A DNA stretch of 64,000 bases from an uncultured bacterium (GTDB lineage Bacteria; Bacillota_I; Bacilli_A; Acholeplasmatales; Anaeroplasmataceae): positions 1-64,000 of the forward strand of contig CASFCK010000006.1 in assembly GCA_949293265.1 (NCBI GenBank). The letters run 5' to 3'. Below are positions 1 through 64,000 of this stretch, one piece after another (positions within the stretch are counted from its first letter, which is position 1; each line of letters starts with the position of its first letter). Under the pieces are notes generated by a model, which was not told where the DNA came from, did no database searches, and worked only from the letters and a program-made list of their open reading frames with translations. The position numbers and the translations under genes were made by a program.

Positions 1-60
1 TTAAAAATGAAAAGCAATAAAAAAAGATTTATATGTCTACTTATAAAAAGGGGAAAGTAA

Positions 61-105
61 AAAAACAAATTTTTGTGTCCACTTTTCTTGACTAGTACAA
101 ATAAA
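61..105. mobile_element. possible IS3-family terminal remnant
   Basis: The stretch around 75-98 (TGTCCACTTTTCTTGACTAG and following bases) has the look of the terminal inverted repeats of IS3/IS150-group insertion sequences, which commonly end in a pyrimidine-rich TGTC(C/T)A-CTTTT block. No transposase frame is visible in the window and the partner end would lie outside it. This is pattern resemblance only. Confidence 0.2.
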
Positions 106-112
106 CATTAAA

Positions 113-195
113 GTCGTCCTAAAAAGTGTAAAATATAGTGGAAATGTCGTCCTAAAAAGTGTAAAATATAGTGGAAATGTCGTCCTAAAAAATGT
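113..195 (+). repeat. 33-bp tandem direct repeat, 2.5 copies, ahead of an ATPase gene
   Basis: Two identical 33-bp units occupy 113-145 and 146-178, each beginning GTCGTCCTAAAAAGTGTAAA. A partial third copy from 179 differs at one base (G to A) before diverging around 196, where the ribosome-binding site GAGGTG (196-201) of the next gene begins. The period is about three helical turns, suiting cooperative binding on one DNA face. Copies two and three are each entered through ATG TCG TCC TAA, a four-codon mini-frame. Two adjacent units without spacers rule out CRISPR. A regulatory role is inference. Confidence 0.7.
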
Positions 196-206
196 GAGGT
201 GCTATT

Positions 207-1562
207 ATGTTTTTTAGAAAATTACTCTTAAAACTAAATTCAAATAAAGAAATGCATAAAAAAAATAAACAAGCCATAATAATTAGAGGACCTAGACAAG
301 TTGGTAAAACAACATTGGCTTTAGCTTATGCAAAAGAAAATTACAAAAATATATGTTATATCAATTTTTTAGAAAACACGAAAATTAGAGAAATATTTAA
401 AGCTGATTTAAATGTTGATAGATTAATTAGGGATTTATCTGCTTTTTTTCCTAATGTAAAATTTGAACCTTTTAAAACAGTGATTATATTTGATGAAATA
501 CAAGAATGTGCTAGAGCCAGAATGTCGTTAAAACCCTTTATGATAGATGGTAGATTTGATTGTATAGGTACTGGTTCTTTATTAGGTATAAGAGGATATA
601 ATAGAAAGTACGATTTAAGCGTGCCTACTGGATTTGAAGCTTTTTATACTTTGTCATCTTTAGATTTTGAGGAATATTTATTAGCTAAGGGGATTAGTAG
701 TGAAATAATAACTTATTTAAAGGGTTGTGTATCTAAAAAAATTAAAATTGATGAATCTATTCATAGCTTAATGCTAGAATATTTTAGAGAATATATCGTC
801 GTAGGTGGAATGCCACAAATTATAACTACATATAATAAATATCATGATTTAAACGAAGTTAGAAAAAACCAAAGAAATATAATAGAGCAATATAAAGATG
901 ATTTTGGTAAACATATTGATGAGTTTGATAATGTTTACACTAACAATAAAGAACTTAATCGAATTTTATTAGTCTTTAATTCTATACCTAATCAATTGGC
1001 TAAAGAAAACAAAAAATTTCAATATAGTAAAATTAAAACTGGTGGCAGAGCTAATGAATTTTACGATGCTATAAACTTTTTAGTTGAATCAGGACTAGTT
1101 ATGAAGTGTCATAATTTAAATACATTAGATTTACCATTAAGTGCCTATAAGGATGAAGACGCATTTAAGCTTTATTTTTTTGATACTGGTTTATTTATAT
1201 CTTTATTAGATGATTACACGGCTTCTGATATTTTACTTGGTAATTTAGGGATTTATAAAGGGGCTATTTTTGAAAATGTAGTGGCAGACACTTTAAAGAA
1301 GTGTGAAATTCCATTATATTATTACAATAAAAATAACAGCTTAGAACTAGATTTTATTTATAGATTTAAAAATGATATTATTCCTTTAGAAATAAAAGCT
1401 ACTACTGGTAACGCCAAATCATTAAAAACTGTTTTAAATAATTATAATGAATATAAAGTTAAATATGGTATAAAATTTACAGCTAATAATATTAGTTTTA
1501 ATAACAGTATTTTAAATTTGCCATATTACTTAACTTTTTTATTAAATGACATTATACTTTAA
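207..1562 (+). CDS. AAA_14/DUF4143 ATPase
   Basis: This 451-residue protein has the architecture of the AAA_14 plus DUF4143 family. The Walker A is GPRQVGKTT at residues 28-36, the Walker B is IIFDEIQE with D96 and E97, and the sensor-like GTGS segment lies near 121. A GGMP motif at about 200 marks the middle region. The C-terminal domain has a PD-(D/E)xK-like constellation (D382, E395-x-K397). Members are common in gut bacteria as stand-alone accessory ATPases, and their physiological role is mostly unknown; nuclease or toxin-like activity has been suggested but is not shown here. The start is fixed by GAGGTG five bases upstream. It is monocistronic, and tandem repeats abut its ribosome-binding site, so repeat-based control of expression is plausible. 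Two other DUF4143 ATPases occur in the window. Confidence 0.85.
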   Translation: MFFRKLLLKLNSNKEMHKKNKQAIIIRGPRQVGKTTLALAYAKENYKNICYINFLENTKIREIFKADLNVDRLIRDLSAFFPNVKFEPFKTVIIFDEIQECARARMSLKPFMIDGRFDCIGTGSLLGIRGYNRKYDLSVPTGFEAFYTLSSLDFEEYLLAKGISSEIITYLKGCVSKKIKIDESIHSLMLEYFREYIVVGGMPQIITTYNKYHDLNEVRKNQRNIIEQYKDDFGKHIDEFDNVYTNNKELNRILLVFNSIPNQLAKENKKFQYSKIKTGGRANEFYDAINFLVESGLVMKCHNLNTLDLPLSAYKDEDAFKLYFFDTGLFISLLDDYTASDILLGNLGIYKGAIFENVVADTLKKCEIPLYYYNKNNSLELDFIYRFKNDIIPLEIKATTGNAKSLKTVLNNYNEYKVKYGIKFTANNISFNNSILNLPYYLTFLLNDIIL

Positions 1563-1798
1563 ATATAGAATATTATCTTTCAACTTATCGCCAACAATTA
1601 AACTTAATCTAAGATAAAAATCAGTAACATTTTTTATATTTTCAAATAGCTTTTAATTATTCGCATCTAAACCATATAAATTTCAATAGAAACCAATAAT
1701 AGATCGACACTATAATTATTAGTAAACTCAATTGTAGCTTAATTAAGCCGCATTTTAATATATTTGCTTTATTAATTTTAAACCAATACTTGTATTTT

Positions 1799-3028
1799 TT
1801 AAATACCTGCTAGAGGTAAGACATATTTATCTTTTCCTAAAGGATAAATTGAATCAGTGTTGCAGATAATTGCTGAAGGACCTAACTTATAATTAGTATT
1901 ATCTAAAACTTTAAATCCTTTAACATCACTTAAATTATATCTAATTCCCATTTTACATTCTATTCTTGTAATTATTCCTTCATTTAAAATAATTAAATCT
2001 ATTTCATTTTGATTATTATCGCGATAATAATAGAATCCAGGTTCAATTCCATTATTTAAAAATGTTTTTCTTATTTCATTAATAATAAATGTTTCGACAA
2101 AACGGCCTGCAAAAATACTATTCATTAAAATTTCTGAATTATTTAAACGAGCTAAATAGCAAGCTAGTCCCGTATCATTAAAATAAATCTTCGGTCGTTT
2201 AACAATTCTTTTTGTCATACTATACTCATTATATGGCTCTAATAAATAAACTATATCACCAGCTATTAATACACTGAGCCAAGATTTAATAGTTTTCATA
2301 TCAACCTCAAGTGCTTTAGCTAAATTATCATAAACTAATTCTTCTCCAGTTTGAGAAGCTATTAATTCCATAAATCTTCTAAATGTAAAAATGTTTTTAA
2401 CATTAATAATATCTCTTACATCTCGTTCTAAATATGATTCAACATAATCAGCATAAAATTTATTAGATTCTATATTATTGCTATAAAGTTCTGGATACAT
2501 TCCTTTTACAATTAATTTAAATAAAGATGGAGAAGATAACGGATTTAAATTAGCACGTTTTTGTATTTCAATTAAATTATTCAACGAGAAAACTTGCTCT
2601 TCCCTATCTAATATTTCATTTCTTGAAAGGGGAAGAACATGTATAATACTAACTCTACCCGCTAAAGATTCTGTTACATTATTCATTAGCCTATACATTT
2701 GCGAACCAGTTAAAATAAACATGCCATAATTTTGTGTATTTTTCATTTTCTCTTTATTGACTATTTCCTCAATTACATTAAATAATTGAGGTGCTCTTTG
2801 AACCTCATCAATAATAAGTGGCCATTTATGTATTTGTAAAAATAAATCGGGGTCTTTTTGAGCTAATTCTAAATCACGTGAACTATCAAGAGAAACATAA
2901 TTAAATCCTTTATTAATATAATGGCTAGCTAATGTAGTTTTTCCAACCTGTCTTGCCCCAGTAATTAAAGTTACCGGTCTAGTTTGAATTGATTTAGCAA
3001 TTATTTTTAAAATATTTCTATTAATCAT
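1799..3028 (-). CDS. AAA_14/DUF4143 ATPase (second copy)
   Basis: A 409-residue ATPase with Walker A GARQVGKTT at residues 24-32, Walker B LIIDEVQ, a TGSQ sensor-like motif near 107 and a C-terminal DUF4143 domain ending in an NEID...ECK nuclease-like constellation. It is clearly a different subfamily from the gene at 207, sharing only the motifs. The ATG is preceded by AGGGAC at a suitable distance. The gene is monocistronic, and converges with the first ATPase across a 236-base AT-rich gap in which I see nothing else. Its specific function is unknown. Confidence 0.85.
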   Translation of the reverse strand: MINRNILKIIAKSIQTRPVTLITGARQVGKTTLASHYINKGFNYVSLDSSRDLELAQKDPDLFLQIHKWPLIIDEVQRAPQLFNVIEEIVNKEKMKNTQNYGMFILTGSQMYRLMNNVTESLAGRVSIIHVLPLSRNEILDREEQVFSLNNLIEIQKRANLNPLSSPSLFKLIVKGMYPELYSNNIESNKFYADYVESYLERDVRDIINVKNIFTFRRFMELIASQTGEELVYDNLAKALEVDMKTIKSWLSVLIAGDIVYLLEPYNEYSMTKRIVKRPKIYFNDTGLACYLARLNNSEILMNSIFAGRFVETFIINEIRKTFLNNGIEPGFYYYRDNNQNEIDLIILNEGIITRIECKMGIRYNLSDVKGFKVLDNTNYKLGPSAIICNTDSIYPLGKDKYVLPLAGI

Positions 3029-3401
3029 ATATGTCCCTGCCTTTATTTATTATAAATAAATTATATATTAGTATTTTTCAGAATTCAACTCCTAATTTGT
3101 ATAAAACAATGGTTTTAAAGAGAGAACCACATCCCTCATCTCTTTATACTAAAAGTTTTATTAAATGCCTTTAATGAACTAGTACCAATTTGCATATCTA
3201 AAGTCTCTTAATATGGCTTTTTCTTTTTTTGTATAAGGTGTTTTCTTGCTATATCTACCATAACTATTTTTTGTTGCTGTATACAATTTAATTTTCTTAA
3301 TATTTCTGATGTTGTATATGTTTATTTATCTTTAGTGCTTTTCTTAATTTTGTTGTTCTTACAAGTATTTCATTTGTTAATAAGGTAGTTATTCTTTTTT
3401 A
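3029..3401. other. intergenic region with inverted repeat and possible gene remnant
   Basis: This 373-base gap lies between the second ATPase and the AraC-GH39 gene. It holds the ATPase promoter region, an 8-bp inverted repeat (TAAAGAGA at 3116-3123 and TCTCTTTA at 3139-3146) with no adjoining T-run, and a decayed coding-like stretch described separately. The inverted repeat could be an operator; no role is assigned. Confidence 0.4.
3179..3393 (-). pseudogene. possible decayed gene fragment
   Basis: On the minus strand, two stretches read as protein-like when one frameshift near 3295-3310 is allowed. The upstream part has 31 open codons, and the downstream part reads IKLYTATKNSYGRYSKKTPY and then continues to a TAG at 3179-3181. 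There is no start codon or ribosome-binding site. The mix of charged and aromatic residues looks like real protein rather than random AT-rich translation, but the family is not recognised and chance is possible. Confidence 0.25.
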
Positions 3402-5849
3402 TTATTTAAACTTTATTTCTACAAGTTTAACTTCTAAAGGATATAAATCAATATTAAGCTTTAACTGATTATCAGTAATATCCATTATTGTTTTATAATA
3501 TTTAGGTATAGATAAATTATCTAATATTTTAACTTCTTCTTCATTTTCTAGTTCCATTGAAGACATTGTTTCATATATGTCATAACTAGATCCACTTTCT
3601 TTAGTTATACGCGATATCTTAATTATAGCTTTATTATAATTTAGATTATCAATCATAAATTGTAGCTTTCTTAATTTTCTTTCTCTAAATGGTTCATATC
3701 TTGAATGATATTGCAATGAAAAATATTCACCATCAGCAAAATAATCACTAAAATGTTCATAGTTATATACTATTAAAGTTAATTTATTTAGCCCTTTAGT
3801 TACATAATAACCATTACCTTTTTGTAAAACATTATCATCTAATTTACTTAAAAAATAATAAGCATAAAAATTAGCTTTAGGAATACCATTATAAGTAAAT
3901 AGACCATTACCACCATGAAATGTTGTGTCAGGCAATTGAGTTTCATCTAAGAAATCAGTTAATGACCAGTGAGAAAAGCTTTCTAAGCTGTCCATATTTT
4001 CTAAAACATTTTTAATGATATAACAACTTGAATATATTGTGTCATTAATAAAGTTTCTTTGTGATGATGTAACATTCCATTCCGTTAAATATATTTTATC
4101 ACCATGATAAAAATCTGGTTTTTTAATTTTATTTATAAAGTTTTGTAAATTATTAGGATCTTTATTTAATTTTTCAATCTTTTTACCAGTAATAAAGAAA
4201 TCAAAATCATTAGAATAGTAATTTACAACTAAGAAATCAGGATAAACATTATTATCTTCACAATATTTTAAAAAGTCTAAATCCCATTGATACGCAAAAC
4301 TAGCAAATGGGATTAAACCTGGTGATCCTGCTTGAAAATTTATGTTAACACTTTTAATTAAATTATATGTTTCTTTATATAAATTATAAAAATCATCATC
4401 CTTGCTAAACCCAAACGCATGCGCAGTTGAATCAGGTGCATTCCAAATCGTAATAGGCCATGATAACACTTCAATTAAGCCATATTTAGTAATTAAGTGT
4501 TCTATTAATGCTTTAATCAATTCTAACCATTTGCCTAAATCATTAGGTTCTGATATAACCTGTTTTGATTCAAATATTTGTCTTGTTAGTGTGCTTGCTA
4601 GTGCGCTTGGCATATAATCTAGGGTTAGGAATGGTTTTAATCCTAATCGTAGTAAAGTATCTATAACTTTATCTACATAAACGAAAGATATCTTTATTTC
4701 ACCCTTACTACTAACTCTATATAAATGCATATCATCATCAAATATTCCATGAAATCTAACATATTTAAAGCCGATTTTGCTAGTTCTTTCTAACATTTTT
4801 AATATATCTACCTTTAATATATCACTAGCTCTTGAAATAGTAATCATCTTTAAATATGTTTTTTTAATAACTTCCGTTTTTTCACTATAATCTATATTAT
4901 ATTCTGCAAAATCATTAATTGTTGGTGATGATTTAATTAAAGCTTCTTGTTTATTGTTTTGAAAGATTAAATCTAAATAATGTCTCTTATCAAAGTCTAA
5001 ATAAAAGTTCTTATCTTTATTTAGCTTTTTTTCTTTTTGTTTTTTAAATTCTGATGGAGTTAAATTAAAGATATTTTTAAAAGCTCTAATGTAACTTCTA
5101 TAATCCGCAAAACCAGATAAGCTTGCTACATCTTCAATTGGTAAATCCGAATTAGCTAATGCTTCTAACGATTTATTAACTCGCAAATTATCGTAATAAT
5201 TTTGAAAATTTTGATTCATATTGGCATTAAAAAAACTAGAAAAATATTGGGGTGTATAACCAAAGTGTTGACTTAACTCAGTTAAAGATAGATTATCTTT
5301 GTATTTAAATTCAATGTAATTAATAATATCTTTTATTTTTTCTAGATTTTTTTGGCTTTTTCTCTTTACTGTTTCACCTTTAACTTTATAATGATTCAAC
5401 AGTAAATAAAGCAATTGATATGATAGTGTTTTATTTAAAACATCTATATTTTCTTTAATTGTCATATTAGCTTGAATTAACCCAAATATTGTCTCTTTAA
5501 GAGTATGGAATTTACTTTTATCTTCTTCTAATGCTGAATTGCAATTAAAATACATACTTTGTATTTCATCTAAACTAAAACCAAAGTCGGTTAAATTAAC
5601 ATCAACCTCCAAAAACACGACTTCAGTTAATCCTTTTATTTCATAAATAATAAAAGGATTAATCGCAATAATGTCAGAAGCATGTAACTCTACTGCTTCA
5701 TTATCTTGATAATATGTACAATCTCCTTCTAATAAGTACATAATCTTTAGGGTTTTATGCCAGTCTCTTTCTTCACCAGCTATTTTTTGTAAACTTACCT
5801 TTAAAGGGAAATCATATGGGAAATTCAAAAGATTATATTGCATTTTCAT
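3402..5849 (-). CDS. AraC-family regulator fused to a GH39-like sugar-sensing domain
   Basis: An 815-residue protein with three parts: an N-terminal cupin-like ligand domain (about 1-140), an AraC helix-turn-helix pair (about 170-270) and a C-terminal GH39 beta-xylosidase-like domain (about 300-815). In GH39 enzymes the acid/base Glu sits in a W-N-E-P motif; here it reads W469-N-A-P-D, so that Glu is Ala471. The nucleophile-type Glu is kept in LTEWN (E590), and the family block FHGGNGLF is present near 644. The domain therefore probably binds a glycoside rather than cleaving it. The gene is divergent from an RbsABC-type importer, which it probably regulates. Its promoter places +1 at or near the ATG, suggesting leaderless translation. 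Confidence 0.85.
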   Translation of the reverse strand: MKMQYNLLNFPYDFPLKVSLQKIAGEERDWHKTLKIMYLLEGDCTYYQDNEAVELHASDIIAINPFIIYEIKGLTEVVFLEVDVNLTDFGFSLDEIQSMYFNCNSALEEDKSKFHTLKETIFGLIQANMTIKENIDVLNKTLSYQLLYLLLNHYKVKGETVKRKSQKNLEKIKDIINYIEFKYKDNLSLTELSQHFGYTPQYFSSFFNANMNQNFQNYYDNLRVNKSLEALANSDLPIEDVASLSGFADYRSYIRAFKNIFNLTPSEFKKQKEKKLNKDKNFYLDFDKRHYLDLIFQNNKQEALIKSSPTINDFAEYNIDYSEKTEVIKKTYLKMITISRASDILKVDILKMLERTSKIGFKYVRFHGIFDDDMHLYRVSSKGEIKISFVYVDKVIDTLLRLGLKPFLTLDYMPSALASTLTRQIFESKQVISEPNDLGKWLELIKALIEHLITKYGLIEVLSWPITIWNAPDSTAHAFGFSKDDDFYNLYKETYNLIKSVNINFQAGSPGLIPFASFAYQWDLDFLKYCEDNNVYPDFLVVNYYSNDFDFFITGKKIEKLNKDPNNLQNFINKIKKPDFYHGDKIYLTEWNVTSSQRNFINDTIYSSCYIIKNVLENMDSLESFSHWSLTDFLDETQLPDTTFHGGNGLFTYNGIPKANFYAYYFLSKLDDNVLQKGNGYYVTKGLNKLTLIVYNYEHFSDYFADGEYFSLQYHSRYEPFRERKLRKLQFMIDNLNYNKAIIKISRITKESGSSYDIYETMSSMELENEEEVKILDNLSIPKYYKTIMDITDNQLKLNIDLYPLEVKLVEIKFK

Positions 5850-5855
5850 ACCTAT

Positions 5856-5884
5856 ATTATAATTAAAAAAACGTAGTTAGTAAA
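5856..5884 (-). promoter_or_regulatory. promoter of the AraC-GH39 gene
   Basis: On the minus strand, -35 TTTACT (5879-5884) and -10 TATAAT (5856-5861) are separated by 17 bp. Only six bases lie between the -10 and the ATG at 5849, so transcription is expected to start at or next to the first base of the gene. Confidence 0.6.
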
Positions 5885-5983
5885 TGCTATATACATTTTT
5901 TTAAGATTTTTTCTTATCAAAAAGCAAAGTAAAAGCGATTTTATGTGAAAAAACTGCCTTAAAGGTATAACTTTAATGTATTA

Positions 5984-5998
5984 ATGAAAGCGCTTAAT
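5984..5998. promoter_or_regulatory. cre/LacI-type operator upstream of the sugar importer
   Basis: ATGAAAGCGCTTAAT resembles the catabolite-responsive element consensus (TGWAARCGYTWNCW) and LacI-family operators centred on CG. It lies 44 bp before the importer ATPase start. A second, weaker AAAAGCGATTTT-like site is at about 5931-5942. CcpA or a LacI-family repressor is the likely binder; neither gene is in the window. Confidence 0.55.
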
Positions 5999-6041
5999 TT
6001 TGATAAAATCTATATGAAATTAAACGAAAGAAGGTATATAA

Positions 6042-8069
6042 ATGGCACAAGCAATCTTCAAGGCTACCCACATGGTTAAAAGATTCGGTCCTACTATCGC
6101 CTTAAACGACGTTGATATTGAAATATATCCTGGTGAAATACGTGGTTTTATTGGTGAAAATGGTAGCGGCAAATCTACTATGAGTCAAATTATGACTGGT
6201 ATTTATACTAAAACTAGTGGTACGATGACTTTTAAAGGCAAACATTGGGAACCCCATTCTATGATGGAGGCTTTACATAATGGTATCGGTATCGCTGTAC
6301 AAGAAAATGGAACAATTTCTGGTATAAGTGTGGCTGAAAACATCTTTTTATGTGAATTGGATAAATTTAGTGGTGTTAATTTTTTTGAAAAAGAAAGAAT
6401 AATTTCTAAATCTAAATATTTTAATCTTGATTTAAACATTTTTGAAGAAATAAAAAATAAATATTTAAATACTAATAATTATGAAGCGGCAAAACAAGAA
6501 GTTATAAAGGTATCTAATGATTTAGTGAATAAATACTTAACTGTTAAAGAATCTTATATTAAACAAGAAAACCAAGAATATGACGACAAAATTAATGCTT
6601 TAATAGAAAAGTTTAATTCTGATAGTAAAGCTTATTATGATCAAATTATTACTAATAATAAATTAAGTGAAAAGGAAAAACAAAAAAGTTACCATTTTTA
6701 TTTAAGTGAATTAAAAAAAGAATATAAAAAACAATTAAAGCATTTAGATAATATTCATCAATACAATTTAATAGCTATTAAAAACGATAAAAAAGCAATT
6801 ATTAACACTAAATTAAATACTCTAGCTTCCTTAAAAGCTCATTTTGAGCCTAATAAAGAGCCAAAACTTAAAAATTTCTTCTTAAAACTTTTCCTTGGTA
6901 AATTAGTAAATCAAGCTAAATTAAACAGACATGCTAAACAAGTCTTAGAAAATATTGGTGTAAGAACAATTAGACCTGAATTACCTATGGGAGCTTATGA
7001 CATTCAAAGCCGTAAATTAGTTGAAATAGCTAAAGTATTAGCTAAAAACCCTGATATTTTTATAGTTGATGAAACTACTACTGCTTTATCAGAAGATGGT
7101 AGACAAATTTTATATAAGAAAATGAATGATTTAAAACAAGAAGGTAAAACAGTGTTATTCATTTCTCATGATTTAGATGAAATAATGGAAAAGTGTGATA
7201 CATTAACTGTTTTAAGAGACGGAAGTATTGTAGCTAATATGGTTAAATCAGAATTTGATCCTGATTTAATTAAAAAATATATGATTGGTAGAGAAATTAA
7301 AGGTGATTACTACCGAGCTGATTTTACCCCTAGTAAAGGTGATGAAGTTTTACTTAAAGTTAATGATCTTTCTTATGGCAATGCTTTAAAAAATATAAAC
7401 CTTGAACTACATGCTGGTGAAATAGTTGGGGTTGGTGGTTTATCTGATTGTGGTATGCACATATTAGGTAAAGCGATGTTTGGATCAATAAGACCAAGTA
7501 AAGGCGAAGTTTTAACTGGTCAAAATTTAGATATTACTGTAAATAGTGAACTTGTGGCAATGAAAAATAAAATTGGTTATTTACCAAAAGATAGAGACGT
7601 TGAAGCCTTAGCTTTAAATGATTCTATCTACAACAATATTGCTATTGCTTCTATTAATAATATCTTGAAGTTTAAGTGTGTAGTTTCTAAACGTGACGAG
7701 AGAGAAATCGTTAAAAAGGAAGTTGATTTCTTACAAATCAAATGTAATAGTAGTTCCGATTTAGTAAGAACTTTATCAGGTGGTAATAAACAAAAAGTTT
7801 CTCTTGCTAAATGGCTAGGTAATGAATCTAAAATATTGATTCTAGATTGTCCTACTCGTGGTGTTGATATCGGGGTTAAACAATTTATTTACCAACTTAT
7901 GGCTAAGCTTAAATATGAAGGTTATGCAATATTAATGATTTCAGAAGAACTACCAGAATTACTAGGTATGTCCGATCGATTATTAATAATGAAAAATGGC
8001 GAAATCTCAAGAGAATTTTTGCGTAGTAAAGATCTTCGTCAAGAAGATGTTATCGAATATATGTTATAG
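6042..8069 (+). CDS. RbsA/MglA-type ABC ATPase with a large helical insertion
   Basis: A 675-residue tandem-ABC sugar importer ATPase, where about 500 residues is usual. Domain 1 has Walker A GENGSGKST (38-46) and Walker B VDETTTAL (D343, E344). Between the usual VAENIFL block and the signature region lies a roughly 180-residue Lys/Glu-rich, predicted coiled-coil insertion (about 115-295) not seen in RbsA or MglA. The domain 1 signature is degenerate (AYDIQSRK). Domain 2 has a degenerate Walker A (GGLSDCGMH), an intact LSGGNKQ signature (578-584) and Walker B LDCPTRGVDIG, in which the catalytic Glu is Cys603. Only the composite site made from Walker A1 and signature 2 looks active. It is the first gene of a four-gene operon, with GAAGG before the ATG. 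Substrate unknown; ribose/galactose-type is the family norm. Confidence 0.9.
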   Translation: MAQAIFKATHMVKRFGPTIALNDVDIEIYPGEIRGFIGENGSGKSTMSQIMTGIYTKTSGTMTFKGKHWEPHSMMEALHNGIGIAVQENGTISGISVAENIFLCELDKFSGVNFFEKERIISKSKYFNLDLNIFEEIKNKYLNTNNYEAAKQEVIKVSNDLVNKYLTVKESYIKQENQEYDDKINALIEKFNSDSKAYYDQIITNNKLSEKEKQKSYHFYLSELKKEYKKQLKHLDNIHQYNLIAIKNDKKAIINTKLNTLASLKAHFEPNKEPKLKNFFLKLFLGKLVNQAKLNRHAKQVLENIGVRTIRPELPMGAYDIQSRKLVEIAKVLAKNPDIFIVDETTTALSEDGRQILYKKMNDLKQEGKTVLFISHDLDEIMEKCDTLTVLRDGSIVANMVKSEFDPDLIKKYMIGREIKGDYYRADFTPSKGDEVLLKVNDLSYGNALKNINLELHAGEIVGVGGLSDCGMHILGKAMFGSIRPSKGEVLTGQNLDITVNSELVAMKNKIGYLPKDRDVEALALNDSIYNNIAIASINNILKFKCVVSKRDEREIVKKEVDFLQIKCNSSSDLVRTLSGGNKQKVSLAKWLGNESKILILDCPTRGVDIGVKQFIYQLMAKLKYEGYAILMISEELPELLGMSDRLLIMKNGEISREFLRSKDLRQEDVIEYML

Positions 8070-8081
8070 GAGGAAATTAGA

Positions 8082-9575
8082 ATGAAATTATATGGTATTA
8101 ATAAAGAGATTGATTTCAGCTCTAATTTACTCGCTGAAATTAAAGAAGTAAAACAACTTCAAGAAAAAAATAAAGATAAATCTTATTTAAAGCGGGCTTG
8201 TGATGTTAATAAAAAATTAAAAAAAGAATATAAAGAATTAGCTAGAAAAATAAATATAGATGTTAAAGAAAAATTAAAAAGCGTTAAATCAGATTATGCT
8301 AAAACTAAATTAGATATGCTAAATAACTATAAAAAACAATTAAATGAACTTAACGCTAAGCAATCTACTTTAAACAAAAATGAATTTAATGAAGAGAAAA
8401 AAGCTTTAACGATCAAACATAAAAGAGCACTTAAAACTTATTATGTTAATAAGTATGAACATCTTTTAAGTATTAAAAAAGATAATCTAGATTTTGCAAA
8501 TTATTACTTAGATCTAGAAAAACAAATTCTAGGTAAAAACACAATATCAAGTAGTATAATGGCAGGTTTTACAGAAAGAAAATCTACTACATTATTAGAA
8601 AAAACTTTAAAAGACCGCTACTTCTGGCTTTCTAAAATTTCAATATTTTCTTTCTTATTCCTATTTATATTATATATTTTAATTTGTGCGATTGGCGGTA
8701 TAAAAATCGAATATGAAAAAATTATTGAAGCAAGTTCTACAATAATAGTTATAGCCCTTGGTGGCGTATTCATTTACTCAATGCGGAGTTTTGATATGTC
8801 GCTTGGTGGGGCTGCTGCCCTAGCTGCAGCTGCAGGCGCAACAATTTGGAATAAAACTAATAATATTATGTTAGTTTTATTAGTAGCTATTATTATTGGC
8901 GTTATAATCGAATTAATAAACGCTTCTTTAGCTAACGTTTTAAAATTACCAGTTATGGTCACTACACTAGCTATGAGCAGTTTGTTAAGTACAGTTTTAA
9001 CCGATGTTTTAGAAAACACATCAACTCAGACAATTAAAGCGACTGGCATTAAAGATTTTGATACGTTTGCTTTCTATATTTTAGTTATACTCGTTTTCTT
9101 TGCAATATGTGCCTTTATATTTAAGATTTCCCCAGTAGGTAGAAAAAATAAAATGATTGGTAACAATAGTGTATCTGCTCGTTATACTGGTATAAATATT
9201 ACAAAACAAGGTATCATAACCTTTATAATTGCCGGAGTAGCTATTGGAACAGGTGCTTTATTATACATTGTTAGATCTAGAACTATTTCTACTTCTTCTT
9301 GTTCTACAATCGGCCTAGACGTTATCTTAGCTGTCGTATTTGGCGGTATGCAAGTTACTGGTGGGGCAAAAAGTAAAATAAGTGCCGCAGTATTTGGTGG
9401 ATTAACTGCTACTTTAATTTCTTATTTGTTAATAGCTATTGGCCGTGTTTCTGGGTTTAGTGCTATAACTCAATACGAATCATTTGTTAAAGGTTTACTA
9501 TTCTTAATAATAGTAGCTGTTAATACAATTGGTAATCGCACAAATAGATTACCTGCGATTGAATTAATGTGGTAG
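8082..9575 (+). CDS. RbsC-type ABC permease with a cytoplasmic coiled-coil N-terminus
   Basis: A 497-residue BPD_transp_2 permease, where about 320-340 residues is usual. The first 180 or so residues are soluble, Lys/Glu-rich and predicted coiled coil; the first membrane helix starts near 185 and the Gly/Ala-rich RbsC core follows (SFDMSLGGAAALAAAAG near 236-252). The extension resembles the insertion in the adjacent ATPase in length, composition and a faint shared pattern (...YxKxLKxxxxNxxxxLLxIKxD). It could dock onto that insertion. AGGAGG lies 8 bases before the ATG, and the gene follows the ATPase by 12 bp. Confidence 0.88.
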   Translation: MKLYGINKEIDFSSNLLAEIKEVKQLQEKNKDKSYLKRACDVNKKLKKEYKELARKINIDVKEKLKSVKSDYAKTKLDMLNNYKKQLNELNAKQSTLNKNEFNEEKKALTIKHKRALKTYYVNKYEHLLSIKKDNLDFANYYLDLEKQILGKNTISSSIMAGFTERKSTTLLEKTLKDRYFWLSKISIFSFLFLFILYILICAIGGIKIEYEKIIEASSTIIVIALGGVFIYSMRSFDMSLGGAAALAAAAGATIWNKTNNIMLVLLVAIIIGVIIELINASLANVLKLPVMVTTLAMSSLLSTVLTDVLENTSTQTIKATGIKDFDTFAFYILVILVFFAICAFIFKISPVGRKNKMIGNNSVSARYTGINITKQGIITFIIAGVAIGTGALLYIVRSRTISTSSCSTIGLDVILAVVFGGMQVTGGAKSKISAAVFGGLTATLISYLLIAIGRVSGFSAITQYESFVKGLLFLIIVAVNTIGNRTNRLPAIELMW

Positions 9576-9587
9576 GAGGACAGTTTT

Positions 9588-10673
9588 ATGAAATTATTTA
9601 ATATTAATAAACCTAAATATATCTCTCCTACTATAAAGAAAAAAGCTAAAAACTTATTTTGGACATTATTATTCCCACTTATAGGTATTTTATTCCTCGT
9701 TACTGGTAGTTTAGCAGGTGGTTATCCTATAATTGGTAATTCAATTACTTATAATAGCGTCTTAATCACAATGATTACCGTTTTAATAGCTTGTTTCGCC
9801 TTAAACACTAACTTAAATAGTGGTCGTATGGACTTCTCTTTAGGTTCAGTTGGAATCCTAGCTTGCGTTCTAGCTTTTAAAACCCTCCCAGATAAAACAA
9901 TGGAAGGATTTGCGATTATCTATTTATTACTAGCTGTTGTTTATGGCATCTTATTAGGAACTATAAGTGGTCTTATCTTCGTAACCCTTAAGATCCCAGC
10001 TATAGTAGTATCCCTTGGTGTTTGTTTAATATTTGAAGGTTTTGCCTATGTTTTAACTGATGGTAAAGGCTCAGTCGATCAATCAGGTGCTATAGCACCA
10101 AGTCTTTACCCCTTAATCACTAATCCGTGGTTTATGTTAATAATAGTTGTAGGTATATCATTCTTCATGTTATTAACTCTAAAATATTCTAAATTTGGGC
10201 ATGATAAACTATCAATATTATTCGGCCAAAAAGTAGCCGTTGATACTGGTGTTAAAGAAATAAAAAACGCTATGATATGTTATGCCTTAGCCGGAGCTTT
10301 AATAGCTGTTTATACTTATATCATCTCAATTTATCAAGCTAAAGTGACAATTTCAACTAATCTAGGTACAGCAATGACCGTCTTACAAAACTTCTTACCT
10401 ATTTTCTTAGGTGGCTTAATTGCTAAACATTCAAATGAAGTTATCGGCTTAATTTGCGGTGTATTTAGCGTCACTTTATTTAAAGAAGGTTTAATTAGAT
10501 TTGGTGTAGATTCTAGTACAATCTCCCTAATTACTTCTCTATTAATCTTCGTAGTCTTAACTTATATGGTAAATTGGACGAACTGGGTTCGTGCAATTAA
10601 AAATAAAATTACCAATTACAAGCTTTCATACATCAAAAAAACAAAAAATCTAAAGGAGGAAGAAAAAGAATGA
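9588..10673 (+). CDS. RbsC-type ABC permease (second subunit)
   Basis: A 361-residue multi-pass BPD_transp_2 permease of normal length, with a short Lys-rich N-terminus (about 30 residues) before the first helix and the family's conserved NLNSGRMDFSLGS segment near 74-87. It likely pairs with the preceding permease as a heterodimer, as in the two-permease (YufP/YufQ-like, nucleoside or sugar) importers. TAGGAGGAC precedes the start. The stop overlaps the start of the lipoprotein gene in ATGA (10670-10673), which indicates translational coupling and that TGA is read as stop. Confidence 0.9.
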   Translation: MKLFNINKPKYISPTIKKKAKNLFWTLLFPLIGILFLVTGSLAGGYPIIGNSITYNSVLITMITVLIACFALNTNLNSGRMDFSLGSVGILACVLAFKTLPDKTMEGFAIIYLLLAVVYGILLGTISGLIFVTLKIPAIVVSLGVCLIFEGFAYVLTDGKGSVDQSGAIAPSLYPLITNPWFMLIIVVGISFFMLLTLKYSKFGHDKLSILFGQKVAVDTGVKEIKNAMICYALAGALIAVYTYIISIYQAKVTISTNLGTAMTVLQNFLPIFLGGLIAKHSNEVIGLICGVFSVTLFKEGLIRFGVDSSTISLITSLLIFVVLTYMVNWTNWVRAIKNKITNYKLSYIKKTKNLKEEEKE

Positions 10674-11908
10674 AAAAGTTTGTAGGATTTTTAGGGGCCG
10701 TCGTAGCCTCAGCAGCTTTAGTAGCTTGCAACAATACCGAATCTGATGGTGGAAAAATAATTGCTGAAGGGGGTAAGGTTGGTTTTATTCTTCCTGGTTC
10801 TGAAGGCGGCGAAACTAAAGCTTTCAAAGAACATTGGGAAAATTTAGCAAAAGAATATGGCGTAGAAATAGTTTATGAAAACTTCCAAGGCCAAGACCCA
10901 GCTTATTACAAAACTTGTGCCGAAAGATTAGTTGCAGCTGGTTGTGATGCTGTTATTTGTAACTTTGAAATGGATGGTAAAGATAGCGTTTTAGAATATT
11001 GTATAGATGAAGAAATTTATGTTGGTTATAGTGGTTCTACTATTTCTGATGAAGTGTTTGATGAATATAAAGAGAGTCCCTATTTCTTAGGTCAAATCGC
11101 TCCTTCTCCTGAAGAAGAACAAGCTGCAGCCTATGAAATGACTAAATATTTCATTGAATTATACTATGGTGAAAATAAAATAGCTATTCCAGAAGGAACA
11201 ACTGACACGTTTGCTATTTGGCCAGCTGACTTCCATGGTATTACTTTAGCCCACCAAATGACTTATCGTTATAAAGGTATTAAACAAGCATTAGAAGAAT
11301 ATGGTGTAACTATTAATGGCGATAACGATTCTGATAGTTCAAAATGGACTTGTACATATACTGCTGATTCAGTATTAAAAGATAAAGTAGCAATTTTAGG
11401 TAACAACTTAACTGATATGAGTGCATTAATTACTCAATGTTCAGCAATCTTTATGAAAATGCCTTGTGCTGTTGTAACAACTTGTACAGGCGATATGTTG
11501 TTAAGTATGTTCGCTCAAGGACCAATCTTATCAACACCTACTCGTTTTGGTACAATTGATGCTTTCGTTACTGAATACGCAAAATGGTATGAAGCAGATA
11601 CAACTAGCGAAACACTAGCTTTCAAAGTAGCTCACGACCCATATTTAGTTGGTAAATATGCCGCAATTAATGAAGCTATATTAGCAGTAACAGTTAAAGC
11701 TTTCCGTGGCGAAGCTATTCGTGATAATGGTAATGCTTTAAATATTAATCAACACTATTGGCATGCTGCTAGCAAAGAAGAATTCGAAAAAGCATGTGAA
11801 GTTTCTCAATCATTCTCATATGGCAAATCAACTTTCGATACTATTACTACAGCTGATCAATTACAAAAATTATTTGATGATGCAACATTAGAAAATCTAG
11901 GAAAATAA
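10670..11908 (+). CDS. sugar-type ABC substrate-binding lipoprotein
   Basis: A 412-residue periplasmic-binding-protein type 1 (RbsB/BMP-like) lipoprotein. The signal peptide ends in the lipobox LVAC with Cys20. The mature protein starts with a GKVGFILPG strand and continues with the alternating Rossmann-like pattern (YYKTCAERLVAAGCDAVICN). It would be tethered on the outer face of the membrane and deliver ligand to the two permeases upstream. GGAGG lies before the ATG inside the end of the permease gene. Ligand not determinable; the divergent GH39-like regulator and the downstream esterase suggest a plant-derived sugar. Confidence 0.9.
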   Translation: MKKFVGFLGAVVASAALVACNNTESDGGKIIAEGGKVGFILPGSEGGETKAFKEHWENLAKEYGVEIVYENFQGQDPAYYKTCAERLVAAGCDAVICNFEMDGKDSVLEYCIDEEIYVGYSGSTISDEVFDEYKESPYFLGQIAPSPEEEQAAAYEMTKYFIELYYGENKIAIPEGTTDTFAIWPADFHGITLAHQMTYRYKGIKQALEEYGVTINGDNDSDSSKWTCTYTADSVLKDKVAILGNNLTDMSALITQCSAIFMKMPCAVVTTCTGDMLLSMFAQGPILSTPTRFGTIDAFVTEYAKWYEADTTSETLAFKVAHDPYLVGKYAAINEAILAVTVKAFRGEAIRDNGNALNINQHYWHAASKEEFEKACEVSQSFSYGKSTFDTITTADQLQKLFDDATLENLGK

Positions 11909-11916
11909 ATGGATGT

Positions 11917-11978
11917 AGGAAGCATTAGCTTCCTCATCTATAAAGTGGAACCTAATCCCCCCTAGATTCCACTTTATA
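11917..11978 (+). other. two intercistronic hairpins after the binding-protein gene
   Basis: The first inverted repeat is AGGAAGC/GCTTCCT (11917-11934, 4-base loop). The second is a 12-bp perfect stem TATAAAGTGGAA/TTCCACTTTATA (11939-11978). Neither is followed by a T-run, so mRNA stabilisation or partial termination fits better than full termination; this would raise binding-protein dosage over the esterase. Confidence 0.6.
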
Positions 11979-12017
11979 GGTGAATATTAATATTACATTC
12001 ATAAGAGGAGGACCATT

Positions 12018-12752
12018 ATGGCAAGACTAGCATTAGAATTTCATTCTAAATCACTATTTCGAAAAATTGAAGTACTTTTACATATCCCGACAATGAACCT
12101 AAGTGAAGCTATGCAATGTAAAAGTAAAACCCCTTATCAAGACAATAATCAAAAATTCCCATTAATGATTCTATTATGTGGCTTTGGTGAGTCAAAATAC
12201 GCTTGGGAATCTCATTCTGAGATCGTAGATTATGCTGATAAAAATAAAATAGCCTTATTAATGATTGGCGGCGAAAATAAATGGTATTTAAATTCATCTC
12301 CAATTGAAAATTGGTATACCTTAATTGAGGAAGAAATACTAGACTTTTTATATGGCAACTTCACTTGTCTAAATAAAGATGAACCACTATATATCTGCGG
12401 TGAATCAATGGGAGGATATGGAGCCTTATATCATTATTTAAATAACATCGATAAATATAAAGCTTGTATCTCACTATCTCCTGCTACAAGACCAGATGGT
12501 AATTTAGAAGAAATATTAAAAATTAAATCACTTAAAGAATTGTTCCTAGAAACAAAAGAAAAAACTAAAAACATTTATCTTTCTGTTGGAACTAACGATT
12601 TCATATATAACCATAGTAAAGAATTTAATGATTTCTTAATAAGCAATAACATTGGTGTAAATTATCAATTTAAAAATGGCTATGATCATAGTTGGACTCT
12701 TTGGCGAGAAGAAATTAAAAACATTTTCCATTATTTAGCAAAATTAAAATAA
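12018..12752 (+). CDS. alpha/beta-hydrolase, tributyrin-esterase-like
   Basis: A 244-residue cytoplasmic esterase of the Esterase D/EstA family; the opening MARLALEFHSKSL matches the family's N-terminal strand. The nucleophile elbow is GESMG with Ser130, the acid is Asp194 in GTNDF, and the base is His224 in YDHSW, so the triad is complete. There is no signal peptide. GAGGAGG is well placed before the ATG. It sits behind the sugar importer, with the hairpins above in between, so removal of acyl or acetyl groups from imported sugars is a plausible job. A terminator at 12764-12805 ends the unit. Confidence 0.85.
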   Translation: MARLALEFHSKSLFRKIEVLLHIPTMNLSEAMQCKSKTPYQDNNQKFPLMILLCGFGESKYAWESHSEIVDYADKNKIALLMIGGENKWYLNSSPIENWYTLIEEEILDFLYGNFTCLNKDEPLYICGESMGGYGALYHYLNNIDKYKACISLSPATRPDGNLEEILKIKSLKELFLETKEKTKNIYLSVGTNDFIYNHSKEFNDFLISNNIGVNYQFKNGYDHSWTLWREEIKNIFHYLAKLK

Positions 12753-12763
12753 TAATTAAAATT

Positions 12764-12805
12764 AAGATGATTAAATGTAGTACTACTATTTTAATCATCT
12801 TTTTA
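12764..12805 (+). terminator. Rho-independent terminator after the esterase
   Basis: AAGATGATTAAA (12764-12775) pairs with TTTAATCATCTT (12790-12801), followed by TTTT. Confidence 0.85.
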
Positions 12806-12842
12806 GCATACTCATAAACAACAATAGATCATTAAAGATAAT

Positions 12843-13314
12843 ATGGATATATTTGTAATTGGTAGAAATGCGTCACTCTTGTCCAAAGATATTGCCACCT
12901 TGTTCGCTGGCCGTAATGAGGCAATCAATAAGGCTGTCGTCCTACAAAACTAGCAATCAGGATTTACCTTCAAGATATTACCAACCATAACAAAGTTAAA
13001 AATATTTTAGAAACAAAAAATCTTCTAAACATTCTTTCTACACTATATTGAAGTCTGTTCGCTTAAATGCTTTAGATAAATCTTATCGCAAAATAGGTTT
13101 AGACATTTTTAATGGAATATGTAAAACTTATTTTAAACCAGAGGGTGACAACTATACCCTAGGTGGTATTTGCATTGGGGCAGGTCTTAGTGCCTCTAAG
13201 ACTGACACTAATGTAGGTACTTACGACATGTATGTCACTCGTAAGGTTGTAGCGGATGATGGTAACGCCATAGGTCCTTTTATTCTTGCCTACGTTGAAG
13301 CGGATAGAGCATAA
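12843..13314 (+). pseudogene. broken gene of unknown family
   Basis: Three consecutive open stretches in different frames read as one protein: 12843-12953 (starting MDIFVIGRNASLLSKDIATL, stopped by TAG), roughly 12948-13050 (KLAIRIYLQDITNHNKVKNI..., stopped by TGA), and 13048-13314 (VRLNALDKSYRKIGLDIFNG... ending FILAYVEADRA). At least two frameshifts are therefore present, and no ribosome-binding site precedes the last part. It is less AT-rich than its surroundings, which suggests acquired DNA. The family is not recognised. Confidence 0.55.
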
Positions 13315-13344
13315 ATTTCCCCTGTTATAATAACTTATACGTTA

Positions 13345-13376
13345 GCAAAAAAAGACTGTATTTACAGTCTTTTTTG
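13345..13376. terminator. bidirectional terminator
   Basis: GCAAAAAAAGACTGTA pairs with TACAGTCTTTTTTGC across a very short loop, with T-runs on both strands. It separates the broken gene from the isomerase-like gene. Confidence 0.85.
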
Positions 13377-13384
13377 CTTTATGT

Positions 13385-14548
13385 TTATAAAAACTTTTTC
13401 ATAAAATATTCAAGATCATCCTTGTAGTTACCATAAACTATAATATGGTGATTACCATATGGTCTATTTAAAAAATATTCAATATTTTCATCTACACTAA
13501 TCTCAATTTGAGTTCTACATAAATTAGTTTCATTTAAATTTTTAACAATCTTTCCTGTAGTCACAAAATAATCCTTTAAATTGCGGCTAAGTTTAAATAT
13601 CGTAACTACCTCTTCTTTCATCTTGCCTTTAACAGCTACACCTATTCCTGATTCATAATGGGTAGTTAAAACAAAAGATGAAGTCATATTAAATGGTAAT
13701 GTACAATGGGCAAAAACCATAGTTTTATTTAGAACATCTATTCTACTTGGGTTAGCCTGAAAACCAGGAGACCCACAAACTATATTAGTTATATACATAC
13801 TTAACATACTAGGAATATCACCTTCACAAGTACCAATTATTCCTTCTCTATTAAGATAAGCTAACCCTAAACAAGCCGTTGTTTTTATTGAATCTAATAA
13901 ATCAAAACACCTTATTGTTAGACCTGATAATTTATATTTATATTTAATTTTTAATAACGCTTCAATTAGTGCTTTACTTTTATTTAATTCTTTTTCATCA
14001 TATTTTAACTCATTTAAAATGTTAACTGATTTAATATTATGATATTCCTCTATTACTTCATCCATATCTATATCGACTAATTTAATATTAAGTTTTCTTA
14101 ATACTTCCTCATAATCAACCTCACTAGCAATCAACCAATCACTAGGTTTACCCAATACACCAAGACTTACAAACGGTAATTTAAATGTTAATTTCTTTAT
14201 TCTATTAACAATGTAATCTACACTACCATGTAGTACTTCACCTTCAAAATTATGATCTTTTAAATATGATAATATTTCTAAAGAAGCAGCTAAAGAATTA
14301 TTAGTCCCATAGGTTAAAAGATAAAACGGAGGTTTTAATTTATTTAAATTATCTAAAAAAACTTTTTCAGAACCTCCACTTTGAATTAAAATTAAAGGTA
14401 AATCACACTTATAAAAATTATTAAGTTCAACAATCTTAACACTAGCAGATAACTTAGTTTCAATATCTGCTAAAAACCATTTTGTTTCTCGGTTTATATA
14501 ATTTTTTTCATGTAAATTTGATACTATTGGAAAAACATTAATCTTCAT
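13385..14548 (-). CDS. L-fucose/L-arabinose isomerase-like protein
   Basis: A 387-residue protein of the FucI/AraA-like fold. Diagnostic segments are LGVLGKPSDWLIAS (about 129-142), the block TIRCFDLLDSIKTTACLGLA (about 208-227), and TCEGDIPSMLSMY shortly after, the last carrying acidic metal-ligand candidates (Glu and Asp of CEGD). It is shorter than true FucI (about 590), as in uncharacterised FucI-related proteins of Firmicutes, so substrate and even isomerase activity are uncertain. AGGAGG precedes the ATG. It is downstream of the SLC13-type transporter on the same strand but separated from it by a terminator. Confidence 0.65.
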   Translation of the reverse strand: MKINVFPIVSNLHEKNYINRETKWFLADIETKLSASVKIVELNNFYKCDLPLILIQSGGSEKVFLDNLNKLKPPFYLLTYGTNNSLAASLEILSYLKDHNFEGEVLHGSVDYIVNRIKKLTFKLPFVSLGVLGKPSDWLIASEVDYEEVLRKLNIKLVDIDMDEVIEEYHNIKSVNILNELKYDEKELNKSKALIEALLKIKYKYKLSGLTIRCFDLLDSIKTTACLGLAYLNREGIIGTCEGDIPSMLSMYITNIVCGSPGFQANPSRIDVLNKTMVFAHCTLPFNMTSSFVLTTHYESGIGVAVKGKMKEEVVTIFKLSRNLKDYFVTTGKIVKNLNETNLCRTQIEISVDENIEYFLNRPYGNHHIIVYGNYKDDLEYFMKKFL

Positions 14549-14600
14549 AAATTTAACCTCCTTATACTTTTATTATGCCAAATTAACTTAAAAATAGCAA

Positions 14601-14625
14601 ACAAAAAAAGCCATATCGGCTTTTG
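14601..14625 (-). terminator. terminator of the SLC13-type gene
   Basis: AAAAGCC/GGCTTTT with a 5-base loop, followed on the minus strand by a long T-run; it begins at the stop codon. Confidence 0.75.
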
Positions 14626-15762
14626 TTAAACAATAAATAAAGATACAACTAATAAAATTATTAAAAATAAATAATTGATACCTAAAAATAAACCAAGATA
14701 TTTTTTAGTATGGCCAGGGTTAACTTTACGATAAAAATTTAAAGTTATTAAACTAGCCAAACTAGCTATAGGTGTGCCTAGTCCACCAATATTAACCCCA
14801 ATTAGTAATGCATCATATTGAGTTGGATCAATAAATTTAGAAAGTAATATTGCTGATGGGACATTACTTATAATTTGACAAGAAAGGGTTGAAAAAATTA
14901 ATACCGACTTATTTAACAACAATTCAAATAAGTTCTTAACTGCTTCAATTCTAGCTAAATTACCAGAAAAAATAAAAAATGCTGAAAAAGTTAAAAGTAA
15001 GCCATAATCAACACCTAAAAAAGACTTCCAATCAACAATTAATAAACCTACAACGACAATTATTAAACCAATATAGTACTTAGGGAAAACGTCAAAAACT
15101 ATTAAAATAGCCACTATAAATAAGGCAAAATAAACAATAGAACGCCATAAAGCCGGTTTATTAAGTGTAGTATATTCTACTTTGATTGGTTCTTTCTTCA
15201 CAATAAAACAAGCCGCAACAATTAAAACTAAAGCTACCACAAAAGGGATAACCATCGTTTTTAAGAAAGCACCTAAAGAAACATTAAAATAAGAATAAAT
15301 ATACAAATTTTGTGGATTACCAAAAGGGGTTAACATACCGCCTAAATTAGCCGCAATATTTTGCATAATGAATGTGAAGGCAAAATATTGCTTTTTATTA
15401 CAACTTGCTAAAACAAAATAGCCAAGCGGTAAAAATGTAACTAAGGCCATATCATTAGCCATAATCATTGAGCCAAAATAAGTGATAAAAATTAAAGCAG
15501 CTATAGCGTTTCTAGTATTACCAAACTTTTTAATTATTTCATCAGCTAGCCATGAGAAAAAGTGAATATTCCTTAAGGCAGCAACAACAGCTAATGTACA
15601 AAAAAGAGTAGCTAGTGTTTTTAAATTTTTTTCATCAAAATAAGTTAAATATTCTTTATCAATTGGTACAAAAAAACAAGTTACGATTGCTAAAATTATA
15701 GCTATTAATAAAACAAAATTTTTCTTACAAAACGGCAAAATATACTTTTTTATAACTTCCAT
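14626..15762 (-). CDS. SLC13/ArsB-type anion permease
   Basis: A 378-residue polytopic membrane protein with roughly ten hydrophobic helices, of the ion-transporter superfamily that includes SLC13, CitM and ArsB. Recognisable blocks are ITYFGSMIMANDMALVTFLP (about 94-113) with Asn-Asp inside a helix, and GGMLTPFGNPQNLYIYSYF near 140, the family's re-entrant GNPxNL signature. It probably takes up a carboxylate or other anion with sodium or protons. AAGGGG precedes the ATG. It is transcribed alone. Confidence 0.8.
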   Translation of the reverse strand: MEVIKKYILPFCKKNFVLLIAIILAIVTCFFVPIDKEYLTYFDEKNLKTLATLFCTLAVVAALRNIHFFSWLADEIIKKFGNTRNAIAALIFITYFGSMIMANDMALVTFLPLGYFVLASCNKKQYFAFTFIMQNIAANLGGMLTPFGNPQNLYIYSYFNVSLGAFLKTMVIPFVVALVLIVAACFIVKKEPIKVEYTTLNKPALWRSIVYFALFIVAILIVFDVFPKYYIGLIIVVVGLLIVDWKSFLGVDYGLLLTFSAFFIFSGNLARIEAVKNLFELLLNKSVLIFSTLSCQIISNVPSAILLSKFIDPTQYDALLIGVNIGGLGTPIASLASLITLNFYRKVNPGHTKKYLGLFLGINYLFLIILLVVSLFIV

Positions 15763-15828
15763 TAAAATCTTCCCCTTAAATAACGCTACTATTATAGTCT
15801 TAATTTTTAAAAAAGCAATCTTCTTTTA

Positions 15829-15856
15829 TTGAAATAATTTTAAAAAAAGCTATAAT
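15829..15856 (+). promoter_or_regulatory. strong promoter with almost no leader
   Basis: TTGAAA (15829-15834), a 16-bp spacer and a perfect TATAAT (15851-15856). The expected +1 is near 15863, about four bases before ATG 15867. Confidence 0.7.
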
Positions 15857-15866
15857 TTAATTGTTT

Positions 15867-16499
15867 ATGGAGGTTAAAGATATATTAACTCTTTTAAAAA
15901 ATAATGATCTTAAACCAATAAAACTAAAAGAACAACTTTGGCAAAAGTTAAACTCTTACCAACAAAGTTCAAATATAGCCTCGGCTGTAAATATATTCAC
16001 TAAGCTAAACCTTTTAGGATTAGATGTAAGTGATAATAATTCTTCTGGATTAAGTGAAATAGAATATTTAAATGTTTATGATGAAAATAAAATCTTAGAA
16101 CAAAACAGTCCAATTTATTATAATCGAAAAAAGCCTAATATTACTAAACGTGATGCCTTAGCTTATATGGAACATTTAAGATGGAATGCTTTTATGCTTG
16201 TTAATGGTTATATCCCTATGCCTAAAAGTATGATTAAAGTTTATAAGGAAAATGATAAACTCATTATCTATAAAAATGATGTAAATTTAAGGCTTCATGC
16301 CTGTATTACTACTGATAAAGGCTTAGAAGAATATTTTGATTATCTAGCAAAATTAATCGTAAAAGAAACTAATATTAATTATGAAGAAGCCTTTAATATA
16401 GTAGAAAATAAAAAATATGATTATATGTTAATGGATACAATTTATAATGATTTAACTTTACTTGGTGTTAATATTGTAAGCATTAAAAAAGCCCAATAG
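15867..16499 (+). CDS. RyR-motif hypothetical protein, probably leaderless
   Basis: A 210-residue soluble protein. Residues around 100-120 read AYMEHLRWNAFMLVNGYIPM, close to the E-H-x-R-W-x-x-F...GY motif of bacterial RyR-type domains, which are often linked to ligand sensing and nucleotide-binding partners. No other domain is recognised. No ribosome-binding site precedes ATG 15867; a GGAGG occurs only just inside the frame with no suitable start after it, and the promoter places +1 about four bases upstream. A TTG at 15861 could extend it by two residues. Function unknown. Confidence 0.55.
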   Translation: MEVKDILTLLKNNDLKPIKLKEQLWQKLNSYQQSSNIASAVNIFTKLNLLGLDVSDNNSSGLSEIEYLNVYDENKILEQNSPIYYNRKKPNITKRDALAYMEHLRWNAFMLVNGYIPMPKSMIKVYKENDKLIIYKNDVNLRLHACITTDKGLEEYFDYLAKLIVKETNINYEEAFNIVENKKYDYMLMDTIYNDLTLLGVNIVSIKKAQ

Positions 16500-16507
16500 G
16501 GCTTTTT
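16485..16507. terminator. bidirectional terminator between RyR-motif gene and nrdD
   Basis: AAAAAAGCCC/GGGCTTTTT with loop AATA; it contains the stop codon of the plus-strand gene and has T-runs on both strands. Confidence 0.85.
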
Positions 16508-18887
16508 ATTTTAGCTGTTTTATAAATTTTTCTACTTCAACTACTCCATTATATTTTGTTGTGTTTTCGCCTTTTACTACTAAAGTAGGGGCTTGCATTA
16601 TATCATATTTTTCTACTAAATCTAAATTACTTTCTGATTCTATAATTTTATAAGTTAGATTGTTTTCATCTAGTAAAGCTTTAACAATTTTACAATTAGG
16701 ACAAGTTTTAGTAGTAAATAATAATAAATCACCATCATTATTTAATATCGGTATTTGTTGTTCTATGCCATCATTATTTATTTGTTTTTTAAATTCAATA
16801 GCACCTTTTAAAATATTATCATCGAGCTTATATTCTTTTCTACCTTTAAATTCTTCTACTTTGCCATCATTCCAATTTTGAACAGGTCTATAATAACCGG
16901 TAATTCGTGACCAAACTTCAGTTTTTTTGCCACAAATAGGGCAAGTATATTGTTCACCAGTTATATAACCATGATCTTGACAAATTGAATATGTTGGTGA
17001 AATTGTATAATAAGGCAAGTGATAATTATTTGCTATTTTACGAACTAGTGTCATTGCTGATTGCCGTGATGGTAATTTTTCACCTAAGAAAGCATGAAAT
17101 ACTGTTCCTGATGTATATAATGTTTGAAGTTTATCTTCAATATCTAGAGCTTCAAAGATGTCATCTGTATATCCTACTGGTAAATGTGAACTGTTAGTAT
17201 AATAAGGAGTATGTCCATTTTCAGATGCTGTAATAATATCAGGATATTTTTCTTTATCATGTTTAGCTAAACGATAAGTTGTAGATTCAGCAGGTGTAGC
17301 TTCTAAATTATATAAATCACCATATTCTTCTTGATAAATAATTAAACGCTCACGCATATGATTTAGAACTTCAACCGCAAAATCATAAGTTTCTTTATGC
17401 GTTAAATCTTTTCTTAACCAGTTCGCATTTAAGCCAACTTCGTTCATTCCAATTAAACCAATAGTAGAAAAATGATTTTTAAAAGACCCTAGATAACGTT
17501 TAGTATATGGATATAAACCTTCATCTAGTAATTTTGTAATAACGTTTCGTTTTATCTTTAATGATCTTGCGGCTATATCCATTAATCTATCTAGCCTTTT
17601 ATAAAAGTCTTCTTTATCGTTAGCTAAATAAGCTATCCTTGGTAAATTAATAGTTACAACACCTACACTACCTGTAGATTCTCCACTACCAAAATAGCCA
17701 CCGCTCTTTTTTCTTAATTCTCTTAAATCTAATCTTAACCGACAACACATAGATCTAATATCGCTTGGTTGCATATCACTATTAACATAATTAGAAAAAT
17801 AAGGTGTACCATATTTAGCAGTCATTTCAAATAATAATTTATTATTATCCGTTTCAGACCAATCAAAATCCTTAGTTATTGAATAAGTAGGTATTGGATA
17901 TTGGAATCCTCTACCATTAGCATCCCCTTCTATCATTACTTCAATGAACGCTCTATTAATCATATCCATTTCTTTTTTACAATCTTTATATTTAAAATCC
18001 ATAGATTTGCCACCGACAATGGCATATTGTTCGGCTAAATCATTAGGAACAGTCCAATCAAGAGTAATATTAGTAAAAGGAGCTTGAGTTCCCCAACGAC
18101 TTGGAGTATTAACACCATATACAAAAGATTCAATAGCATGTTTTACTTGATCATAATTTAAATTATCTGTTTTAACAAATGGAGCTAAATAAGTATCAAA
18201 TGATGAAAAAGCTTGCGCACCTGCCCATTCATTTTGCATAATACCTAAAAAATTAACCATTTGATTGCATAAACTTGTCAAGTGCTTAGCCGGTTTAGAC
18301 GTCATTTTACCAGGAACTCCACCTAATCCTTCCATTAATAATTGTTTTAATGACCAACCAGCACAATAACCGGTTAACATAGATAAGTCATGAATATGCA
18401 TATCACCATCTTTATGGGCTTTAGCGATTTCTTCATCATATATTTCTGACAACCAATAATTAGCAGTTATTGCCCCACTATTAGATAAAATTAAACCACC
18501 AACTGAATATGTAACCGTTGAATTTTCTTTAACTCGCCAATCCGTAGCTAAGACATAGCTATCAACTAAATCTTTATAATCTAACATTGTATTTTTAACG
18601 TTTCTAACTTTTTCTCTTTGTTTACGATACAAAATATAAGCTTTAGCTACTTCCCCATAACCTGATTCAATTAATACTTGTTCAACACTATCTTGAATAT
18701 CTTCAACATGAACTAAGTCATTTTTTACTTTATTTTGGAAATTGGCTGTAACTCTAAGTGCTAATAATTCAATTATATTTTCATTATAAGCTGTTTCTTT
18801 AGCGTCAAAAGCCTTTGTAATCGCGACTTCAATTTTTTTAATATCAAAACTCGCAACCTTACCATCTCTTTTAATTACATTATACAT
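16506..18887 (-). CDS. nrdD: anaerobic (class III) ribonucleoside-triphosphate reductase with C-terminal glutaredoxin-like domain
   Basis: A 793-residue glycyl-radical enzyme that makes dNTPs anaerobically. An ATP-cone opens it (VIKRDGKVASFDIKKIEVAI). The catalytic barrel includes SGGYFGSGESTGSVGVVTIN. A C-x2-H...CPICG zinc site (Cys649, Cys652) is followed by SRITGYYRPV with the radical Gly664. Instead of ending there, about 130 further residues carry a glutaredoxin/NrdH-like fold, LLLFTTKTCPNCKIVKALL with C729-P-N-C732 and a cis-Pro-type QAPTLVV. It may supply electrons to its own active site; related NrdD proteins depend on NrdH-type redoxins. The ATG at 18887 is favoured over the upstream GTG because AGGGGTG precedes it. 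One base separates it from the end of nrdG. Confidence 0.95.
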   Translation of the reverse strand: MYNVIKRDGKVASFDIKKIEVAITKAFDAKETAYNENIIELLALRVTANFQNKVKNDLVHVEDIQDSVEQVLIESGYGEVAKAYILYRKQREKVRNVKNTMLDYKDLVDSYVLATDWRVKENSTVTYSVGGLILSNSGAITANYWLSEIYDEEIAKAHKDGDMHIHDLSMLTGYCAGWSLKQLLMEGLGGVPGKMTSKPAKHLTSLCNQMVNFLGIMQNEWAGAQAFSSFDTYLAPFVKTDNLNYDQVKHAIESFVYGVNTPSRWGTQAPFTNITLDWTVPNDLAEQYAIVGGKSMDFKYKDCKKEMDMINRAFIEVMIEGDANGRGFQYPIPTYSITKDFDWSETDNNKLLFEMTAKYGTPYFSNYVNSDMQPSDIRSMCCRLRLDLRELRKKSGGYFGSGESTGSVGVVTINLPRIAYLANDKEDFYKRLDRLMDIAARSLKIKRNVITKLLDEGLYPYTKRYLGSFKNHFSTIGLIGMNEVGLNANWLRKDLTHKETYDFAVEVLNHMRERLIIYQEEYGDLYNLEATPAESTTYRLAKHDKEKYPDIITASENGHTPYYTNSSHLPVGYTDDIFEALDIEDKLQTLYTSGTVFHAFLGEKLPSRQSAMTLVRKIANNYHLPYYTISPTYSICQDHGYITGEQYTCPICGKKTEVWSRITGYYRPVQNWNDGKVEEFKGRKEYKLDDNILKGAIEFKKQINNDGIEQQIPILNNDGDLLLFTTKTCPNCKIVKALLDENNLTYKIIESESNLDLVEKYDIMQAPTLVVKGENTTKYNGVVEVEKFIKQLK

Positions 18888-18888
18888 T

Positions 18889-20022
18889 TTACACACCCCT
18901 TATACTTACATTTTTAATATTTTTTTCTAATTCTTTTTTATACTTTTCGAGCGTTTCTAAAGTATGACTATGCAAGGTTTTATCAATTACATTTTCACCA
19001 TTTCTAAAACTTTGTAAATAATAATTTTTAGCCCCATTAAGCCATAATCCTATTTCTTTAATATCGTTTAAATCATGATATTCTTTAACAATTGTAGTTC
19101 TAAATTCATAATCTACAATTCCCCTTTTCAAAAGATCTACACTTTTATAAATATTAGTCAAGTCAATATTTTTAACACCACATGTCAGACCATATTTATT
19201 AGGTGAATTTTTAATATCCATAGCTACATAATCAACTAATTTTAAATCGACTATCTTTTTTAATTCCTCATAAAGAAAACCATTAGTATCTAATTTAACT
19301 AATAAACCTAAATTCTTAACCTTAGTAATAAAGGAAATAAGCCCTCTATGTAATAATGGCTCTCCCCCACTTATGCATACACCATCTAAAATGCTTTTTC
19401 TTTTAGTTAAATATTCTAATATATCTGCTTCCTTAATTTCTTTAATATTTTCATCTAAATAAACTAAATCACTATTATGACAAAAAGGACAACAAAAATT
19501 ACATCCCCCTGTAAATATTGTGGCTGCTAATTTAGATGGGTAATCTAATAGTGTCGATTTTTGTAAACCAAAAAATTTAATTTCTTCTTCTTGATTAAAA
19601 TTATATTTTCTAGCCTTATTAGCTAGTTTAGCTTGAATATTTAAATAAACTTCAAGCTCATCACTAGAAACATCACTAGTTAAATATTCCCACCAATCTC
19701 TAATCACCATATATAAGCGTGACATAATTTGTTTGGCTTTTTCGGTTAAATATAATAATTTAGCTCTTTTATCAAAACTTTCTTCTTCTTTTACATATCC
19801 TTTTTCTTCTAATTTTTGAATGCCTTTAGTAACTGTACCTTTATCATAACTACAAATATTAGCTATATCTACTAAAGATATACCTTCTTTTTGCGATAAA
19901 ACGATTAAAAATGTTACTTGTCCAGCTGAAATATCTAGATCAGTTAAAGCTAAATCATAATATTTATGCATCGAGCGGTACAAAATAGAAAAGTCTAAGG
20001 ATCTATATTTATTATAATCCAT
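18889..20022 (-). CDS. nrdG: MarR regulator fused to NrdD-activating radical-SAM enzyme
   Basis: A 377-residue two-domain protein. Residues about 1-140 form a MarR-type winged helix (DKGTVTKGIQKLEEKGYVK recognition region, then DKRAKLLYLTEKA wing). From about 150 the NrdG/PflA-like activase begins, with LDYPSKLAATIFTGGC and the 4Fe-4S/SAM motif C174-x3-C178-x2-C181 and GGEP at 219-222. It generates the glycyl radical on NrdD using SAM, while the N-terminal domain probably binds DNA. ATG 20022 is preferred over ATG 20037 because AAGGTG lies just before it. The palindrome covering the -35 suggests autoregulation. Single-domain NrdG is about 170-230 residues, so the extra domain accounts for the length. 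Confidence 0.9.
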   Translation of the reverse strand: MDYNKYRSLDFSILYRSMHKYYDLALTDLDISAGQVTFLIVLSQKEGISLVDIANICSYDKGTVTKGIQKLEEKGYVKEEESFDKRAKLLYLTEKAKQIMSRLYMVIRDWWEYLTSDVSSDELEVYLNIQAKLANKARKYNFNQEEEIKFFGLQKSTLLDYPSKLAATIFTGGCNFCCPFCHNSDLVYLDENIKEIKEADILEYLTKRKSILDGVCISGGEPLLHRGLISFITKVKNLGLLVKLDTNGFLYEELKKIVDLKLVDYVAMDIKNSPNKYGLTCGVKNIDLTNIYKSVDLLKRGIVDYEFRTTIVKEYHDLNDIKEIGLWLNGAKNYYLQSFRNGENVIDKTLHSHTLETLEKYKKELEKNIKNVSIRGV

Positions 20023-20044
20023 AACTTTCACCTTCATTTGTTAT

Positions 20045-20073
20045 ATTATCTTACTATTTAGTTGAATATTCAA
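20045..20073 (-). promoter_or_regulatory. promoter of the nrdG-nrdD operon
   Basis: On the minus strand, -35 TTGAAT (20068-20073), 17-bp spacer, -10 GATAAT (20045-20050). The -35 lies within the palindrome at 20059-20076. Confidence 0.65.
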
Positions 20074-20076
20074 CTA
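20059..20076. promoter_or_regulatory. perfect 18-bp palindrome, candidate MarR operator
   Basis: TAGTTGAATATTCAACTA is a perfect palindrome covering the -35 of the nrdG-nrdD promoter. MarR dimers typically bind 16-20-bp palindromes that begin TAGTTG or similar, and the first gene encodes a MarR domain. Confidence 0.75.
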
Positions 20077-20081
20077 TTTTT

Positions 20082-20104
20082 TATATGAAAGTAATTTTCA
20101 TATA
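20082..20104. promoter_or_regulatory. second inverted repeat upstream of the nrdG promoter
   Basis: TATATGAAA and TTTCATATA are separated by 5 bases, centred about 25 bp upstream of the first palindrome. It may be a second operator with a different sequence; the regulator is unknown. Confidence 0.5.
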
Positions 20105-20142
20105 AAACATTTAATTATAACAATACCTAAAATTAAAAAAAC

Positions 20143-20229
20143 CTCCAAAGTAGACTTTCATAATTTTGGAGTTCACAAATCCCTTAAGGAATTATTATTC
20201 TTTAATTATTTTATTTGTCTACTTTGGAG
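20143..20229. mobile_element. MITE-like element with 13-bp terminal inverted repeats
   Basis: CTCCAAAGTAGAC (20143-20155) and GTCTACTTTGGAG (20217-20229) are perfect inverted repeats bounding an 87-bp AT-rich interior without a gene. The termini resemble those of IS3/IS150-group elements, so a non-autonomous derivative is plausible. No clear target duplication is visible. As a transcribed hairpin it could also act as the 3' structure of the pepO mRNA. Confidence 0.4.
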
Positions 20230-20345
20230 ATATCATATCAAAGCATCTTATAAGTCTTTTTTCAAATTAAATTTCTATTATTATGAAAAATAAAATATAA
20301 TACTTATTTTTCTTTTACTATTTTTTTAACATTTTTATATTTAAA

Positions 20346-22220
20346 TTACCAAATTATTAATCTTTCATTTGGTTCTAAATACATCTTATCTGTTTCTTTA
20401 ATATTAAATGCATCATAGAACTCTTTAAAGTTTTTAACTTGTTGATTAGCTCTATAATAAGCAGGACCATGAACATCTACTGTTAATAATAGTTTTGTAT
20501 ATTCAGGACGAGCTTTTTGACACCAAATACGCGCATAATTCATAAAGAATGCTTTAAAATCAGCATCAGGTTTAACGCGATTTAAAGATTCGATTGATGA
20601 TGCAACACCACCATTATCAGCAATGTTTTCAGAAACGCTTAATTTACCATTTACCTTAGAACCTTCTAATTCTAATCCATCAAATTGCTTAGTCATAGCC
20701 TCTGTCTTAATTTGGAAGTTTTTATAATCTTCTTCCGTCCACCAATTTTTAATATTACCTAGTTCATCCATTTGGGCACCATTATTATCAAAAGCATGAC
20801 TGATTTCATGGCCAATAACACAACCAATACCACCGTAATTTTCTTCAACACTTTGTTTGGTACTATAGAATGGAGCTTGTAGTATAGCTGCTGGGAAAGT
20901 TATATCATTGAATGATGGGTTATAACAAGCGTTAACAGTATTGCCAGACATTACCCATTCGCTTCTATCAACTTTTTTATAAAGTTTTTCATCGCGATTA
21001 GCTATTAAAATCTTATTTAAATTATCAACAATTTCTATTAAACTTTGATTGTCGCTAAATGCTAATAAATAATATTTGTCAGAAACTTTATCAGGATAAC
21101 CAATCTTAATTTCCATTTTATCTAATTTAACGATTGCTTTAGCAATTGTTTCTTTAGATAACCAATCGTTTTTACTTAAACGATGTTTATAGCTTTCAAT
21201 CAAGTTTTTAACTATACTAATAACATCAGCCTTAGCTTCTTCACCAAAATATTTTTTACCGTAATAAACACCTAATGGCTCATCATAATAATTATTAACC
21301 AAACGATACGCATATTTATCAATCTTAGCCATTTCTTTAGCACCACTTAAAGCTCTACTATAAATACCTGCTAAGTTTCTAAATTCTTCTGATAAATACG
21401 CTACATTACTTAAAATTAAATTAACTTTAGCCCAAGCTACATATTCAGTATAATCTGTCATTAAACCTTGATAATTATCTAAAAACTTAGGATCATAAAC
21501 AACAACATTAACTGGTGGGATTCCATATCTAGAAACAACAAAATTAGCAAAATCACAATCTAATTTATCTTCGACATCTTTAAATAAATAAGGATTATAA
21601 CATTTAATATAATCAGCCCATTCTTCACTTGATTTAACAATTTTACTAATTTTTTTATCAAAACTTAAAGTTTTAGCTAATAATTCTTCTTTATTTTCAA
21701 TCTCTAATTTAGTTAAAATAGTTAAAACCATTTGAGAATAAACACTTAACAAAGCTTCCTCATTTGCTGTATTATACATAGTAGTATCCGGTAAAATAGT
21801 TTGGGGACCTGTAATACATAAACAATATTTAGTAGCATCCATCATATCTTCTGTTACGCCAATATTAAAAGGAAGGGGATAATTGTTAACATATAAATAA
21901 TATAATGCAATACTAAAATCATGTTTATTTAATATGTTATCTAAATATTTAAGTTTAGATATTAAAAAAACTTTTCCTTTTAATCTACTATCTTCATCTA
22001 ACACTTTATTATATAAGGCTACAGCCTTATTTAATAAATGATCATTACTTGGCTTTTTGCTGATTGACTTAAATTCTTTTAACATTATTTTTTCAACTTT
22101 ATCTACTAAATCAATAAAACCACCAGTAACCGGTTTATCAGCGGGAATTTTAGCTTTTTTTAACCATTCACCATTAACATAATTATATAAATCATCTTCA
22201 ATTCTAATCTTATCTTGCAT
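20346..22220 (-). CDS. pepO: M13-family (neprilysin/PepO) zinc endopeptidase
   Basis: A 624-residue metallopeptidase. The zinc motif is GHEISHAFD with His471, Glu472 and His475, and the third ligand Glu531 lies in SENIADNGG. NACYNPS replaces the usual NAYY substrate-binding motif. There is no signal peptide, as for other cytoplasmic bacterial PepO enzymes, so it probably degrades oligopeptides inside the cell. The ATG at 22220 is chosen because AGAGGTG sits six bases ahead; the GTG at 22229 would lie inside that site. Monocistronic. Confidence 0.92.
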   Translation of the reverse strand: MQDKIRIEDDLYNYVNGEWLKKAKIPADKPVTGGFIDLVDKVEKIMLKEFKSISKKPSNDHLLNKAVALYNKVLDEDSRLKGKVFLISKLKYLDNILNKHDFSIALYYLYVNNYPLPFNIGVTEDMMDATKYCLCITGPQTILPDTTMYNTANEEALLSVYSQMVLTILTKLEIENKEELLAKTLSFDKKISKIVKSSEEWADYIKCYNPYLFKDVEDKLDCDFANFVVSRYGIPPVNVVVYDPKFLDNYQGLMTDYTEYVAWAKVNLILSNVAYLSEEFRNLAGIYSRALSGAKEMAKIDKYAYRLVNNYYDEPLGVYYGKKYFGEEAKADVISIVKNLIESYKHRLSKNDWLSKETIAKAIVKLDKMEIKIGYPDKVSDKYYLLAFSDNQSLIEIVDNLNKILIANRDEKLYKKVDRSEWVMSGNTVNACYNPSFNDITFPAAILQAPFYSTKQSVEENYGGIGCVIGHEISHAFDNNGAQMDELGNIKNWWTEEDYKNFQIKTEAMTKQFDGLELEGSKVNGKLSVSENIADNGGVASSIESLNRVKPDADFKAFFMNYARIWCQKARPEYTKLLLTVDVHGPAYYRANQQVKNFKEFYDAFNIKETDKMYLEPNERLIIW

Positions 22221-22287
22221 GAATTTCACCTCTAGTAAGTATTATACATTTTTTATTAAATTAAATAAAGAAAAAAGAGGAGTCAAA

Positions 22288-22881
22288 ATGAAATATGCAT
22301 ATATTAGAGTATCAACCGAAAAACAAAATATTGATAGACAATTAACTTTATTGAGTCAATATGTAGATAATGATTATATCTATATTGATAAAGAAAGCGG
22401 AAAAGATTTTAAAAGAAAAAATTACCAAAAGTTACGAGATAAATTAAAAAAAGGTGATGAATTGTATATTAAGTCTATTGATCGTTTAGGTAGAAATTAT
22501 AATTTAATAACCGAGGAATTTAGATACTTATCTAAAACTGTTGGCGTTATTATTTATGTTTTAGATATGCCATTTATTAATAATTTTAATAATATTATAA
22601 ATAATGAAACGTTAAGAAGTTTTGTCATTGATTTAGTTTTGCAAATATTGTCTTTTGTTGCTGAAAATGAAAGAAATAATATTAAAGAAAGACAAAGTGA
22701 AGGAATTAAAATAGCTAAACTTAAAGGTAAGCATCTAGGCCGACCAAAACTAATAATACCAGAAAACTTTAATACTATTATTAATAAAGTTAAAAATAAC
22801 GAATTACAACTAAAAGAAGCTTTAAAATTATTAAATATAAGTAAAACTAGTTATTATAAATATAAGGATATTTATAAATGA
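22288..22881 (+). CDS. serine recombinase (resolvase/invertase family)
   Basis: A 197-residue small serine recombinase. YIRVS with the nucleophile Ser9, the Q-x3-D-R-Q-L segment, and IKSIDRLGRNY (about 63-73) with the conserved Arg residues are present. A long E-helix precedes KGKHLGRPK and a short helix-turn-helix (ALKLLNISKTSYYKYK) at the C-terminus. GAGGAG precedes ATG 22288; earlier in-frame starts lie within the pepO upstream region. No transposon, inverted repeat pair or res site is evident beside it, so it looks like an orphan recombinase. Confidence 0.9.
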   Translation: MKYAYIRVSTEKQNIDRQLTLLSQYVDNDYIYIDKESGKDFKRKNYQKLRDKLKKGDELYIKSIDRLGRNYNLITEEFRYLSKTVGVIIYVLDMPFINNFNNIINNETLRSFVIDLVLQILSFVAENERNNIKERQSEGIKIAKLKGKHLGRPKLIIPENFNTIINKVKNNELQLKEALKLLNISKTSYYKYKDIYK

Positions 22882-22917
22882 AAAAGGTTTTTGTAAACTT
22901 AATACTCTACAAAAACC
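22881..22917 (-). terminator. terminator of the M24 peptidase gene
   Basis: GGTTTTTGTA/TACAAAAACC stem (22886-22895 with 22908-22917), followed on the minus strand by TTTTT. Confidence 0.75.
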
Positions 22918-22924
22918 AAAATTA

Positions 22925-24703
22925 TTATATTTTTCTAGTTGCGAAAGCAAACCAAGCTAACATATCACCACTAAAATGTTCTTTTAAAGTATCATATACC
23001 ATTTGATGATAGTTATTTAACCATTCTTTTTCATCTTTTCTTAACATATCTATGTTAACAGCATCCAAATCAATCGGAACATATGTTATAGTTTCAAACT
23101 TTAAAAAGTGACCATATTCAGAAGTTCCGGCATCAACACATAACATTTCATTTTCTGTTCTAATTCCAAACTTATCTTCTAAATAAACACCAGGCTCATT
23201 TGTAGTGATCATACCTGCTTTTAAAACTGCACTATCCTCGCGTTCAGGCACTATCTTCCATCTAAATCCGTTAGGACCTTCATGTACACTTAAAACATGA
23301 CCTACACCATGACCTGTACCACAACGATAGTCTAGTAATTTTTCCCAAATTGGCCCTCGCGCTAAGATGTCTAAATTATTACCTCGACATCCTTCTAAAA
23401 AGACAGCTCTAGATAAATTGATCACAGATTTAAGTACAGTTGTAAACAACTCTTTTTGTTCATCTGTTACTTGGCCAATCGCAAAAGTTCTTGTGATATC
23501 TGTTGTTCCTTCTAAATATTGACCACCAGAATCTACTAGTAGTAAGTTATCTTTAACTATTTCAGCATCTGATTCTACGCTTGGGCTATAATGTAGCATA
23601 GCTCCATTTGCTCCAAAAGCACATATTGTATTAAATGATGGTTCTATAAAACCCTTTTGTCTTTTTCTTAAATTTAAAAGATAATGGCTTACTTTAGTTT
23701 CTGTAACTTTTTCTTTAAAATCTAAATGTTTTAAATAATACATAAATTCTGTTACCGCAACCCCATCTTTAATATGGGCTAGCTTAGTGTTTTTTATTTC
23801 AACTTCATTCTTAATACATTTAAGCTCTAATGTTGGGTTTGTTTTTAATAATACTTCGTTTTTACCTTTTACAATATTATAGATTTGATAATTAACTTTA
23901 TTTGGATCTAACCATATTTTTTTAGCTTCTAACTTATATAAATCTTTATATATTTCTTCATATTCTTTTACTATGATTTCGTTTTCTTTTAAATAAGGCC
24001 TTAAATCCTTAGTTATTTTATTTTTATCAATATATAAAACAGTTTCTTTTTCTGTAATAATTGTATAAGCTAAAAATACAGGGGTATATGAAATATCATT
24101 TCCTCTTAAATTAAATAACCATGCTTCATCTTCTAAAGACGTTAAAACTAAAACATCACACTTATTTTCGCTCAATTTATTTAAAACTTGGCTTCTTTTT
24201 TCTTGGTAAGATAAGCCTGTAAAAAATTCATCTAAATAATATATTTTATCTTGTGGTAATTGTGGTCGATTAGGCCAAATTAAATTAATTATATTATCAG
24301 TCGTTTTATAAGTAACTTTATGTTTTAATTCTTTTTCTAGCTCATTTATAAAACTAATACTAACCATTTTACCATCAAATAATAAAGTCCCATTATCACC
24401 TAATACACCAGCTAAATAATTATAAATAGTTCTAACTTTAGGTTCTCCCATCTTCATTAAAACTATACCACTATCTTCTAATTGTTTTTCAGCTTGTAAA
24501 AAATATCTACCATCAGTCCATAAACGCGCTTCATTTTCCGTTATAACTAAAGAACCTGCTGAACCTGTAAAACCAGAAATATAAGCTCGAATTTTAAAAT
24601 AGTCACTAATATATTCGCTTTGATGATAATCTGCCGTTAAGATGACATAGGCTTTAACATTTATTTCTTTTAATTTACTTTGAATTGTTTCAATAATATT
24701 CAT
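22925..24703 (-). CDS. M24B Xaa-Pro aminopeptidase
   Basis: A 592-residue protein with two creatinase-like N-terminal domains and a C-terminal pita-bread M24B domain, the long eukaryote-like form of aminopeptidase P. Metal ligands are visible in LVDSGGQYLEGTTDITRT (two Asp), GTGHGVGHVLSVHEGP (His) and TTNEPGVYLEDKFGIRTENE (two Glu). It removes N-terminal residues preceding proline. The ATG at 24703 follows AGAGGTG; the frame runs a little further upstream but without a ribosome-binding site. Cytoplasmic, monocistronic. Confidence 0.92.
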   Translation of the reverse strand: MNIIETIQSKLKEINVKAYVILTADYHQSEYISDYFKIRAYISGFTGSAGSLVITENEARLWTDGRYFLQAEKQLEDSGIVLMKMGEPKVRTIYNYLAGVLGDNGTLLFDGKMVSISFINELEKELKHKVTYKTTDNIINLIWPNRPQLPQDKIYYLDEFFTGLSYQEKRSQVLNKLSENKCDVLVLTSLEDEAWLFNLRGNDISYTPVFLAYTIITEKETVLYIDKNKITKDLRPYLKENEIIVKEYEEIYKDLYKLEAKKIWLDPNKVNYQIYNIVKGKNEVLLKTNPTLELKCIKNEVEIKNTKLAHIKDGVAVTEFMYYLKHLDFKEKVTETKVSHYLLNLRKRQKGFIEPSFNTICAFGANGAMLHYSPSVESDAEIVKDNLLLVDSGGQYLEGTTDITRTFAIGQVTDEQKELFTTVLKSVINLSRAVFLEGCRGNNLDILARGPIWEKLLDYRCGTGHGVGHVLSVHEGPNGFRWKIVPEREDSAVLKAGMITTNEPGVYLEDKFGIRTENEMLCVDAGTSEYGHFLKFETITYVPIDLDAVNIDMLRKDEKEWLNNYHQMVYDTLKEHFSGDMLAWFAFATRKI

Positions 24704-24783
24704 GTAGCACCTCTTATAAATTGTTTGCAATTAACAAAAATAATGATATTATAATTATACCACAAATTAAAGGAGATAAAAAA

Positions 24784-25488
24784 ATGGATTTGGGTTTTTT
24801 TGGTATATTTGATATTATTTTAATAATATTTTTCCTAGTAGCTTTAATTTACGGTGCTAAACATGGTTTTTTAGATCGCTTTAGAAAATTAGCTTCTGGA
24901 ATTGTCGGATTAATTATAGCTATCTTATTTAGTGGTAAATTAGCTGATTTATTTATAGCTAAAAATGTGTTTTATGACAATATTTACACTAATGTTTATC
25001 AAAACATCATAACATCTGAAGCTTTTGCTAATGGAGGAGATCCTAGTTCAGTTTTAAGCTCACTAGGTTTTCCTAAAATAATAGCTGATTATATAGCTTC
25101 AACAATTGGCGGCGAAGTAGATATCGCAAGTGCTTTAGCTCAACAAGTGTATAGTTTATTTATATCTATTATTTCGTTTATAATATTACTTGTAGGATGT
25201 TGGATTTTAAGTTTTGTTCTAAAAATATTAATTGGCTTAATCAGAGAAAATATAGCAATTAGAATAGTAGATGGAATTTTAGGTGTTATCTTATATGGCT
25301 TTTTAGCTATTTGTTGTGTTTATATATTATTCTTTATATTATCTTTAATAATTCAAATTCCAGGACTTGAAGGATTTAGAAATTTTGTTACCGTAGACCT
25401 TCAATTAACAAATCCTGATGAATTTAGAATATCTAAATATTTCTACGAAAATAATATTTTAATTAATTTCTTTAAATTATTCTTCTAA
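24784..25488 (+). CDS. CvpA-family membrane protein
   Basis: A 234-residue membrane protein with an N-terminal helix starting near residue 8, the charged KHGFLDRFRKLASGIVGLI segment typical of CvpA, and two further hydrophobic stretches (about 120-150 and 170-205). CvpA proteins are linked to envelope functions and colicin V production in E. coli, but the molecular role is unclear. AAGGAGAT precedes ATG 24784. It is divergent from the M24 peptidase. Confidence 0.75.
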   Translation: MDLGFFGIFDIILIIFFLVALIYGAKHGFLDRFRKLASGIVGLIIAILFSGKLADLFIAKNVFYDNIYTNVYQNIITSEAFANGGDPSSVLSSLGFPKIIADYIASTIGGEVDIASALAQQVYSLFISIISFIILLVGCWILSFVLKILIGLIRENIAIRIVDGILGVILYGFLAICCVYILFFILSLIIQIPGLEGFRNFVTVDLQLTNPDEFRISKYFYENNILINFFKLFF

Positions 25489-25573
25489 TTATTTCTACTT
25501 ATTTAGTGAAAAGGCTTTCTTATTTGTTAAATATGGTTTATAATACAACTAAACAAACAAAACGGAGGTCAAA

Positions 25574-25876
25574 ATGAAATATATATTAGGAGCGCCAGGA
25601 ACTGGTAAAACAAAAGAGATATTAAGATTGAGCGAAGAAAATCACATACCTGTGCTTTGTGAGTCACAACAAAGAAAAAATAGGCTTTTAGAAAGAGCTA
25701 CTCAATATGGTTATGTAATACCTGTACCAATCGTTTTTTCTGAATTAACACCAAACGATAAGGTCGTTTATATTGACGATATTGAAAGATTATTTAAAGC
25801 AATGTTTAATGTTAAAGTTGATACTGTAACTTTAAATTTATTAAAACCTGATGATGTTACAACTCTAAAAGAATAA
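25574..25876 (+). CDS. very small P-loop protein
   Basis: Only 100 residues, yet it holds a complete Walker A (GAPGTGKT at 6-13) and a Walker B-like VVYIDDIE near 67-74. There is no room for a full AAA or RecA fold with a sensor region, so it is either a minimal nucleotide-binding protein or a stand-alone N-terminal domain. GGAGG precedes the ATG and TATAAT lies at 25539-25544. It ends in a strong bidirectional terminator. Small P-loop proteins of this kind are often seen in phages; no phage genes surround it. Function unknown. Confidence 0.7.
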   Translation: MKYILGAPGTGKTKEILRLSEENHIPVLCESQQRKNRLLERATQYGYVIPVPIVFSELTPNDKVVYIDDIERLFKAMFNVKVDTVTLNLLKPDDVTTLKE

Positions 25877-25902
25877 CATTAATTTAAAAAAACAAAAAAG
25901 TG

Positions 25903-25967
25903 GCTGTGAAAAAATCAATTTAGAAATTAATCTATAGATTTCTAGAAGTTGATTTCACAGCTTTTTT
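25903..25967. terminator. long bidirectional terminator
   Basis: GCTGTGAAA...TTTCACAGC with an extended imperfect stem, and T-runs on both sides. It contains the last codons of the minus-strand acetyltransferase. Confidence 0.8.
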
Positions 25968-26409
25968 CTTTATCTTTTTTCATAATTATTATTGGATAAG
26001 GATTACCTTGTTCATCTACTTTTTTTCTTTCATAATCATAAAATCCGTGTTTTAAATAAAAATTATGAGCTTTATAATTTTCTACGTTAACCGTTACTTC
26101 ATTAATGATATATTTAGAAAATGCATAACTCATCAATGCACTACCAATGCCTTTACCTATAAATTTATCATCAATAAAGAACATTTCAATCTTGTTTTTG
26201 TTTATTCCGATAAAACCAAGACTTTTATTATTGTCATACATAACGATTAGAAAAGGAACATTTATAATTGCCTCAGGTACATATTTTTTAATATTGTTAA
26301 TTTCTTGTTCTGTTAAAAACTTATGACTTATTTTTACAGACCTTTCCCATATGTTAACTAGGTCTTGAATTACGTTTGGATCCTTTTTTAATATTTGCTT
26401 TATTTGCAT
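25942..26409 (-). CDS. GNAT acetyltransferase
   Basis: A 155-residue GNAT-fold acetyltransferase. FIGINKNKIEMFFIDDKFIGKGIGSALM (about 72-99) contains the acetyl-CoA-binding Q/R-x-x-G-x-G/A-type loop (GKGIGSAL), followed by the VNVENYKAHNFYLKHGFYDY motif. Substrate unknown. The last residues are encoded inside the terminator stem. The ribosome-binding site is weak: GGAG about 14 bases upstream. It is the last gene of a possible four-gene minus-strand group from 28242. Confidence 0.8.
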   Translation of the reverse strand: MQIKQILKKDPNVIQDLVNIWERSVKISHKFLTEQEINNIKKYVPEAIINVPFLIVMYDNNKSLGFIGINKNKIEMFFIDDKFIGKGIGSALMSYAFSKYIINEVTVNVENYKAHNFYLKHGFYDYERKKVDEQGNPYPIIIMKKDKEKSCEINF

Positions 26410-26440
26410 ATTTATATACTTACTCCATTAAACGATAAAA

Positions 26441-27454
26441 TTATTTTATTTTAGGTAAAGATATAATAAACATTTTAGAAGTAGCCATAATTAATGCTTC
26501 TTTATTATATTTTTGATATGCTAAATTGATTTCTTTTAAGCCGTTATAATTATAATTTTTTCTATATCCTAAATTATTAAATAATTTAGCTAATTTAGGG
26601 TTTCGATAGCTTTTTTTACCGCTATCTATTTCTTCATTTGACATTAAATATATACCACCTGGTGATATAAAATTAATTTTATTTAAACTTATTTCAATTC
26701 TAATATTATTTTTAGTAGCCCAATTTCTATGGATAAAGGCATTTAATAAGGCTTCTTTAATTGCTTTAGCGGGATACCCCTTAATATTTTTAAAATATAT
26801 TAATATTTCATCTATTTGTTTAACAATAGAACCTTTAAACACTTTTCTTTTTTTTATGTTATTTACATTGTCTAAGATATAAATTTTAGTTCTATTTGCT
26901 TGTTCATCAGATAATAAATAAGCTAAATTAGTATACTTATTATTTTTAATAAAACCTAAAGAAGATAGTTTATCGGTAAGTTCAGGAAATTTATTAAGTA
27001 AATATGAAAAACTTAAATCACCATTAAATAGATCATCTTCATAAAATAATTTATGACTAAGTATTTTTAATTTTGTTATTTCTTCTTTAGAAGCTCTACA
27101 TTTAGAGGTTTCAAACCTTAAATAAGTTCCGTTATCTATACCTGATTCTGTTAAATAATAAGGCTTATCTATTCCTTCTGCTACATTTAAGACTAATACA
27201 CCATCTTGATTCCATTTTAAATCTATGTATTCTTTAGGGTTGGGGCTTATAACATCATTTAATAACCAATTTATAATTCTTGTGGCTTCAATATCTTTTT
27301 CTTTTTCTGACAAATCATAATAAATTGTACCATCATCATTAACCCCAATATAAATTGTGCCACCATCAGTATTTAAAAATGCTATTATTTCTTTTTTTAT
27401 TTCATCTGTTATTTCGCGTTTTAATTCTATTCGTTCTGTTTCCTTATATATCAT
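26441..27454 (-). CDS. Schlafen AlbA_2-type regulator
   Basis: A 337-residue protein with an N-terminal AlbA_2 domain (ERIELKREI...IIAFLNTDGGTIYIGVNDDG, residues 7-46). A C-terminal GHKL/HATPase-like region follows (AIKEALLNAFIHRNWATKNN near 228-247 and ISPGGIY near 265). This is the layout of the COG2865-type predicted regulators. The substrate or DNA target is unknown. The start overlaps the stop of the upstream MGMT-GNAT gene in ATGA (27451-27454), so the two are translationally coupled. Confidence 0.8.
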   Translation of the reverse strand: MIYKETERIELKREITDEIKKEIIAFLNTDGGTIYIGVNDDGTIYYDLSEKEKDIEATRIINWLLNDVISPNPKEYIDLKWNQDGVLVLNVAEGIDKPYYLTESGIDNGTYLRFETSKCRASKEEITKLKILSHKLFYEDDLFNGDLSFSYLLNKFPELTDKLSSLGFIKNNKYTNLAYLLSDEQANRTKIYILDNVNNIKKRKVFKGSIVKQIDEILIYFKNIKGYPAKAIKEALLNAFIHRNWATKNNIRIEISLNKINFISPGGIYLMSNEEIDSGKKSYRNPKLAKLFNNLGYRKNYNYNGLKEINLAYQKYNKEALIMATSKMFIISLPKIK

Positions 27455-28242
27455 AACTTCACCTTGTAAATATAATGTAGCATGGTTTTACCTAGATATA
27501 TTTTAACAAATTCACCAACTTTTGTCATATTGTTTTTAAGAGCTACTTTTTGGCTTTCATAATTATTATATTTAATAATTGAATATATTTCTTGATAATT
27601 ATGGCATTTTGCATAATCTATTAAAGCTTTAGAAGCTTCTATACAATAACCATTATGCCAATAATTATCATCAAATATATAGCCAAGTTCAATAACAGAC
27701 GCATTTGGTATTTCTTGAATTGTAAAGCCAATCTGACCGATTACGGTACCTTTTTCTTTTAAACAACAAGCTAATAAACCAAATTTTGATTTATATCTTT
27801 CTTTTTGTTTGTTATACCAATTAATTACATCAGTCTTAGTAAAATGGTGTTCATAATGCAACATAACTTTGTCATTCATCATTTTTTCTAAAGATGGTAT
27901 ATCATTTTCAACTAACTCTCTTAAATAAAGTCTTTCTGTTTCTAATATTAATTTAAATTCACATTTTTCTAAATATACTTTATCTTCCTTAAAAGGAACA
28001 CCATCATTTTGCAAAAGTTTAAATTGTTCTTCTTTGCCACCAAATTTATAATTAGGACTTAAGGTTCCGCTTTTACTAACAACTTTATAACAAGGATTTA
28101 TTAATTTATCATTATTTGAATGTAATATTTTTCCAACTGCTTGATAACCTAAAGAATTATAATAATTAGCTATATCTTTATATGTAGTTACCATACCTTT
28201 AGGAATTAACTTTAAGTAATTAAAAACATCTTCTTTTTTCAT
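27451..28242 (-). CDS. MGMT-like DNA alkyltransferase domain fused to GNAT
   Basis: A 263-residue fusion. Residues 1-90 match the DNA-binding/active-site domain of O6-alkylguanine alkyltransferases (KGMVTTYKDIANYYNS...AVGKILH...NPCYKVVSKSGTLS). The acceptor Cys51 is kept, but the usual PCHRV reads PCYKV, so the His that activates the Cys is Tyr. Residues about 97-263 are a RimJ/RimL-type GNAT (ETERLYLRELVENDIPSL..., GQIGFTIQEIP, ELGYIFDDNYWHNGYCIEA). The alkyltransferase half may bind damaged DNA without repairing it. GAGGT precedes the ATG. Cotranscribed with the AlbA_2 gene. Confidence 0.8.
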   Translation of the reverse strand: MKKEDVFNYLKLIPKGMVTTYKDIANYYNSLGYQAVGKILHSNNDKLINPCYKVVSKSGTLSPNYKFGGKEEQFKLLQNDGVPFKEDKVYLEKCEFKLILETERLYLRELVENDIPSLEKMMNDKVMLHYEHHFTKTDVINWYNKQKERYKSKFGLLACCLKEKGTVIGQIGFTIQEIPNASVIELGYIFDDNYWHNGYCIEASKALIDYAKCHNYQEIYSIIKYNNYESQKVALKNNMTKVGEFVKIYLGKTMLHYIYKVKL

Positions 28243-28260
28243 ATAACCTCATTAAAAAAA

Positions 28261-28338
28261 CCTAATCACAATACCACTTAACTTATGGCTGCTACCTCTC
28301 GGTCCTGACCAGGTTCGCTAAGTAATACTTGATTAGGG
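28261..28338 (-). ncRNA. ffs: small bacterial signal recognition particle RNA
   Basis: The minus-strand RNA of about 78 nt contains the SRP core GGTCAGGACCGAGAGGTAGC and the following AGCC, the Ffh-binding region capped by a GAGA tetraloop. Its ends pair (CCTAATC with GATTAGG) and the 3' end runs into a T-rich tract, giving an intrinsic terminator. A promoter lies directly upstream. It is the short form, without an Alu domain. Confidence 0.95.
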
Positions 28339-28345
28339 TGAAAAA

Positions 28346-28374
28346 ATTGTAGCATAATTTCTTTTTATTTACAA
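28346..28374 (-). promoter_or_regulatory. promoter of ffs
   Basis: -35 TTGTAA (28369-28374), 17-bp spacer, -10 TACAAT (28346-28351); predicted +1 near 28339 matches the RNA 5' end. Confidence 0.75.
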
Positions 28375-28376
28375 TA

Positions 28377-29324
28377 CTATTTAAACATTTTCTTTTTCTT
28401 AAAAAAGATAATTAAAACAACACAAATTACAATTGTTATAATTAAAGGAATAAACCAATAAATAGCTCCTGGTAGGTTATCTACATTCATACCATAAAAC
28501 CCAAAAACTATGTTAGGTATAGACATAACAATTGTAATAACAGCCAAAACCTTCATTACAATATTAAGATTATTAGATATAATTGATGCAAAAGCATCCA
28601 TTGTTCCTGATAAAATATTAGAATAAATATTACACATTTCAATCGCTTGATGTAATTCAATTAAAACATCTTCTAATAGATCTTGGTCTTCTTCATAAAG
28701 TTTTATTACTTTACCACGCATAATTTTATTCATTATGACTTCATCTGTTTTTAAACTTGTAGAAAAATATACTAATGATTTTTCTAATGCTAACATTTGA
28801 ATCAATTCTTCATTTTCCATTGAACGATGTAATTTAGTTTCAGTTAAGCTAGATATTTTATCTATTTGTCTTAAATATGCTAGATATCTTTGAGATATTC
28901 TTAACATTAGACTTAAAAAGAATCTCGTTTTCATATTGGTGTTAAACCCTCTAATTAAACCCGACTTAAAATCTAAAATATCTAATGATTCATGTAGTGA
29001 AATCGTGATGATATATTTATTGTTAGATATAATTCCTAGTGGAGCTGTTTGATATTGAGAAGATATAACTTCACTATCAGAATTATTATAAAATATTGGG
29101 TAGTCAATAATAATTAATCTTTGATCACAATCATCATCATAGTCAATATGAGGACTTTCTTCTTCATCTAGTGCTTGTTTTAAAAAATCTGGTAATATTT
29201 TTATTTCCTCAAGCAAAAACTTTTTTTCTTCTTCAGTTGGGCATTTTACATCAATCCAACAGCCATCTTCAACTTTATCTATTTTCTTTAACATTCCCTC
29301 ATATGTTTTAAAGATTTCTAACAT
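28377..29324 (-). CDS. corA: CorA-family divalent metal transporter
   Basis: A 315-residue CorA protein: a large soluble cytoplasmic domain, then two C-terminal membrane helices with the selectivity motif in FGFYGMNVDNLPG (G-M-N) and a Lys-rich tail. It is expected to import magnesium, or cobalt/nickel, as a pentamer. The ATG at 29324 is preferred over the in-frame ATG five codons earlier because GGAGG lies between the two. It ends just before the ffs promoter. Confidence 0.9.
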   Translation of the reverse strand: MLEIFKTYEGMLKKIDKVEDGCWIDVKCPTEEEKKFLLEEIKILPDFLKQALDEEESPHIDYDDDCDQRLIIIDYPIFYNNSDSEVISSQYQTAPLGIISNNKYIITISLHESLDILDFKSGLIRGFNTNMKTRFFLSLMLRISQRYLAYLRQIDKISSLTETKLHRSMENEELIQMLALEKSLVYFSTSLKTDEVIMNKIMRGKVIKLYEEDQDLLEDVLIELHQAIEMCNIYSNILSGTMDAFASIISNNLNIVMKVLAVITIVMSIPNIVFGFYGMNVDNLPGAIYWFIPLIITIVICVVLIIFFKKKKMFK

Positions 29325-29341
29325 ATTTTTTACCTCCATCC

Positions 29342-30277
29342 TTAAATATTAAACAGGCAATAATAAATTGCTTTTTTAGTTCTTTTATATTCTTTAAATC
29401 CTTGTTTTAACATAGTTTTTTGACTAGCTATATTACCTTTAGCATGTCCACAAATTAATAAATCTAATTTATATTCTGCAAATAAAATCGGAATTAATGC
29501 CCTTAAAGCTTCTGTCATAATTCCTTGTTGTTGGTAAGTTTGACTTAAAACATAGCCTAATTCGCGATATTTCAAACCGCCAAAATTAGGTTCATAATGT
29601 TTGTGAATACCAATGCTTCCGATAACTTTACCATTCATACTAATAGCTAAAACATCTTTATGTTCTATAAAGGCTTTTAAAACTTTTTTCGTAGTTTCTA
29701 TGTTTTCGTGATGTTTCCACCCAGCTTTTTCGCCAACCCCCTCAACTTTAGCATATTCATAAAAATCTAATAGGTCTGTTTCTTTAAATGGTCTAATTAA
29801 TAATCTATTAGTTTTAATTTCAATTTTATCTAAACTTATATTAAATCTTAAATCTTTAAAGAAATTAGTTAAAATGCTGCTGCAAGATTCACATTCTAAA
29901 TAATAAGCCTTTGGCTTATGCGTATATAAATTAAAACTATTACAATTATTAAAAACCGCACCATTTCGCCAATCTTTAGCCCCAATATAAACTTCTTTGA
30001 TTCTACTATTAACTATAGCACCTGCACACATTAAACAAGGTTCTAACGTAACATACAAACTACAATCTTCAAGTCGCCACGAATTAAGCTTTTTACTAGC
30101 TTTTTTGATTGCTATAATTTCTGCATGTCCTAAAGGATCTTCTTTATTTTCCCTTAAATTATGCCCTCTAGCAATTATTTTATCGTCTTTTACAATTACC
30201 GCCCCAATCGGACATTCACCTTGTGAATAAGCTTTTAAGGCTTCTTTGTAAGCAGCCTCTAAAAATTTATTTTTCAT
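29342..30277 (-). CDS. tadA: tRNA adenosine deaminase TadA fused to GNAT acetyltransferase
   Basis: A 311-residue fusion. Residues 1-150 are TadA, which makes wobble inosine in tRNA-Arg: zinc ligand and catalytic pair H51-A-E53, and P80-C-x-x-C84 in TLEPCLMCAGAIV. From about 155 a RimJ/RimL-type GNAT follows (IKTNRLLIRPFKETDLLDFY..., YRELGYVLSQTYQQQGIMTEA). TadA alone is about 150-170 residues. The ATG at 30277, preceded by AAGG, lies inside the 3' end of tdk (11-bp overlap). The GNAT substrate is unknown; modification of translation components would fit the partner. Confidence 0.9.
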   Translation of the reverse strand: MKNKFLEAAYKEALKAYSQGECPIGAVIVKDDKIIARGHNLRENKEDPLGHAEIIAIKKASKKLNSWRLEDCSLYVTLEPCLMCAGAIVNSRIKEVYIGAKDWRNGAVFNNCNSFNLYTHKPKAYYLECESCSSILTNFFKDLRFNISLDKIEIKTNRLLIRPFKETDLLDFYEYAKVEGVGEKAGWKHHENIETTKKVLKAFIEHKDVLAISMNGKVIGSIGIHKHYEPNFGGLKYRELGYVLSQTYQQQGIMTEALRALIPILFAEYKLDLLICGHAKGNIASQKTMLKQGFKEYKRTKKAIYYCLFNI

Positions 30278-30860
30278 GATGTAAAACCTTATGACACTTA
30301 CGACATCTAGCTTCATATGATTCTGTTGCCCCAATTAAAACAACCGGATCATCATCATAAGCAGGTCTACCATCAATAATTCTTTGTGTTTCCGTTGCTT
30401 CTTCACCACAAACCATACAAATAGCTGTTAACTTCGTTATTTCATCAGCTATAGCTAATAAATTAGGAATTAAACCAAATGGTTTCCCAGTAAAATCTTT
30501 ATCAAGTCCAGCACAAATAATTCGCAGGCCTTGACTAGCATAATAATTAATTATTTCTATTAAATCTTCTTTAAAAAATTGTACTTCATCAAATACTAAA
30601 GCACTAATCTCGTTTGTAACATAATTTTTAACATCTTCAGGATGATTTATATTAATGTTTATAGCTGTAGTGCTTTTTTTATTATGCGAAACAACCATAT
30701 CTTCACTATATCTATTATCTATGTTAGGTTTAAATACTAAAAACTTCTTTTTAGCATACTCCATTCTTTTAACACGTCTAATTAATTCTTCAGTTTTACC
30801 AGCAAACATCGGTCCACAAATAACTTCTATATGACCAATTTTATTTTCACTATAATACAT
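30267..30860 (-). CDS. tdk: thymidine kinase
   Basis: A 197-residue type II thymidine kinase. Walker A GPMFAGKT (16-23), Walker B-like ALVFDEVQFF, and the zinc site formed by CMVCGEEA and CRKCHKV near the C-terminus. It salvages thymidine to dTMP. No convincing ribosome-binding site precedes the ATG, although the N-terminus matches the family length. Located downstream of rpmE, as is common in Bacilli. Confidence 0.93.
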   Translation of the reverse strand: MYYSENKIGHIEVICGPMFAGKTEELIRRVKRMEYAKKKFLVFKPNIDNRYSEDMVVSHNKKSTTAINININHPEDVKNYVTNEISALVFDEVQFFKEDLIEIINYYASQGLRIICAGLDKDFTGKPFGLIPNLLAIADEITKLTAICMVCGEEATETQRIIDGRPAYDDDPVVLIGATESYEARCRKCHKVLHHEK

Positions 30861-30964
30861 AATACAATCACATATAATAAATATTGCTATTTATTATAAC
30901 TCCTTTCCCTATATTTAACTACCTTTGTATAATAACACAAAATAATATCATTGCAACCAAATAA

Positions 30965-30989
30965 AGAAAAAAAGACCGCTAAAGGTCTT
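30965..30989 (-). terminator. terminator of rpmE
   Basis: AAGACC/GGTCTT stem, 6-base loop, and a run of seven T on the minus strand. Confidence 0.85.
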
Positions 30990-31000
30990 ATATTTCTTAA

Positions 31001-31210
31001 TTACTTCTTATCTAAGCCGTAACGTTTATTGAAACGATCTACTCTACCATCTGCTTGAGTAAAAGCTTGTTTGCCAGTGTAGAATGGATGACAATTAGAG
31101 CAAGTATCAACACGAATTTCATCTAATACTGAACCTGTTTCAAAAACATTACCGCAAGTTGTACAAGTAACTTTAACTTTCTTATAATTTGGATGTATTC
31201 CGTTTTTCAT
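31001..31210 (-). CDS. rpmE: 50S ribosomal protein L31 (zinc-binding form)
   Basis: A 69-residue L31 starting [12 protein letters not shown], with zinc ligands in TCTTCGNVF and the second pair in [10 protein letters not shown], then [18 protein letters not shown]. The four-Cys form is the zinc-replete paralogue. AGGAG lies before ATG 31210; the frame extends upstream without a second ribosome-binding site. Confidence 0.95.
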
Positions 31211-31264
31211 TGTACAATTCACTCCTTCCGCCATGGACTAAACATACCATAGTAAGTCGCAAGT

Positions 31265-31293
31265 ATTCTACCATATTTAAACTAAACATACAA
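31265..31293 (-). promoter_or_regulatory. promoter of rpmE
   Basis: -35 TTGTAT (31288-31293), 17-bp spacer, extended -10 TGGTAGAAT (hexamer 31265-31270). Confidence 0.65.
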
Positions 31294-31313
31294 GCCAAAT
31301 TTTAATAAATTTA

Positions 31314-31342
31314 TTGCAAAAACTATGTTCTTTTATTATAAT
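31314..31342 (+). promoter_or_regulatory. promoter of the zinc-ribbon gene cluster
   Basis: TTGCAA (31314-31319), 17-bp spacer, TATAAT (31337-31342). Confidence 0.75.
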
Positions 31343-31373
31343 TTAAATATATTTTTTAAAGGAGAGAATTAAA

Positions 31374-31709
31374 ATGTATTGTAAAAATTGTGGTAAAGAA
31401 ATTAATAATGATGCAGAATTTTGCCCTTATTGTGGCTCTAGCACCAATGAAAATAATAATATTCCTAATATGAATAATCAAAACAATAACAGTAATCCTG
31501 CCGATACTGGTTCTGCTGGTTGGGCTGTTTTAGGTTTTTTCATTCCAATTGTAGGATTAATCTTATATCTTGTTTGGCGTGATACTGAACCTAAAAATGC
31601 GAAAATGGCTGGTAAAGGTGCTTTAATTAGCGTAATAATTTCTGTTGTTTTAACAATTATTTCTGTTATCTGTATAACTGTTACTGGTATTGGCTCTACT
31701 ACTTACTAG
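31374..31709 (+). CDS. zinc-ribbon membrane protein (copy 1)
   Basis: A 111-residue protein: N-terminal double-CxxC zinc ribbon (MYCKNCGKEI...FCPYCGSS), an Asn-rich linker (about 27-43), then two membrane helices around GWAVLGFFIPIVGLILYLVW and the C-terminal hydrophobic stretch. Between them lies a polar EPKNAKMAGKGALIS segment typical of DUF4190-like small membrane proteins. AAGGAGAG precedes the ATG. Function unknown. It is followed eight bases later by a near-duplicate. Confidence 0.75.
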   Translation: MYCKNCGKEINNDAEFCPYCGSSTNENNNIPNMNNQNNNSNPADTGSAGWAVLGFFIPIVGLILYLVWRDTEPKNAKMAGKGALISVIISVVLTIISVICITVTGIGSTTY

Positions 31710-31717
31710 AGGTTAAA

Positions 31718-32065
31718 ATGTATTGTAAAAATTGCGGTAAAGAAATCAATAATGATGTTGAATTTTGTCCATATTGTGGAACTAGCACTAATGAAAAAAC
31801 TACTTTAACAAACCAAAATACTAACCCTTCAGATACTGGTTCAGCTGGTTGGGCTGTTTTAGGCTTCTTCGTTCCAATTGTAGGATTAATCTTATATCTT
31901 GTTTGGCGTGAAACTGAACCTAAAAATGCGAAAATGGCTGGTAAAGGTGCTCTAATTAGTGCAATAATTTATGTTTCTTTAATTATAATATTACTTATTT
32001 GTGGTATTATTACAGCCTTTTTATTACCTTATTTATTACCTATTTTATTCCCTAATGGCTTATAA
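31718..32065 (+). CDS. zinc-ribbon membrane protein (copy 2)
   Basis: A 115-residue paralogue of the preceding gene. The zinc ribbon (MYCKNCGKEINNDVEFCPYC) and the first membrane region are almost unchanged at DNA level, while the Asn-rich linker is shortened and the last helix differs. The pattern points to recent tandem duplication or gene conversion of the 5' two-thirds. AGAGG precedes the ATG. Function unknown. Confidence 0.75.
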   Translation: MYCKNCGKEINNDVEFCPYCGTSTNEKTTLTNQNTNPSDTGSAGWAVLGFFVPIVGLILYLVWRETEPKNAKMAGKGALISAIIYVSLIIILLICGIITAFLLPYLLPILFPNGL

Positions 32066-32067
32066 AT

Positions 32068-32565
32068 ATGTTAAATTTTATTTTACCATTTTATGGTATT
32101 AAAAATATAATTACTAAAAAAGGTAATGTTTTTATTAATCTTTTAGGTACTGTTATATCTCTATTATTATATACCACTTATTATTTAATAATATTATTTA
32201 CTGTTACCTATTTGCTAGATAAAAATAATTTTGGCATTGTGCCTATATGTAATAAAATAGCTGAAAGAGCATTAACGATAAATGGATTTGTTTTCCCTAT
32301 CTGTTATCGTTGTTTAGCTATTTCTTTATCAATTTTCTTATTTCTTCCTTTTTTTGCTTTAGGCTTAAATAACTATAATAAAACTTTCTTTATAATTTCT
32401 ATTATCTTTATGATAATTGGAATTATAGATGGTTTATTACAATATGGGTTTGGTTTTACATCAACCAATTTAAGACGAGTTTTTACAGGAGGATTAGCAG
32501 GAATAGGGTTTTCCTATTTTATAACTTATATTATAAAAAAGTTTTTTGGTTATGTTTTTTCATAA
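32068..32565 (+). CDS. DUF2085 membrane protein
   Basis: A 165-residue polytopic protein of the DUF2085 family. The diagnostic region is PICNKIAERALTINGFVFPI followed by CYRCL, matching the usual C-H-x-x-x-R-S...G...P-x-C-x-R-C-T pattern. The later QYGFGFTSTNLRRVFTGGL block is also typical. It starts two bases after the previous stop and so belongs to the same three-gene operon. Molecular function unknown. Confidence 0.75.
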   Translation: MLNFILPFYGIKNIITKKGNVFINLLGTVISLLLYTTYYLIILFTVTYLLDKNNFGIVPICNKIAERALTINGFVFPICYRCLAISLSIFLFLPFFALGLNNYNKTFFIISIIFMIIGIIDGLLQYGFGFTSTNLRRVFTGGLAGIGFSYFITYIIKKFFGYVFS

Positions 32566-32575
32566 CCATTTTTTT
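32548..32575 (+). terminator. terminator of the zinc-ribbon/DUF2085 operon
   Basis: GGTTATG/CATAACC with a six-T loop, followed by ATTTTTTT; the stem includes the stop codon. Confidence 0.85.
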
Positions 32576-32581
32576 ATAAAA

Positions 32582-32604
32582 GAAAAAACAGTATTTCTAC
32601 TGTT
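32582..32604 (-). terminator. terminator of yebC
   Basis: ACAGTA/TACTGT, 4-base loop, T-run on the minus strand. Confidence 0.75.
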
Positions 32605-33328
32605 ATTCTTCATCTTCACTAATATTAGCATTATGATAAATTTCTTGAACATCATCTAATTCTCTAAGCATATCTAGCATTCTGCGGAATTTTTCTTCAT
32701 GTTCTTCATCTAAATCTACTTTATTCATTGGAATTAAAGTAGTTTCATTAGTATCAAAATCCAATTCTTTACCACAATTTTCTAAAGCTGTCTTAATTGC
32801 ATTATAATCTTTAGGATCTGCAGTTATGATTGTATATTCTTCATCTGTCTTAATTTCTTCACAATCACAATCATTGTTCATTAATACTTCCATTGCTTCA
32901 TCTTCTGTTAAACCTGTAAATTTAAAATATGCTTTTCTATTAAATAAATAACTAACAGAAGTACCAATTTGGCCACCTGTTTTATTAAAACAAGTTCTAA
33001 CCTCAGCAAATGTTCTATTATCATTATCGGTTAAGCATTCAACAATAACAGCAACATTACCACTACCATAACCTTCATAAGTTTTTTCTTTAGTAGCTCC
33101 GCTGATTGCGCCTTTAGCTTTTTCAATAGCTCTTTTAATAACATCAGCTGTACATTGATCCTTTTTAGCTCTTTCTATTACTCTTTTTAAAGCTTGATTC
33201 ATATCAGAATCAGGAACACCTGCCTTAGCAGCTTGGAATATTTCTTTACCCCATTTTGCATATTTTGCAGATTTCATAGCTGCTGTTTTAGCCATAGATG
33301 CAGCTCTAACTTCATGTGCTCTTCCCAT
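32603..33328 (-). CDS. yebC: YebC/PmpR-family protein
   Basis: A 241-residue YebC/PmpR protein, starting MGRAHEVRAASMAKTAAMKS and containing YEGYGSGNVAVIVECLTDN (about 103-121) and NKTGGQIGTSVSYLF. The family was long annotated as transcriptional regulators; some members relieve ribosome stalling. The N-terminus is the AHEV-type variant rather than the GHSKW type. AGGA precedes the ATG and a consensus-like promoter is present. Confidence 0.92.
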   Translation of the reverse strand: MGRAHEVRAASMAKTAAMKSAKYAKWGKEIFQAAKAGVPDSDMNQALKRVIERAKKDQCTADVIKRAIEKAKGAISGATKEKTYEGYGSGNVAVIVECLTDNDNRTFAEVRTCFNKTGGQIGTSVSYLFNRKAYFKFTGLTEDEAMEVLMNNDCDCEEIKTDEEYTIITADPKDYNAIKTALENCGKELDFDTNETTLIPMNKVDLDEEHEEKFRRMLDMLRELDDVQEIYHNANISEDEE

Positions 33329-33360
33329 TTTTTATCTTCCTTTCATTTAATCGCTTTATT

Positions 33361-33389
33361 ATTATATAGATTTTTAGGCTTAATTTCAA
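33361..33389 (-). promoter_or_regulatory. promoter of yebC
   Basis: -35 TTGAAA (33384-33389), 17-bp spacer, -10 TATAAT (33361-33366). Confidence 0.75.
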
Positions 33390-33447
33390 TACTTTTTCAT
33401 CTTTAAAGACTTATTAATTGCTAAAATAAATCGTTAATTTAAAATTA

Positions 33448-34323
33448 TTATTCTATTTTTTCTTTTCTATTTTTTGTAAAACAATTAATAAATAGATTAG
33501 TAATTCCATAAATGAACATTATAACAAGTACTATTAATGTAACTGTTCCTGTTAATAATATTTTATACTCACTTATTTGATAATTCATAAATGTATCAAC
33601 TAAACCTGTTATAAAGATACAACTTACAAGTGTGAAAATTAAACTAACTATAAATTTTAAAATTCTATTATTAAATATTAAATAAAGATTAACACCAATT
33701 AAAAGCAAAAATAGTACAAATAATAAACCCGTATTATCTAAAGAAATTATATTTTGAATATAATAAACATTTTCTAATTTATCTTCAAAAATAGGTAGTG
33801 TAAAAATATAGTAAGTAGCTACCATAAAAAGAGAACCAACAATAAATAAAATAAGACTATGAATAATTAAATTCAATTTAAGTTTTTCTTGTTTATAAGC
33901 TAAATAAAAAGCATTAATAGTACTATTAATAAGATTTATTCCTAACAACGCTTCAGCACAATAAGTAAATTCTATGCCTATAGTTTCATTGCTGTAGCTT
34001 TGATTTTCAATATGGAAAACACAAATTAAAATTAAGAATAAATACGCAAGTGCAATAATTTGACTAGCGAAATGTAGTTTAATTGATTTAGTAAAGACCA
34101 CAAATGGCAATATTAATAATAAGCTCATAAATAAAACACCAAATAAAGAAACACTTATACTACCAACAACTACATCTGAAATATATGAATTTGAAAATAA
34201 TTCATATAATCTAATCATTCTATATGGTGGTTCCTCAACTCTTATAATAAAAAGTGGGCAATAAACAAAACCTATTAAAAATAAGCAAAAAATAACACAA
34301 CTTAATATTTTATTAACTTTCAT
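33448..34323 (-). CDS. polytopic membrane protein of unknown function
   Basis: A 291-residue protein with about eight hydrophobic helices and very few charged residues outside the basic C-terminus (FTKNRKEKIE). No motif is recognised. ATG 34323 follows TTAGGTG, which contains the stop codon of the AEC transporter, so the two genes are tightly coupled and may work together; that link is inference. Confidence 0.6.
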   Translation of the reverse strand: MKVNKILSCVIFCLFLIGFVYCPLFIIRVEEPPYRMIRLYELFSNSYISDVVVGSISVSLFGVLFMSLLLILPFVVFTKSIKLHFASQIIALAYLFLILICVFHIENQSYSNETIGIEFTYCAEALLGINLINSTINAFYLAYKQEKLKLNLIIHSLILFIVGSLFMVATYYIFTLPIFEDKLENVYYIQNIISLDNTGLLFVLFLLLIGVNLYLIFNNRILKFIVSLIFTLVSCIFITGLVDTFMNYQISEYKILLTGTVTLIVLVIMFIYGITNLFINCFTKNRKEKIE

Positions 34324-34332
34324 AACAATCAC

Positions 34333-35385
34333 CTAACCTTGAATAGGTAAAACCCCTGTAGTTACAGCTATCATAATAATAGCAAACAAAGATAAAATTG
34401 AAGCAAGCGATGTCCAAACTACTAATTGACCAGCAAGTTCACCATCTTGTCCCATTTCTACGGCCATTGGCGCACTAGAAACAGCAACAGGTGTAGAAAA
34501 TAAAGCTATTAAAGCTGGAAAATAGATAGTTGCACTACCAAATTGAGCTTTTAATATAAAATTAAAGCTTATTAAAAATACAGCTGGAACAATAACAACT
34601 CTAATGACTGTTCCTAAAATAATTTGATATTTTAATCTTGCTACTGCACCAAAAGTAAAACCTGCTCCTAACATAATTAAAGCAAATGGAGTTGCCATAT
34701 TACCAATTTGAGTTAATGGTTTATAAAGAATAACAAAATCTTTTAAACGCCAAGTTACTCCAGTAGCAATAAATATTTCTCTAATACATAAAGCTAAAAC
34801 GCCAGAAAATACACCTATAATTAACGGATTAGTAATAATTCCTTTTAACATTTTTTTAATGTCTATTTTTCCATTTTCGCCTTTATCATACATACTTAAA
34901 GAAATAACTGCAAAAATATTAAATAATGGAATACTTACAGCTGAAACTAAACTTGCTATCCCAACAATAGGTGAATCAGCTGAATAACCTAATGATTCAC
35001 CAATAAAAGTAGCTAAAGGTATTCCGATTATTGCATAATTGGATCTAAATAAACATTGGTGAACAACACCTTGTTGTTTTGGATCTTTTATACATAATTT
35101 AACTACTAAAATTCCTAAAATAAATAATATTGCAATAGCTACAGCTACTTCTAAGATAAAAACTCCATATTCACCTATTTGGGAAATATCTTCAATAGCG
35201 TAAATATTACAAAATAAAAGAACAGAAATCATTATTTTAAAACAAAATTTATTTCCTTCTTTTTGAAATCTATCAGATATTATTCCTAATTTCTTTAAAA
35301 CGTAACCTACTACTACTAAAACAACTATTGGTAAAACCGCTTCACAAGCTACTATAAAAGACTCACAAATTAAACTCCAACTCAT
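34333..35385 (-). CDS. AEC-family (auxin efflux carrier-like) transporter
   Basis: A 350-residue transporter with ten predicted helices in the two-bundle AEC arrangement. Segments such as VLVVVGYVLKKLGIISDRFQ (about 23-42), FRSNYAIIGIPLATFIGESL and PLTQIGNMATPFALIMLGAG are characteristic. AEC members export or exchange carboxylates such as malate. GAGGAG precedes the ATG. Confidence 0.85.
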   Translation of the reverse strand: MSWSLICESFIVACEAVLPIVVLVVVGYVLKKLGIISDRFQKEGNKFCFKIMISVLLFCNIYAIEDISQIGEYGVFILEVAVAIAILFILGILVVKLCIKDPKQQGVVHQCLFRSNYAIIGIPLATFIGESLGYSADSPIVGIASLVSAVSIPLFNIFAVISLSMYDKGENGKIDIKKMLKGIITNPLIIGVFSGVLALCIREIFIATGVTWRLKDFVILYKPLTQIGNMATPFALIMLGAGFTFGAVARLKYQIILGTVIRVVIVPAVFLISFNFILKAQFGSATIYFPALIALFSTPVAVSSAPMAVEMGQDGELAGQLVVWTSLASILSLFAIIMIAVTTGVLPIQG

Positions 35386-35459
35386 ACATTTACTCCTCTC
35401 GTGCTAATTATAACACTTTTTATACGATTATAAATACTAAAAATGGCTTAAAATCGCTT

Positions 35460-36794
35460 TTATTTACCTAAACAAAACTTAGTGAATAGTGCGGTTATTA
35501 ACTCTTCTGGATAAGCTTGACCAATAATTTCACCAAGTTTATCAAAAGCTTCCTTAATATCTATTTCAATTAAAGATATATCAACCAAGTTATAACAACT
35601 ATTAAGAGCTTCAGTTAAAGATTTTAAACTTGACTCCATTAACTTCTTTTGTCTAATATTGTTTAAACTTGGGTTTGTAACATTAAATTCATTGATTTTT
35701 AAGACAGCATATATTTTCTTTTGTAATTCAACTAAACCTAAATTGTTCTTAGCTGAAATAATAAGAACATCTTCTCTTTGCCATTTAGGTTCTAGATCAC
35801 TTTTATTTGCAATTAAAATATATTTTTTATCTTTAACTAAATCTAGTAATTTAAAATCATCTGTTGTAAGTTCTCTAGATAAATCTAAAACCAACATTAT
35901 TAAATCAGCTTCTTCAATAGTTTCTTTTGCTTTTTTTATACCTATACTTTCGATATAATCACTATCGTCTCTTATACCAGCAGTATCAAGTAAGTTTAGA
36001 GAAATATCTCCTAATCTTACTTGTCCTTCAACTATATCTCTAGTTGTTCCTGCTATATCTGAAACAATGGCCTTATTTTCACCTAATAGCATGTTCAAAA
36101 TTGTACTTTTACCAACATTAGGTTTACCAACTATAGCTGTTTTAATACCGTTTATAATAATTCTAGAAACTTGAGAATTAGCTAATATATTTTCCATTTT
36201 CTTTTTTATATCACTAATTTTAGGAATTAAATATTCATGAGTTACTTCTATAGCGTCATCATATTCTGGATAATCAATATTAACTTCTATTTGAGCTAAG
36301 ATATTTAAAATTTCTTCTCTTAAACTAGAAATTAGATTATATAAATTACTACTTAAAGCATTTAATGAACTTTTTACAGCTAATTTAGATTCGGCATTAA
36401 CAACATCCATAACTGATTCTGCTTGCGTTAAATCCATTTTATGATTTAAAAAAGCTCTCTTTGTAAATTCACCTGGTTCAGCCATTCTAAAACCACTATT
36501 TAACAGTGTTTCTAAAACTAAATTAGTTATATATACACCACCATGACAATTGATTTCACAACTGTTTTCTCCATCATAAGACTTAGGTGATCTAAATATG
36601 CTTACCATAACCTCATCAATTAATTCATTATCTTTTATAATATGACCATAAACAATTCTATTACCTTTTACTTTAGTTAAATCTTTACCTTTAAATATAT
36701 TGTTTACTAAGTCAATACTATTAGGTCCACTACATCTAATAACCGCAATAGCCCCTTTACCATATGGTGTAGCAATTGCACAAATATTATCCAT
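35460..36794 (-). CDS. mnmE: tRNA uridine-34 modification GTPase MnmE
   Basis: A 444-residue MnmE/TrmE. The folate-binding N-terminal domain opens with IATPYGKGAIAVIRCSG. The G domain has G1 GKPNVGKS (223-230), G3 DTAG (270-273) and G4 NKSD (330-333). The protein ends CLGK with the catalytic-type Cys441. With MnmG it installs the carboxymethylaminomethyl group at tRNA wobble uridines. Length and motifs are normal. Confidence 0.97.
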   Translation of the reverse strand: MDNICAIATPYGKGAIAVIRCSGPNSIDLVNNIFKGKDLTKVKGNRIVYGHIIKDNELIDEVMVSIFRSPKSYDGENSCEINCHGGVYITNLVLETLLNSGFRMAEPGEFTKRAFLNHKMDLTQAESVMDVVNAESKLAVKSSLNALSSNLYNLISSLREEILNILAQIEVNIDYPEYDDAIEVTHEYLIPKISDIKKKMENILANSQVSRIIINGIKTAIVGKPNVGKSTILNMLLGENKAIVSDIAGTTRDIVEGQVRLGDISLNLLDTAGIRDDSDYIESIGIKKAKETIEEADLIMLVLDLSRELTTDDFKLLDLVKDKKYILIANKSDLEPKWQREDVLIISAKNNLGLVELQKKIYAVLKINEFNVTNPSLNNIRQKKLMESSLKSLTEALNSCYNLVDISLIEIDIKEAFDKLGEIIGQAYPEELITALFTKFCLGK

Positions 36795-36856
36795 ACTATC
36801 ACATCCTCGTTTTATTATAACAATTAATTATAGTATATTTTTGCCTAGATATAAAT

Positions 36857-36882
36857 AAAAAACCTTAAAATAAGGTTTTTTA
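36857..36882 (-). terminator. terminator of the Ig-like surface protein gene
   Basis: AACCTTA/TAAGGTT flanked by A- and T-runs, functional in either direction. Confidence 0.75.
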
Positions 36883-36892
36883 TACTTCTATT

Positions 36893-38218
36893 TTAAAATT
36901 CTATTTTCTTTTTACGATAAATTAAATAGGCAACTACACCAATTATTCCCGCAGCACTAACAGCAATAATTACATAAATATACCAATTATTATCATTATT
37001 ATTAATTGGATTATTTAGATTCTCTAATACATTAATTGTGAAACGGTAATGTTTTGTTTGTCCATCTTCATAATCTAATGATAATGTTACATCGTGTGAT
37101 CCAACCTTATCTTGATTATTAAAATATTCAGTACTCATATCATATGATATATAACCACCTTCAATTTTACCACTACTTTCTAATAATGCTAAAATTTCTT
37201 CTTCAGTTAGTGGATTTGTTGTAGATAATTCAATTGGGGAAACTGAAATTATTGGTGCACTAATATCATTAATTTTAATTGTTACACTACACTTTCCTGT
37301 ATTATTACTCTTATCTGTATAACTAATTGTTATCGTTTGAGGATCTAAATCATGTAAATCTATTTCTCCCTCATGTTTCCAACTAGAACTAGGAATAGTT
37401 CCTTCATAATTGTCTGTACAAATTAAATCATCATATATATTATCAATACTAATTGCATCACCATAATTTATTTCATAACTTAAAGTTTCTTTGCTGAACT
37501 TTGGTGCTGTAATATCTTTAACTTCTATTTTATTTGTGACTTCTGCTTTATTTCCTGAACTATCATAAACTATAGCTTTAATATAATATTCTTCATTGAT
37601 TTTAGCTTTCTTTGGATCACTTGGATAATTAGATTCAAATATTATTTCATCCGTTATATCTTCATCATAATTATCATATGCTGTATAGGTGCTTTTGATC
37701 ATATCTAAAGTTATATTATTATCATAGTTTATAATATGAACATCATCTGGCGAACATATAATTGGTAATTTTTCTGATTTCATTAAATAAATATCATAAC
37801 AATTTCCAGCTACTTCAGTTAAATCGGAATATTCACACGAACTATTCATCTGAATTAATATTCTAATTGCATATTCATGACTTCCCTTTTCTATTACTTC
37901 AGCTAAAAACAATGCTACTTCTGGTGTACAATCTAAGTTAAAGTCTGTTTGTAAGACTTGTTGTACATTCTTATTTGTAAAATAACTTTCGTTTGTTTTC
38001 CCCATCTTTTTTAACGAGTTAATGATTTGATAGAAATCTGGCTCGTAATTACTATCATCTTGTACTTGAACTTCAATTACGTAATAATTAGGTGTAATAT
38101 TTGTACCTTCATTAATTTTTTGATAGCCATTTAATTTTAATTCTGCTGCTTTAGGGCTAATAAAATTAAATGTTAATGCTAATAAAACAACACTTAATAT
38201 AATACTTATTTTTTTCAT
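36893..38218 (-). CDS. secreted, membrane-anchored Ig-like repeat protein
   Basis: A 441-residue surface protein. An N-terminal signal peptide (hydrophobic core about 5-20) precedes an extracellular region with repeated Ig-like modules of the DUF5011/HYR type (ITDEIIFESNYPSDPKKAKI..., IKAIVYDSSGNKAEVTNKIE, ITISYTDKSNNTGKCSVTI). A C-terminal helix (about 412-433) and a basic tail RKKKIEF follow. The anchor resembles a sortase stop-transfer tail, but no LPxTG is present, so it is probably held by the helix itself. GGAGG precedes the ATG. Ligand unknown. Confidence 0.75.
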   Translation of the reverse strand: MKKISIILSVVLLALTFNFISPKAAELKLNGYQKINEGTNITPNYYVIEVQVQDDSNYEPDFYQIINSLKKMGKTNESYFTNKNVQQVLQTDFNLDCTPEVALFLAEVIEKGSHEYAIRILIQMNSSCEYSDLTEVAGNCYDIYLMKSEKLPIICSPDDVHIINYDNNITLDMIKSTYTAYDNYDEDITDEIIFESNYPSDPKKAKINEEYYIKAIVYDSSGNKAEVTNKIEVKDITAPKFSKETLSYEINYGDAISIDNIYDDLICTDNYEGTIPSSSWKHEGEIDLHDLDPQTITISYTDKSNNTGKCSVTIKINDISAPIISVSPIELSTTNPLTEEEILALLESSGKIEGGYISYDMSTEYFNNQDKVGSHDVTLSLDYEDGQTKHYRFTINVLENLNNPINNNDNNWYIYVIIAVSAAGIIGVVAYLIYRKKKIEF

Positions 38219-38283
38219 TTTCTTTGTCCTCCACCTAATATATAGAAAGTTTTTTTGTTTTTTTAATTTAAAAAATAAATAAT

Positions 38284-38312
38284 TTGTAAAAAGTTATAAA
38301 AAATACTATAAT
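38284..38312 (+). promoter_or_regulatory. promoter of the substrate-binding lipoprotein/permease pair
   Basis: TTGTAA (38284-38289), 17-bp spacer, TATAAT (38307-38312). Confidence 0.7.
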
Positions 38313-38341
38313 TAGTCTAGTTATGAAAGAAGGCTAATCAA

Positions 38342-39307
38342 ATGAAAAAAATATTTACTTTATTATTAACATCATTATTAACTATTAATTTATTCGCATG
38401 TAAAAACGGTGATGACAAACCTACATCTACAGTTAAAGGAACAATCAAAATAATTGCTCCAAGTGGAGCTCCTACACTATCTCAAGTTAAAATTGCCTAT
38501 GATGCATTAGATAGTGATTATACTATCGGTAATTATAAAATTCAGTTTGAATCAACTAATGGTCCACAAGGCTTACAAGCAGCAATAACTAATAAGAGCC
38601 ATGATATAGTAATAGCTCCTGTTAACTTAGGTGCTTCTTTATACAATAAAACTAAAAGTTATAAATATGTAGCAAATATCACTGATGGTAATTTGTTTTT
38701 TGCTTCAACTAAGGAAATAACTATTGAAGATTTAAAAACAGCTAATTTAGTTTTCTTTGGTGAAGGAACTATTAATGAAGCTGTAATAAATAAAATTTTT
38801 GAATATAATAATATAACTAGAAATGACATCACTTTTTTAAGTGATACTAATATGACAAATGCTCAATTAGCAGCAGATAAAGAAGAAAACACAATTTATT
38901 TAGTTGCTGAACCTTCTTTATCAAAAGCTGTTCAAGACTTAAAAGATCAAAATAAAATTGTTTATAAGATCGATGTTCAAGAAGAATTTTATAAAGCAAC
39001 TAATGGCCTAACCTTCCTTCAAGCTGGTGTCTTTGTAAAAAGTGATTTAGATAAAGAATTTGTAAATGCTTATTTAACTACATTAGAAGATGGTACAGAT
39101 TTTATTAATGAACAACCTGATAAAGCTAGTGAATACGCGACTGAACTAAATTTAGGTTTACCTCCTAAAAATGTTTTAACAGCCGCAATACCCGGCTGTA
39201 ATATTCATTTTAGATTAGCAGAAGATTGCAAAGATAGCTTAAACGCTTTATGTGAATTAAATCCTAAATTATTTGGTGGCCATATTGCAAACGACTTCTA
39301 TTTCTAA
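38342..39307 (+). CDS. TauA/ThiY-like ABC substrate-binding lipoprotein
   Basis: A 321-residue lipoprotein with lipobox LFAC (Cys20). The mature part follows the NMT1/SsuA-type fold (IKIIAPSGAPTLSQVKIAYD, GPQGLQAAITNKSHDIVIAP, NLVFFGEGTINEAVINKIFE). Related proteins bind sulfonates, pyrimidine precursors or other small organics; the ligand is not determinable. GAAGG precedes the ATG. The permease gene overlaps its 3' end. No ATP-binding subunit is adjacent. Confidence 0.8.
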   Translation: MKKIFTLLLTSLLTINLFACKNGDDKPTSTVKGTIKIIAPSGAPTLSQVKIAYDALDSDYTIGNYKIQFESTNGPQGLQAAITNKSHDIVIAPVNLGASLYNKTKSYKYVANITDGNLFFASTKEITIEDLKTANLVFFGEGTINEAVINKIFEYNNITRNDITFLSDTNMTNAQLAADKEENTIYLVAEPSLSKAVQDLKDQNKIVYKIDVQEEFYKATNGLTFLQAGVFVKSDLDKEFVNAYLTTLEDGTDFINEQPDKASEYATELNLGLPPKNVLTAAIPGCNIHFRLAEDCKDSLNALCELNPKLFGGHIANDFYF

Positions 39308-40022
39308 AAAAATAATTATTTATTTTATATCTATTAGTGTAATCATATTATTACTTTATTTATTATGTTATGTTGTAGATAATACTATTATATTCCCAAC
39401 CCCAACAAGTATAATTGAAGCTTTCTTTTCTTTGTTAAAAACAAAAGAAACTTATATTATAATTGGTAGTACCTTACTAAGATTATTAATATCTTTAATA
39501 ATAAGTTTTATTATTGGTGCTACACTAGGTGTTTTAGCTGGTAAATTTAACTTCTTAAATTTATTTTTAAGACCATTTATTACAATTTTTAGAAGTCTTC
39601 CTCTGGCTAGTATTATCGTAATAATTATGATTATTTTAGGCTTTAATAAATCACCTTATATCATATGTATGTTAATGTTAATACCTATAATTTATGAAGC
39701 ATTTTTAAATGGGACACTTAACTTAAACAAAGAGTTAATGGAGGTTTGGCGTTTAGAAAGTAATTTTAATGAACGTGTTATATTTAAAATAATTTTTCCT
39801 TTATCTAAGCCGTTTATCAAAACAGCATACACTCAAAGTGTTGGTTTAGGAATTAAGGTTTTAGTTATGGCTGAATTTATTTGTGGAACAAAAAATTCTA
39901 TTGGTAGAGCTTTAACTAATAGTGCTAATTATTTAGAATATGATAAGGTTTTTGCTTGGAGTTTAATTGCCATAATACTTGTTATTATTGTTGAAAATAT
40001 ACCTAAATTATTTAATCGCTAA
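39285..40022 (+). CDS. SsuC/TauC-like ABC permease
   Basis: A permease of about 245 residues of the BPD_transp_1 family with six helices and the EAA-type loop (LMEVWRLESNFNERVIFKIIFPLSKPF). There is no ATG: in-frame candidates are TTG 39273, GTG 39276 and TTG 39285. I favour 39285, because GGTGG lies five bases before it. It overlaps the lipoprotein gene by about 23 bp and is probably translated by coupling. It would form the channel for the preceding lipoprotein but needs an ATPase encoded elsewhere. Confidence 0.75.
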   Translation: MQTTSISKKIIIYFISISVIILLLYLLCYVVDNTIIFPTPTSIIEAFFSLLKTKETYIIIGSTLLRLLISLIISFIIGATLGVLAGKFNFLNLFLRPFITIFRSLPLASIIVIIMIILGFNKSPYIICMLMLIPIIYEAFLNGTLNLNKELMEVWRLESNFNERVIFKIIFPLSKPFIKTAYTQSVGLGIKVLVMAEFICGTKNSIGRALTNSANYLEYDKVFAWSLIAIILVIIVENIPKLFNR

Positions 40023-40065
40023 AAAGGTTGTATTTTGATATCATATCAAAGTACAACCTTTTTGT
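40021..40065 (+). terminator. terminator of the lipoprotein/permease pair
   Basis: AAAAAGGTTGTA/TACAACCTTTTT with an inner TTTGATAT/ATATCAAA stem; begins at the stop codon. Confidence 0.85.
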
Positions 40066-40145
40066 TATGTTCATTATAATTTCCTTATTATTATAAGATT
40101 TAATTTCTATTGGCTTAATATTAAAATTACTAATTCAATTAATTT

Positions 40146-41333
40146 TTAGTCTAATTCATCTAAAGTTAAAAAATCAGATAATTTAATATGTTTAATTGTA
40201 CTAGTTGAGAAATCGATGTCATCAGCAGTTATTATAATCTTTTGATTTGAATTATCTAAATTACTAAATGCACCAAATTCCCTTTGATAAGCTTTTTCAT
40301 CTACGACACTGTATGCAACTTGAATTAAATATGTCTTATTATTTTTTTGGGCTATGAAATCTATTTCTTTACCGTTATTATCATATACTTTTACGCTATA
40401 TCCCATATATAATAATTCATTATATATAATATTTTCTAAATTATGATCAATATCAAATCTATTATTATTAATATGTAATGAATTAAAACATACATCAGAA
40501 TTATAAATTTTACCATAATATGCTAATTCTTTTTTTGCCTTTAAACTATATTGTGGTATTTCATCAATTATATAAGCTTCTTTTAGGTATTCTATATATT
40601 TAATTACTGTGTTTAGGGAAATATCTTCACATTGTGTTTTAATATTTTTATGTATTGTTCTAGCTGAATAAATTCTTGAATTATTCGATAAAATATAACT
40701 TACTATTTTTTTAAATGGTATAACTTTTTTTATTCTGTATCTTTTTATCAAATCATTAAACACTATTGTATTCTCTAAGTCTTCTAGATATAGTTTAGTA
40801 GATTCAATATCATTAATATTAAAACGAGCTGGGAACCCTCCCCATATTAAATAATCAGAAACTGTAATTGTCTTAGCTATCTCATCACAATATTCAAGTA
40901 TTTCTTTATAAACAAAAGGTCTAATTCTAAATGAAACAAATCTTCCACTTAGTAGTGTTAATAAATCACTAGATAAAAGCTTTGAATTGCTTCCAGTAAT
41001 AAATATTGAATTATTATTATCTAGACGTAAATCTTTAACAGCTATTTGCCAATCATCTATCTCTTGAATCTCATCTAAAAATATATAGCATTTACCATTT
41101 TTTTTATTTTTTTCTATATATTTAACCAAATCAATTCCCTTTGAAACTTTCAGCAAATCAGCTGTTTTTTCAAAATTTAAATATATAATATTATCTGTTT
41201 TTTCCTTCATTTCTTCCATTATTGATTGAAGAATTACTGATTTACCACATCTTCTTATTCCAACAATAACTTTAATTAAGTCACTATCATAAAAATTTCT
41301 TATTTGTCTAATATATTTTTCCCGTTTTATCAT
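40146..41333 (-). CDS. AAA_14/DUF4143 ATPase (third copy)
   Basis: A 395-residue ATPase with Walker A VGIRRCGKSVIL near 25-36, Walker B CYIFLDEIQEI, the sensor ITGSNSKLLSS and the LSGRFVSFRIRPF motif typical of the family. The DUF4143 domain ends with YDNNGKEIDFIAQKNNKTYL and IQVAY in place of the usual E-x-K. ATG 41333 follows GGAG. Repeated ACTGAACAG boxes lie upstream. Role unknown. Confidence 0.85.
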   Translation of the reverse strand: MIKREKYIRQIRNFYDSDLIKVIVGIRRCGKSVILQSIMEEMKEKTDNIIYLNFEKTADLLKVSKGIDLVKYIEKNKKNGKCYIFLDEIQEIDDWQIAVKDLRLDNNNSIFITGSNSKLLSSDLLTLLSGRFVSFRIRPFVYKEILEYCDEIAKTITVSDYLIWGGFPARFNINDIESTKLYLEDLENTIVFNDLIKRYRIKKVIPFKKIVSYILSNNSRIYSARTIHKNIKTQCEDISLNTVIKYIEYLKEAYIIDEIPQYSLKAKKELAYYGKIYNSDVCFNSLHINNNRFDIDHNLENIIYNELLYMGYSVKVYDNNGKEIDFIAQKNNKTYLIQVAYSVVDEKAYQREFGAFSNLDNSNQKIIITADDIDFSTSTIKHIKLSDFLTLDELD

Positions 41334-41379
41334 AATAAAAACTCCATTCATCAACAATATAATGTATATTCATATATAT

Positions 41380-41460
41380 TATACTGAACAGTTTTATATA
41401 ATTCAAGAAAATTGTTAATTTATACTGAACAGTTTTTCTTTTATGTTAAAAGTGTTCAGT
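41380..41460. repeat. repeated ACTGAACAGT boxes upstream of the third DUF4143 ATPase
   Basis: TATACTGAACAGTTTT occurs at 41380-41395 and again at 41421-41436 (41 bp apart). An inverted partial copy, TGTTCAGT, is at 41453-41460. Each core, ACTG-AA-CAGT, is itself a short palindrome. The spacing of about four helical turns and the position 47-127 bp before the start suit an operator array. Confidence 0.65.
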
Positions 41461-41696
41461 TTGTGCTCAAAATAATCACGGATTTTTTACCTTTTAAATG
41501 TAAAACAGCAAGACAATGTGAAGCAAATGAAAATATTCATGTACTAAGTTCATCAAATGCTCAATACTATAAAACGTCCTCAAGTGCTATGATTTAATAA
41601 CAATCATAATAATTAGGAACGTTTATTCTTTTATAGCTGTTTCAATATATCTATAGACTATGACAAAACCAATTTTATTACTTTTTAAGTAAAATT

Positions 41697-41732
41697 AAAA
41701 AGGCATGACCTTTATTAATAGATCACACCTTT
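41697..41732 (-). terminator. terminator of the pectin transport operon
   Basis: Imperfect stem between AAAAGG...TGA and TCA...CCTTTT, followed by T-rich sequence on the minus strand, just after the GH28 stop codon. Confidence 0.65.
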
Positions 41733-41736
41733 TAAT

Positions 41737-43296
41737 TTATTCTTCAATTTTTATTTCCCCAACTTCTACACATTCATATGGCTTATCGTTTAATTTGTTA
41801 AATGTAACATTTTTCATATTTACCTTATTAACATAATTAAATAATAGACCTTTACCTTTAATTTCATCAGCAAAGCTCATCATTGCTGGAACACCAGCTT
41901 TTGGATCATCTGAATATGTAAAATGAACATCTTCAAAGTTTATTTCACCTATTGGTTGTTCAGGAAGTCCATAGAAAGCACCAGCTGCACAATTAACATT
42001 GTCGCATTTAATATGTTTAAATGTAAATTTACCTAAATATGGTGTTCTATCATCAACCGGTAGTTTTTCTTTAGACCAAACGTATTCTGTTTTACCATCA
42101 GGATCACAGAAATAGAACATATTAATAACAAGTGGAGTTAAAACATCATCCATTCTAATGTTTTCAAAGGTAATATCATCTATAACAGCATCTTTTCCTC
42201 TACCACGTCTTGTTTTGATTCTAAGTCCTCTATCAGTTTGATTAAAGATACATTTTGAAACTTTAATATCTTTTATTCCTCCGGCCATTTCACTACCTAA
42301 TACTACTGCGCCATGACCAAAATTCATTGAACAGTTTCTTATATTAAAGTTTTCTGATGGTTTTTTATATTTAGCTCCCATATATATTTTTCCTGCTTTA
42401 ATCGCAATACAATCATCACCAACACTAAAGTGAACACCGATAATATCTACATTTTGACAAGATTCTGGATCACAACCATCAGTATTAGGACTATCTTTAG
42501 GGCTTATTAATTTCATATCAATAAACCTTATATTTTTAGAAAAATAGGGGTGAAGATTCCATGATGGGGTGTTTGTTACTGTTACGCCTTGAAAACAAAT
42601 GTTTTCACAATGGTTTAAAAATACCCCTCTTGGACGCCAAGCAATTCTCTTTTGTCTAATATTAACCCACCAATCTGCATTTTGCGCATTACCATCAATA
42701 ATACCTGTACCTATAATATTAACATTTTTTACATTAATACCTGTAATAATGCTCGCAAAACAGCTCAATGGATTACCTTCCCAAGAACCTAAATTATATT
42801 CACCTTTTTCGTCGGTAGTATAAATCATACCCGGTAAAACTGGATATAATTTACGATCTGTAGCTCCTAATAAGTGAGCTTTTGGTGCTAATTCAATCGT
42901 TATATTACTGCGTAAGAATAATGGTCCTGTAAGATATGTTCCATCCGGTATATACACTCTACCATTATCAGGACATACTTCAATTGCGGCTTGTAAAAAG
43001 TTTGTATCTAAAGTTTGTCCATCACCCTTAGCCCCAATATCTTTAACATTAATTGTGACAAACTCTTTTTTTGTTTTAATTTCTTGAAAATATTTAAGTT
43101 TTCCATCATCTACTACTATATCATATTTATGATTTGGTTCTAAATTATAAATTGAAAAAATGTTTGTTTTAACTTTTTCTTGATATAACTCATCATTAAC
43201 ATAAATATCATATTCTTCTAAAGAATAATATGGATTGTTATTATCAATTTCAATAGTACATGATCTTGTTCCTAAATATATTACATCAAATTCCAT
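41737..43296 (-). CDS. GH28 polygalacturonase-type glycoside hydrolase
   Basis: A 519-residue GH28 enzyme. A short fibronectin-like domain (about 1-75) precedes the parallel beta-helix. Catalytic motifs are NTD (Asp273), VGDD (Asp294, Asp295), GHG (His328) and the downstream RIK (Arg359-Lys361). There is no signal peptide, so it acts in the cytoplasm, probably releasing galacturonate from imported oligogalacturonides. It is the last gene of the importer operon. A rhamnogalacturonan or xylogalacturonan substrate is also possible. Confidence 0.9.
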   Translation of the reverse strand: MEFDVIYLGTRSCTIEIDNNNPYYSLEEYDIYVNDELYQEKVKTNIFSIYNLEPNHKYDIVVDDGKLKYFQEIKTKKEFVTINVKDIGAKGDGQTLDTNFLQAAIEVCPDNGRVYIPDGTYLTGPLFLRSNITIELAPKAHLLGATDRKLYPVLPGMIYTTDEKGEYNLGSWEGNPLSCFASIITGINVKNVNIIGTGIIDGNAQNADWWVNIRQKRIAWRPRGVFLNHCENICFQGVTVTNTPSWNLHPYFSKNIRFIDMKLISPKDSPNTDGCDPESCQNVDIIGVHFSVGDDCIAIKAGKIYMGAKYKKPSENFNIRNCSMNFGHGAVVLGSEMAGGIKDIKVSKCIFNQTDRGLRIKTRRGRGKDAVIDDITFENIRMDDVLTPLVINMFYFCDPDGKTEYVWSKEKLPVDDRTPYLGKFTFKHIKCDNVNCAAGAFYGLPEQPIGEINFEDVHFTYSDDPKAGVPAMMSFADEIKGKGLLFNYVNKVNMKNVTFNKLNDKPYECVEVGEIKIEE

Positions 43297-43304
43297 ATAA
43301 TCAC

Positions 43305-43889
43305 CTACAATTCTACATCTTTTAATATCTTATTATCTTTCTTAAATTTACGTTTTAATAGATAATTAGAAATCGTGTTTTTTATAAATAAGTAAATAAA
43401 ATCTAAAATAAGATATAAAAATCCACAAAAGAATGGATCTAGACCCCAACCAAAATCTACACCAAATATATTAGGCATATGAAATATGCCTTCTAAATCT
43501 AATTGAACTAATTTAGATGTCAAAAAGAAAATTGGTACAGTTATAAGACAAGCATATAAAAGATTTAAAAATAATGATAGTACACCTTTAGAATTAACCA
43601 TATTAAAGTAATATGTATTATCTCTTGAATTGCGCATTAATCTAACTATAGGTCTTACTATATAATCGGTTACTAAAGCCAAAATTAAAGTAAACCAAAT
43701 TAGTAAGGCTTCACCACCAGCTGCAGTTCCAACTTGAATAAATGTTGAACCGACACCTGCAAAATAAAAGGCAGCTCCCGCTGCCCAATATTTTAGCAGA
43801 AGAATTTTAACCCATGATGGGATTTTTGAAAATTTACCAGTCTTATAAGGCTCAATATCCTTTTCAATTTCAAATTCTTCTTTATTCAT
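43305..43889 (-). CDS. small membrane protein in the pectin operon
   Basis: A 194-residue protein with about four helices, a charged N-terminus (NKEEFEIEKDIEPYK), a Gly/Ala-rich first helix region (KYWAAGAAFYFAGVGS) and a basic C-terminal tail. A WGLDPFFCGF segment lies before the last helix. Not recognised. It lies three bases downstream of another small membrane-protein gene and nine bases before GH28, so it is cotranscribed with the importer. Confidence 0.6.
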   Translation of the reverse strand: MNKEEFEIEKDIEPYKTGKFSKIPSWVKILLLKYWAAGAAFYFAGVGSTFIQVGTAAGGEALLIWFTLILALVTDYIVRPIVRLMRNSRDNTYYFNMVNSKGVLSLFLNLLYACLITVPIFFLTSKLVQLDLEGIFHMPNIFGVDFGWGLDPFFCGFLYLILDFIYLFIKNTISNYLLKRKFKKDNKILKDVEL

Positions 43890-43892
43890 CTA

Positions 43893-44411
43893 TTAGTCTA
43901 CTTCCTTCACATATTCTTTATCGATAAAGAAGTAAGAAATTATACATCCAGCTAAAGCACATGCCATTGAAATTCCAACTGTTGCGATTGAAATATAAAC
44001 AGATGAGTTTGGTTCATATTTACCAGTTTGATCAATAAATGAGAAGATATATAAGAAACCAAATAATAATAGTAATACTGTCGTAATTGTATTTAAAATT
44101 ACTGTACCTAAATTCTTTTTTGAATTTAGAGAGAATGCATTAAAGATATTAATACATCCTAGTAATACTAAGGCAAATAGATATATACCTATATTTTTAG
44201 CAACACCTTCAGCACTTTCATTTATTCTGTTCATCGCTACCGCATGTGAATTTAAGAATAAACCTAATAAAATTGCTGGAATAAAGATAAAGGTTGCTGC
44301 AAACTTCATCTTATTATATTTATAAGAATCGACTAAGTTCAAAGCTGTAAACTTTAACCAATGCACAAAAGATTGCCATATTTTAGAAGGAACTGATTGT
44401 TTTTTATCCAT
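43893..44411 (-). CDS. small membrane protein in the pectin operon
   Basis: A 172-residue protein with about four helices: a first near 35-55 (FAATFIFIPAILLGLFL), then 78-98, 105-128 and 140-165. Its N-terminal 30 residues contain an amphipathic WQSFVHWLKFTALNLVDSYK segment. Starts one base after the ATPase stop. No family recognised. Confidence 0.6.
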   Translation of the reverse strand: MDKKQSVPSKIWQSFVHWLKFTALNLVDSYKYNKMKFAATFIFIPAILLGLFLNSHAVAMNRINESAEGVAKNIGIYLFALVLLGCINIFNAFSLNSKKNLGTVILNTITTVLLLLFGFLYIFSFIDQTGKYEPNSSVYISIATVGISMACALAGCIISYFFIDKEYVKEVD

Positions 44412-44412
44412 A

Positions 44413-45531
44413 TTAAATTTCCTCCTTAGTTATACGCATTTCTGTTTCTTTATCGAAGAAGTGAACTCTCTCCATATCAAAAGCTAAAGAAGCTTTTGGA
44501 CGAGATAAATCTACTTTTGCTGATGATAGAACTTTAGATATAACAGTTTGATTTGCTAATGTACCATATACTAAGAAATATGAACCTAGCATTTCGCTTG
44601 TATCTATATCCATTTCAACAACAGCTTCGCTATATTCAGCTAAATGCGCATCATCCATATAAGTATAGTCAGGACGAGATGCCATAACCACTTCTTTACC
44701 TACATATCCTAGATCTTTTAGTTCAGCAAATTTAGCATCTGCTATTTTTACCTTTGGTCCGTCGAAGAAATGGAAACAGCCATCACTTTCAACTGTACCA
44801 TGGTAGAAGTTCATTGGTGGAGTTCCAATAAAACCAGCAACGAATAAATTTCTAGGATTATCAAACATGTTTTTAGGTGTATCGATTTGTTGTACATAAC
44901 CATCTTTCATAACTACAATTCTAGTAGCTAATGTTAAAGCTTCAATTTGGTCATGTGTAACATAAATGAATGTTGCGTTTAATTTTTGGTGTAATATTGA
45001 TAATTCTTTACGCATTGAACCACGTAATTTAGCATCTAGATTTGATAATGGTTCATCAAATAAGAATACTGCCGGATTACGAACAATAGAACGACCTACC
45101 GCAACTCTTTGTCTTTGACCACCTGATAATTGTTTTGGCTTACGATTTAAATATGGAACTAAACCTAATATTTCAGCCGCAGCCATAACTCGACGATGAA
45201 TTTCATCAGAGTCTATTTTTCTAATTAATAAGCTAAAAGCCATATTATGGTATACAGTCATATGGCCATATAGAGCATAGTTTTGGAAAACCATTGCTAT
45301 ATCTCTATCTCTAGGCGCTAAATCATTACAACGTTTACCATTGATTATTAAATCACCTGAAGAAATTTCTTCAAGACCAGCAATCATACGTAATGTTGTT
45401 GATTTACCACAGCCAGAAGGGCCAGCTAAAACTATAAAATCACCATGATTAATGTGAATGTTAAAATCATAAACTGCATGGAATCCGTTAGGATAAACCT
45501 TATTGACATCTTTTAAAATTACATCTGCCAT
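44413..45531 (-). CDS. MsmK/UgpC-type carbohydrate ABC ATPase
   Basis: A 372-residue CUT1 ATPase with Walker A GPSGCGKST (38-46), Q-loop VFQNYALYGHMTVY, signature LSGGQRQRVAVGR, Walker B VFLFDEPLSNLDAKLR and the H-loop VTHDQ, followed by a TOBE-type regulatory domain. It energises the oligosaccharide importer of this operon, and MsmK-type ATPases are often shared by several importers. Followed directly by the gene at 43893-44411. Confidence 0.93.
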   Translation of the reverse strand: MADVILKDVNKVYPNGFHAVYDFNIHINHGDFIVLAGPSGCGKSTTLRMIAGLEEISSGDLIINGKRCNDLAPRDRDIAMVFQNYALYGHMTVYHNMAFSLLIRKIDSDEIHRRVMAAAEILGLVPYLNRKPKQLSGGQRQRVAVGRSIVRNPAVFLFDEPLSNLDAKLRGSMRKELSILHQKLNATFIYVTHDQIEALTLATRIVVMKDGYVQQIDTPKNMFDNPRNLFVAGFIGTPPMNFYHGTVESDGCFHFFDGPKVKIADAKFAELKDLGYVGKEVVMASRPDYTYMDDAHLAEYSEAVVEMDIDTSEMLGSYFLVYGTLANQTVISKVLSSAKVDLSRPKASLAFDMERVHFFDKETEMRITKEEI

Positions 45532-45534
45532 ATT

Positions 45535-46116
45535 TTATCCCTCCAAACTCTCTAAATATTTAGCTAAATGAGTTGATTTAATATAACCAACAACACCAGC
45601 AGCTATAAATGAACCACCAGACAATAGTAATAATACTAACATTGTAATTCCTCTAGCTATAGGACTATGGAATAACCAACCATTAGATACCCATTCGTAT
45701 GTTCCACTTGTTGGTTGAAGTTGAATTTGACAAATTCTATCTAGATAATTTGCACAATCATTTAAAGTTAAATTACCAGAATAAGAACCATTGCGAATTG
45801 ATTCTTGAATTGCCCCATATTTAATTAATGTAATTGGACCATACGCTATTCTTATAAGGCAAATAGCACCTAAAACAATTAGGACTATTGAAAATGTTCT
45901 ATTATAGCTTTTAGCTTTTTCCATTGCTAAGAAAGCAATCAATAAAATTGCAATATTATATAAAATTTTAAAGATTGTCATAGCTTGTGGTCTTAATGAA
46001 TTTAGGCCGATGAAAGCAGCTAATAAACTTAAAATTAATCCTAAAAAGCCAAATGTATATGAAAATGAGTTGTTTTGATAACGCATTTTTTCTAATTTAA
46101 AATTATCTATTTTCAT
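45535..46116 (-). CDS. four-helix membrane protein in the pectin operon
   Basis: A 193-residue protein with helices near 18-40, 47-68, 72-95 and 150-178, and an external loop of about 50 residues containing two Cys (NDCANYLDRICQIQL). The topology resembles that of the 46113-46673 product, but sequence similarity is not obvious. ATGA overlap with that gene (46113-46116). No family recognised. Confidence 0.6.
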   Translation of the reverse strand: MKIDNFKLEKMRYQNNSFSYTFGFLGLILSLLAAFIGLNSLRPQAMTIFKILYNIAILLIAFLAMEKAKSYNRTFSIVLIVLGAICLIRIAYGPITLIKYGAIQESIRNGSYSGNLTLNDCANYLDRICQIQLQPTSGTYEWVSNGWLFHSPIARGITMLVLLLLSGGSFIAAGVVGYIKSTHLAKYLESLEG

Positions 46117-46673
46117 TCTTTGGCCACCTCCATTTGTGCTTTTCTTTGCTTTTCTCTAGAAACAGTTTCAAAATATTTTATAACTGTTGTAGCAATAAAC
46201 AAGACACATACTACTACGCATACTATTGATAAAACGATAGCAAGTACAATATATATATTAGAAGGTGTGATCTTTGAAGTTGAACTAGCTTGCATCAAAT
46301 CAGTAAAGTCTTTTAATTCCGGTAATGCTTGTTCAAATTTTGGTAAAACATCCATTTGTTGAATCAAAACAATAAGAGCAAAAACCATTGCAACCACACA
46401 CGCTGCTATGTTGAATATTAAATTAGATAAATAATAATATCTACGAGATATACTACCTACAATAGCCATAACCGCAAAACAACAAATACCTATAATTCCT
46501 ACATATAAAAGCATATCATTCAAGTCTTGCATTTCACTAAACAACTCAAAATTTGTTTCTTGAAGCCAATAGTTAGAAGTAAAATATGTTACAGCTAATA
46601 TAATGTATAAAACATATAAAACTAAAAACGCACATAATAAGGGTTTTTTCGCTTTTTCAACTATTTTGTTCAT
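46113..46673 (-). CDS. four-helix membrane protein in the pectin operon
   Basis: A 186-residue protein with helices near 12-32, 50-72, 78-104 and 138-165, a polar loop (FEQALPELKDFTDLMQASST) between the third and fourth, and a basic C-terminus (SREKQRKAQMEVAKE). AGGAGG precedes the ATG. It follows the binding-protein gene after a strong hairpin. No family recognised. Confidence 0.6.
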   Translation of the reverse strand: MNKIVEKAKKPLLCAFLVLYVLYIILAVTYFTSNYWLQETNFELFSEMQDLNDMLLYVGIIGICCFAVMAIVGSISRRYYYLSNLIFNIAACVVAMVFALIVLIQQMDVLPKFEQALPELKDFTDLMQASSTSKITPSNIYIVLAIVLSIVCVVVCVLFIATTVIKYFETVSREKQRKAQMEVAKE

Positions 46674-46700
46674 TTGAGAACCTCCTTATTATAATTTTAT

Positions 46701-46731
46701 CTATCAGGGCCTAATGCAAGGCCCTGGATAG
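46701..46731 (-). other. strong intercistronic hairpin after the binding-protein gene
   Basis: CTATC-AGGGCC pairs with GGCCCT-GATAG with one bulged G, and no T-run follows on the minus strand. It lies ten bases beyond the binding-protein stop, as do hairpins that stabilise binding-protein mRNA relative to downstream genes (as in malE-malF). Confidence 0.7.
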
Positions 46732-46741
46732 AAATTATTTT

Positions 46742-48952
46742 TTATTCATACATTGAATTAATAACTTTTTGATATTCATTTAAATATGTTGTTGTTTTGT
46801 TGAATTGTGAAGTGTAATGATCTTTAGTTTGTGTAGTACCACTACCCCAACCATTTTGGATAACATCTTGATACTTACCTTGTTGTTTCCATAAATCATT
46901 TAATTCAGTAACGTCAGAATCAATTTGAGTCTTAATTGATGAATTGATATCAATTACTGTAGGAATACATTTATAGAATGGATTATTATCTTGACCTTCA
47001 GCTGTACAAATATCCATAGCACCAAGAGAAATTGCTAAATTAATATTAGCTAAACCTGTTTGAGCAGATGGAGCACCAACTTGATAATCTAGAGCATCTT
47101 GACGAATATGACCAATTGGGAATGTAGCACCAACTCTTTGACGATAGAAGTTTGTCCAAGAACCCCATTGACCAATAGCTTTTTTAGCAGCCTCACCAAT
47201 TACAACATAAACTGTACCATCAGTCATTTTAGCTGTACCAGCGCCTTCTTTTCTATTGCCGTTTTCATCATATTCAGTTACTGCTTTACGATACTTATCA
47301 TTATTTAAACCAAAGTCTTGAAGATCGGCACCTTCATCACAGAAGAAATAATCAAAGATTGTAGCTGCACGAGCAATTTGTTCTGCTGATGAATCTGCTA
47401 TAATACACCAACCACCATTCTTTAAAGCACGACTATCTTCACTGAAACGAGTGAATGAATCATCATCAGCGCCATTTGCATGCCATTGAGCATATGGAGG
47501 TAAAACAGGGTTAAATCTATCTAATGTAGATGCACTCATTTCTTTAAATGGATATGAATCATCAACTTCTGCAATAGATGCTGAATAGTCATATACCATA
47601 AATTGGAAACCTTTTTGTAATAAGTTATCACGGTAAATTGTACCACCAGTATTACCATTAAATCCTTCTTTAAAGTTTTGTAATAATAATCCATCTTGAT
47701 ATAGAGCATGTAAATTATCTAATGCAGTATAAGCAGCTTCATCTGCCATAGCTGTATGTAAGTTTCCATCTTTATCAAAATAGAAGTTAGCTTGTTCTGC
47801 TGCAGATGTTAAACCACGAACGCCCCACATAGAAGCTAAGTTTAAGAAGCTAACATATCTATTATCTGCTGTTCCACGAGGAGCCATAACAACTATTTTT
47901 TGTTTGTTTTGACCTGTTAAAGGTTCAGTATTTAATGAAACTATACGCATTAATGCAACTAATTCATCTGCATTATAACATGCACTTGCACCTGTGAAAA
48001 TTTCTGAACGTTTAGACCATAATTTGCCATCACCAATGTAATCGCCATAGATCTCATCAATATATTTTCTAAACATTTCTACATATTCAGCACCAGTAGC
48101 ATTTGGTTTAGCATTCATTTGAGCAATAATGTTTTTGTTTGCAGGAATGTTAATTTCTACATTTTCTAAACCTGTACCTGCACTATTAACAGTAGCTACT
48201 GTTGTGTTAATGTCTTCTGTATAGAATGGTTGATATGCCCATGCACCTGAATGAGTATCAGAGCCTGATCCATCATATTTTTTTGGTCTTGCTTTAACAT
48301 TTGCATTAGCATATTGTGAAAATTCTGTTTCACCATCTAATAATATTTCAATCCATGGAATATTCATTTGGAACATTCTTTCAATTGAATCTGCACCATC
48401 AAAATATGGAGTTGCATAGATGTGTTCTTCACCATTACGAGTAACTGTTAATTGAGCTTTAATTGCTGGATTTTCTTCAAGATATTTTTCAAAGTTAGGC
48501 ATCATACCAGCTTCAATTAATTCATCTAAAGCTACTAATTGGCCTGCTTTAGCCATAGTAACCATGTTAGTCATTGTGTTAGAAAAAACGTTGATTTTTT
48601 GTTTGTTTGCTCCAACACCACCATTTGTAGAGAATGCAGTTTGATATTCCTCATCATCTGAATCTTGTGCATAAGAACCATCTAGAATGTCAGCATTGAA
48701 AAGTTTTTCAACTTCTTGCCACATAGGTAATAAATCACCTTGGTTAATATCATTACCATCAATATCAGTATATGTAGCTTTTTTGTTAGCAATTGTAGTA
48801 GATTTAGCATATTGAACGTCAAAGTTTAAAGTAACTGCTTTAGTTAAATCATCTTTTTGAATTGTTCCGCCATTATCATCATTACCGCCACAGGCTGCTA
48901 AACCCATAGCTGCTACAGCTGCTAAAGAAGCAGCTAATAATTTTTTCTTCAT
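46742..48952 (-). CDS. large ABC oligosaccharide-binding lipoprotein
   Basis: A 736-residue extracellular solute-binding protein, considerably longer than the usual 420-550. The signal peptide ends in the lipobox GLAAC (Cys21), followed by a GGNDDN linker. The mature protein has the type-1 sugar-binding pattern (VTMAKAGQLVALDELIEAGM, EEHIYATPYFDGA, NGGWCIIADSSAEQIARAATIFDYF). GGAGG lies about 13 bases before ATG 48952; the frame continues upstream into the permease gene without a start site. Operon context suggests oligogalacturonides or similar as ligand. Confidence 0.88.
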   Translation of the reverse strand: MKKKLLAASLAAVAAMGLAACGGNDDNGGTIQKDDLTKAVTLNFDVQYAKSTTIANKKATYTDIDGNDINQGDLLPMWQEVEKLFNADILDGSYAQDSDDEEYQTAFSTNGGVGANKQKINVFSNTMTNMVTMAKAGQLVALDELIEAGMMPNFEKYLEENPAIKAQLTVTRNGEEHIYATPYFDGADSIERMFQMNIPWIEILLDGETEFSQYANANVKARPKKYDGSGSDTHSGAWAYQPFYTEDINTTVATVNSAGTGLENVEINIPANKNIIAQMNAKPNATGAEYVEMFRKYIDEIYGDYIGDGKLWSKRSEIFTGASACYNADELVALMRIVSLNTEPLTGQNKQKIVVMAPRGTADNRYVSFLNLASMWGVRGLTSAAEQANFYFDKDGNLHTAMADEAAYTALDNLHALYQDGLLLQNFKEGFNGNTGGTIYRDNLLQKGFQFMVYDYSASIAEVDDSYPFKEMSASTLDRFNPVLPPYAQWHANGADDDSFTRFSEDSRALKNGGWCIIADSSAEQIARAATIFDYFFCDEGADLQDFGLNNDKYRKAVTEYDENGNRKEGAGTAKMTDGTVYVVIGEAAKKAIGQWGSWTNFYRQRVGATFPIGHIRQDALDYQVGAPSAQTGLANINLAISLGAMDICTAEGQDNNPFYKCIPTVIDINSSIKTQIDSDVTELNDLWKQQGKYQDVIQNGWGSGTTQTKDHYTSQFNKTTTYLNEYQKVINSMYE

Positions 48953-48975
48953 AATTATATTTTTTCCTCCTGTTT

Positions 48976-49848
48976 TTATTCCTTTACGCCACCGACATTT
49001 ACACCGGCTGCAAAATATTTTTGTAATTGTGGATAAACTACTATGATAGGAATAATAGAACATAGTAGCATCGCATATTGAACTGACTGATTTGAATACT
49101 TATCACTTTCTGGAATTGGTGGTTTTTCTTCACCAGCATTAGTCATATCTAGATAATCTCTAATTATAACCGTTAATGGTTGGAAGTTTTCGTCACTAAA
49201 TAACATACTTGCCCAAATATAACCATTCCAACGTGATAATGCATAGAACATAGTTACAGTTGCAATACTTGCTTTTGACATAGGTATATATACCTTGGTT
49301 AGAATTTGGAATTCGGTTGCACCATCTATTGTTGCAGCTTCCTCTATTTCTGTTGGAACACCTGCAAAATAATTTCTTAATAATACAATATTAAATGCGT
49401 TGAAACCTAAACCTAAAATATAACCAAAACGATTGTTTTGAATACCTAAATCAGTAAAGTTTTGTAATGTAGGAATCATACCTGCATTAAACCATAATGT
49501 AAATACTAACATAAAGTTAAAGCCTTTGCCCCACATTAAACGTGGTTTAGATAAGGCATAGGCGCCTGTAACGGCAACTAGCATAGAACAAATTGTACCA
49601 TAAACTGTATAGAATATTGTATTACAATAACCTAACCAATATTGTCTATAACCAATTACACCAAGCAAGGCATCAAGTTGAAATCCTACTGGCCATAATA
49701 CGACTCTTCCTGATTCAACCGCATCTTTTGATGAAACAGCACCAGATAGAACGAAAATTAATGGGTAAATACATAGGATTGCAAATATTGTTAGCAATAC
49801 ATATGAGAAAATTTTAAATATTTTTTCGCTTCTTGTTAATCTTTTCAT
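48976..49848 (-). CDS. MalG/YtcP-type ABC permease
   Basis: A 290-residue CUT1 permease with six helices and the EAA loop EIEEAATIDGATEFQILTKV (about 177-196). AGGAGGG precedes the ATG. Pairs with the upstream LplB-type permease and hands off to the MsmK-type ATPase. Confidence 0.92.
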   Translation of the reverse strand: MKRLTRSEKIFKIFSYVLLTIFAILCIYPLIFVLSGAVSSKDAVESGRVVLWPVGFQLDALLGVIGYRQYWLGYCNTIFYTVYGTICSMLVAVTGAYALSKPRLMWGKGFNFMLVFTLWFNAGMIPTLQNFTDLGIQNNRFGYILGLGFNAFNIVLLRNYFAGVPTEIEEAATIDGATEFQILTKVYIPMSKASIATVTMFYALSRWNGYIWASMLFSDENFQPLTVIIRDYLDMTNAGEEKPPIPESDKYSNQSVQYAMLLCSIIPIIVVYPQLQKYFAAGVNVGGVKE

Positions 49849-49859
49849 ATCTTTCCCTC

Positions 49860-50918
49860 CTAGAATAATGCTGTATCAGACACTCTTCTACTTATCGCAT
49901 TAGCACCAAGAACTAGGAACATAGCAATAAAAGAATTAAACAAGTCAGCAGCTACCGCAGCACTCTTAACACCACCAGTAGTAGTTTGTCTATAACGATA
50001 TACGAATGTAGAAATTACATCTGATGTATCTAGAGTGTTATTAGTACCATCGCCAACCCATAATAATATGATCTTTTCATAACCGATATTCAATATAGAA
50101 CCAATTCTTGTGATTAACATTATTGATAATGTCGGCGCCATACCTGGCAATGTTACATATTTAATTTCCTGTAATTTTGAAGCACCATCAATTTTAGCTG
50201 CTTCATAGTTAGCTGGTGAAATAGCAATTATAGCTGCAAAATATACTATTGAACCATAACCACAACTTTCCCAAATGTCGGAAACTTGATAAATAGGTCT
50301 AAAGAATCTCGCTGTATTAATTAGGTTTTGTCCACCTTCATATAAACCTAAATTCATAAATAGCTGAGCCAATAAACCTGGAGATGAATTTGTCATTTCA
50401 TTACCTTGATAACTCCATCTAAATATAATCGTTGTAATAACAACGGTAGAAATAAATTTTGGTAAGTATGAACAAACTTGTAGTACACTTCTATATTTCT
50501 TATTTTTAACTTCACTGAATAATAAAGCCAAGAATATAGGAAGTGGGAAGCCAAAACATAGACCATAAGCACTATTTACGAATGTATTTCTAAATGCTTG
50601 GAAGAATTCTCTAGAATAACTACCATCTATTAATATTTTTGCAAAACGTAAACCGAACCAATTTTGATCCATAACTTGGTCTGCCGGGTTATCGCCTAGC
50701 TTGAAGGCTTGTAAAACACCATAAATTGGACGATATTTTAACAATACTAAGAATACTAATAGTGGAATTAATAATGCGTATAATCGCCAATCTTTAGCTA
50801 ATGTTTTACCAACACGTTTCCATTTAGTACGTTCAAGTTCTTCAACGATTTCTTCTTTTGAACGTTCTTCATTGATTTTAAGCGTGTCTGTTTTTACTAC
50901 ATCAACCATCCTTTTCAT
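49860..50918 (-). CDS. LplB-type ABC permease
   Basis: A 352-residue CUT1 permease with an extra charged N-terminal segment of about 35 residues, six helices and the EAA loop NYEAAKIDGASKLQEIKYVT. LplB/YtcP pairs serve complex polysaccharide fragments such as rhamnogalacturonan or oligogalacturonides in Bacilli. The start overlaps the preceding gene in ATGA (50915-50918). Confidence 0.92.
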   Translation of the reverse strand: MKRMVDVVKTDTLKINEERSKEEIVEELERTKWKRVGKTLAKDWRLYALLIPLLVFLVLLKYRPIYGVLQAFKLGDNPADQVMDQNWFGLRFAKILIDGSYSREFFQAFRNTFVNSAYGLCFGFPLPIFLALLFSEVKNKKYRSVLQVCSYLPKFISTVVITTIIFRWSYQGNEMTNSSPGLLAQLFMNLGLYEGGQNLINTARFFRPIYQVSDIWESCGYGSIVYFAAIIAISPANYEAAKIDGASKLQEIKYVTLPGMAPTLSIMLITRIGSILNIGYEKIILLWVGDGTNNTLDTSDVISTFVYRYRQTTTGGVKSAAVAADLFNSFIAMFLVLGANAISRRVSDTALF

Positions 50919-51592
50919 ACACCTTCCTTTTCATTAGATTTTTTTTGACTTGGGGTTGTGTTACTATTTTGATAGTACTGTCTTTCTTCTTCAAATTCTT
51001 TACGTTGGGCAATAATTTGTCTCTTAACATTGACAATTACATTTTGTTGAATGAGTATAAAATAGAACACTGTAGAAAGTGCATAACCAAATATACTCCA
51101 CAAAAACGAATACCCAACATTGATAAACAAATCCCCATTTTCTAATAACGTTACCATTATTCCTTCAATTATTGCGACGCCTGCATATAATAAGGTAATA
51201 AAGCCAAAATCAGCGACCCTACTTTCTCGCATGATTTTTTCATTCTTTTTGTTATAAAACGCCAGTGTTATAAAACAAAAAGAGTAGCTCACTAAATGTT
51301 CTACTAATACCTTCCAATTATAGGCTTGCATCAGCTCTTCAGCTGTTCCTAATTTTCCTGGCAAAAGGTACCTACATACTAACCAATCAACCAACGCAAA
51401 AATAGGAATTGATATTCCCCCTATCGGCCCCCACCTGATAAAAAGAACTGCAATAACTAAGAAACTGATAACAAAGTTTGGCATATATGCACCTATGAAG
51501 AACGCTTCTAGATACAAAAATACACCTTCAACCAGAATACCAAATAATAAAAGCATTAGGATATCTGTAATTCGATATTTACTTAAGCTCAT
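50915..51592 (-). CDS. membrane protein heading the importer operon
   Basis: A 225-residue protein with about six helices and a polar cytoplasmic tail of roughly 35 residues (RQIIAQRKEFEEERQYYQNS...). The helical pattern (GAYMPNFVISFLVIAVLFIR then WGPIGGISIPIFALVDWLV) recalls ECF-type substrate-specific components, but this is not a firm match. It is the first gene of the operon, translationally coupled to the LplB-type permease. Confidence 0.6.
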   Translation of the reverse strand: MSLSKYRITDILMLLLFGILVEGVFLYLEAFFIGAYMPNFVISFLVIAVLFIRWGPIGGISIPIFALVDWLVCRYLLPGKLGTAEELMQAYNWKVLVEHLVSYSFCFITLAFYNKKNEKIMRESRVADFGFITLLYAGVAIIEGIMVTLLENGDLFINVGYSFLWSIFGYALSTVFYFILIQQNVIVNVKRQIIAQRKEFEEERQYYQNSNTTPSQKKSNEKEGV

Positions 51593-51642
51593 TTATTCAC
51601 CCCTTGTATTCTGTTTACAATACTAGTAAGTTTCTTTCCCCT

Positions 51643-51664
51643 AAAAAGCATACTGAATACGCTT
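51643..51664 (-). promoter_or_regulatory. leader hairpin, possible attenuator
   Basis: In the importer leader RNA, AAGCGUA pairs with UAUGCUU across a five-base loop, immediately followed by a U-run. It lies about ten bases after the predicted +1 and resembles a small intrinsic terminator. Confidence 0.35.
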
Positions 51665-51679
51665 ACTAAGTCTACGTAA

Positions 51680-51708
51680 ATTATATGCTTTTTGCTATCT
51701 CATGTCAA
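51680..51708 (-). promoter_or_regulatory. consensus promoter of the importer operon
   Basis: -35 TTGACA (51703-51708), 17-bp spacer, -10 TATAAT (51680-51685): a perfect sigma-A match. Confidence 0.85.
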
Positions 51709-51715
51709 TAAAAAG

Positions 51716-51729
51716 TGTAAACGATTACA
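51716..51729. promoter_or_regulatory. cre/LacI-type operator at the importer promoter
   Basis: TGTAAACGATTACA, with arms TGTAA/TTACA around a central CG, ends seven bases upstream of the -35. Confidence 0.65.
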
Positions 51730-51780
51730 ATTTTTAAATCATTTTTTTACATTTTTATTTTTTATAAAAAGATAAAGTGA

Positions 51781-51807
51781 AAATGGTGGCTCAAAACCAC
51801 CATTTTA
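51781..51807 (-). terminator. terminator of the PL9 gene
   Basis: AAAATGGTGG/CCACCATTTT perfect 10-bp stem with a 7-base loop, followed on the minus strand by TTTT at the stem base. Confidence 0.75.
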
Positions 51808-51814
51808 CAGTCAT

Positions 51815-54800
51815 TTATCTTAGTTTTAACATGCCGTCTAATTCACCAATTTTTACAATTTCCCATACATTTTCAACATCTAAACCTAATATTTGTGGTA
51901 AGAATGTTTGCATTGTTTCATAATTTGTTATAGAAATACCACCTATTGTTTGAACTTGATAACCATCACCTTCAGCATTGTAATTATAACAACCTATTGT
52001 ACCATAACAATTAACTACATTTGTAAAGCCTGTACCTGAGTTAATAGCAAATCTACCAACTATTGAACTAATATTCTTTTCAGCATTAATTAGTTTAGTT
52101 CCTGCTTTATAAACTGTAATATTTGAAGCACATGAATCAATAGTAATTTGACCAGCACCAGTTGTAAAACTTAACATGCCACCAGCATAATTATCACAAT
52201 GTATTTCACCAGAATAAATCGCGTGATCAATAGATATTATAGCATTTGAAACTCTATCATCAACTCTACCAATCATACCGCCAACATAACGGGCATCTTG
52301 ACTAGAAATATTAGTATAAACATAAGCGTTACTTATTGAAACTAAGATGTCTGATGTATCATTAGAATCGTTTTGAACAAAGCCAACAATACCACCAATA
52401 TCTTGAGAAGTAGAACCTGAATATGCTAATGCATCTATCATATGATCGGCATCATTATAAATAGATATTTCACTGAAATAACTATTACCATTATGGATTT
52501 GACCAACAACGCCACCAACTCGCTTTAAACCAAAGACATCTAAATTAGTGAATTCAACATGGTGAACATAACCGCCACGCATTTCAGATATTAAACCAAC
52601 TCTTTGACCTGATTCACCACCATTAATGTTTAAATTATTAAATTTAACATTCATGATTGTACCGTTAGTTAAAGTATCAAATACAGATAACCCTTCTACA
52701 CTTAAATTAGAAATTGTGTGGTTATTTCCATTAAATAAACCACTAAAATCGCCTTTTCCTGGAGTATAAATGAAGTCTGTGAAATCTAAGTCGTTTGTTA
52801 ATGAATAAATTGTAGTAGAAGATGTAGATGAAGTTGTCATATTATTAAAGTCAGTTGTAGTTTTAATTTCAACTTTATTAATTTCTACTTTTTTAATTGG
52901 ACTTGGGTTTGGTGTTCCGCTATTTACAATAACCATGTAAATATTATATGCACCTGTGTTTTCGGCTGTAAATTGATGTTCTAATTTATCAGCTTCAACA
53001 CTAACTGCTACACCTTTATCAATAACAACTTGTGTATCAGTAACTTCATCAGCTGTTGCATAAACATAAGCTGTTGCTTTTACATTAGATAATTCAGCTG
53101 AAACGTAGAATCCGTCTCTATTAACATTAACTACTGGGTTATTGAAGAAATCTATTTGAGAATCAGGATTAATTACATAAACTGTATAATTAACTGCAGT
53201 TTTAATGTTTTCGTCTTGATTTGATACAGCAGTATAAGTTATTTCATAAACACCTGTTTTTGATGTATAAACATCATTAACAACATACGATGCTTCATTT
53301 TTGTCTTCTGTATAAGAAACAGTTTTTTCAATATGATAATCAATTCCTTCTAATAATAATTGACCACTATAAGAAGCTTCATTAGTTACATAAACTTGTG
53401 GGTCGGTAAATCTGTCATATTTGTTTAATATTACATAATCGTTTTCTGTTTCTAAATATGCCATACCAACTTCAGGTTGGTCTTTTTTAATTAAAATTGG
53501 GAATTCTTTTCTTAATGTATAATCTTTATAAGTTAAAATAGCTGTGATTGTAACATTTACATCTTTTTCTTTATCTCTAGTAATAGAAACTGTTATTTCT
53601 TCTGTATTAGAATTTGATTCAATTACATCTTCACCAATTAAAGCATGTTTATAATCAGAAGAAACCCAAGAAACATCAACGCCATTTAAACCTAATGGTA
53701 ATAAGAAATCTTGATATACATTGTTTGGATCACAAGTTAATTCTAATGCGTTTGCAGCACCATATATTCTTGCTTCATCAACAACCATATCTTCTTCTAC
53801 ACCAGCTCTTAAATCATAGTGTTCATATTCTTCCCAACTAGTTTTATTTAAAGTACAACCAATGGTTTGGCCATCATTTAATTTAGCTAAAGTTTCATCA
53901 GTTAATACAAGGAAATCACCCATATTAATTGAACCATCTCCATTACGATATTCACCATGAATATCAGGATCATTTAATCCTGTAGGAGCAACTACACTCT
54001 TAAATGAAGATTCAGATAAACCAGCTTCATATAATTTTCCCATTTTAGTAGATACATATGATGAAGCATCTATGCTTTCTTCTATAACATTGTATTTATT
54101 ATCGCCATTATAGAATAGTGAGTGATCAGCCGCACCACGATATGCATCTGGTTCAACAGAATTATTAGTGGCTATTGATAATAATCCACTATATGAATTA
54201 TAGCTTTTTTCTGTTCTTGCTAAATCAAAGTTAGAAGAAACATCATCACTAGCACTTGCTTTAATTGTAGGATCAACTTCACCTTTAGAATTAATTAAAG
54301 CACTGTTGTTAAATGTTGTTGTATTATATACTGATATAACACCAGGATTTGAATTATCACCAACACCATGTAATCTATTATTGAAAGCTAAACAATTATA
54401 CATTAATACGTCACCTTTCATAGTAGAACCACCAAGTTTAAAACCGATACCATCGCCAAGTGTTGTTCTATAATTTTGTTTATAAACTGGATTACCTTCT
54501 TCATCAACAACAGGTTTTCCGTCTTCGTCAACTTCTTGAATTGGATTACCATCATCATCCAAAACAGGATCTGGATCCATTAAATAACCATTTTCAAAAG
54601 AAACACAGTTATAAAGAATTACTCTACCAATATTTCCTGAATCTTGTTTTGCAAATAGATCCCAACCATCATCTGAGTTACGATATGCTATACAACCATC
54701 AAAAACATTACCATAACCAACTGTTAATTTAGCAGCAAATCCATCTGCGTTTTCGCCACCTGTTCTATCATCATAATTGTTATATGATGTACAATTTTTA

Positions 54801-55426
54801 ATTAAATTATTGCAAGGCCAAGTTTCTTGATATGCTTCACCAGAACCGGCTCTACCAATTTGTAGACCTGTATCTCTATTATGATGGAAAACACAATTTT
54901 CAACTGTGTTATAGCTTCCACCAATATACATACCATTATCACCAGCACCAGTAACTTCAAGGCCTTCAATATAATAATAATCTGTATTGATTGTTAAACC
55001 TCTATTAGTAGAAGCAAAATCCATTGCACTAAAATCCATCACAACACTACCGCTTGTTTCAGCTTTAATAGTAATAGGATTTACAGCTGTTCCATTTGTT
55101 TCAGGGTAAGTTGCATCATTGAATTGAATTGGTTGAGAATATTTATATGTACCATTTAACATAATAATGGTATCACCTTTTCTTATTTTACTAACCATTC
55201 CTTCAAGCGTAGTAGCACTATCTTTAGATAAACCATCATTATTCATTACTCCGGTAGGACTTACATAATATGTCTTACCTTCAACCTTTTCTTCTTTTAA
55301 ATCAACTGGTGTTTCACCATTACCACCGGTGTTGCCTCCGTTATTATCTTCATTATCTTTACAAGCCACAAATGTAACTGCCGCAAAAGTAGCTAAACCT
55401 AAAGCTAATATTTTCTTAAATTTCAT
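51815..55426 (-). CDS. PL9-family pectate lyase lipoprotein with Ig-like and GLUG-type C-terminal regions
   Basis: A 1203-residue surface lipoprotein. Lipobox FVAC (Cys22) and an Asn/Gly-rich linker precede a right-handed beta-helix (about 50-480) with PL9 hallmarks: NADGFAAKLTVG with the catalytic Lys233, and NSDDGWDLF with calcium-binding Asp252/253/256. An Ig-like region (about 570-880) follows, then GLUG-type repeats (VGLISEMRGGYVHHVEFTNL, VGGVVGQIHNG, IGGIVGFVQND) to the end, probably for polysaccharide binding or display. It should cleave pectate by beta-elimination at the cell surface. It lies 15 bp downstream of the Ig-like lipoprotein gene. Confidence 0.9.
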   Translation of the reverse strand: MKFKKILALGLATFAAVTFVACKDNEDNNGGNTGGNGETPVDLKEEKVEGKTYYVSPTGVMNNDGLSKDSATTLEGMVSKIRKGDTIIMLNGTYKYSQPIQFNDATYPETNGTAVNPITIKAETSGSVVMDFSAMDFASTNRGLTINTDYYYIEGLEVTGAGDNGMYIGGSYNTVENCVFHHNRDTGLQIGRAGSGEAYQETWPCNNLIKNCTSYNNYDDRTGGENADGFAAKLTVGYGNVFDGCIAYRNSDDGWDLFAKQDSGNIGRVILYNCVSFENGYLMDPDPVLDDDGNPIQEVDEDGKPVVDEEGNPVYKQNYRTTLGDGIGFKLGGSTMKGDVLMYNCLAFNNRLHGVGDNSNPGVISVYNTTTFNNSALINSKGEVDPTIKASASDDVSSNFDLARTEKSYNSYSGLLSIATNNSVEPDAYRGAADHSLFYNGDNKYNVIEESIDASSYVSTKMGKLYEAGLSESSFKSVVAPTGLNDPDIHGEYRNGDGSINMGDFLVLTDETLAKLNDGQTIGCTLNKTSWEEYEHYDLRAGVEEDMVVDEARIYGAANALELTCDPNNVYQDFLLPLGLNGVDVSWVSSDYKHALIGEDVIESNSNTEEITVSITRDKEKDVNVTITAILTYKDYTLRKEFPILIKKDQPEVGMAYLETENDYVILNKYDRFTDPQVYVTNEASYSGQLLLEGIDYHIEKTVSYTEDKNEASYVVNDVYTSKTGVYEITYTAVSNQDENIKTAVNYTVYVINPDSQIDFFNNPVVNVNRDGFYVSAELSNVKATAYVYATADEVTDTQVVIDKGVAVSVEADKLEHQFTAENTGAYNIYMVIVNSGTPNPSPIKKVEINKVEIKTTTDFNNMTTSSTSSTTIYSLTNDLDFTDFIYTPGKGDFSGLFNGNNHTISNLSVEGLSVFDTLTNGTIMNVKFNNLNINGGESGQRVGLISEMRGGYVHHVEFTNLDVFGLKRVGGVVGQIHNGNSYFSEISIYNDADHMIDALAYSGSTSQDIGGIVGFVQNDSNDTSDILVSISNAYVYTNISSQDARYVGGMIGRVDDRVSNAIISIDHAIYSGEIHCDNYAGGMLSFTTGAGQITIDSCASNITVYKAGTKLINAEKNISSIVGRFAINSGTGFTNVVNCYGTIGCYNYNAEGDGYQVQTIGGISITNYETMQTFLPQILGLDVENVWEIVKIGELDGMLKLR

Positions 55427-55441
55427 AATTTATCCTCCAAA

Positions 55442-56842
55442 TTAAGAAGCCACACTTATTCTAATACCGTAAATATTTACACCACTAGATGGACTTCCTA
55501 GAACATAAGTATTACCACCATCAACAACTAAACTTTGAGCTTTAACACCACTACCAGGAGCTGCATATGTTCCTATTTCTTGACCTTTAACTTCACTTAA
55601 CCATAGTGTTAATTTTCTATCAGCACTACTTGAACCAGATAAACAATAAACTGTTATAGTCACTTGTTTTCCAGCATAAGAAGCTAAATCTAATACTACA
55701 TTGTTTGTGTTTTCTTTTGCAGAACCACCAAGTTTTAATCTTTGAGTAAATGTTGTTCCATCATCATCAGCAGTCTTTTTATTTCCATCAACAGCAACTT
55801 TTCCATCACTAGCAGCGACAATAGTTATGATACTACTTGTTCCTAATGAATCTGTCCAAGTTGTATTAGCTGTATAAGATCCAGTTGTTAAATCATCAGC
55901 AGTAAAGAATAATTCTTCACTAACTGTTGATGTACTTTCATTTACATTAATAGTAACTTGAGCTGTCTTAGTAATATTATTTTCTGTATATGATACAACA
56001 AGATTTTGTTGACCAACTTGATTTTTGTCATATTCAATAGTTACTAAACTATTATCTATTTTTCTATCAATACCACTTAAATATTTACCTGTAATAGTCC
56101 AACCAGAAATATCAATTTCTTCATATTGAGTAGCTTCAGTTAAACCATTAGGATTAACTTCTATTCCTTGTAAAACATCAGAAATTTTTATTACTATTGA
56201 ATTTTTAACAGTTAATTTTTGACTTCTTTCTCCTAAAGTATAAGTTTCACTATAAGAAACTACAACTTCAGCATGTTCATTTGGTGTATTCATATCTACT
56301 TCAGATAATGTATATTCCGTGTTTGTTAATTCTTTAGTAGAATTATCACTATAAACAGCCTTAACAACCATACCTGTTAAATCTAATTTTTCAGTTGCAT
56401 TATATTCTGTTTTTTCAGGTGAAACTAAATCTAATCCAACTACATATTTAACTGTTAATTCTGGAATAATTTCCTTAACTTCAACTTCATAACTTAATCG
56501 TTTAAACATGGCATCTGTTTGATAATATACATCGATAGTATATACACCTACATATTCATTGTTGAAATCACTAGAATCAATTACACAATCCTTAGTTAAA
56601 TCTATTGTTGTGTTATCACTGTAATTAGCAACAACTTTTAAACCATTAGAATTAAACTCATCGCCAATATAAAAACTTTTTTGTACATTTGTTTCATCTA
56701 AAACGATAGATGTTAATTCTTTAACTGGTGTTTCTTCCCCACCAGTACCATTACCACTACCATCATTAACATTAGTATCTTTACATGCAACAAAGCAAAA
56801 TAAACATAATAACGTTAATAATCCTGTTATTAATTTTTTCAT
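55442..56842 (-). CDS. Ig-like (Big_3-type) lipoprotein with C-terminal binding-type domain
   Basis: A 466-residue lipoprotein with lipobox FVAC (Cys20). Three Ig-like modules of the Big_3 type follow, each with the ...(Y/F)xxGDxFxxxGLxVxAxYSDxS pattern (about 42-125, 132-222, 223-302). A beta-rich C-terminal domain of about 150 residues (GSYTANTTWTDSLGTSS..., VVLDLASYAGKQVTITVYCL) resembles carbohydrate-binding modules found with PL9 and other pectinases. No catalytic residues are evident, so it is probably a surface pectin-binding partner. First gene of the PL9 unit; AAGGAAGG precedes the ATG. Confidence 0.75.
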   Translation of the reverse strand: MKKLITGLLTLLCLFCFVACKDTNVNDGSGNGTGGEETPVKELTSIVLDETNVQKSFYIGDEFNSNGLKVVANYSDNTTIDLTKDCVIDSSDFNNEYVGVYTIDVYYQTDAMFKRLSYEVEVKEIIPELTVKYVVGLDLVSPEKTEYNATEKLDLTGMVVKAVYSDNSTKELTNTEYTLSEVDMNTPNEHAEVVVSYSETYTLGERSQKLTVKNSIVIKISDVLQGIEVNPNGLTEATQYEEIDISGWTITGKYLSGIDRKIDNSLVTIEYDKNQVGQQNLVVSYTENNITKTAQVTINVNESTSTVSEELFFTADDLTTGSYTANTTWTDSLGTSSIITIVAASDGKVAVDGNKKTADDDGTTFTQRLKLGGSAKENTNNVVLDLASYAGKQVTITVYCLSGSSSADRKLTLWLSEVKGQEIGTYAAPGSGVKAQSLVVDGGNTYVLGSPSSGVNIYGIRISVAS

Positions 56843-56901
56843 ACTCTTTCCTTCCTTTTAAATTAAAATTTAAAAATCCCCTGTTTTTTAAATTTTATTT
56901 A

Positions 56902-56930
56902 ATTATATCGCCGATGTAAGCGTTTGTAAA
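56902..56930 (-). promoter_or_regulatory. promoter of the pectin-lyase unit
   Basis: -35 TTTACA (56925-56930), 17-bp spacer, -10 TATAAT (56902-56907). An operator sits inside it. Confidence 0.8.
56915..56928. promoter_or_regulatory. cre/LacI-type operator overlapping the pectin-lyase promoter
   Basis: TGTAAGCGTTTGTA matches the cre-like CG-centred half-site pattern and overlaps the -35 and spacer, a position that would block RNA polymerase. Confidence 0.65.
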
Positions 56931-56942
56931 GAATATAATTTC

Positions 56943-56968
56943 AAAAAAAGCAGCTTTTAACAGCTGCT
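56943..56968 (-). terminator. terminator of the thioredoxin-like gene
   Basis: AGCAGC/GCTGCT stem with a seven-T run on the minus strand; overlaps the end of the gene. Confidence 0.75.
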
Positions 56969-57262
56969 GATTTTTGAATCTAACCAAATTTCAAGTATTT
57001 CATCTGGTTGATATCCATGACAAATATCGATTAATTTATTATTTTTAATAATTAAAACACTAGGTATTGTCCTAACTTTATAATTTTCTAAAAAAGAAGA
57101 ATATTTTTCTTCATACTCTAAAATATAAAAATTAATTTGTTTAAATCTTTCACTAACATCTTTAACTACATCAACCATAGACACGCAGCTAGCACAACCA
57201 TCTCCAGTAACTAAAACAACATTTAAACCTTCTAATTGTGTATTTAATTCATATTTTTCCAT
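56957..57262 (-). CDS. thioredoxin-like protein
   Basis: A 101-residue thioredoxin-fold protein with the redox motif GDGCASCVSM (C-A-S-C) and cis-Pro segment KVRTIPSVLIIKNNKLID. It is shorter than classical thioredoxin and lacks WCGPC. The start overlaps the stop of the PflA-like gene by one base, so it may reduce the radical enzyme or its activase. Confidence 0.8.
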   Translation of the reverse strand: MEKYELNTQLEGLNVVLVTGDGCASCVSMVDVVKDVSERFKQINFYILEYEEKYSSFLENYKVRTIPSVLIIKNNKLIDICHGYQPDEILEIWLDSKISSC

Positions 57263-57975
57263 TATTTTAATAAAATCTCCTTGGCTTTTTCTATTTCATC
57301 TTTACTAGGAGCATTTATTCCCTCTAAAGGATATTTAATTCCTAGTTTTTGATACTTAACAATACCCATTGTGTGATAAGGTAAAATTTCAATTTTTTTA
57401 ACTGTTTTTAGGTTGTTTATAAAGCTTCTTAATTCTTTTAAATATTCTTCATTTGTTGTTATTGTAGGTACTAAAACATGTCTTATCCAAATATCTTTAT
57501 TATTGTCACTTAAAAACTTAGCAAATTTTAAAATATTAGTATTTGAGTGTTTAGTTAATTTTAGATGTTCATCATTATTAATATGTTTAATATCTAATAA
57601 AAATAAATCAACATATTTAATTAATTCATAATATCTTTGATCATCTTTTTTAAATAAACAACCACTAGTATCTAACGCTGTATTTATGCCTAAGTCTTTG
57701 TATTTTTTTAAAAGAGAAAGAAGAAAATCTAATTGTAATAAAGGCTCGCCACCAGAAATAGTAATACCACCTTTATCACCCCAGTAACCTTTATATTTTA
57801 ATGATTCTTTAATAATGTCATCTTCCGTCATTTCTAAAGAATTATCAAAAGTCCACGTGTCAGGATTATGACAGTATAGACAACGCATAGGACAACCTTT
57901 AAAGAAAATAACAAATCTTATTCCCGGACCATCAACAGTACCAAAAGATTCTAAAGAGTGTATTTTTCCAATCAT
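57262..57975 (-). CDS. pflA: pyruvate formate-lyase-activating-type radical-SAM enzyme
   Basis: A 237-residue PflA. GPGIRFVIFFKGCPMRCLYCHN holds the C-x3-C-x2-C SAM motif, followed by GGITISGGEPLLQ and ALDTSGC. It installs the glycyl radical on pyruvate formate-lyase. No pflB is nearby, so its partner is elsewhere or another glycyl-radical enzyme. Coupled to the thioredoxin-like gene. Confidence 0.9.
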   Translation of the reverse strand: MIGKIHSLESFGTVDGPGIRFVIFFKGCPMRCLYCHNPDTWTFDNSLEMTEDDIIKESLKYKGYWGDKGGITISGGEPLLQLDFLLSLLKKYKDLGINTALDTSGCLFKKDDQRYYELIKYVDLFLLDIKHINNDEHLKLTKHSNTNILKFAKFLSDNNKDIWIRHVLVPTITTNEEYLKELRSFINNLKTVKKIEILPYHTMGIVKYQKLGIKYPLEGINAPSKDEIEKAKEILLK

Positions 57976-57987
57976 AATATCATCCTT

Positions 57988-58018
57988 TTAAAAATGTGTA
58001 CCTTTTGAGGTACACATT
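57988..58018 (-). terminator. terminator of the superoxide reductase gene
   Basis: AATGTGTACC/GGTACACATT stem with a 6-base loop and a T-run on the minus strand. Confidence 0.8.
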
Positions 58019-58021
58019 AAA

Positions 58022-58384
58022 TCATAATACAACTTTCCAAAGCCCATGTAAATTACAGTATTCATAAACTTCAAGAACTTTTTCGCCTGGTAATAAAGCA
58101 AAACTAGCTTTTGGTTCATCACTAGCAGTTAACTCTTTACGATAAATACCATTTGTAGTAACTACAATAATAAAATTGATTAAATGTTCTTCAGTCATTG
58201 GATGTAATACACTACCAACTACAACATTACAAACACCGTCTTTAACTTCAACAACAGGTACATGTTTTTCCTTAGCTCCATCTGTTGTATTAGCTTTCAT
58301 TTCTTTTAGACATTTACAATCTAATTCTTGATTACAAATTGCGTCTAAAACAGCTTTCTTTTCTGTATGTAAATATAATTTCAT
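58022..58384 (-). CDS. superoxide reductase (class II, neelaredoxin-like)
   Basis: A 120-residue protein with the iron site of superoxide reductases: His41 in EKHVPV (preceded by the conserved Glu39-Lys40), His61, His67, Cys110 and His113 in EYCNLHGLW. The N-terminal rubredoxin-like domain of desulfoferrodoxin is absent; two Cys (C23, C25) near the N-terminus do not form it. It reduces superoxide without making oxygen, which suits an anaerobe. GGAGG precedes the ATG. Confidence 0.9.
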   Translation of the reverse strand: MKLYLHTEKKAVLDAICNQELDCKCLKEMKANTTDGAKEKHVPVVEVKDGVCNVVVGSVLHPMTEEHLINFIIVVTTNGIYRKELTASDEPKASFALLPGEKVLEVYEYCNLHGLWKVVL

Positions 58385-58489
58385 TTTTTCATCCTCCTTG
58401 CTTTAATTATATCATAATTTTAAAATAATAGTATTACTTTGCTTATAATTTGTATTATAATATTAAAAAAGAAGAAGGAGAAATTAAAT

Positions 58490-58885
58490 ATGTGCGTTTT
58501 TTGTAAAATTGTTAATAAAGAAATACCAAGTAAAACTATATATGAAGATGATAAAGTAATAGCTATTTTAGATTTATCACAAGCGACGTTTGGTCATACT
58601 TTAGTTATACCAAAAAAACATTATGAAAATTTGTTTGATATTGATGAGTCTACCTATCTTCATTTGTTAAAAGTTGTTAAAGATTTAGCTATAAAAATTA
58701 AAACCAAATTACATGCTGAGGGAATAAATATAATAAACAATAATTGTCAAGCTGCTGGCCAAACAGTAATGCATTATCATGTACATATTGTTCCGCGTTA
58801 TATTAACGACGATTTTAAAATTTTAAATATTGATCACAGCAAAGACTATGATTTAGATGAAGTTTTAAATAAAATATTAGAATAA
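58490..58885 (+). CDS. HIT-family protein
   Basis: A 131-residue HIT protein (Hint-like). CVFCKIVNKEIPSKTIYEDD at the N-terminus, GHTLVIPKKHYEN in the middle and the catalytic HYHVHIVPR (H-x-H-x-H) near 98. Expected to hydrolyse nucleoside phosphoramidates or dinucleotides. AAGGAG precedes ATG 58490. Confidence 0.93.
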   Translation: MCVFCKIVNKEIPSKTIYEDDKVIAILDLSQATFGHTLVIPKKHYENLFDIDESTYLHLLKVVKDLAIKIKTKLHAEGINIINNNCQAAGQTVMHYHVHIVPRYINDDFKILNIDHSKDYDLDEVLNKILE

Positions 58886-58907
58886 AAAGGCTTAATTAAG
58901 CCTTTTT
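58884..58907. terminator. bidirectional terminator
   Basis: AAAAAGGCTTAATTAAGCCTTTTT is a perfect palindrome at the ends of two convergent genes. Confidence 0.85.
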
Positions 58908-61214
58908 ATTATCCCAAAAGTTTATAATTTTAGCATTTAAATCTTCTAAATTTTTTATAATTTTAAAGTGTTTCCAATGTCTTGGAAATATATTTAAATA
59001 TCTGTTTGTTAAATATCTGTCATCAATTAATAAAACAATACCCTTATCTGTTTCCGTTCTGATTACTCTACCAGCTGCCTGAATAACTTTATTAAATCCG
59101 GGATAAGTATAGGCAAAATCAAAGCCTGCTAAATTATTATTATTAAAATATTCTTTAGTAATTTCGTTTTCTAAATTAACTTGCGGAAAACCAACTCCAA
59201 TGATAATAACCCCATGCAACTTATCACCAATGAAATCAATTCCTTCTGAAAATACCCCACCTATTACAAATAAACCTAAAATATTTTCTTCTTGATTAAA
59301 TTCATTTAATATTTCAGTTTGTCTTTGTTCAGTTAAACCTTCTTCTTGGACTATAATTTTATAATTATCAATATTTAAAATTTCTAAATACATCTTTAAA
59401 TATTGATAACTTGGAAAAAATATAATATATTTACCTTCTTTAGCTAAAATAGTTGTCTTTATGAGTTCATCTATTGCTAATAAAGTATAGTTTCTATCCT
59501 TATATCTAGTTGAAATTTTAGCTATATATAATCCTAAATTATTTACATTATCAAATGGTGAATCTAATTCTATATATTTAATTTCATTATCATTTACTAA
59601 CATTTTTTTATAATACTCTATTGGGTATAGAGTGGCTGAAAAATAAGTTATTCCTTTTGTTTCTTTTTTTATAATTTCAGTTAAAAAAGGCGAAGCATCT
59701 AGACAATTTAAATATATTATTAGATTATTATTAATTAATTTAATTAAGAAAACATGACTTTCTGAATATAAATTAGATATTCTTAAGTAATCTCTTAATA
59801 AAAGATATTTATCTAATATTATTTCTCGATAGTTTAATTCTTTATCATTATCTAATAAATCTTCTAAATAATCACAAATATTTACTATTTGATTTTCTAA
59901 CTCTAAGTCGTTATCTTTTGTTAAATAATAATTGTTGTTTAATAGTAAATCATATTTTTTATGAATATAATTAATTACTTTATTTATTATTTTATAAATA
60001 TATTCTTCATCTTTTAAATATTTATTTAAAACTAATAAATCAACAATGCTTAAAGAAGAAGAATACATATTTTGACTTCTACTTACTAAGTTATGGGCTT
60101 CATCTACTAAAATTAAATTATTATAATCAGATTTATCAAAAAATCTAATTAATTTAACTTTTGGATCAAATAAATAATTATAATCACAAATTATAACCCC
60201 AACATATAAAGATAGATGTAGAGAAAACTCGAAAGAACATAATTGATATTTAGTAGCATAATTAATAATTTTTTTATCATCTATTAAATCTTCAGTTTTT
60301 AAAATATCTAAAGTAGCTAGTTTTAATTTTTTAAAGAAATCTTTTGCAAAGGGACAATTGTCAGGATCACAACTTTCTTTATTTATTAAACATATTTTAC
60401 GCTTAGCTGTTAGTATTAAACTCTTACCTTTATAACCTTTATTAATTAAAGCTTGCATAGTATCTTTAGCTATGTTTTTACCACTTGTTTTAGCTGTTAA
60501 AAAGAAGATCTTATCTTTTTTTTCGATCATTTTTTTAACAGCTACATATAGGCTTGTTACTGTCTTACCTATGCCAGTTGGAGCTAAGATAAAATTAAAG
60601 GTATTATTTAATAAGTTTTCTTCTAAAAAGTCTAATATTTGTTGTTGTCCTTCTCTTATTTTTAAATACGGGAAAATAATGTTTTTTGCTGATATTATGC
60701 GATTTTTTTCGATTTCATTTATAAATTTTAAAAAGGTGATGTATTCTTTTAAAGTGTCATAAAAAAACAATTCTAAATCTTTAAAATTTAAGCGATATTT
60801 AAATGTTCTCCGTCTTAAAGTTTCTCTTTCTATATATAATAAATTTAATTCTATGTCTTCTTTTTTTGTTCTTAATAAAAATAAATAACCATAGATTTTT
60901 AATTGAGCTAAATGTTCACTTTTTTCTTTAAAGCTTTCACTATAGATTTGTTCACTAGTGGTTTTAATTTCCTCAATTTTTGTTTCATTATTTAATAGAC
61001 CATCAATATAACCATGTATTTGATATTTTTGATTTTCAAACTCAATGATTTCTTGAATATAATATTCTTTAATACAACTCTCGTCATATTCGCTTTGTCT
61101 AGTTTGATGAATATACTTACCATCTTCAGTACTTTGATTAAAATTATTTTTATTAGTCAAATTACCTTCTTGATAAACAAAGTATGCTAATTCTCTAACT
61201 GCTATTTTTTCCAT
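58896..61214 (-). CDS. PD-(D/E)XK nuclease-DEAD_2 (XPD/DinG-like) helicase
   Basis: A 772-residue protein. The N-terminal RecB/Cas4-like nuclease domain has D71, E82-I-K84 and HLAQLKIYGY with Gln104. The helicase has Walker A APTGIGKT (211-218), VDEAH (370-374) and four Cys (275, 282, 287, 326) for a 4Fe-4S cluster, with DEAD_2 blocks such as YFSATLYP, FFPSYQYL and QAAGRVIRTETDKG. It is expected to unwind 5'-3' and cut DNA in repair. The architecture is known in Firmicutes. It is separated from gyrA by a terminator. Confidence 0.9.
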   Translation of the reverse strand: MEKIAVRELAYFVYQEGNLTNKNNFNQSTEDGKYIHQTRQSEYDESCIKEYYIQEIIEFENQKYQIHGYIDGLLNNETKIEEIKTTSEQIYSESFKEKSEHLAQLKIYGYLFLLRTKKEDIELNLLYIERETLRRRTFKYRLNFKDLELFFYDTLKEYITFLKFINEIEKNRIISAKNIIFPYLKIREGQQQILDFLEENLLNNTFNFILAPTGIGKTVTSLYVAVKKMIEKKDKIFFLTAKTSGKNIAKDTMQALINKGYKGKSLILTAKRKICLINKESCDPDNCPFAKDFFKKLKLATLDILKTEDLIDDKKIINYATKYQLCSFEFSLHLSLYVGVIICDYNYLFDPKVKLIRFFDKSDYNNLILVDEAHNLVSRSQNMYSSSLSIVDLLVLNKYLKDEEYIYKIINKVINYIHKKYDLLLNNNYYLTKDNDLELENQIVNICDYLEDLLDNDKELNYREIILDKYLLLRDYLRISNLYSESHVFLIKLINNNLIIYLNCLDASPFLTEIIKKETKGITYFSATLYPIEYYKKMLVNDNEIKYIELDSPFDNVNNLGLYIAKISTRYKDRNYTLLAIDELIKTTILAKEGKYIIFFPSYQYLKMYLEILNIDNYKIIVQEEGLTEQRQTEILNEFNQEENILGLFVIGGVFSEGIDFIGDKLHGVIIIGVGFPQVNLENEITKEYFNNNNLAGFDFAYTYPGFNKVIQAAGRVIRTETDKGIVLLIDDRYLTNRYLNIFPRHWKHFKIIKNLEDLNAKIINFWDNKKA

Positions 61215-61225
61215 ATTAACCTTTT

Positions 61226-61260
61226 AAAAAAAGAAGAAGATTACTCTAAATCTTCTTCTT
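61226..61260 (-). terminator. terminator of gyrA
   Basis: AAGAAGAAGAT/ATCTTCTTCTT stem enclosing the stop codon, followed by a T-run on the minus strand. Confidence 0.75.
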
Positions 61261-63727
61261 CTAATGCATCAATTACCGCAATAGTAGAAATACTTTGTTC
61301 ATCTTTTAATCTAATTAATTTAACACCTTGAGCAGCTCTACCTGTAACGGAAATATCTTTTATTCTAATTCTTATATTTACACCTTTATCTGTTGTAATA
61401 ATTAAATCTTTATTATCATTAACAGCTGTTAAAGTTACAAGCTTACCATTTCTTTCTGTTACATTTAAAGCTTTTACACCTGTACCGCCACGAGATTGTA
61501 ATCGATATTCACTGGCATCTGTTCTCTTACCATAACCATTTTCTGTAACGACTAATATTTCACTACTATCTGAATCTATTACAGCCATACCTACTATATA
61601 ATCATCGTTTTGCTTGAAACGCATACCAGTAACACCACTAGCTGATCTACCCATTGATCTTACTTCATCTTCTTTAAATCTAATTGATTTACCACTTGAA
61701 CAGCCTAATACTATTTCTTTGTTTCCATCAGTTAAGGCAACATCAAATAATTCATCACCTTCTCTTAAAGTGATTGCATATTTACCGTTTGTTCTAATAT
61801 TTTTAAATTCTTCGATATCGGTTCTTTTTACGATACCTTCTTTTGTAACAAAGAATAAATATTTATAGGTATTTTCATTTGTTGGGATTGAAGTTATAGT
61901 GGCAATTTTTTCATTTTCTTTAAATGTTATGTAATTAACGATCGGACTACCTTTAGCTTGACGACTTGATTCTGGTATTTGATAAGCTTTTATAGCATAA
62001 ACTCGACCTAAATTAGTAAAGAAGTATAAGTAATCATGTGTAGAAGTAGGAATGATCTTCCAAACATCATCATCTTCTTTAGTTTTTATACCAGTTATTC
62101 CGACTCCGCCACGGTTTTGAACTTTATAAACATCTTGTTTCATACGTTTAGCATAGCCAGAAGAAGTAATAGTTATAATTACGTCTTCACGAGGAATTAA
62201 ATCTTCATTTTCAATATTTAAATCCGCATGTAGATTAATTTCAGATTTTCTATCATCAGCATATTTATTTTTAATTTCTAATAATTCTTTTTCAATTGTT
62301 TCTAATTTAATATCATCTGAATTAAGTATTTTTTGATATTCTTCGATTTGAACATTAAGATCAGCTTGTTCTTGTAATATTTTTTCTCTATTTAAACCAG
62401 ATAATCTTCTTAATTGCATATCTAAAATAGCAGTGGCTTGAATATCTGTTAAATTAAATCTTGCGATTAATTTTTCTTTTTCAGTACCATCATTAGTTTC
62501 ACGAATTATTTTAATTATTTCATCAATATTATCTTGAGCAATGATATAACCTTCTAAAATATGTAATCTTGCTAGTGCTTTATCTAAATCAAATTTAGTT
62601 CTTCTTGTTATAATTTCAACTTGGAATTTTAAATATTCATCTAAAGCTTCTTTTAAAGATACTGCCTTAGGAGCATTATTAACAAGACAAATCATATTCA
62701 TACCATAACTTGTTTGAAGTTGGGTATATTTATAAAGATTATTAAGCATTACTTCAGCATTAACATCTTTTCTTAATTCAATTACTATTCTAATTCCTTT
62801 ACGATTAGATTCATCTCTAATATCAGTTATACCTTCTACTATTTTATTTTTAGCTATTTCAGCTATTCTTTCGATCAATTTAGTTTTATTTACCATATAT
62901 GGTATCTCTGTAACAACAATAGAAGATTTACCTGTTTTTACATTTGTTTCAATATCAGCCTTAGATCTTATAACTATAGTTCCATTACCAGAAGTATAAG
63001 CTTTATAAAGACCTGATAACCCTAAAATTTGGCCTCCTGTAGGGAAATCTGGGCCTTTTATATATTTCATTAATTCTTCAACGGTAATTTCTTTGTTATG
63101 AATTAAAGCTACAATACCATCAATAACTTCGCCTAAATTATGAGGTGGAATATTAGTAGCCATACCAACAGCTATACCTGTTGTTCCATTCACAAGTAAA
63201 TTAGGAATACGAGAAGGTAAAACAACTGGTTCTCGTTCAGTTCCGTCATAATTATCAATAAAATCAACAGTGTTTTTATCGATATCTCTTACCATTTCAG
63301 CAGCAATTTTTGACATTCTCGCTTCAGTATAACGCATTGCGGCAGCACCATCACCATCTATATTACCAAAGTTACCATGTCCGTCAACTAATGGGTAACG
63401 ATAACTAAATGGTTGAGCCATTCTTACCATCGCATCATAAATAGAAGAATCACCATGAGGGTGATATTTACCCATAACATCACCAACGATACGAGCTGAT
63501 TTTTTATGCGCTACATTAGCATAAACACCCATTTCATTCATACCATAAATTATTCTTCTTTGAACTGGTTTTAAACCATCTCTAATATCTGGTAAAGCTC
63601 TAGAGATAATTACACTCATCGCATAAGATAAGAAAGATTTTTGTAATTTTTCATTAATATTTAGTTTTTCAATACGGTCAACTTCTTGGTTTTCCGCTTC
63701 TAAAAATTCCTTATTATCATGATTCAT
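61241..63727 (-). CDS. gyrA: DNA gyrase subunit A
   Basis: An 828-residue Gyr[22 protein letters not shown] near the N-terminus, the quinolone-target region [17 protein letters not shown] (89-105) with Ser94 and Asp98 as in susceptible enzymes, and catalytic Tyr133 in [10 protein letters not shown]. The C-terminal beta-pinwheel is present and the GyrA-box is seen as QNRGGVGI, a slightly divergent form of QRRGGKG. It is nine bases downstream of gyrB. Confidence 0.96.
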
Positions 63728-63736
63728 AATCCACCT

Positions 63737-64000
63737 CTAGAAATCAAGATTAGCTGCATATTTAGCATTATCTTGAATAAATTTCTTTCTTGGTTCAACT
63801 TCATCACCCATCAACATACTAAACATTCTATCTGCTAGCATTGCATCATCTAGTTCAACTTGAGTTAAAGTTCTAACTGCCGGATCCATTGTTGTATCCC
63901 ATAATTGTTCAGCATCCATTTCACCAAGACCTTTATAACGTTGAATTGCTAGTTTCTTACCTGGAAGTGTTGCTTTATATTCTTCAAGTTCTTCATCAGA
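63737..64000 (-). CDS. gyrB: DNA gyrase subunit B (3' part, runs off the window)
   Basis: The C-terminal 87 codons of GyrB. The frame is open through the window end and reads [20 protein letters not shown] followed by WDTTMDP, the Toprim-end QRYKGLGEM motif, then [20 protein letters not shown] and [14 protein letters not shown], the usual GyrB C-terminus. The 5' part lies beyond 64000. Confidence 0.95.

Follow-up and report, generated by a model that had tools for sequence, protein, structure and literature searches.

Two subunits of one ABC importer, its fused ATPase and the first of its two permeases, carry extensions that are predicted to fold into helical hairpins of nearly equal size and that occur together in every genome in which either was found. 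The importer lies in the window, by which we mean the whole 64,000-nt stretch of DNA that was analysed, from an uncultured gut-type bacterium (its own genome is G000). The importer type is already known. However, to our knowledge the paired hairpins are undescribed in the literature searched, and no description of such paired extensions was found in the open-licence part of it that our search covered. The features concerned are listed in the table.

Judged by its domain and profile matches, the system is an RbsABC-type (type II, fused-NBD) sugar importer. The ATPase contains two PF00005 stretches in one chain and matches PRK13549, PRK11288 and PRK10762 (E ~1e-108, under the equivalog cut-offs). 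Permease 1 matches PF02653 at 84 bits, and its core has a BtuC-like (type II importer) fold, the top Foldseek match being BtuC 2qi9_A. Permease 2 gave no PF02653 match in the Pfam search; RbsC-type NCBIfam models match it below their cut-offs, and in a tree it clusters with the permeases that come second in other operons of this type. The substrate-binding lipoprotein hits PF13407 at E 1.7e-6, under the curated cut-off, and is related to SBPs from other RbsABC loci. Transport of sugar is putative, being suggested by the neighbouring AraC-GH39 regulator and esterase and by UxuA near the sister operon. PADLOC matches were generic ATPase matches only and were discarded.

An AraC-type regulator with a C-terminal GH39-like domain (about 815-829 aa; the domain was checked with Pfam on the window copy) adjoins each of five RbsABC-type operons, and is a possible glycosidase-fold regulator sensing (plant) sugars. 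In the sister operons of G036 and G037 the binding protein is circularly permuted relative to that of the window: residues 169-378 of the window protein match residues 40-238 of the G037 protein (E 1.5e-13), and residues 36-163 match residues 306-433 (E 3e-9). The same swapped order is seen when the non-permuted G072 binding protein is compared with that of G037, and the G036 fragment agrees with the G037 permutation. Elsewhere in the window, an anaerobic ribonucleotide reductase (NRDD) with a glutaredoxin-like C-terminal domain lies beside a MarR-type DNA-binding domain fused to a radical-SAM domain, which is probably a fused activase-regulator, and two putative AAA_14/DUF4143 ATPases are encoded near one another.

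Features of the importer, its neighbourhood and other enlarged importer subunits. Positions refer to the window unless another stretch is named.
Feature	Position	Strand	Description and basis
Putative AAA_14/DUF4143 ATPase	207-1562	+	
Putative AAA_14/DUF4143 ATPase	1799-3028	-	
AraC-type regulator fused to GH39-like domain	3402..5849	-	815 aa, divergent
Other AraC-GH39 regulators	L056 3868-6333; L057 12242-14731; L053 3416-5863; L058 10072-12534		
RbsA-type fused double ATPase	6042..8069	+	675 aa; ORF, Pfam, NCBIfam
ATPase insert, helical subdomain of NBD1	6393..6911 (approx.)	+	aa ~118-290; alignment with insert-less relatives
ATPase hairpin (predicted)	6435..6845	+	helices a 132-142, b 147-203, turn 204-209, c 210-268; AlphaFold2
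RbsC-type permease 1	8082..9575	+	497 aa; ORF, Pfam, NCBIfam, Foldseek
Permease 1 N-terminal cytoplasmic extension	8082..~8597	+	aa 1 to ~172; alignment
Permease 1 hairpin (predicted)	8121..8531	+	helices a 14-29, b ~35-92, turn 93-98, c 99-150; AlphaFold2
Permease 2 of the same importer	9588..10673	+	361 aa, without extension; NCBIfam, tree
Substrate-binding lipoprotein, Peripla_BP_4-like	10670..11908	+	normal lobe order; below Pfam cut-off
Permuted binding proteins	L053 10791-12167 (G037:C9); L052 3-656 (G036)		
Putative esterase	12018..12752	+	neighbour conserved in sister operon
Anaerobic ribonucleotide reductase (NRDD)	16506-18896	-	
MarR-radical-SAM protein	18889-20037	-	
PotA with insert	L107 11869-13407 (G000:C1); further copies L158-L184		
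OppF	L155 5765-7069 (G000:C5)		434 aa; charged ~100-residue insert between Walker A and Q-loop
OppD	L155 7056-9221 (G000:C5)		721 aa; ~380-residue insert between Q-loop and signature
OppC	L155 9214-10713 (G000:C5)		499 aa; enlarged between N-terminal TM domain and permease domain

Alignment with RbsA-type relatives places ~173 additional residues of the ATPase after the SVAENIFL (Q-loop) block and before the domain-1 signature; in permease 1, ~172 additional residues precede the first transmembrane helix. An initial annotation of the DNA, which gave the coordinates 6384-8621, had estimated about 180 at each of these sites and had described the two as similar in length and absent from typical RbsA and RbsC, and on all of these points it was borne out. 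The region between Q-loop and signature is the helical subdomain of ABC ATPases, the part that meets the permease. With nearly all NCBIfam sugar-importer models, the best domains start at residues ~286-289 of the ATPase, bypassing the insert, and at residues ~172-214 of permease 1. Moreover, the insert is absent from ~17 further RbsA-type ATPases of the order (about 500-550 aa). Neither extension has a Pfam match above cut-off (Death, Med6 and RNase_Y_N appeared as sub-threshold matches only and were rejected), and a PDB sequence search with both gave no significant match. In the window, the ATPase insert and the permease extension contain 18% and 21% Lys, just 3 and 2 P+G residues and net charges of +9 and +15, respectively; in G037 the permease extension has a net charge of only +2.

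AlphaFold2 was run on the ATPase and permease 1 as one chain, which was possible because both lie in one frame (read-through); permease residue numbers are the fused numbers minus 680. Both segments were modelled as long helices and not as disordered chain, and are predicted to be one device: a short helix leads into a hairpin of two helices that is nearly the same size in both proteins, helix b, turn and helix c spanning 57, 6 and 59 residues in the ATPase and 58, 6 and 52 in the permease. A second construct, of permease 1 alone and with a different alignment, gave permease helix boundaries matching within one residue, helix b starting at residue 35 where the fused model has 34. In the fused model pLDDT was ~70-88 over the ATPase hairpin and ~52-84 over that of the permease (~58-90 in the permease-only model), with pTM of 0.49 for the fused model and 0.60 for the permease alone, and the relative placement of the hairpins is uncertain. 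A Foldseek search with the fused model was dominated by NBD matches and was set aside as uninformative on the hairpins. The two segments had been taken for coiled coils at the outset. Long ordered helices are indeed predicted, but a simple index of helical hydrophobic periodicity was within the shuffled range for both window segments (59/200 and 43/200 shuffles were equally high), and we therefore describe them as helical hairpins and not as clear heptad coiled coils.

The pairing noticed in the window recurs elsewhere. An extended permease was found in 4/160 genomes of the order, from two genera (G000, G007, G036 and G037), and each time the ATPase next to it has the insert. In G036 the contig ends within the ATPase gene and leaves its insert nearly complete, which makes this the one incomplete pair of the four. 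Neither extension was found alone among the RbsABC-type importers of these 160 genomes. The G007 importer is 97-98% identical to that of the window, whilst G036 and G037 represent another genus, with a permease ~31% and an ATPase ~55% identical to the window proteins. The permeases of insert-less RbsABC loci in the order are about 320-370 aa long and without extension, and the closest relatives (G023, G072 and G073) have neither insert nor extension. A profile of each extension searched against the order returned the four known loci and otherwise weak matches in unrelated frames, which were also all that was found of stand-alone hairpin relatives. A class- and phylum-wide search, a weak one, found no extension among the top 2-3 candidates per genome. 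In trees built from the cores, with the extensions left out, the four loci form one clade (support 100/100 for the ATPase and 83/85 for the permease), for which the simplest account would be one joint gain of both extensions in a common ancestor. Given one shared origin, finding the two together in four genomes amounts to one event, to which only their joint retention adds weight.

Purifying selection acts on both segments, to the same degree in each and less tightly than on the cores. Between the window and G007, dN/dS is 0.18 in the ATPase insert and 0.044 in its core, and 0.19 in the permease extension (a rough ratio, from 13 differences) and 0.024 in its core. Between G037 and G036 the corresponding values are 0.15 (again rough, as dS in the insert is high at 1.5) and 0.03 for the ATPase, and 0.21 and 0.045 for the permease. 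Amino-acid identity between the latter two genomes is 69.9% in the ATPase insert and 70.3% in the permease extension, with both cores at about 95%. Broken down by helix, conservation goes in step in the two proteins: it is 59% (ATPase) and 61% (permease) in helix b, and 78% and 82% in helix c, which is clearly better conserved in both proteins. Taken together, co-occurrence, a single clade and constraint at equal rates point to the pair being one joint innovation.

The ATPase hairpin sits in the NBD predicted to bind and hydrolyse ATP, since NBD1 has, as read from the translation, intact Walker A (GENGSGKST), Walker B (IFIVDE) and H-loop (ISHD) motifs and NBD2 a canonical signature (LSGGNKQK). 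The NBD1 signature (MGAYDIQSRK) and the Walker A and B motifs of NBD2 are degenerate, and a single working ATP site, formed by the nucleotide site of NBD1 and the signature of NBD2, is expected.

ABC importers are held together mainly via coupling helices that dock into the NBDs. The reading that we prefer, tentatively and well short of conviction, is that the hairpins serve as a brace or spacer on the cytoplasmic side, where NBD1 and permease 1 meet. The fused ATPase and permease 1 would each have gained a ~170-residue cytoplasmic helical hairpin in the same ancestor, the one projecting from the NBD1 helical subdomain and the other hanging from the cytoplasmic N-terminus of the permease. The two would lie on the same cytoplasmic side and act jointly, either in contact with each other or both bound to a single further partner, and the pair would fix which NBD engages which permease, or limit NBD opening. 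Joint presence, membership of one clade, matched helices, parallel selection and per-helix conservation all count in favour of a brace, as does the position of the ATPase insert, which falls between Q-loop block and signature and hence within the helical subdomain. Against it count the pTM of 0.49 of the fused model, the single origin, the incomplete G036 pair and an insert in PotA that has no permease extension beside it (see below). The net positive charge that the two hairpins share in the window is a mild argument against their pairing with one another.

The main rival, which we regard as possible if somewhat less probable, is that the hairpins are separate Lys-rich arms binding anionic lipids, nucleic acid or a soluble partner, and reflect a habit of this lineage of placing charged helical inserts in its importer ATPases. 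The PotA of the window's genome (512 aa) carries a charged insert of 180 residues in its NBD, at the site where the RbsA-type ATPase has its own. Across the order such PotA inserts are ~157-234 aa long, charged, proline-poor and helical-looking, lie in the NBD helical subdomain and occur in several families, beside ordinary PotA-like paralogues of ~370-450 aa. PotB and PotC of the window's genome have no extension; therefore an insert in the helical subdomain needs no permease partner in general. Profile comparison of the PotA insert with the importer insert did not show homology (hhalign P 0.23). OppD and OppF of the same genome are also enlarged ATPases with helical-looking inserts. The net charges of the window pair are likewise what such arms would have, although that of the G037 permease extension hardly is. 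However, separate arms leave unexplained why the permease extension is restricted to importers with the ATPase insert, and why the hairpins match in size and evolutionary rate.

It is unlikely that the segments arose by neutral or nearly neutral growth in length, as tolerated helical spacers under weak constraint against unfolding and with no specific role. Constraint on them is ~4-8x looser than on the cores (dN/dS), they are ~20-28% identical between genera, and their hydrophobic periodicity is not clear. Such growth is nevertheless disfavoured because of the selection data: dN/dS is well under 1 in 4/4 comparisons and helix c is better kept than b in both proteins of G036 and G037. Moreover, both hairpins were retained even as identity between the permease cores fell to about 35%.

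Less probable still is that one hairpin domain was copied into both subunits and that the copies zip together as a clamp, assigning NBD1 to permease 1 and tuning the coupling cycle; we know of no physical ATPase-permease tether described for ABC importers. Profile comparison of the two extensions (hhalign) gave no significant similarity, and among 49 coil-like segments of the same genome used as a control one, the PotA insert, was an equally good match. The alignment score of the window pair (62) equals that of shuffled sequences (62.2+-9.3). Smith-Waterman scores were matched by 0/1000 shuffles in 3/9 pairs (G037-G037, G037-G036 and G036-G037), none of which includes a window protein, and only G037/G037 and G036/G037 show the turns in register. 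As the K-rich composition of the segments is similar, these tests are limited, and homology between the two hairpins is suggestive only. The faint likeness in pattern that the initial annotation saw thus survives in the predicted architecture and in the sequences of G036 and G037, but not in those of the window pair. An assembly or gene-fusion artefact can be set aside as scarcely credible: the genomes are draft assemblies of many contigs, but full-length open frames are present in three of them with a fourth partial, and the extension segments show divergence and purifying selection.

With RbsA, PotA, OppD and OppF all enlarged, this order seems to have modified its importer motors in a way that has drawn little notice. 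The other cases differ from the importer of the window in what is enlarged and where. PotA shares the site of its insert with the window ATPase, but the PotABC permeases of the window's genome are unextended, unlike permease 1. The OppD insert is far longer and that of OppF lies nearer to Walker A, both unlike the window ATPase, and OppC is enlarged internally, whereas the extension of permease 1 is N-terminal. Mycoplasma PotA and RbsA/RbsC-like proteins (MG042, MG119/MG120) also exceed the usual length and may contain comparable inserts. What is distinctive here is the permease extension and the strict pairing, not the ATPase insert by itself. The gain of matched hairpins by both partners at once would be a natural experiment in reinforcing or regulating the pairing of NBD and permease.

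In Bacillus subtilis, one degenerate ATP site has been noted in RbsA and NupO (PMC11466899), the same arrangement as in the window ATPase; the parts of that structural survey consulted make no mention of comparable hairpins for either protein. The RbsABC, MglABC and NupNOPQ importers likewise combine a fused two-NBD ATPase, two BPD_transp_2-type permeases and a binding lipoprotein, but the importer of the window adds to this plan a helical hairpin of about 170 residues in NBD1 and another at the N-terminus of one permease.

Follow-up and report, generated by a model that had tools for sequence, protein, structure and literature searches.

How is an anaerobic ribonucleotide reductase (RNR) controlled when the enzyme that arms it appears to carry its own DNA-binding domain? 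An operon in the window (the whole 64,000-nucleotide stretch of DNA analyzed here) raises this question: an NrdG-type activase gene precedes nrdD, and a palindrome lies at the promoter. The original prediction was that the activase bears a MarR domain, binds the palindrome, and sets its own transcription, possibly by sensing oxygen or S-adenosylmethionine (SAM). The protein-coding features are as follows.

18889–20022, minus strand: MarR-NrdG2 fusion coding sequence, 377 amino acids from the likely ATG at 20022
18889–20037, minus strand: longest frame of the fusion, 382 amino acids from an earlier ATG at 20037, uninterrupted
20029–20034, minus strand: ribosome-binding site AAGGTG, read directly from the sequence, with the ATG 6 nt downstream
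19597–20004, minus strand: MarR domain, helices 1 to 6 (residues 7–142 of 377), winged helix and both dimerization helices
19573–19596, minus strand: short flexible linker from MarR to activase (residues 143–150)
18892–19572, minus strand: NrdG2 radical-SAM activase domain (TIGR02495; structural match to 3cb8)
19480–19503, minus strand: CX3CX2C motif (C174, C178, C181), predicted 4Fe-4S ligand
16506–18887, minus strand: nrdD, with an ATP-cone (PF03477), an NRDD barrel (PF13597, 643.4 bits), and a C-terminal glutaredoxin-like domain (PF00462, CPNC)

The internal ATG at 20022 is the likelier start of the fusion because AAGGTG lies upstream and homologues begin there. In the 382-residue frame, the Pfam domains above cut-off are of MarR type (MarR/MarR_2, residues 35–91) and radical-SAM type (Radical_SAM, residues 174–309). 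The MarR half scores 30.4 bits against PF01047 (cut-off, 24.6), and NCBIfam identifies the activase half as NrdG2 (TIGR02495; 192.5 bits; cut-off, 131.15). Pfam, NCBIfam, and an AlphaFold2 model thus all place a catalytic and a DNA-binding-type domain in one chain, and the prediction of an activase carrying a MarR domain is borne out by both domain libraries and the single 382-residue frame. The model (mean pLDDT, 87.1; pTM, 0.65; 34-row alignment) has all six MarR helices and a full radical-SAM barrel, joined by a badly ordered linker in which residues 143–145 have a pLDDT of <50; the linker is also the least conserved part of the protein (mean pairwise identity, 0.26). The MarR half is conserved almost as well as the activase half (0.49 versus 0.57). 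Its best structural match by VIA-align is SlyA (1lj9; Z = 20.1, 1.4 Å over 143 residues), and that of the activase half is pyruvate formate-lyase activase (3cb8; Z = 23.7, 2.5 Å over 222 residues).

Invariant in all 34 fusions of alignment A2 are DKG at residues 60–62, D84, R86, the three cluster cysteines, and GGEP. As modeled, the MarR fold is complete, with its predicted DNA-contact motifs intact. No cysteine in the MarR half is invariant among these 34 fusions; position 17 is Cys in 20 of the 34 and Ser in the window, and we rejected thiol redox sensing by this half. The likely nrdD ATG, at 18887, is one base past the fusion stop codon, and this shared operon supports a predicted role for the fusion in glycyl-radical activation of NrdD. 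The NrdD of the window bears its own C-terminal glutaredoxin-like domain; for comparison, a more distant relative, G021, has an unfused nrdG2-nrdD operon followed by a thioredoxin-reductase-like gene (284.5 bits, below cut-off), hinting at reduction driven by a redoxin rather than by formate.

The window further holds the following promoter elements.

20059–20076, no strand assigned: predicted operator palindrome TAGTTGAATATTCAACTA, perfect, 18 bp
20068–20073, minus strand: −35 hexamer TTGAAT, within the left half of the operator and 17 nt from GATAAT
20045–20050, minus strand: −10 hexamer GATAAT
20079–20107, no strand assigned: second dyad TTTTATATGAAAGTAATTTTCATATAAAA, near-perfect, 29 bp, just upstream of the operator and promoter

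Since TTGAAT (20073–20068) lies 17 nt before GATAAT (20050–20045), the palindrome spans the −35 and reaches into the spacer; the claim of a perfect 18-bp palindrome over the −35 of its own operon therefore holds. The sequence TAGTTGAATATTCAACTA occurs exactly once in the window (shuffled sequences gave 0.18 matches at ≤3 mismatches), and its 16-bp core has one exact copy in the 1.59-Mb genome, the next best sites having 2 mismatches. We considered a wide regulon in this genome: 16-mers with ≤3 mismatches number 57, versus 24 for the reversed pattern, but there is no second near-exact site. The second dyad was likewise rejected as a second operator. A dyad like it adjoins the operator in G006, and partly in G002; it is kept in near relatives only, not family-wide. 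Some Erysipelotrichaceae fusion promoters have two true operator copies ∼32 bp apart. Between pepO and the operon lies a 13-bp inverted repeat, CTCCAAAGTAGAC/GTCTACTTTGGAG, whose arms enclose a long loop (20143–20229); a T run follows on the minus strand, making it terminator-like, and it has no Rfam match at gathering score.

To what extent is the palindrome retained where the fusion is retained? Our genus survey searched 60 genomes (the window genome and 59 relatives). The full fusion is present in the window genome and 5 of the 7 other genomes of its genus, and in none of 52 more distant genomes; in one of the latter, G021, NrdG2 is unfused. All five full-length fusions from the same genus have AGTTGAATRTTCAACT upstream. 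These proteins are only 56–69% identical, the flanking DNA has diverged, and the upstream genes mostly differ; that the palindrome is kept nonetheless supports self-regulation. Six of the seven other genus genomes have exactly one site matching the 18-mer with ≤1 mismatch. The seventh, G005, has no such site, and neither the fusion nor a glutaredoxin-type nrdD. In G006, the exact operator (L034, G006:C29:102-119) is kept next to pepO and is followed by unrelated DNA and then the contig end; that assembly contains neither the fusion nor any NRDD match.

A scan of named genomes extended the comparison to at least 80 loci, comprising at least 34 near-full-length fusions and at least 46 unfused clostridial NrdG2 loci. 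The fusions listed come from Acholeplasmatales metagenome-assembled genomes (MAGs), Erysipelotrichaceae, Solobacterium, Kandleria, Holdemania, and Dielma; cultured carriers include Holdemania filiformis, Kandleria vitulina, and Dielma fastidiosa. Among the matches listed, the motif AGTTGRNNNNYCAACT lies with ≤1 mismatch upstream of 31 of 33 fusions (L088, which has no upstream sequence, was omitted), and the remaining two have 2 mismatches; several of the genomes counted are closely related, so such counts are not independent events. Upstream of unfused nrdG2, it was found in 0 of 46 matches listed, even at 2 mismatches, and shuffled upstream regions of the listed fusions gave a mean of 0.06 of 33 (maximum, 1). 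The R, Y, and N letters of the half-sites in AGTTGRNNNNYCAACT were relaxed after inspection of the sequences; in the same relaxed form it was applied to controls and shuffles. The footprint, at 5 of 5 in the genus and 31 of 33 versus 0 of 46 among the listed fused and unfused genes, gives the predicted self-regulation good support, and we regard the palindrome, conserved at the fusion's promoter in many gut bacteria, as the operator on this comparative evidence.

A class-wide search matched 108 of 395 genomes; 22 matches, including that in the window genome, cover the MarR part and fall in three families. Of 13 fusions new from this search, 8 have the operator (≤1 mismatch) and 5 do not. The expectation that homologous fusions share an upstream palindrome is thus upheld widely but not throughout: the own promoters of five divergent fusions (L171, L173, L174, L184, and L185) lack it, L171 having a symmetric variant at 3 mismatches that we spotted post hoc; in the genomes of all five, it is the true nrdD promoter that carries the site. 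Whole-locus scans of 11 unfused NrdG2 genes from the class gave no exact site and two 1-mismatch matches. In 20 of 35 fusion promoters, the TTG hexamer of the operator is followed at a spacing of 16–18 nt by a −10 that matches TATAAT at ≥5 of 6 positions; promoters of the Holdemania, Kandleria, and Dielma type have the operator ∼15 nt before the start codon. Either placement, over the −35 and spacer or near the start codon, would suit a repressor.

Within the family of the window, the fusion occurs only in this genus among the genomes searched, and the NrdG2 branch of the genus falls among Erysipelotrichaceae fusions in our tree. Together, these observations suggest that the operon was transferred along with its operator. 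A single origin of the fusion is possible on this tree, which requires 3 label changes; one group of 48 (support, 97/77) contains 47 of the 49 fused rows and one long-branched unfused row, and L184 and L185 sit on a very long branch.

What else makes or controls deoxyribonucleotides in these genomes? Besides the operon in the window, the window genome (1.59 Mb, 97% complete) encodes a conventional nrdD-nrdG1 pair (contig 14) and, on contig 8, a third NrdD; PF02867, the class I/II large subunit, gave no match in this genome. The third NrdD, which lacks the ATP-cone, and its counterpart in G002 (L230, G000:C8; L231, G002:C10) are accompanied by their own NrdG and a thymidylate-kinase-like gene, and each locus resembles an RNR cassette of mobile or phage type. 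Elsewhere, a 908-residue ORF (L070, positions 2874–5600, in G037) joins NrdD to NrdG1 in one chain. The window also encodes a bacterial small SRP RNA (RF00169, 54.7 bits, 28255–28340). NrdR (TIGR00244) was not found over cut-off in any of the 60 surveyed genomes, nor in any of 34 fusion genomes from the matches listed; of 14 control genomes, the same search recovers it from 9. Seven of 30 Erysipelotrichaceae-type fusion genomes (G066, G068, G070, G071, G077, G079, and G082) have a single NRDD match and no PF02867, and G067 and G069 are likewise single-RNR genomes if a second, partial NRDD match (≤29.1 bits) is disregarded; since most are MAGs, a missing match does not prove that the gene is missing. 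G066 and G068 have no NrdG-like match other than the fusion.

The original prediction was confined to the fusion's own operon and overlooked a second RNR operon, located elsewhere in the genome, on which the regulator often seems to act. Scored against AGTTG-N6-CAACT, 27 second nrdD promoters of fusion genomes, several of them from close relatives, gave 16 exact sites, 17 at ≤1 mismatch, and 19 at ≤2; dinucleotide shuffles gave a mean of 0.20 (maximum, 2). Where the promoter is readable, the site lies over the −35 and spacer or just past the −10. The row for G251 in this comparison was in the wrong orientation. Eight second nrdD promoters have no site: G000 (the window genome, contig 14), G002, G003, G004, G007, G084, G085, and G087. 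Outside the 27 are fragmentary second NRDD matches (G073, G074, G075, part of G085, G090, and G092) and two third NrdDs without an ATP-cone, in G000 and G002. The stretches around these two third NrdDs have no site, that on contig 8 of the window genome having none at ≤1 mismatch. Since the second nrdD on contig 14 lacks a site, the system of the window looks purely self-regulatory, as do those of the other seven genomes without one.

Five genomes provide a natural experiment that parts regulation from catalysis. In G105, G322, G176, G154, and G244, the NrdD adjoining the fusion scores only 91–155 bits, and each genome has a second, full NrdD (616–664 bits) plus an NrdG1 over cut-off. The weak NrdDs (501–568 residues) retain the ATP-cone (66–79 bits in the four scanned); by alignment, they lack the glutaredoxin domain as well as two catalytic elements, the cysteine loop and the glycyl-radical end. 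In all five genomes, the operator is found at the promoter of the true nrdD(-nrdG1) (AGTTGAAAAGTCAACT, AGTTGCGTACGCAACT, AGTTGCATACGCAACT, and AGTTGGAAATCCAACT, the last twice) and not at the fusion's own promoter; no k-mers were common to the fusion and true nrdD promoters of these genomes, the operator being on the nrdD side only. Selection keeps the dead NrdDs, as their low Ka/Ks shows in the two genome pairs compared: 0.115 for G154/G244 and 0.072 for G322/G176, the latter a rough value since Ks is >1 (G105 has no close pair). Over the ATP-cone the values are 0.040 and 0.060, respectively, and for the adjoining fusions 0.079 and 0.075. In L184 and L185 (of G244 and G154), the activase half has also lost CX3CX2C, with one of three cysteines left, and the two halves of the fusion are both under purifying selection (Ka/Ks, 0.07 and 0.08). 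Full NrdD persists in G263 and G379, sisters of G105, and in G391, from the genus of G322 and G176, which argues that NrdD catalysis was lost at least twice. The five genomes represent about three lineages; catalysis was lost from the NrdD of the pair in at least two lineages, probably three, and the cluster ligands in one.

Considering the domain anatomy, the conserved operator, the promoter geometry, the operators at second nrdD genes, and the selection on dead copies, all of which can be read in the sequences themselves, we think it probable that the fusion is a bifunctional activase-repressor of its own operon and, across the family, often of a second nrdD-nrdG1 operon too, in the manner of NrdR. 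The C-terminal half would activate, by radical-SAM chemistry, the class III RNR encoded downstream with its fused glutaredoxin domain, and the N-terminal half would be an entire MarR repressor recognizing AGTTG-N6-CAACT. Within the window, the fusion would bind one site over the −35 and spacer of the nrdG2-nrdD promoter and repress its own operon; family-wide, the same regulator would often also control the second, conventional nrdD-nrdG1 operon. The result would be an RNR-specific repressor in bacteria where NrdR is undetected. We infer both the binding of the operator sites and the repression from this comparative pattern.

As to the signal, the likeliest route to the MarR half runs through NrdD, the partner of the activase half: when NrdD binds, or when its ATP-cone changes nucleotide state, the hold of the MarR half on DNA would weaken or strengthen. 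We prefer such a signal because the MarR domain, the activase-like half, and the ATP-cone all survive in the decayed lineages; that NrdD is what carries it to the MarR half is a tentative proposal, at less than even confidence. In RNRs as in NrdR, the ATP-cone is a binding site for ATP and dATP (PMC11226230, in excerpt). A fuller version, also a little short of an even chance, is that a class III RNR and its activase became a transcription factor: MarR-NrdG and NrdD together would sense nucleotides through the ATP-cone, repress class III RNR operons, and replace NrdR, with the dead pairs serving as dedicated trans-acting regulators of the true RNR.

The sensing mechanism suggested originally, in which the cluster or bound SAM alters the affinity of the MarR half for DNA and the operon follows oxygen, agrees with the oxygen sensitivity of class III RNRs and with the presence of CX3CX2C in every fusion of A2. 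We consider it unlikely: L184 and L185 lack the cluster cysteines with both halves still selected, and the MarR half has no invariant cysteine of its own. Furthermore, the operon is the only RNR found in several Erysipelotrichaceae MAGs, so that switching by oxygen would be of little use there.

Plain concentration feedback, a signal-free self-repression that holds NrdG and NrdD at a set level, agrees with what is seen in the genus of the window, with its single operator per genome and a regulator that is the first gene of the operon it would repress. Operators at second nrdD operons and a dead NrdD that retains its ATP-cone point to something beyond such feedback, and we rate it as rather unlikely. 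No better are the prospects of a third reading, that a small ligand is sensed in the MarR pocket and the activase is fused for co-expression only. Small ligands are the effectors of most studied MarR repressors, and the nearest standalone MarR found (L186), which has GTTG-N6-CAAC sites, precedes what we take from its sequence to be a MATE-type transporter. The fusion is, however, kept with nrdD in every locus read downstream, even after catalysis was lost, and this counts against a pocket ligand because ligand sensing alone would not need it.

Could the palindromes be bound by something other than the fusion, such as a CRP-like protein or a standalone MarR? Similar GTTG..CAAC sites occur at nrdD in the fusion-free relatives G031 (0 mismatches), G034 (1), and G021 (2), so the letters of the site alone do not name its binder; the fusion genome G093 also has a similar nrdD site (2 mismatches). 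In all four genomes, a divergent gene encodes Crp-type helix-turn-helix and cNMP-binding domains, and a CRP-like protein may bind the look-alike site there. At L224, L225, L226, and L214, nrdD and a divergent CRP-family gene flank a site of the form TGTTG..CAACA or similar to AGTTGC..GCAACT; class III RNRs in relatives may have a regulator of this second type. As an explanation for the palindromes at large, another binder is improbable: the site tracks the fusion among the matches listed, as counted above, and the stretches read upstream of the other site-bearing second nrdD genes contain no CRP-like or MarR gene. AT-rich palindromes are frequent in the region, yet a chance repeat is ruled out, to near certainty, by the footprint, the unfused controls, the shuffles, and the second nrdD promoters.

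An activase-repressor would not be the first enzyme of its kind. Trigger enzymes are enzyme-repressors; E. coli PutA, for example, represses its own gene and the neighboring putP (PMC8249747, in excerpt). Like PutA, BirA, NadR, and PepA of E. coli, the fusion combines a metabolic enzyme and a transcription factor in one protein; unlike them, it is a radical-SAM activase with a MarR DNA-binding domain, and its substrate is a protein from the same operon. The retained dead NrdD suggests that its DNA binding may answer to the substrate or partner of the enzyme.

The likeness to NrdR lies in putative RNR-specific control, in operators over RNR promoters, and, in the derived lineages, in an ATP-cone protein encoded beside a DNA-binding protein. 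NrdR itself has a zinc ribbon and an ATP-cone in one protein and uses paired NrdR boxes, neither of which applies to the fusion: it has a MarR fold and a single 16- to 18-bp palindrome, and the ATP-cone is on a separate NrdD-type protein. It resembles NrdG2 (TIGR02495) in its C-terminal half, which is over the curated cut-off with CX3CX2C intact, and differs from unfused NrdG2 in its extra N-terminal MarR domain and in the operator, absent from the unfused genes listed. MarR, SlyA, MepR, and OhrR are MarR-family self-repressors; like them, the fusion has the complete winged-helix dimer fold, and its promoter bears a palindromic operator. Unlike them, it is fused to a catalytic domain and apparently controls RNR genes. 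The radical SAM mobile pair MarR regulator (TIGR04472) also has a radical SAM protein as its partner, but the fusion scores only 33.7 bits against it (cut-off, 240), and that system, going by the model name, consists of separate genes.

Among the open-license PubMed Central papers that our searches listed, none describes a MarR-NrdG fusion in its title or opening abstract. The term "MarR" is absent from the NrdR papers PMC12051234 and PMC12176259 by text search, and the excerpted text of PMC4390871 mentions fused class III enzymes for some unicellular eukaryotes only. NrdR is described as a near-universal bacterial RNR repressor (PMC9110341 and PMC12051234, both in excerpt).

For Erysipelotrichaceae and their relatives, the fusion and its palindrome provide a named candidate RNR regulator and operator for setting dNTP supply in bacteria without NrdR. 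The fusion would link the enzyme that arms the RNR to the transcription of its own gene, and the decayed copies argue that an RNR-like protein can persist for signaling alone. If the nucleotide-sensing reading is true, control of RNR based on an ATP-cone would have arisen independently in these bacteria.
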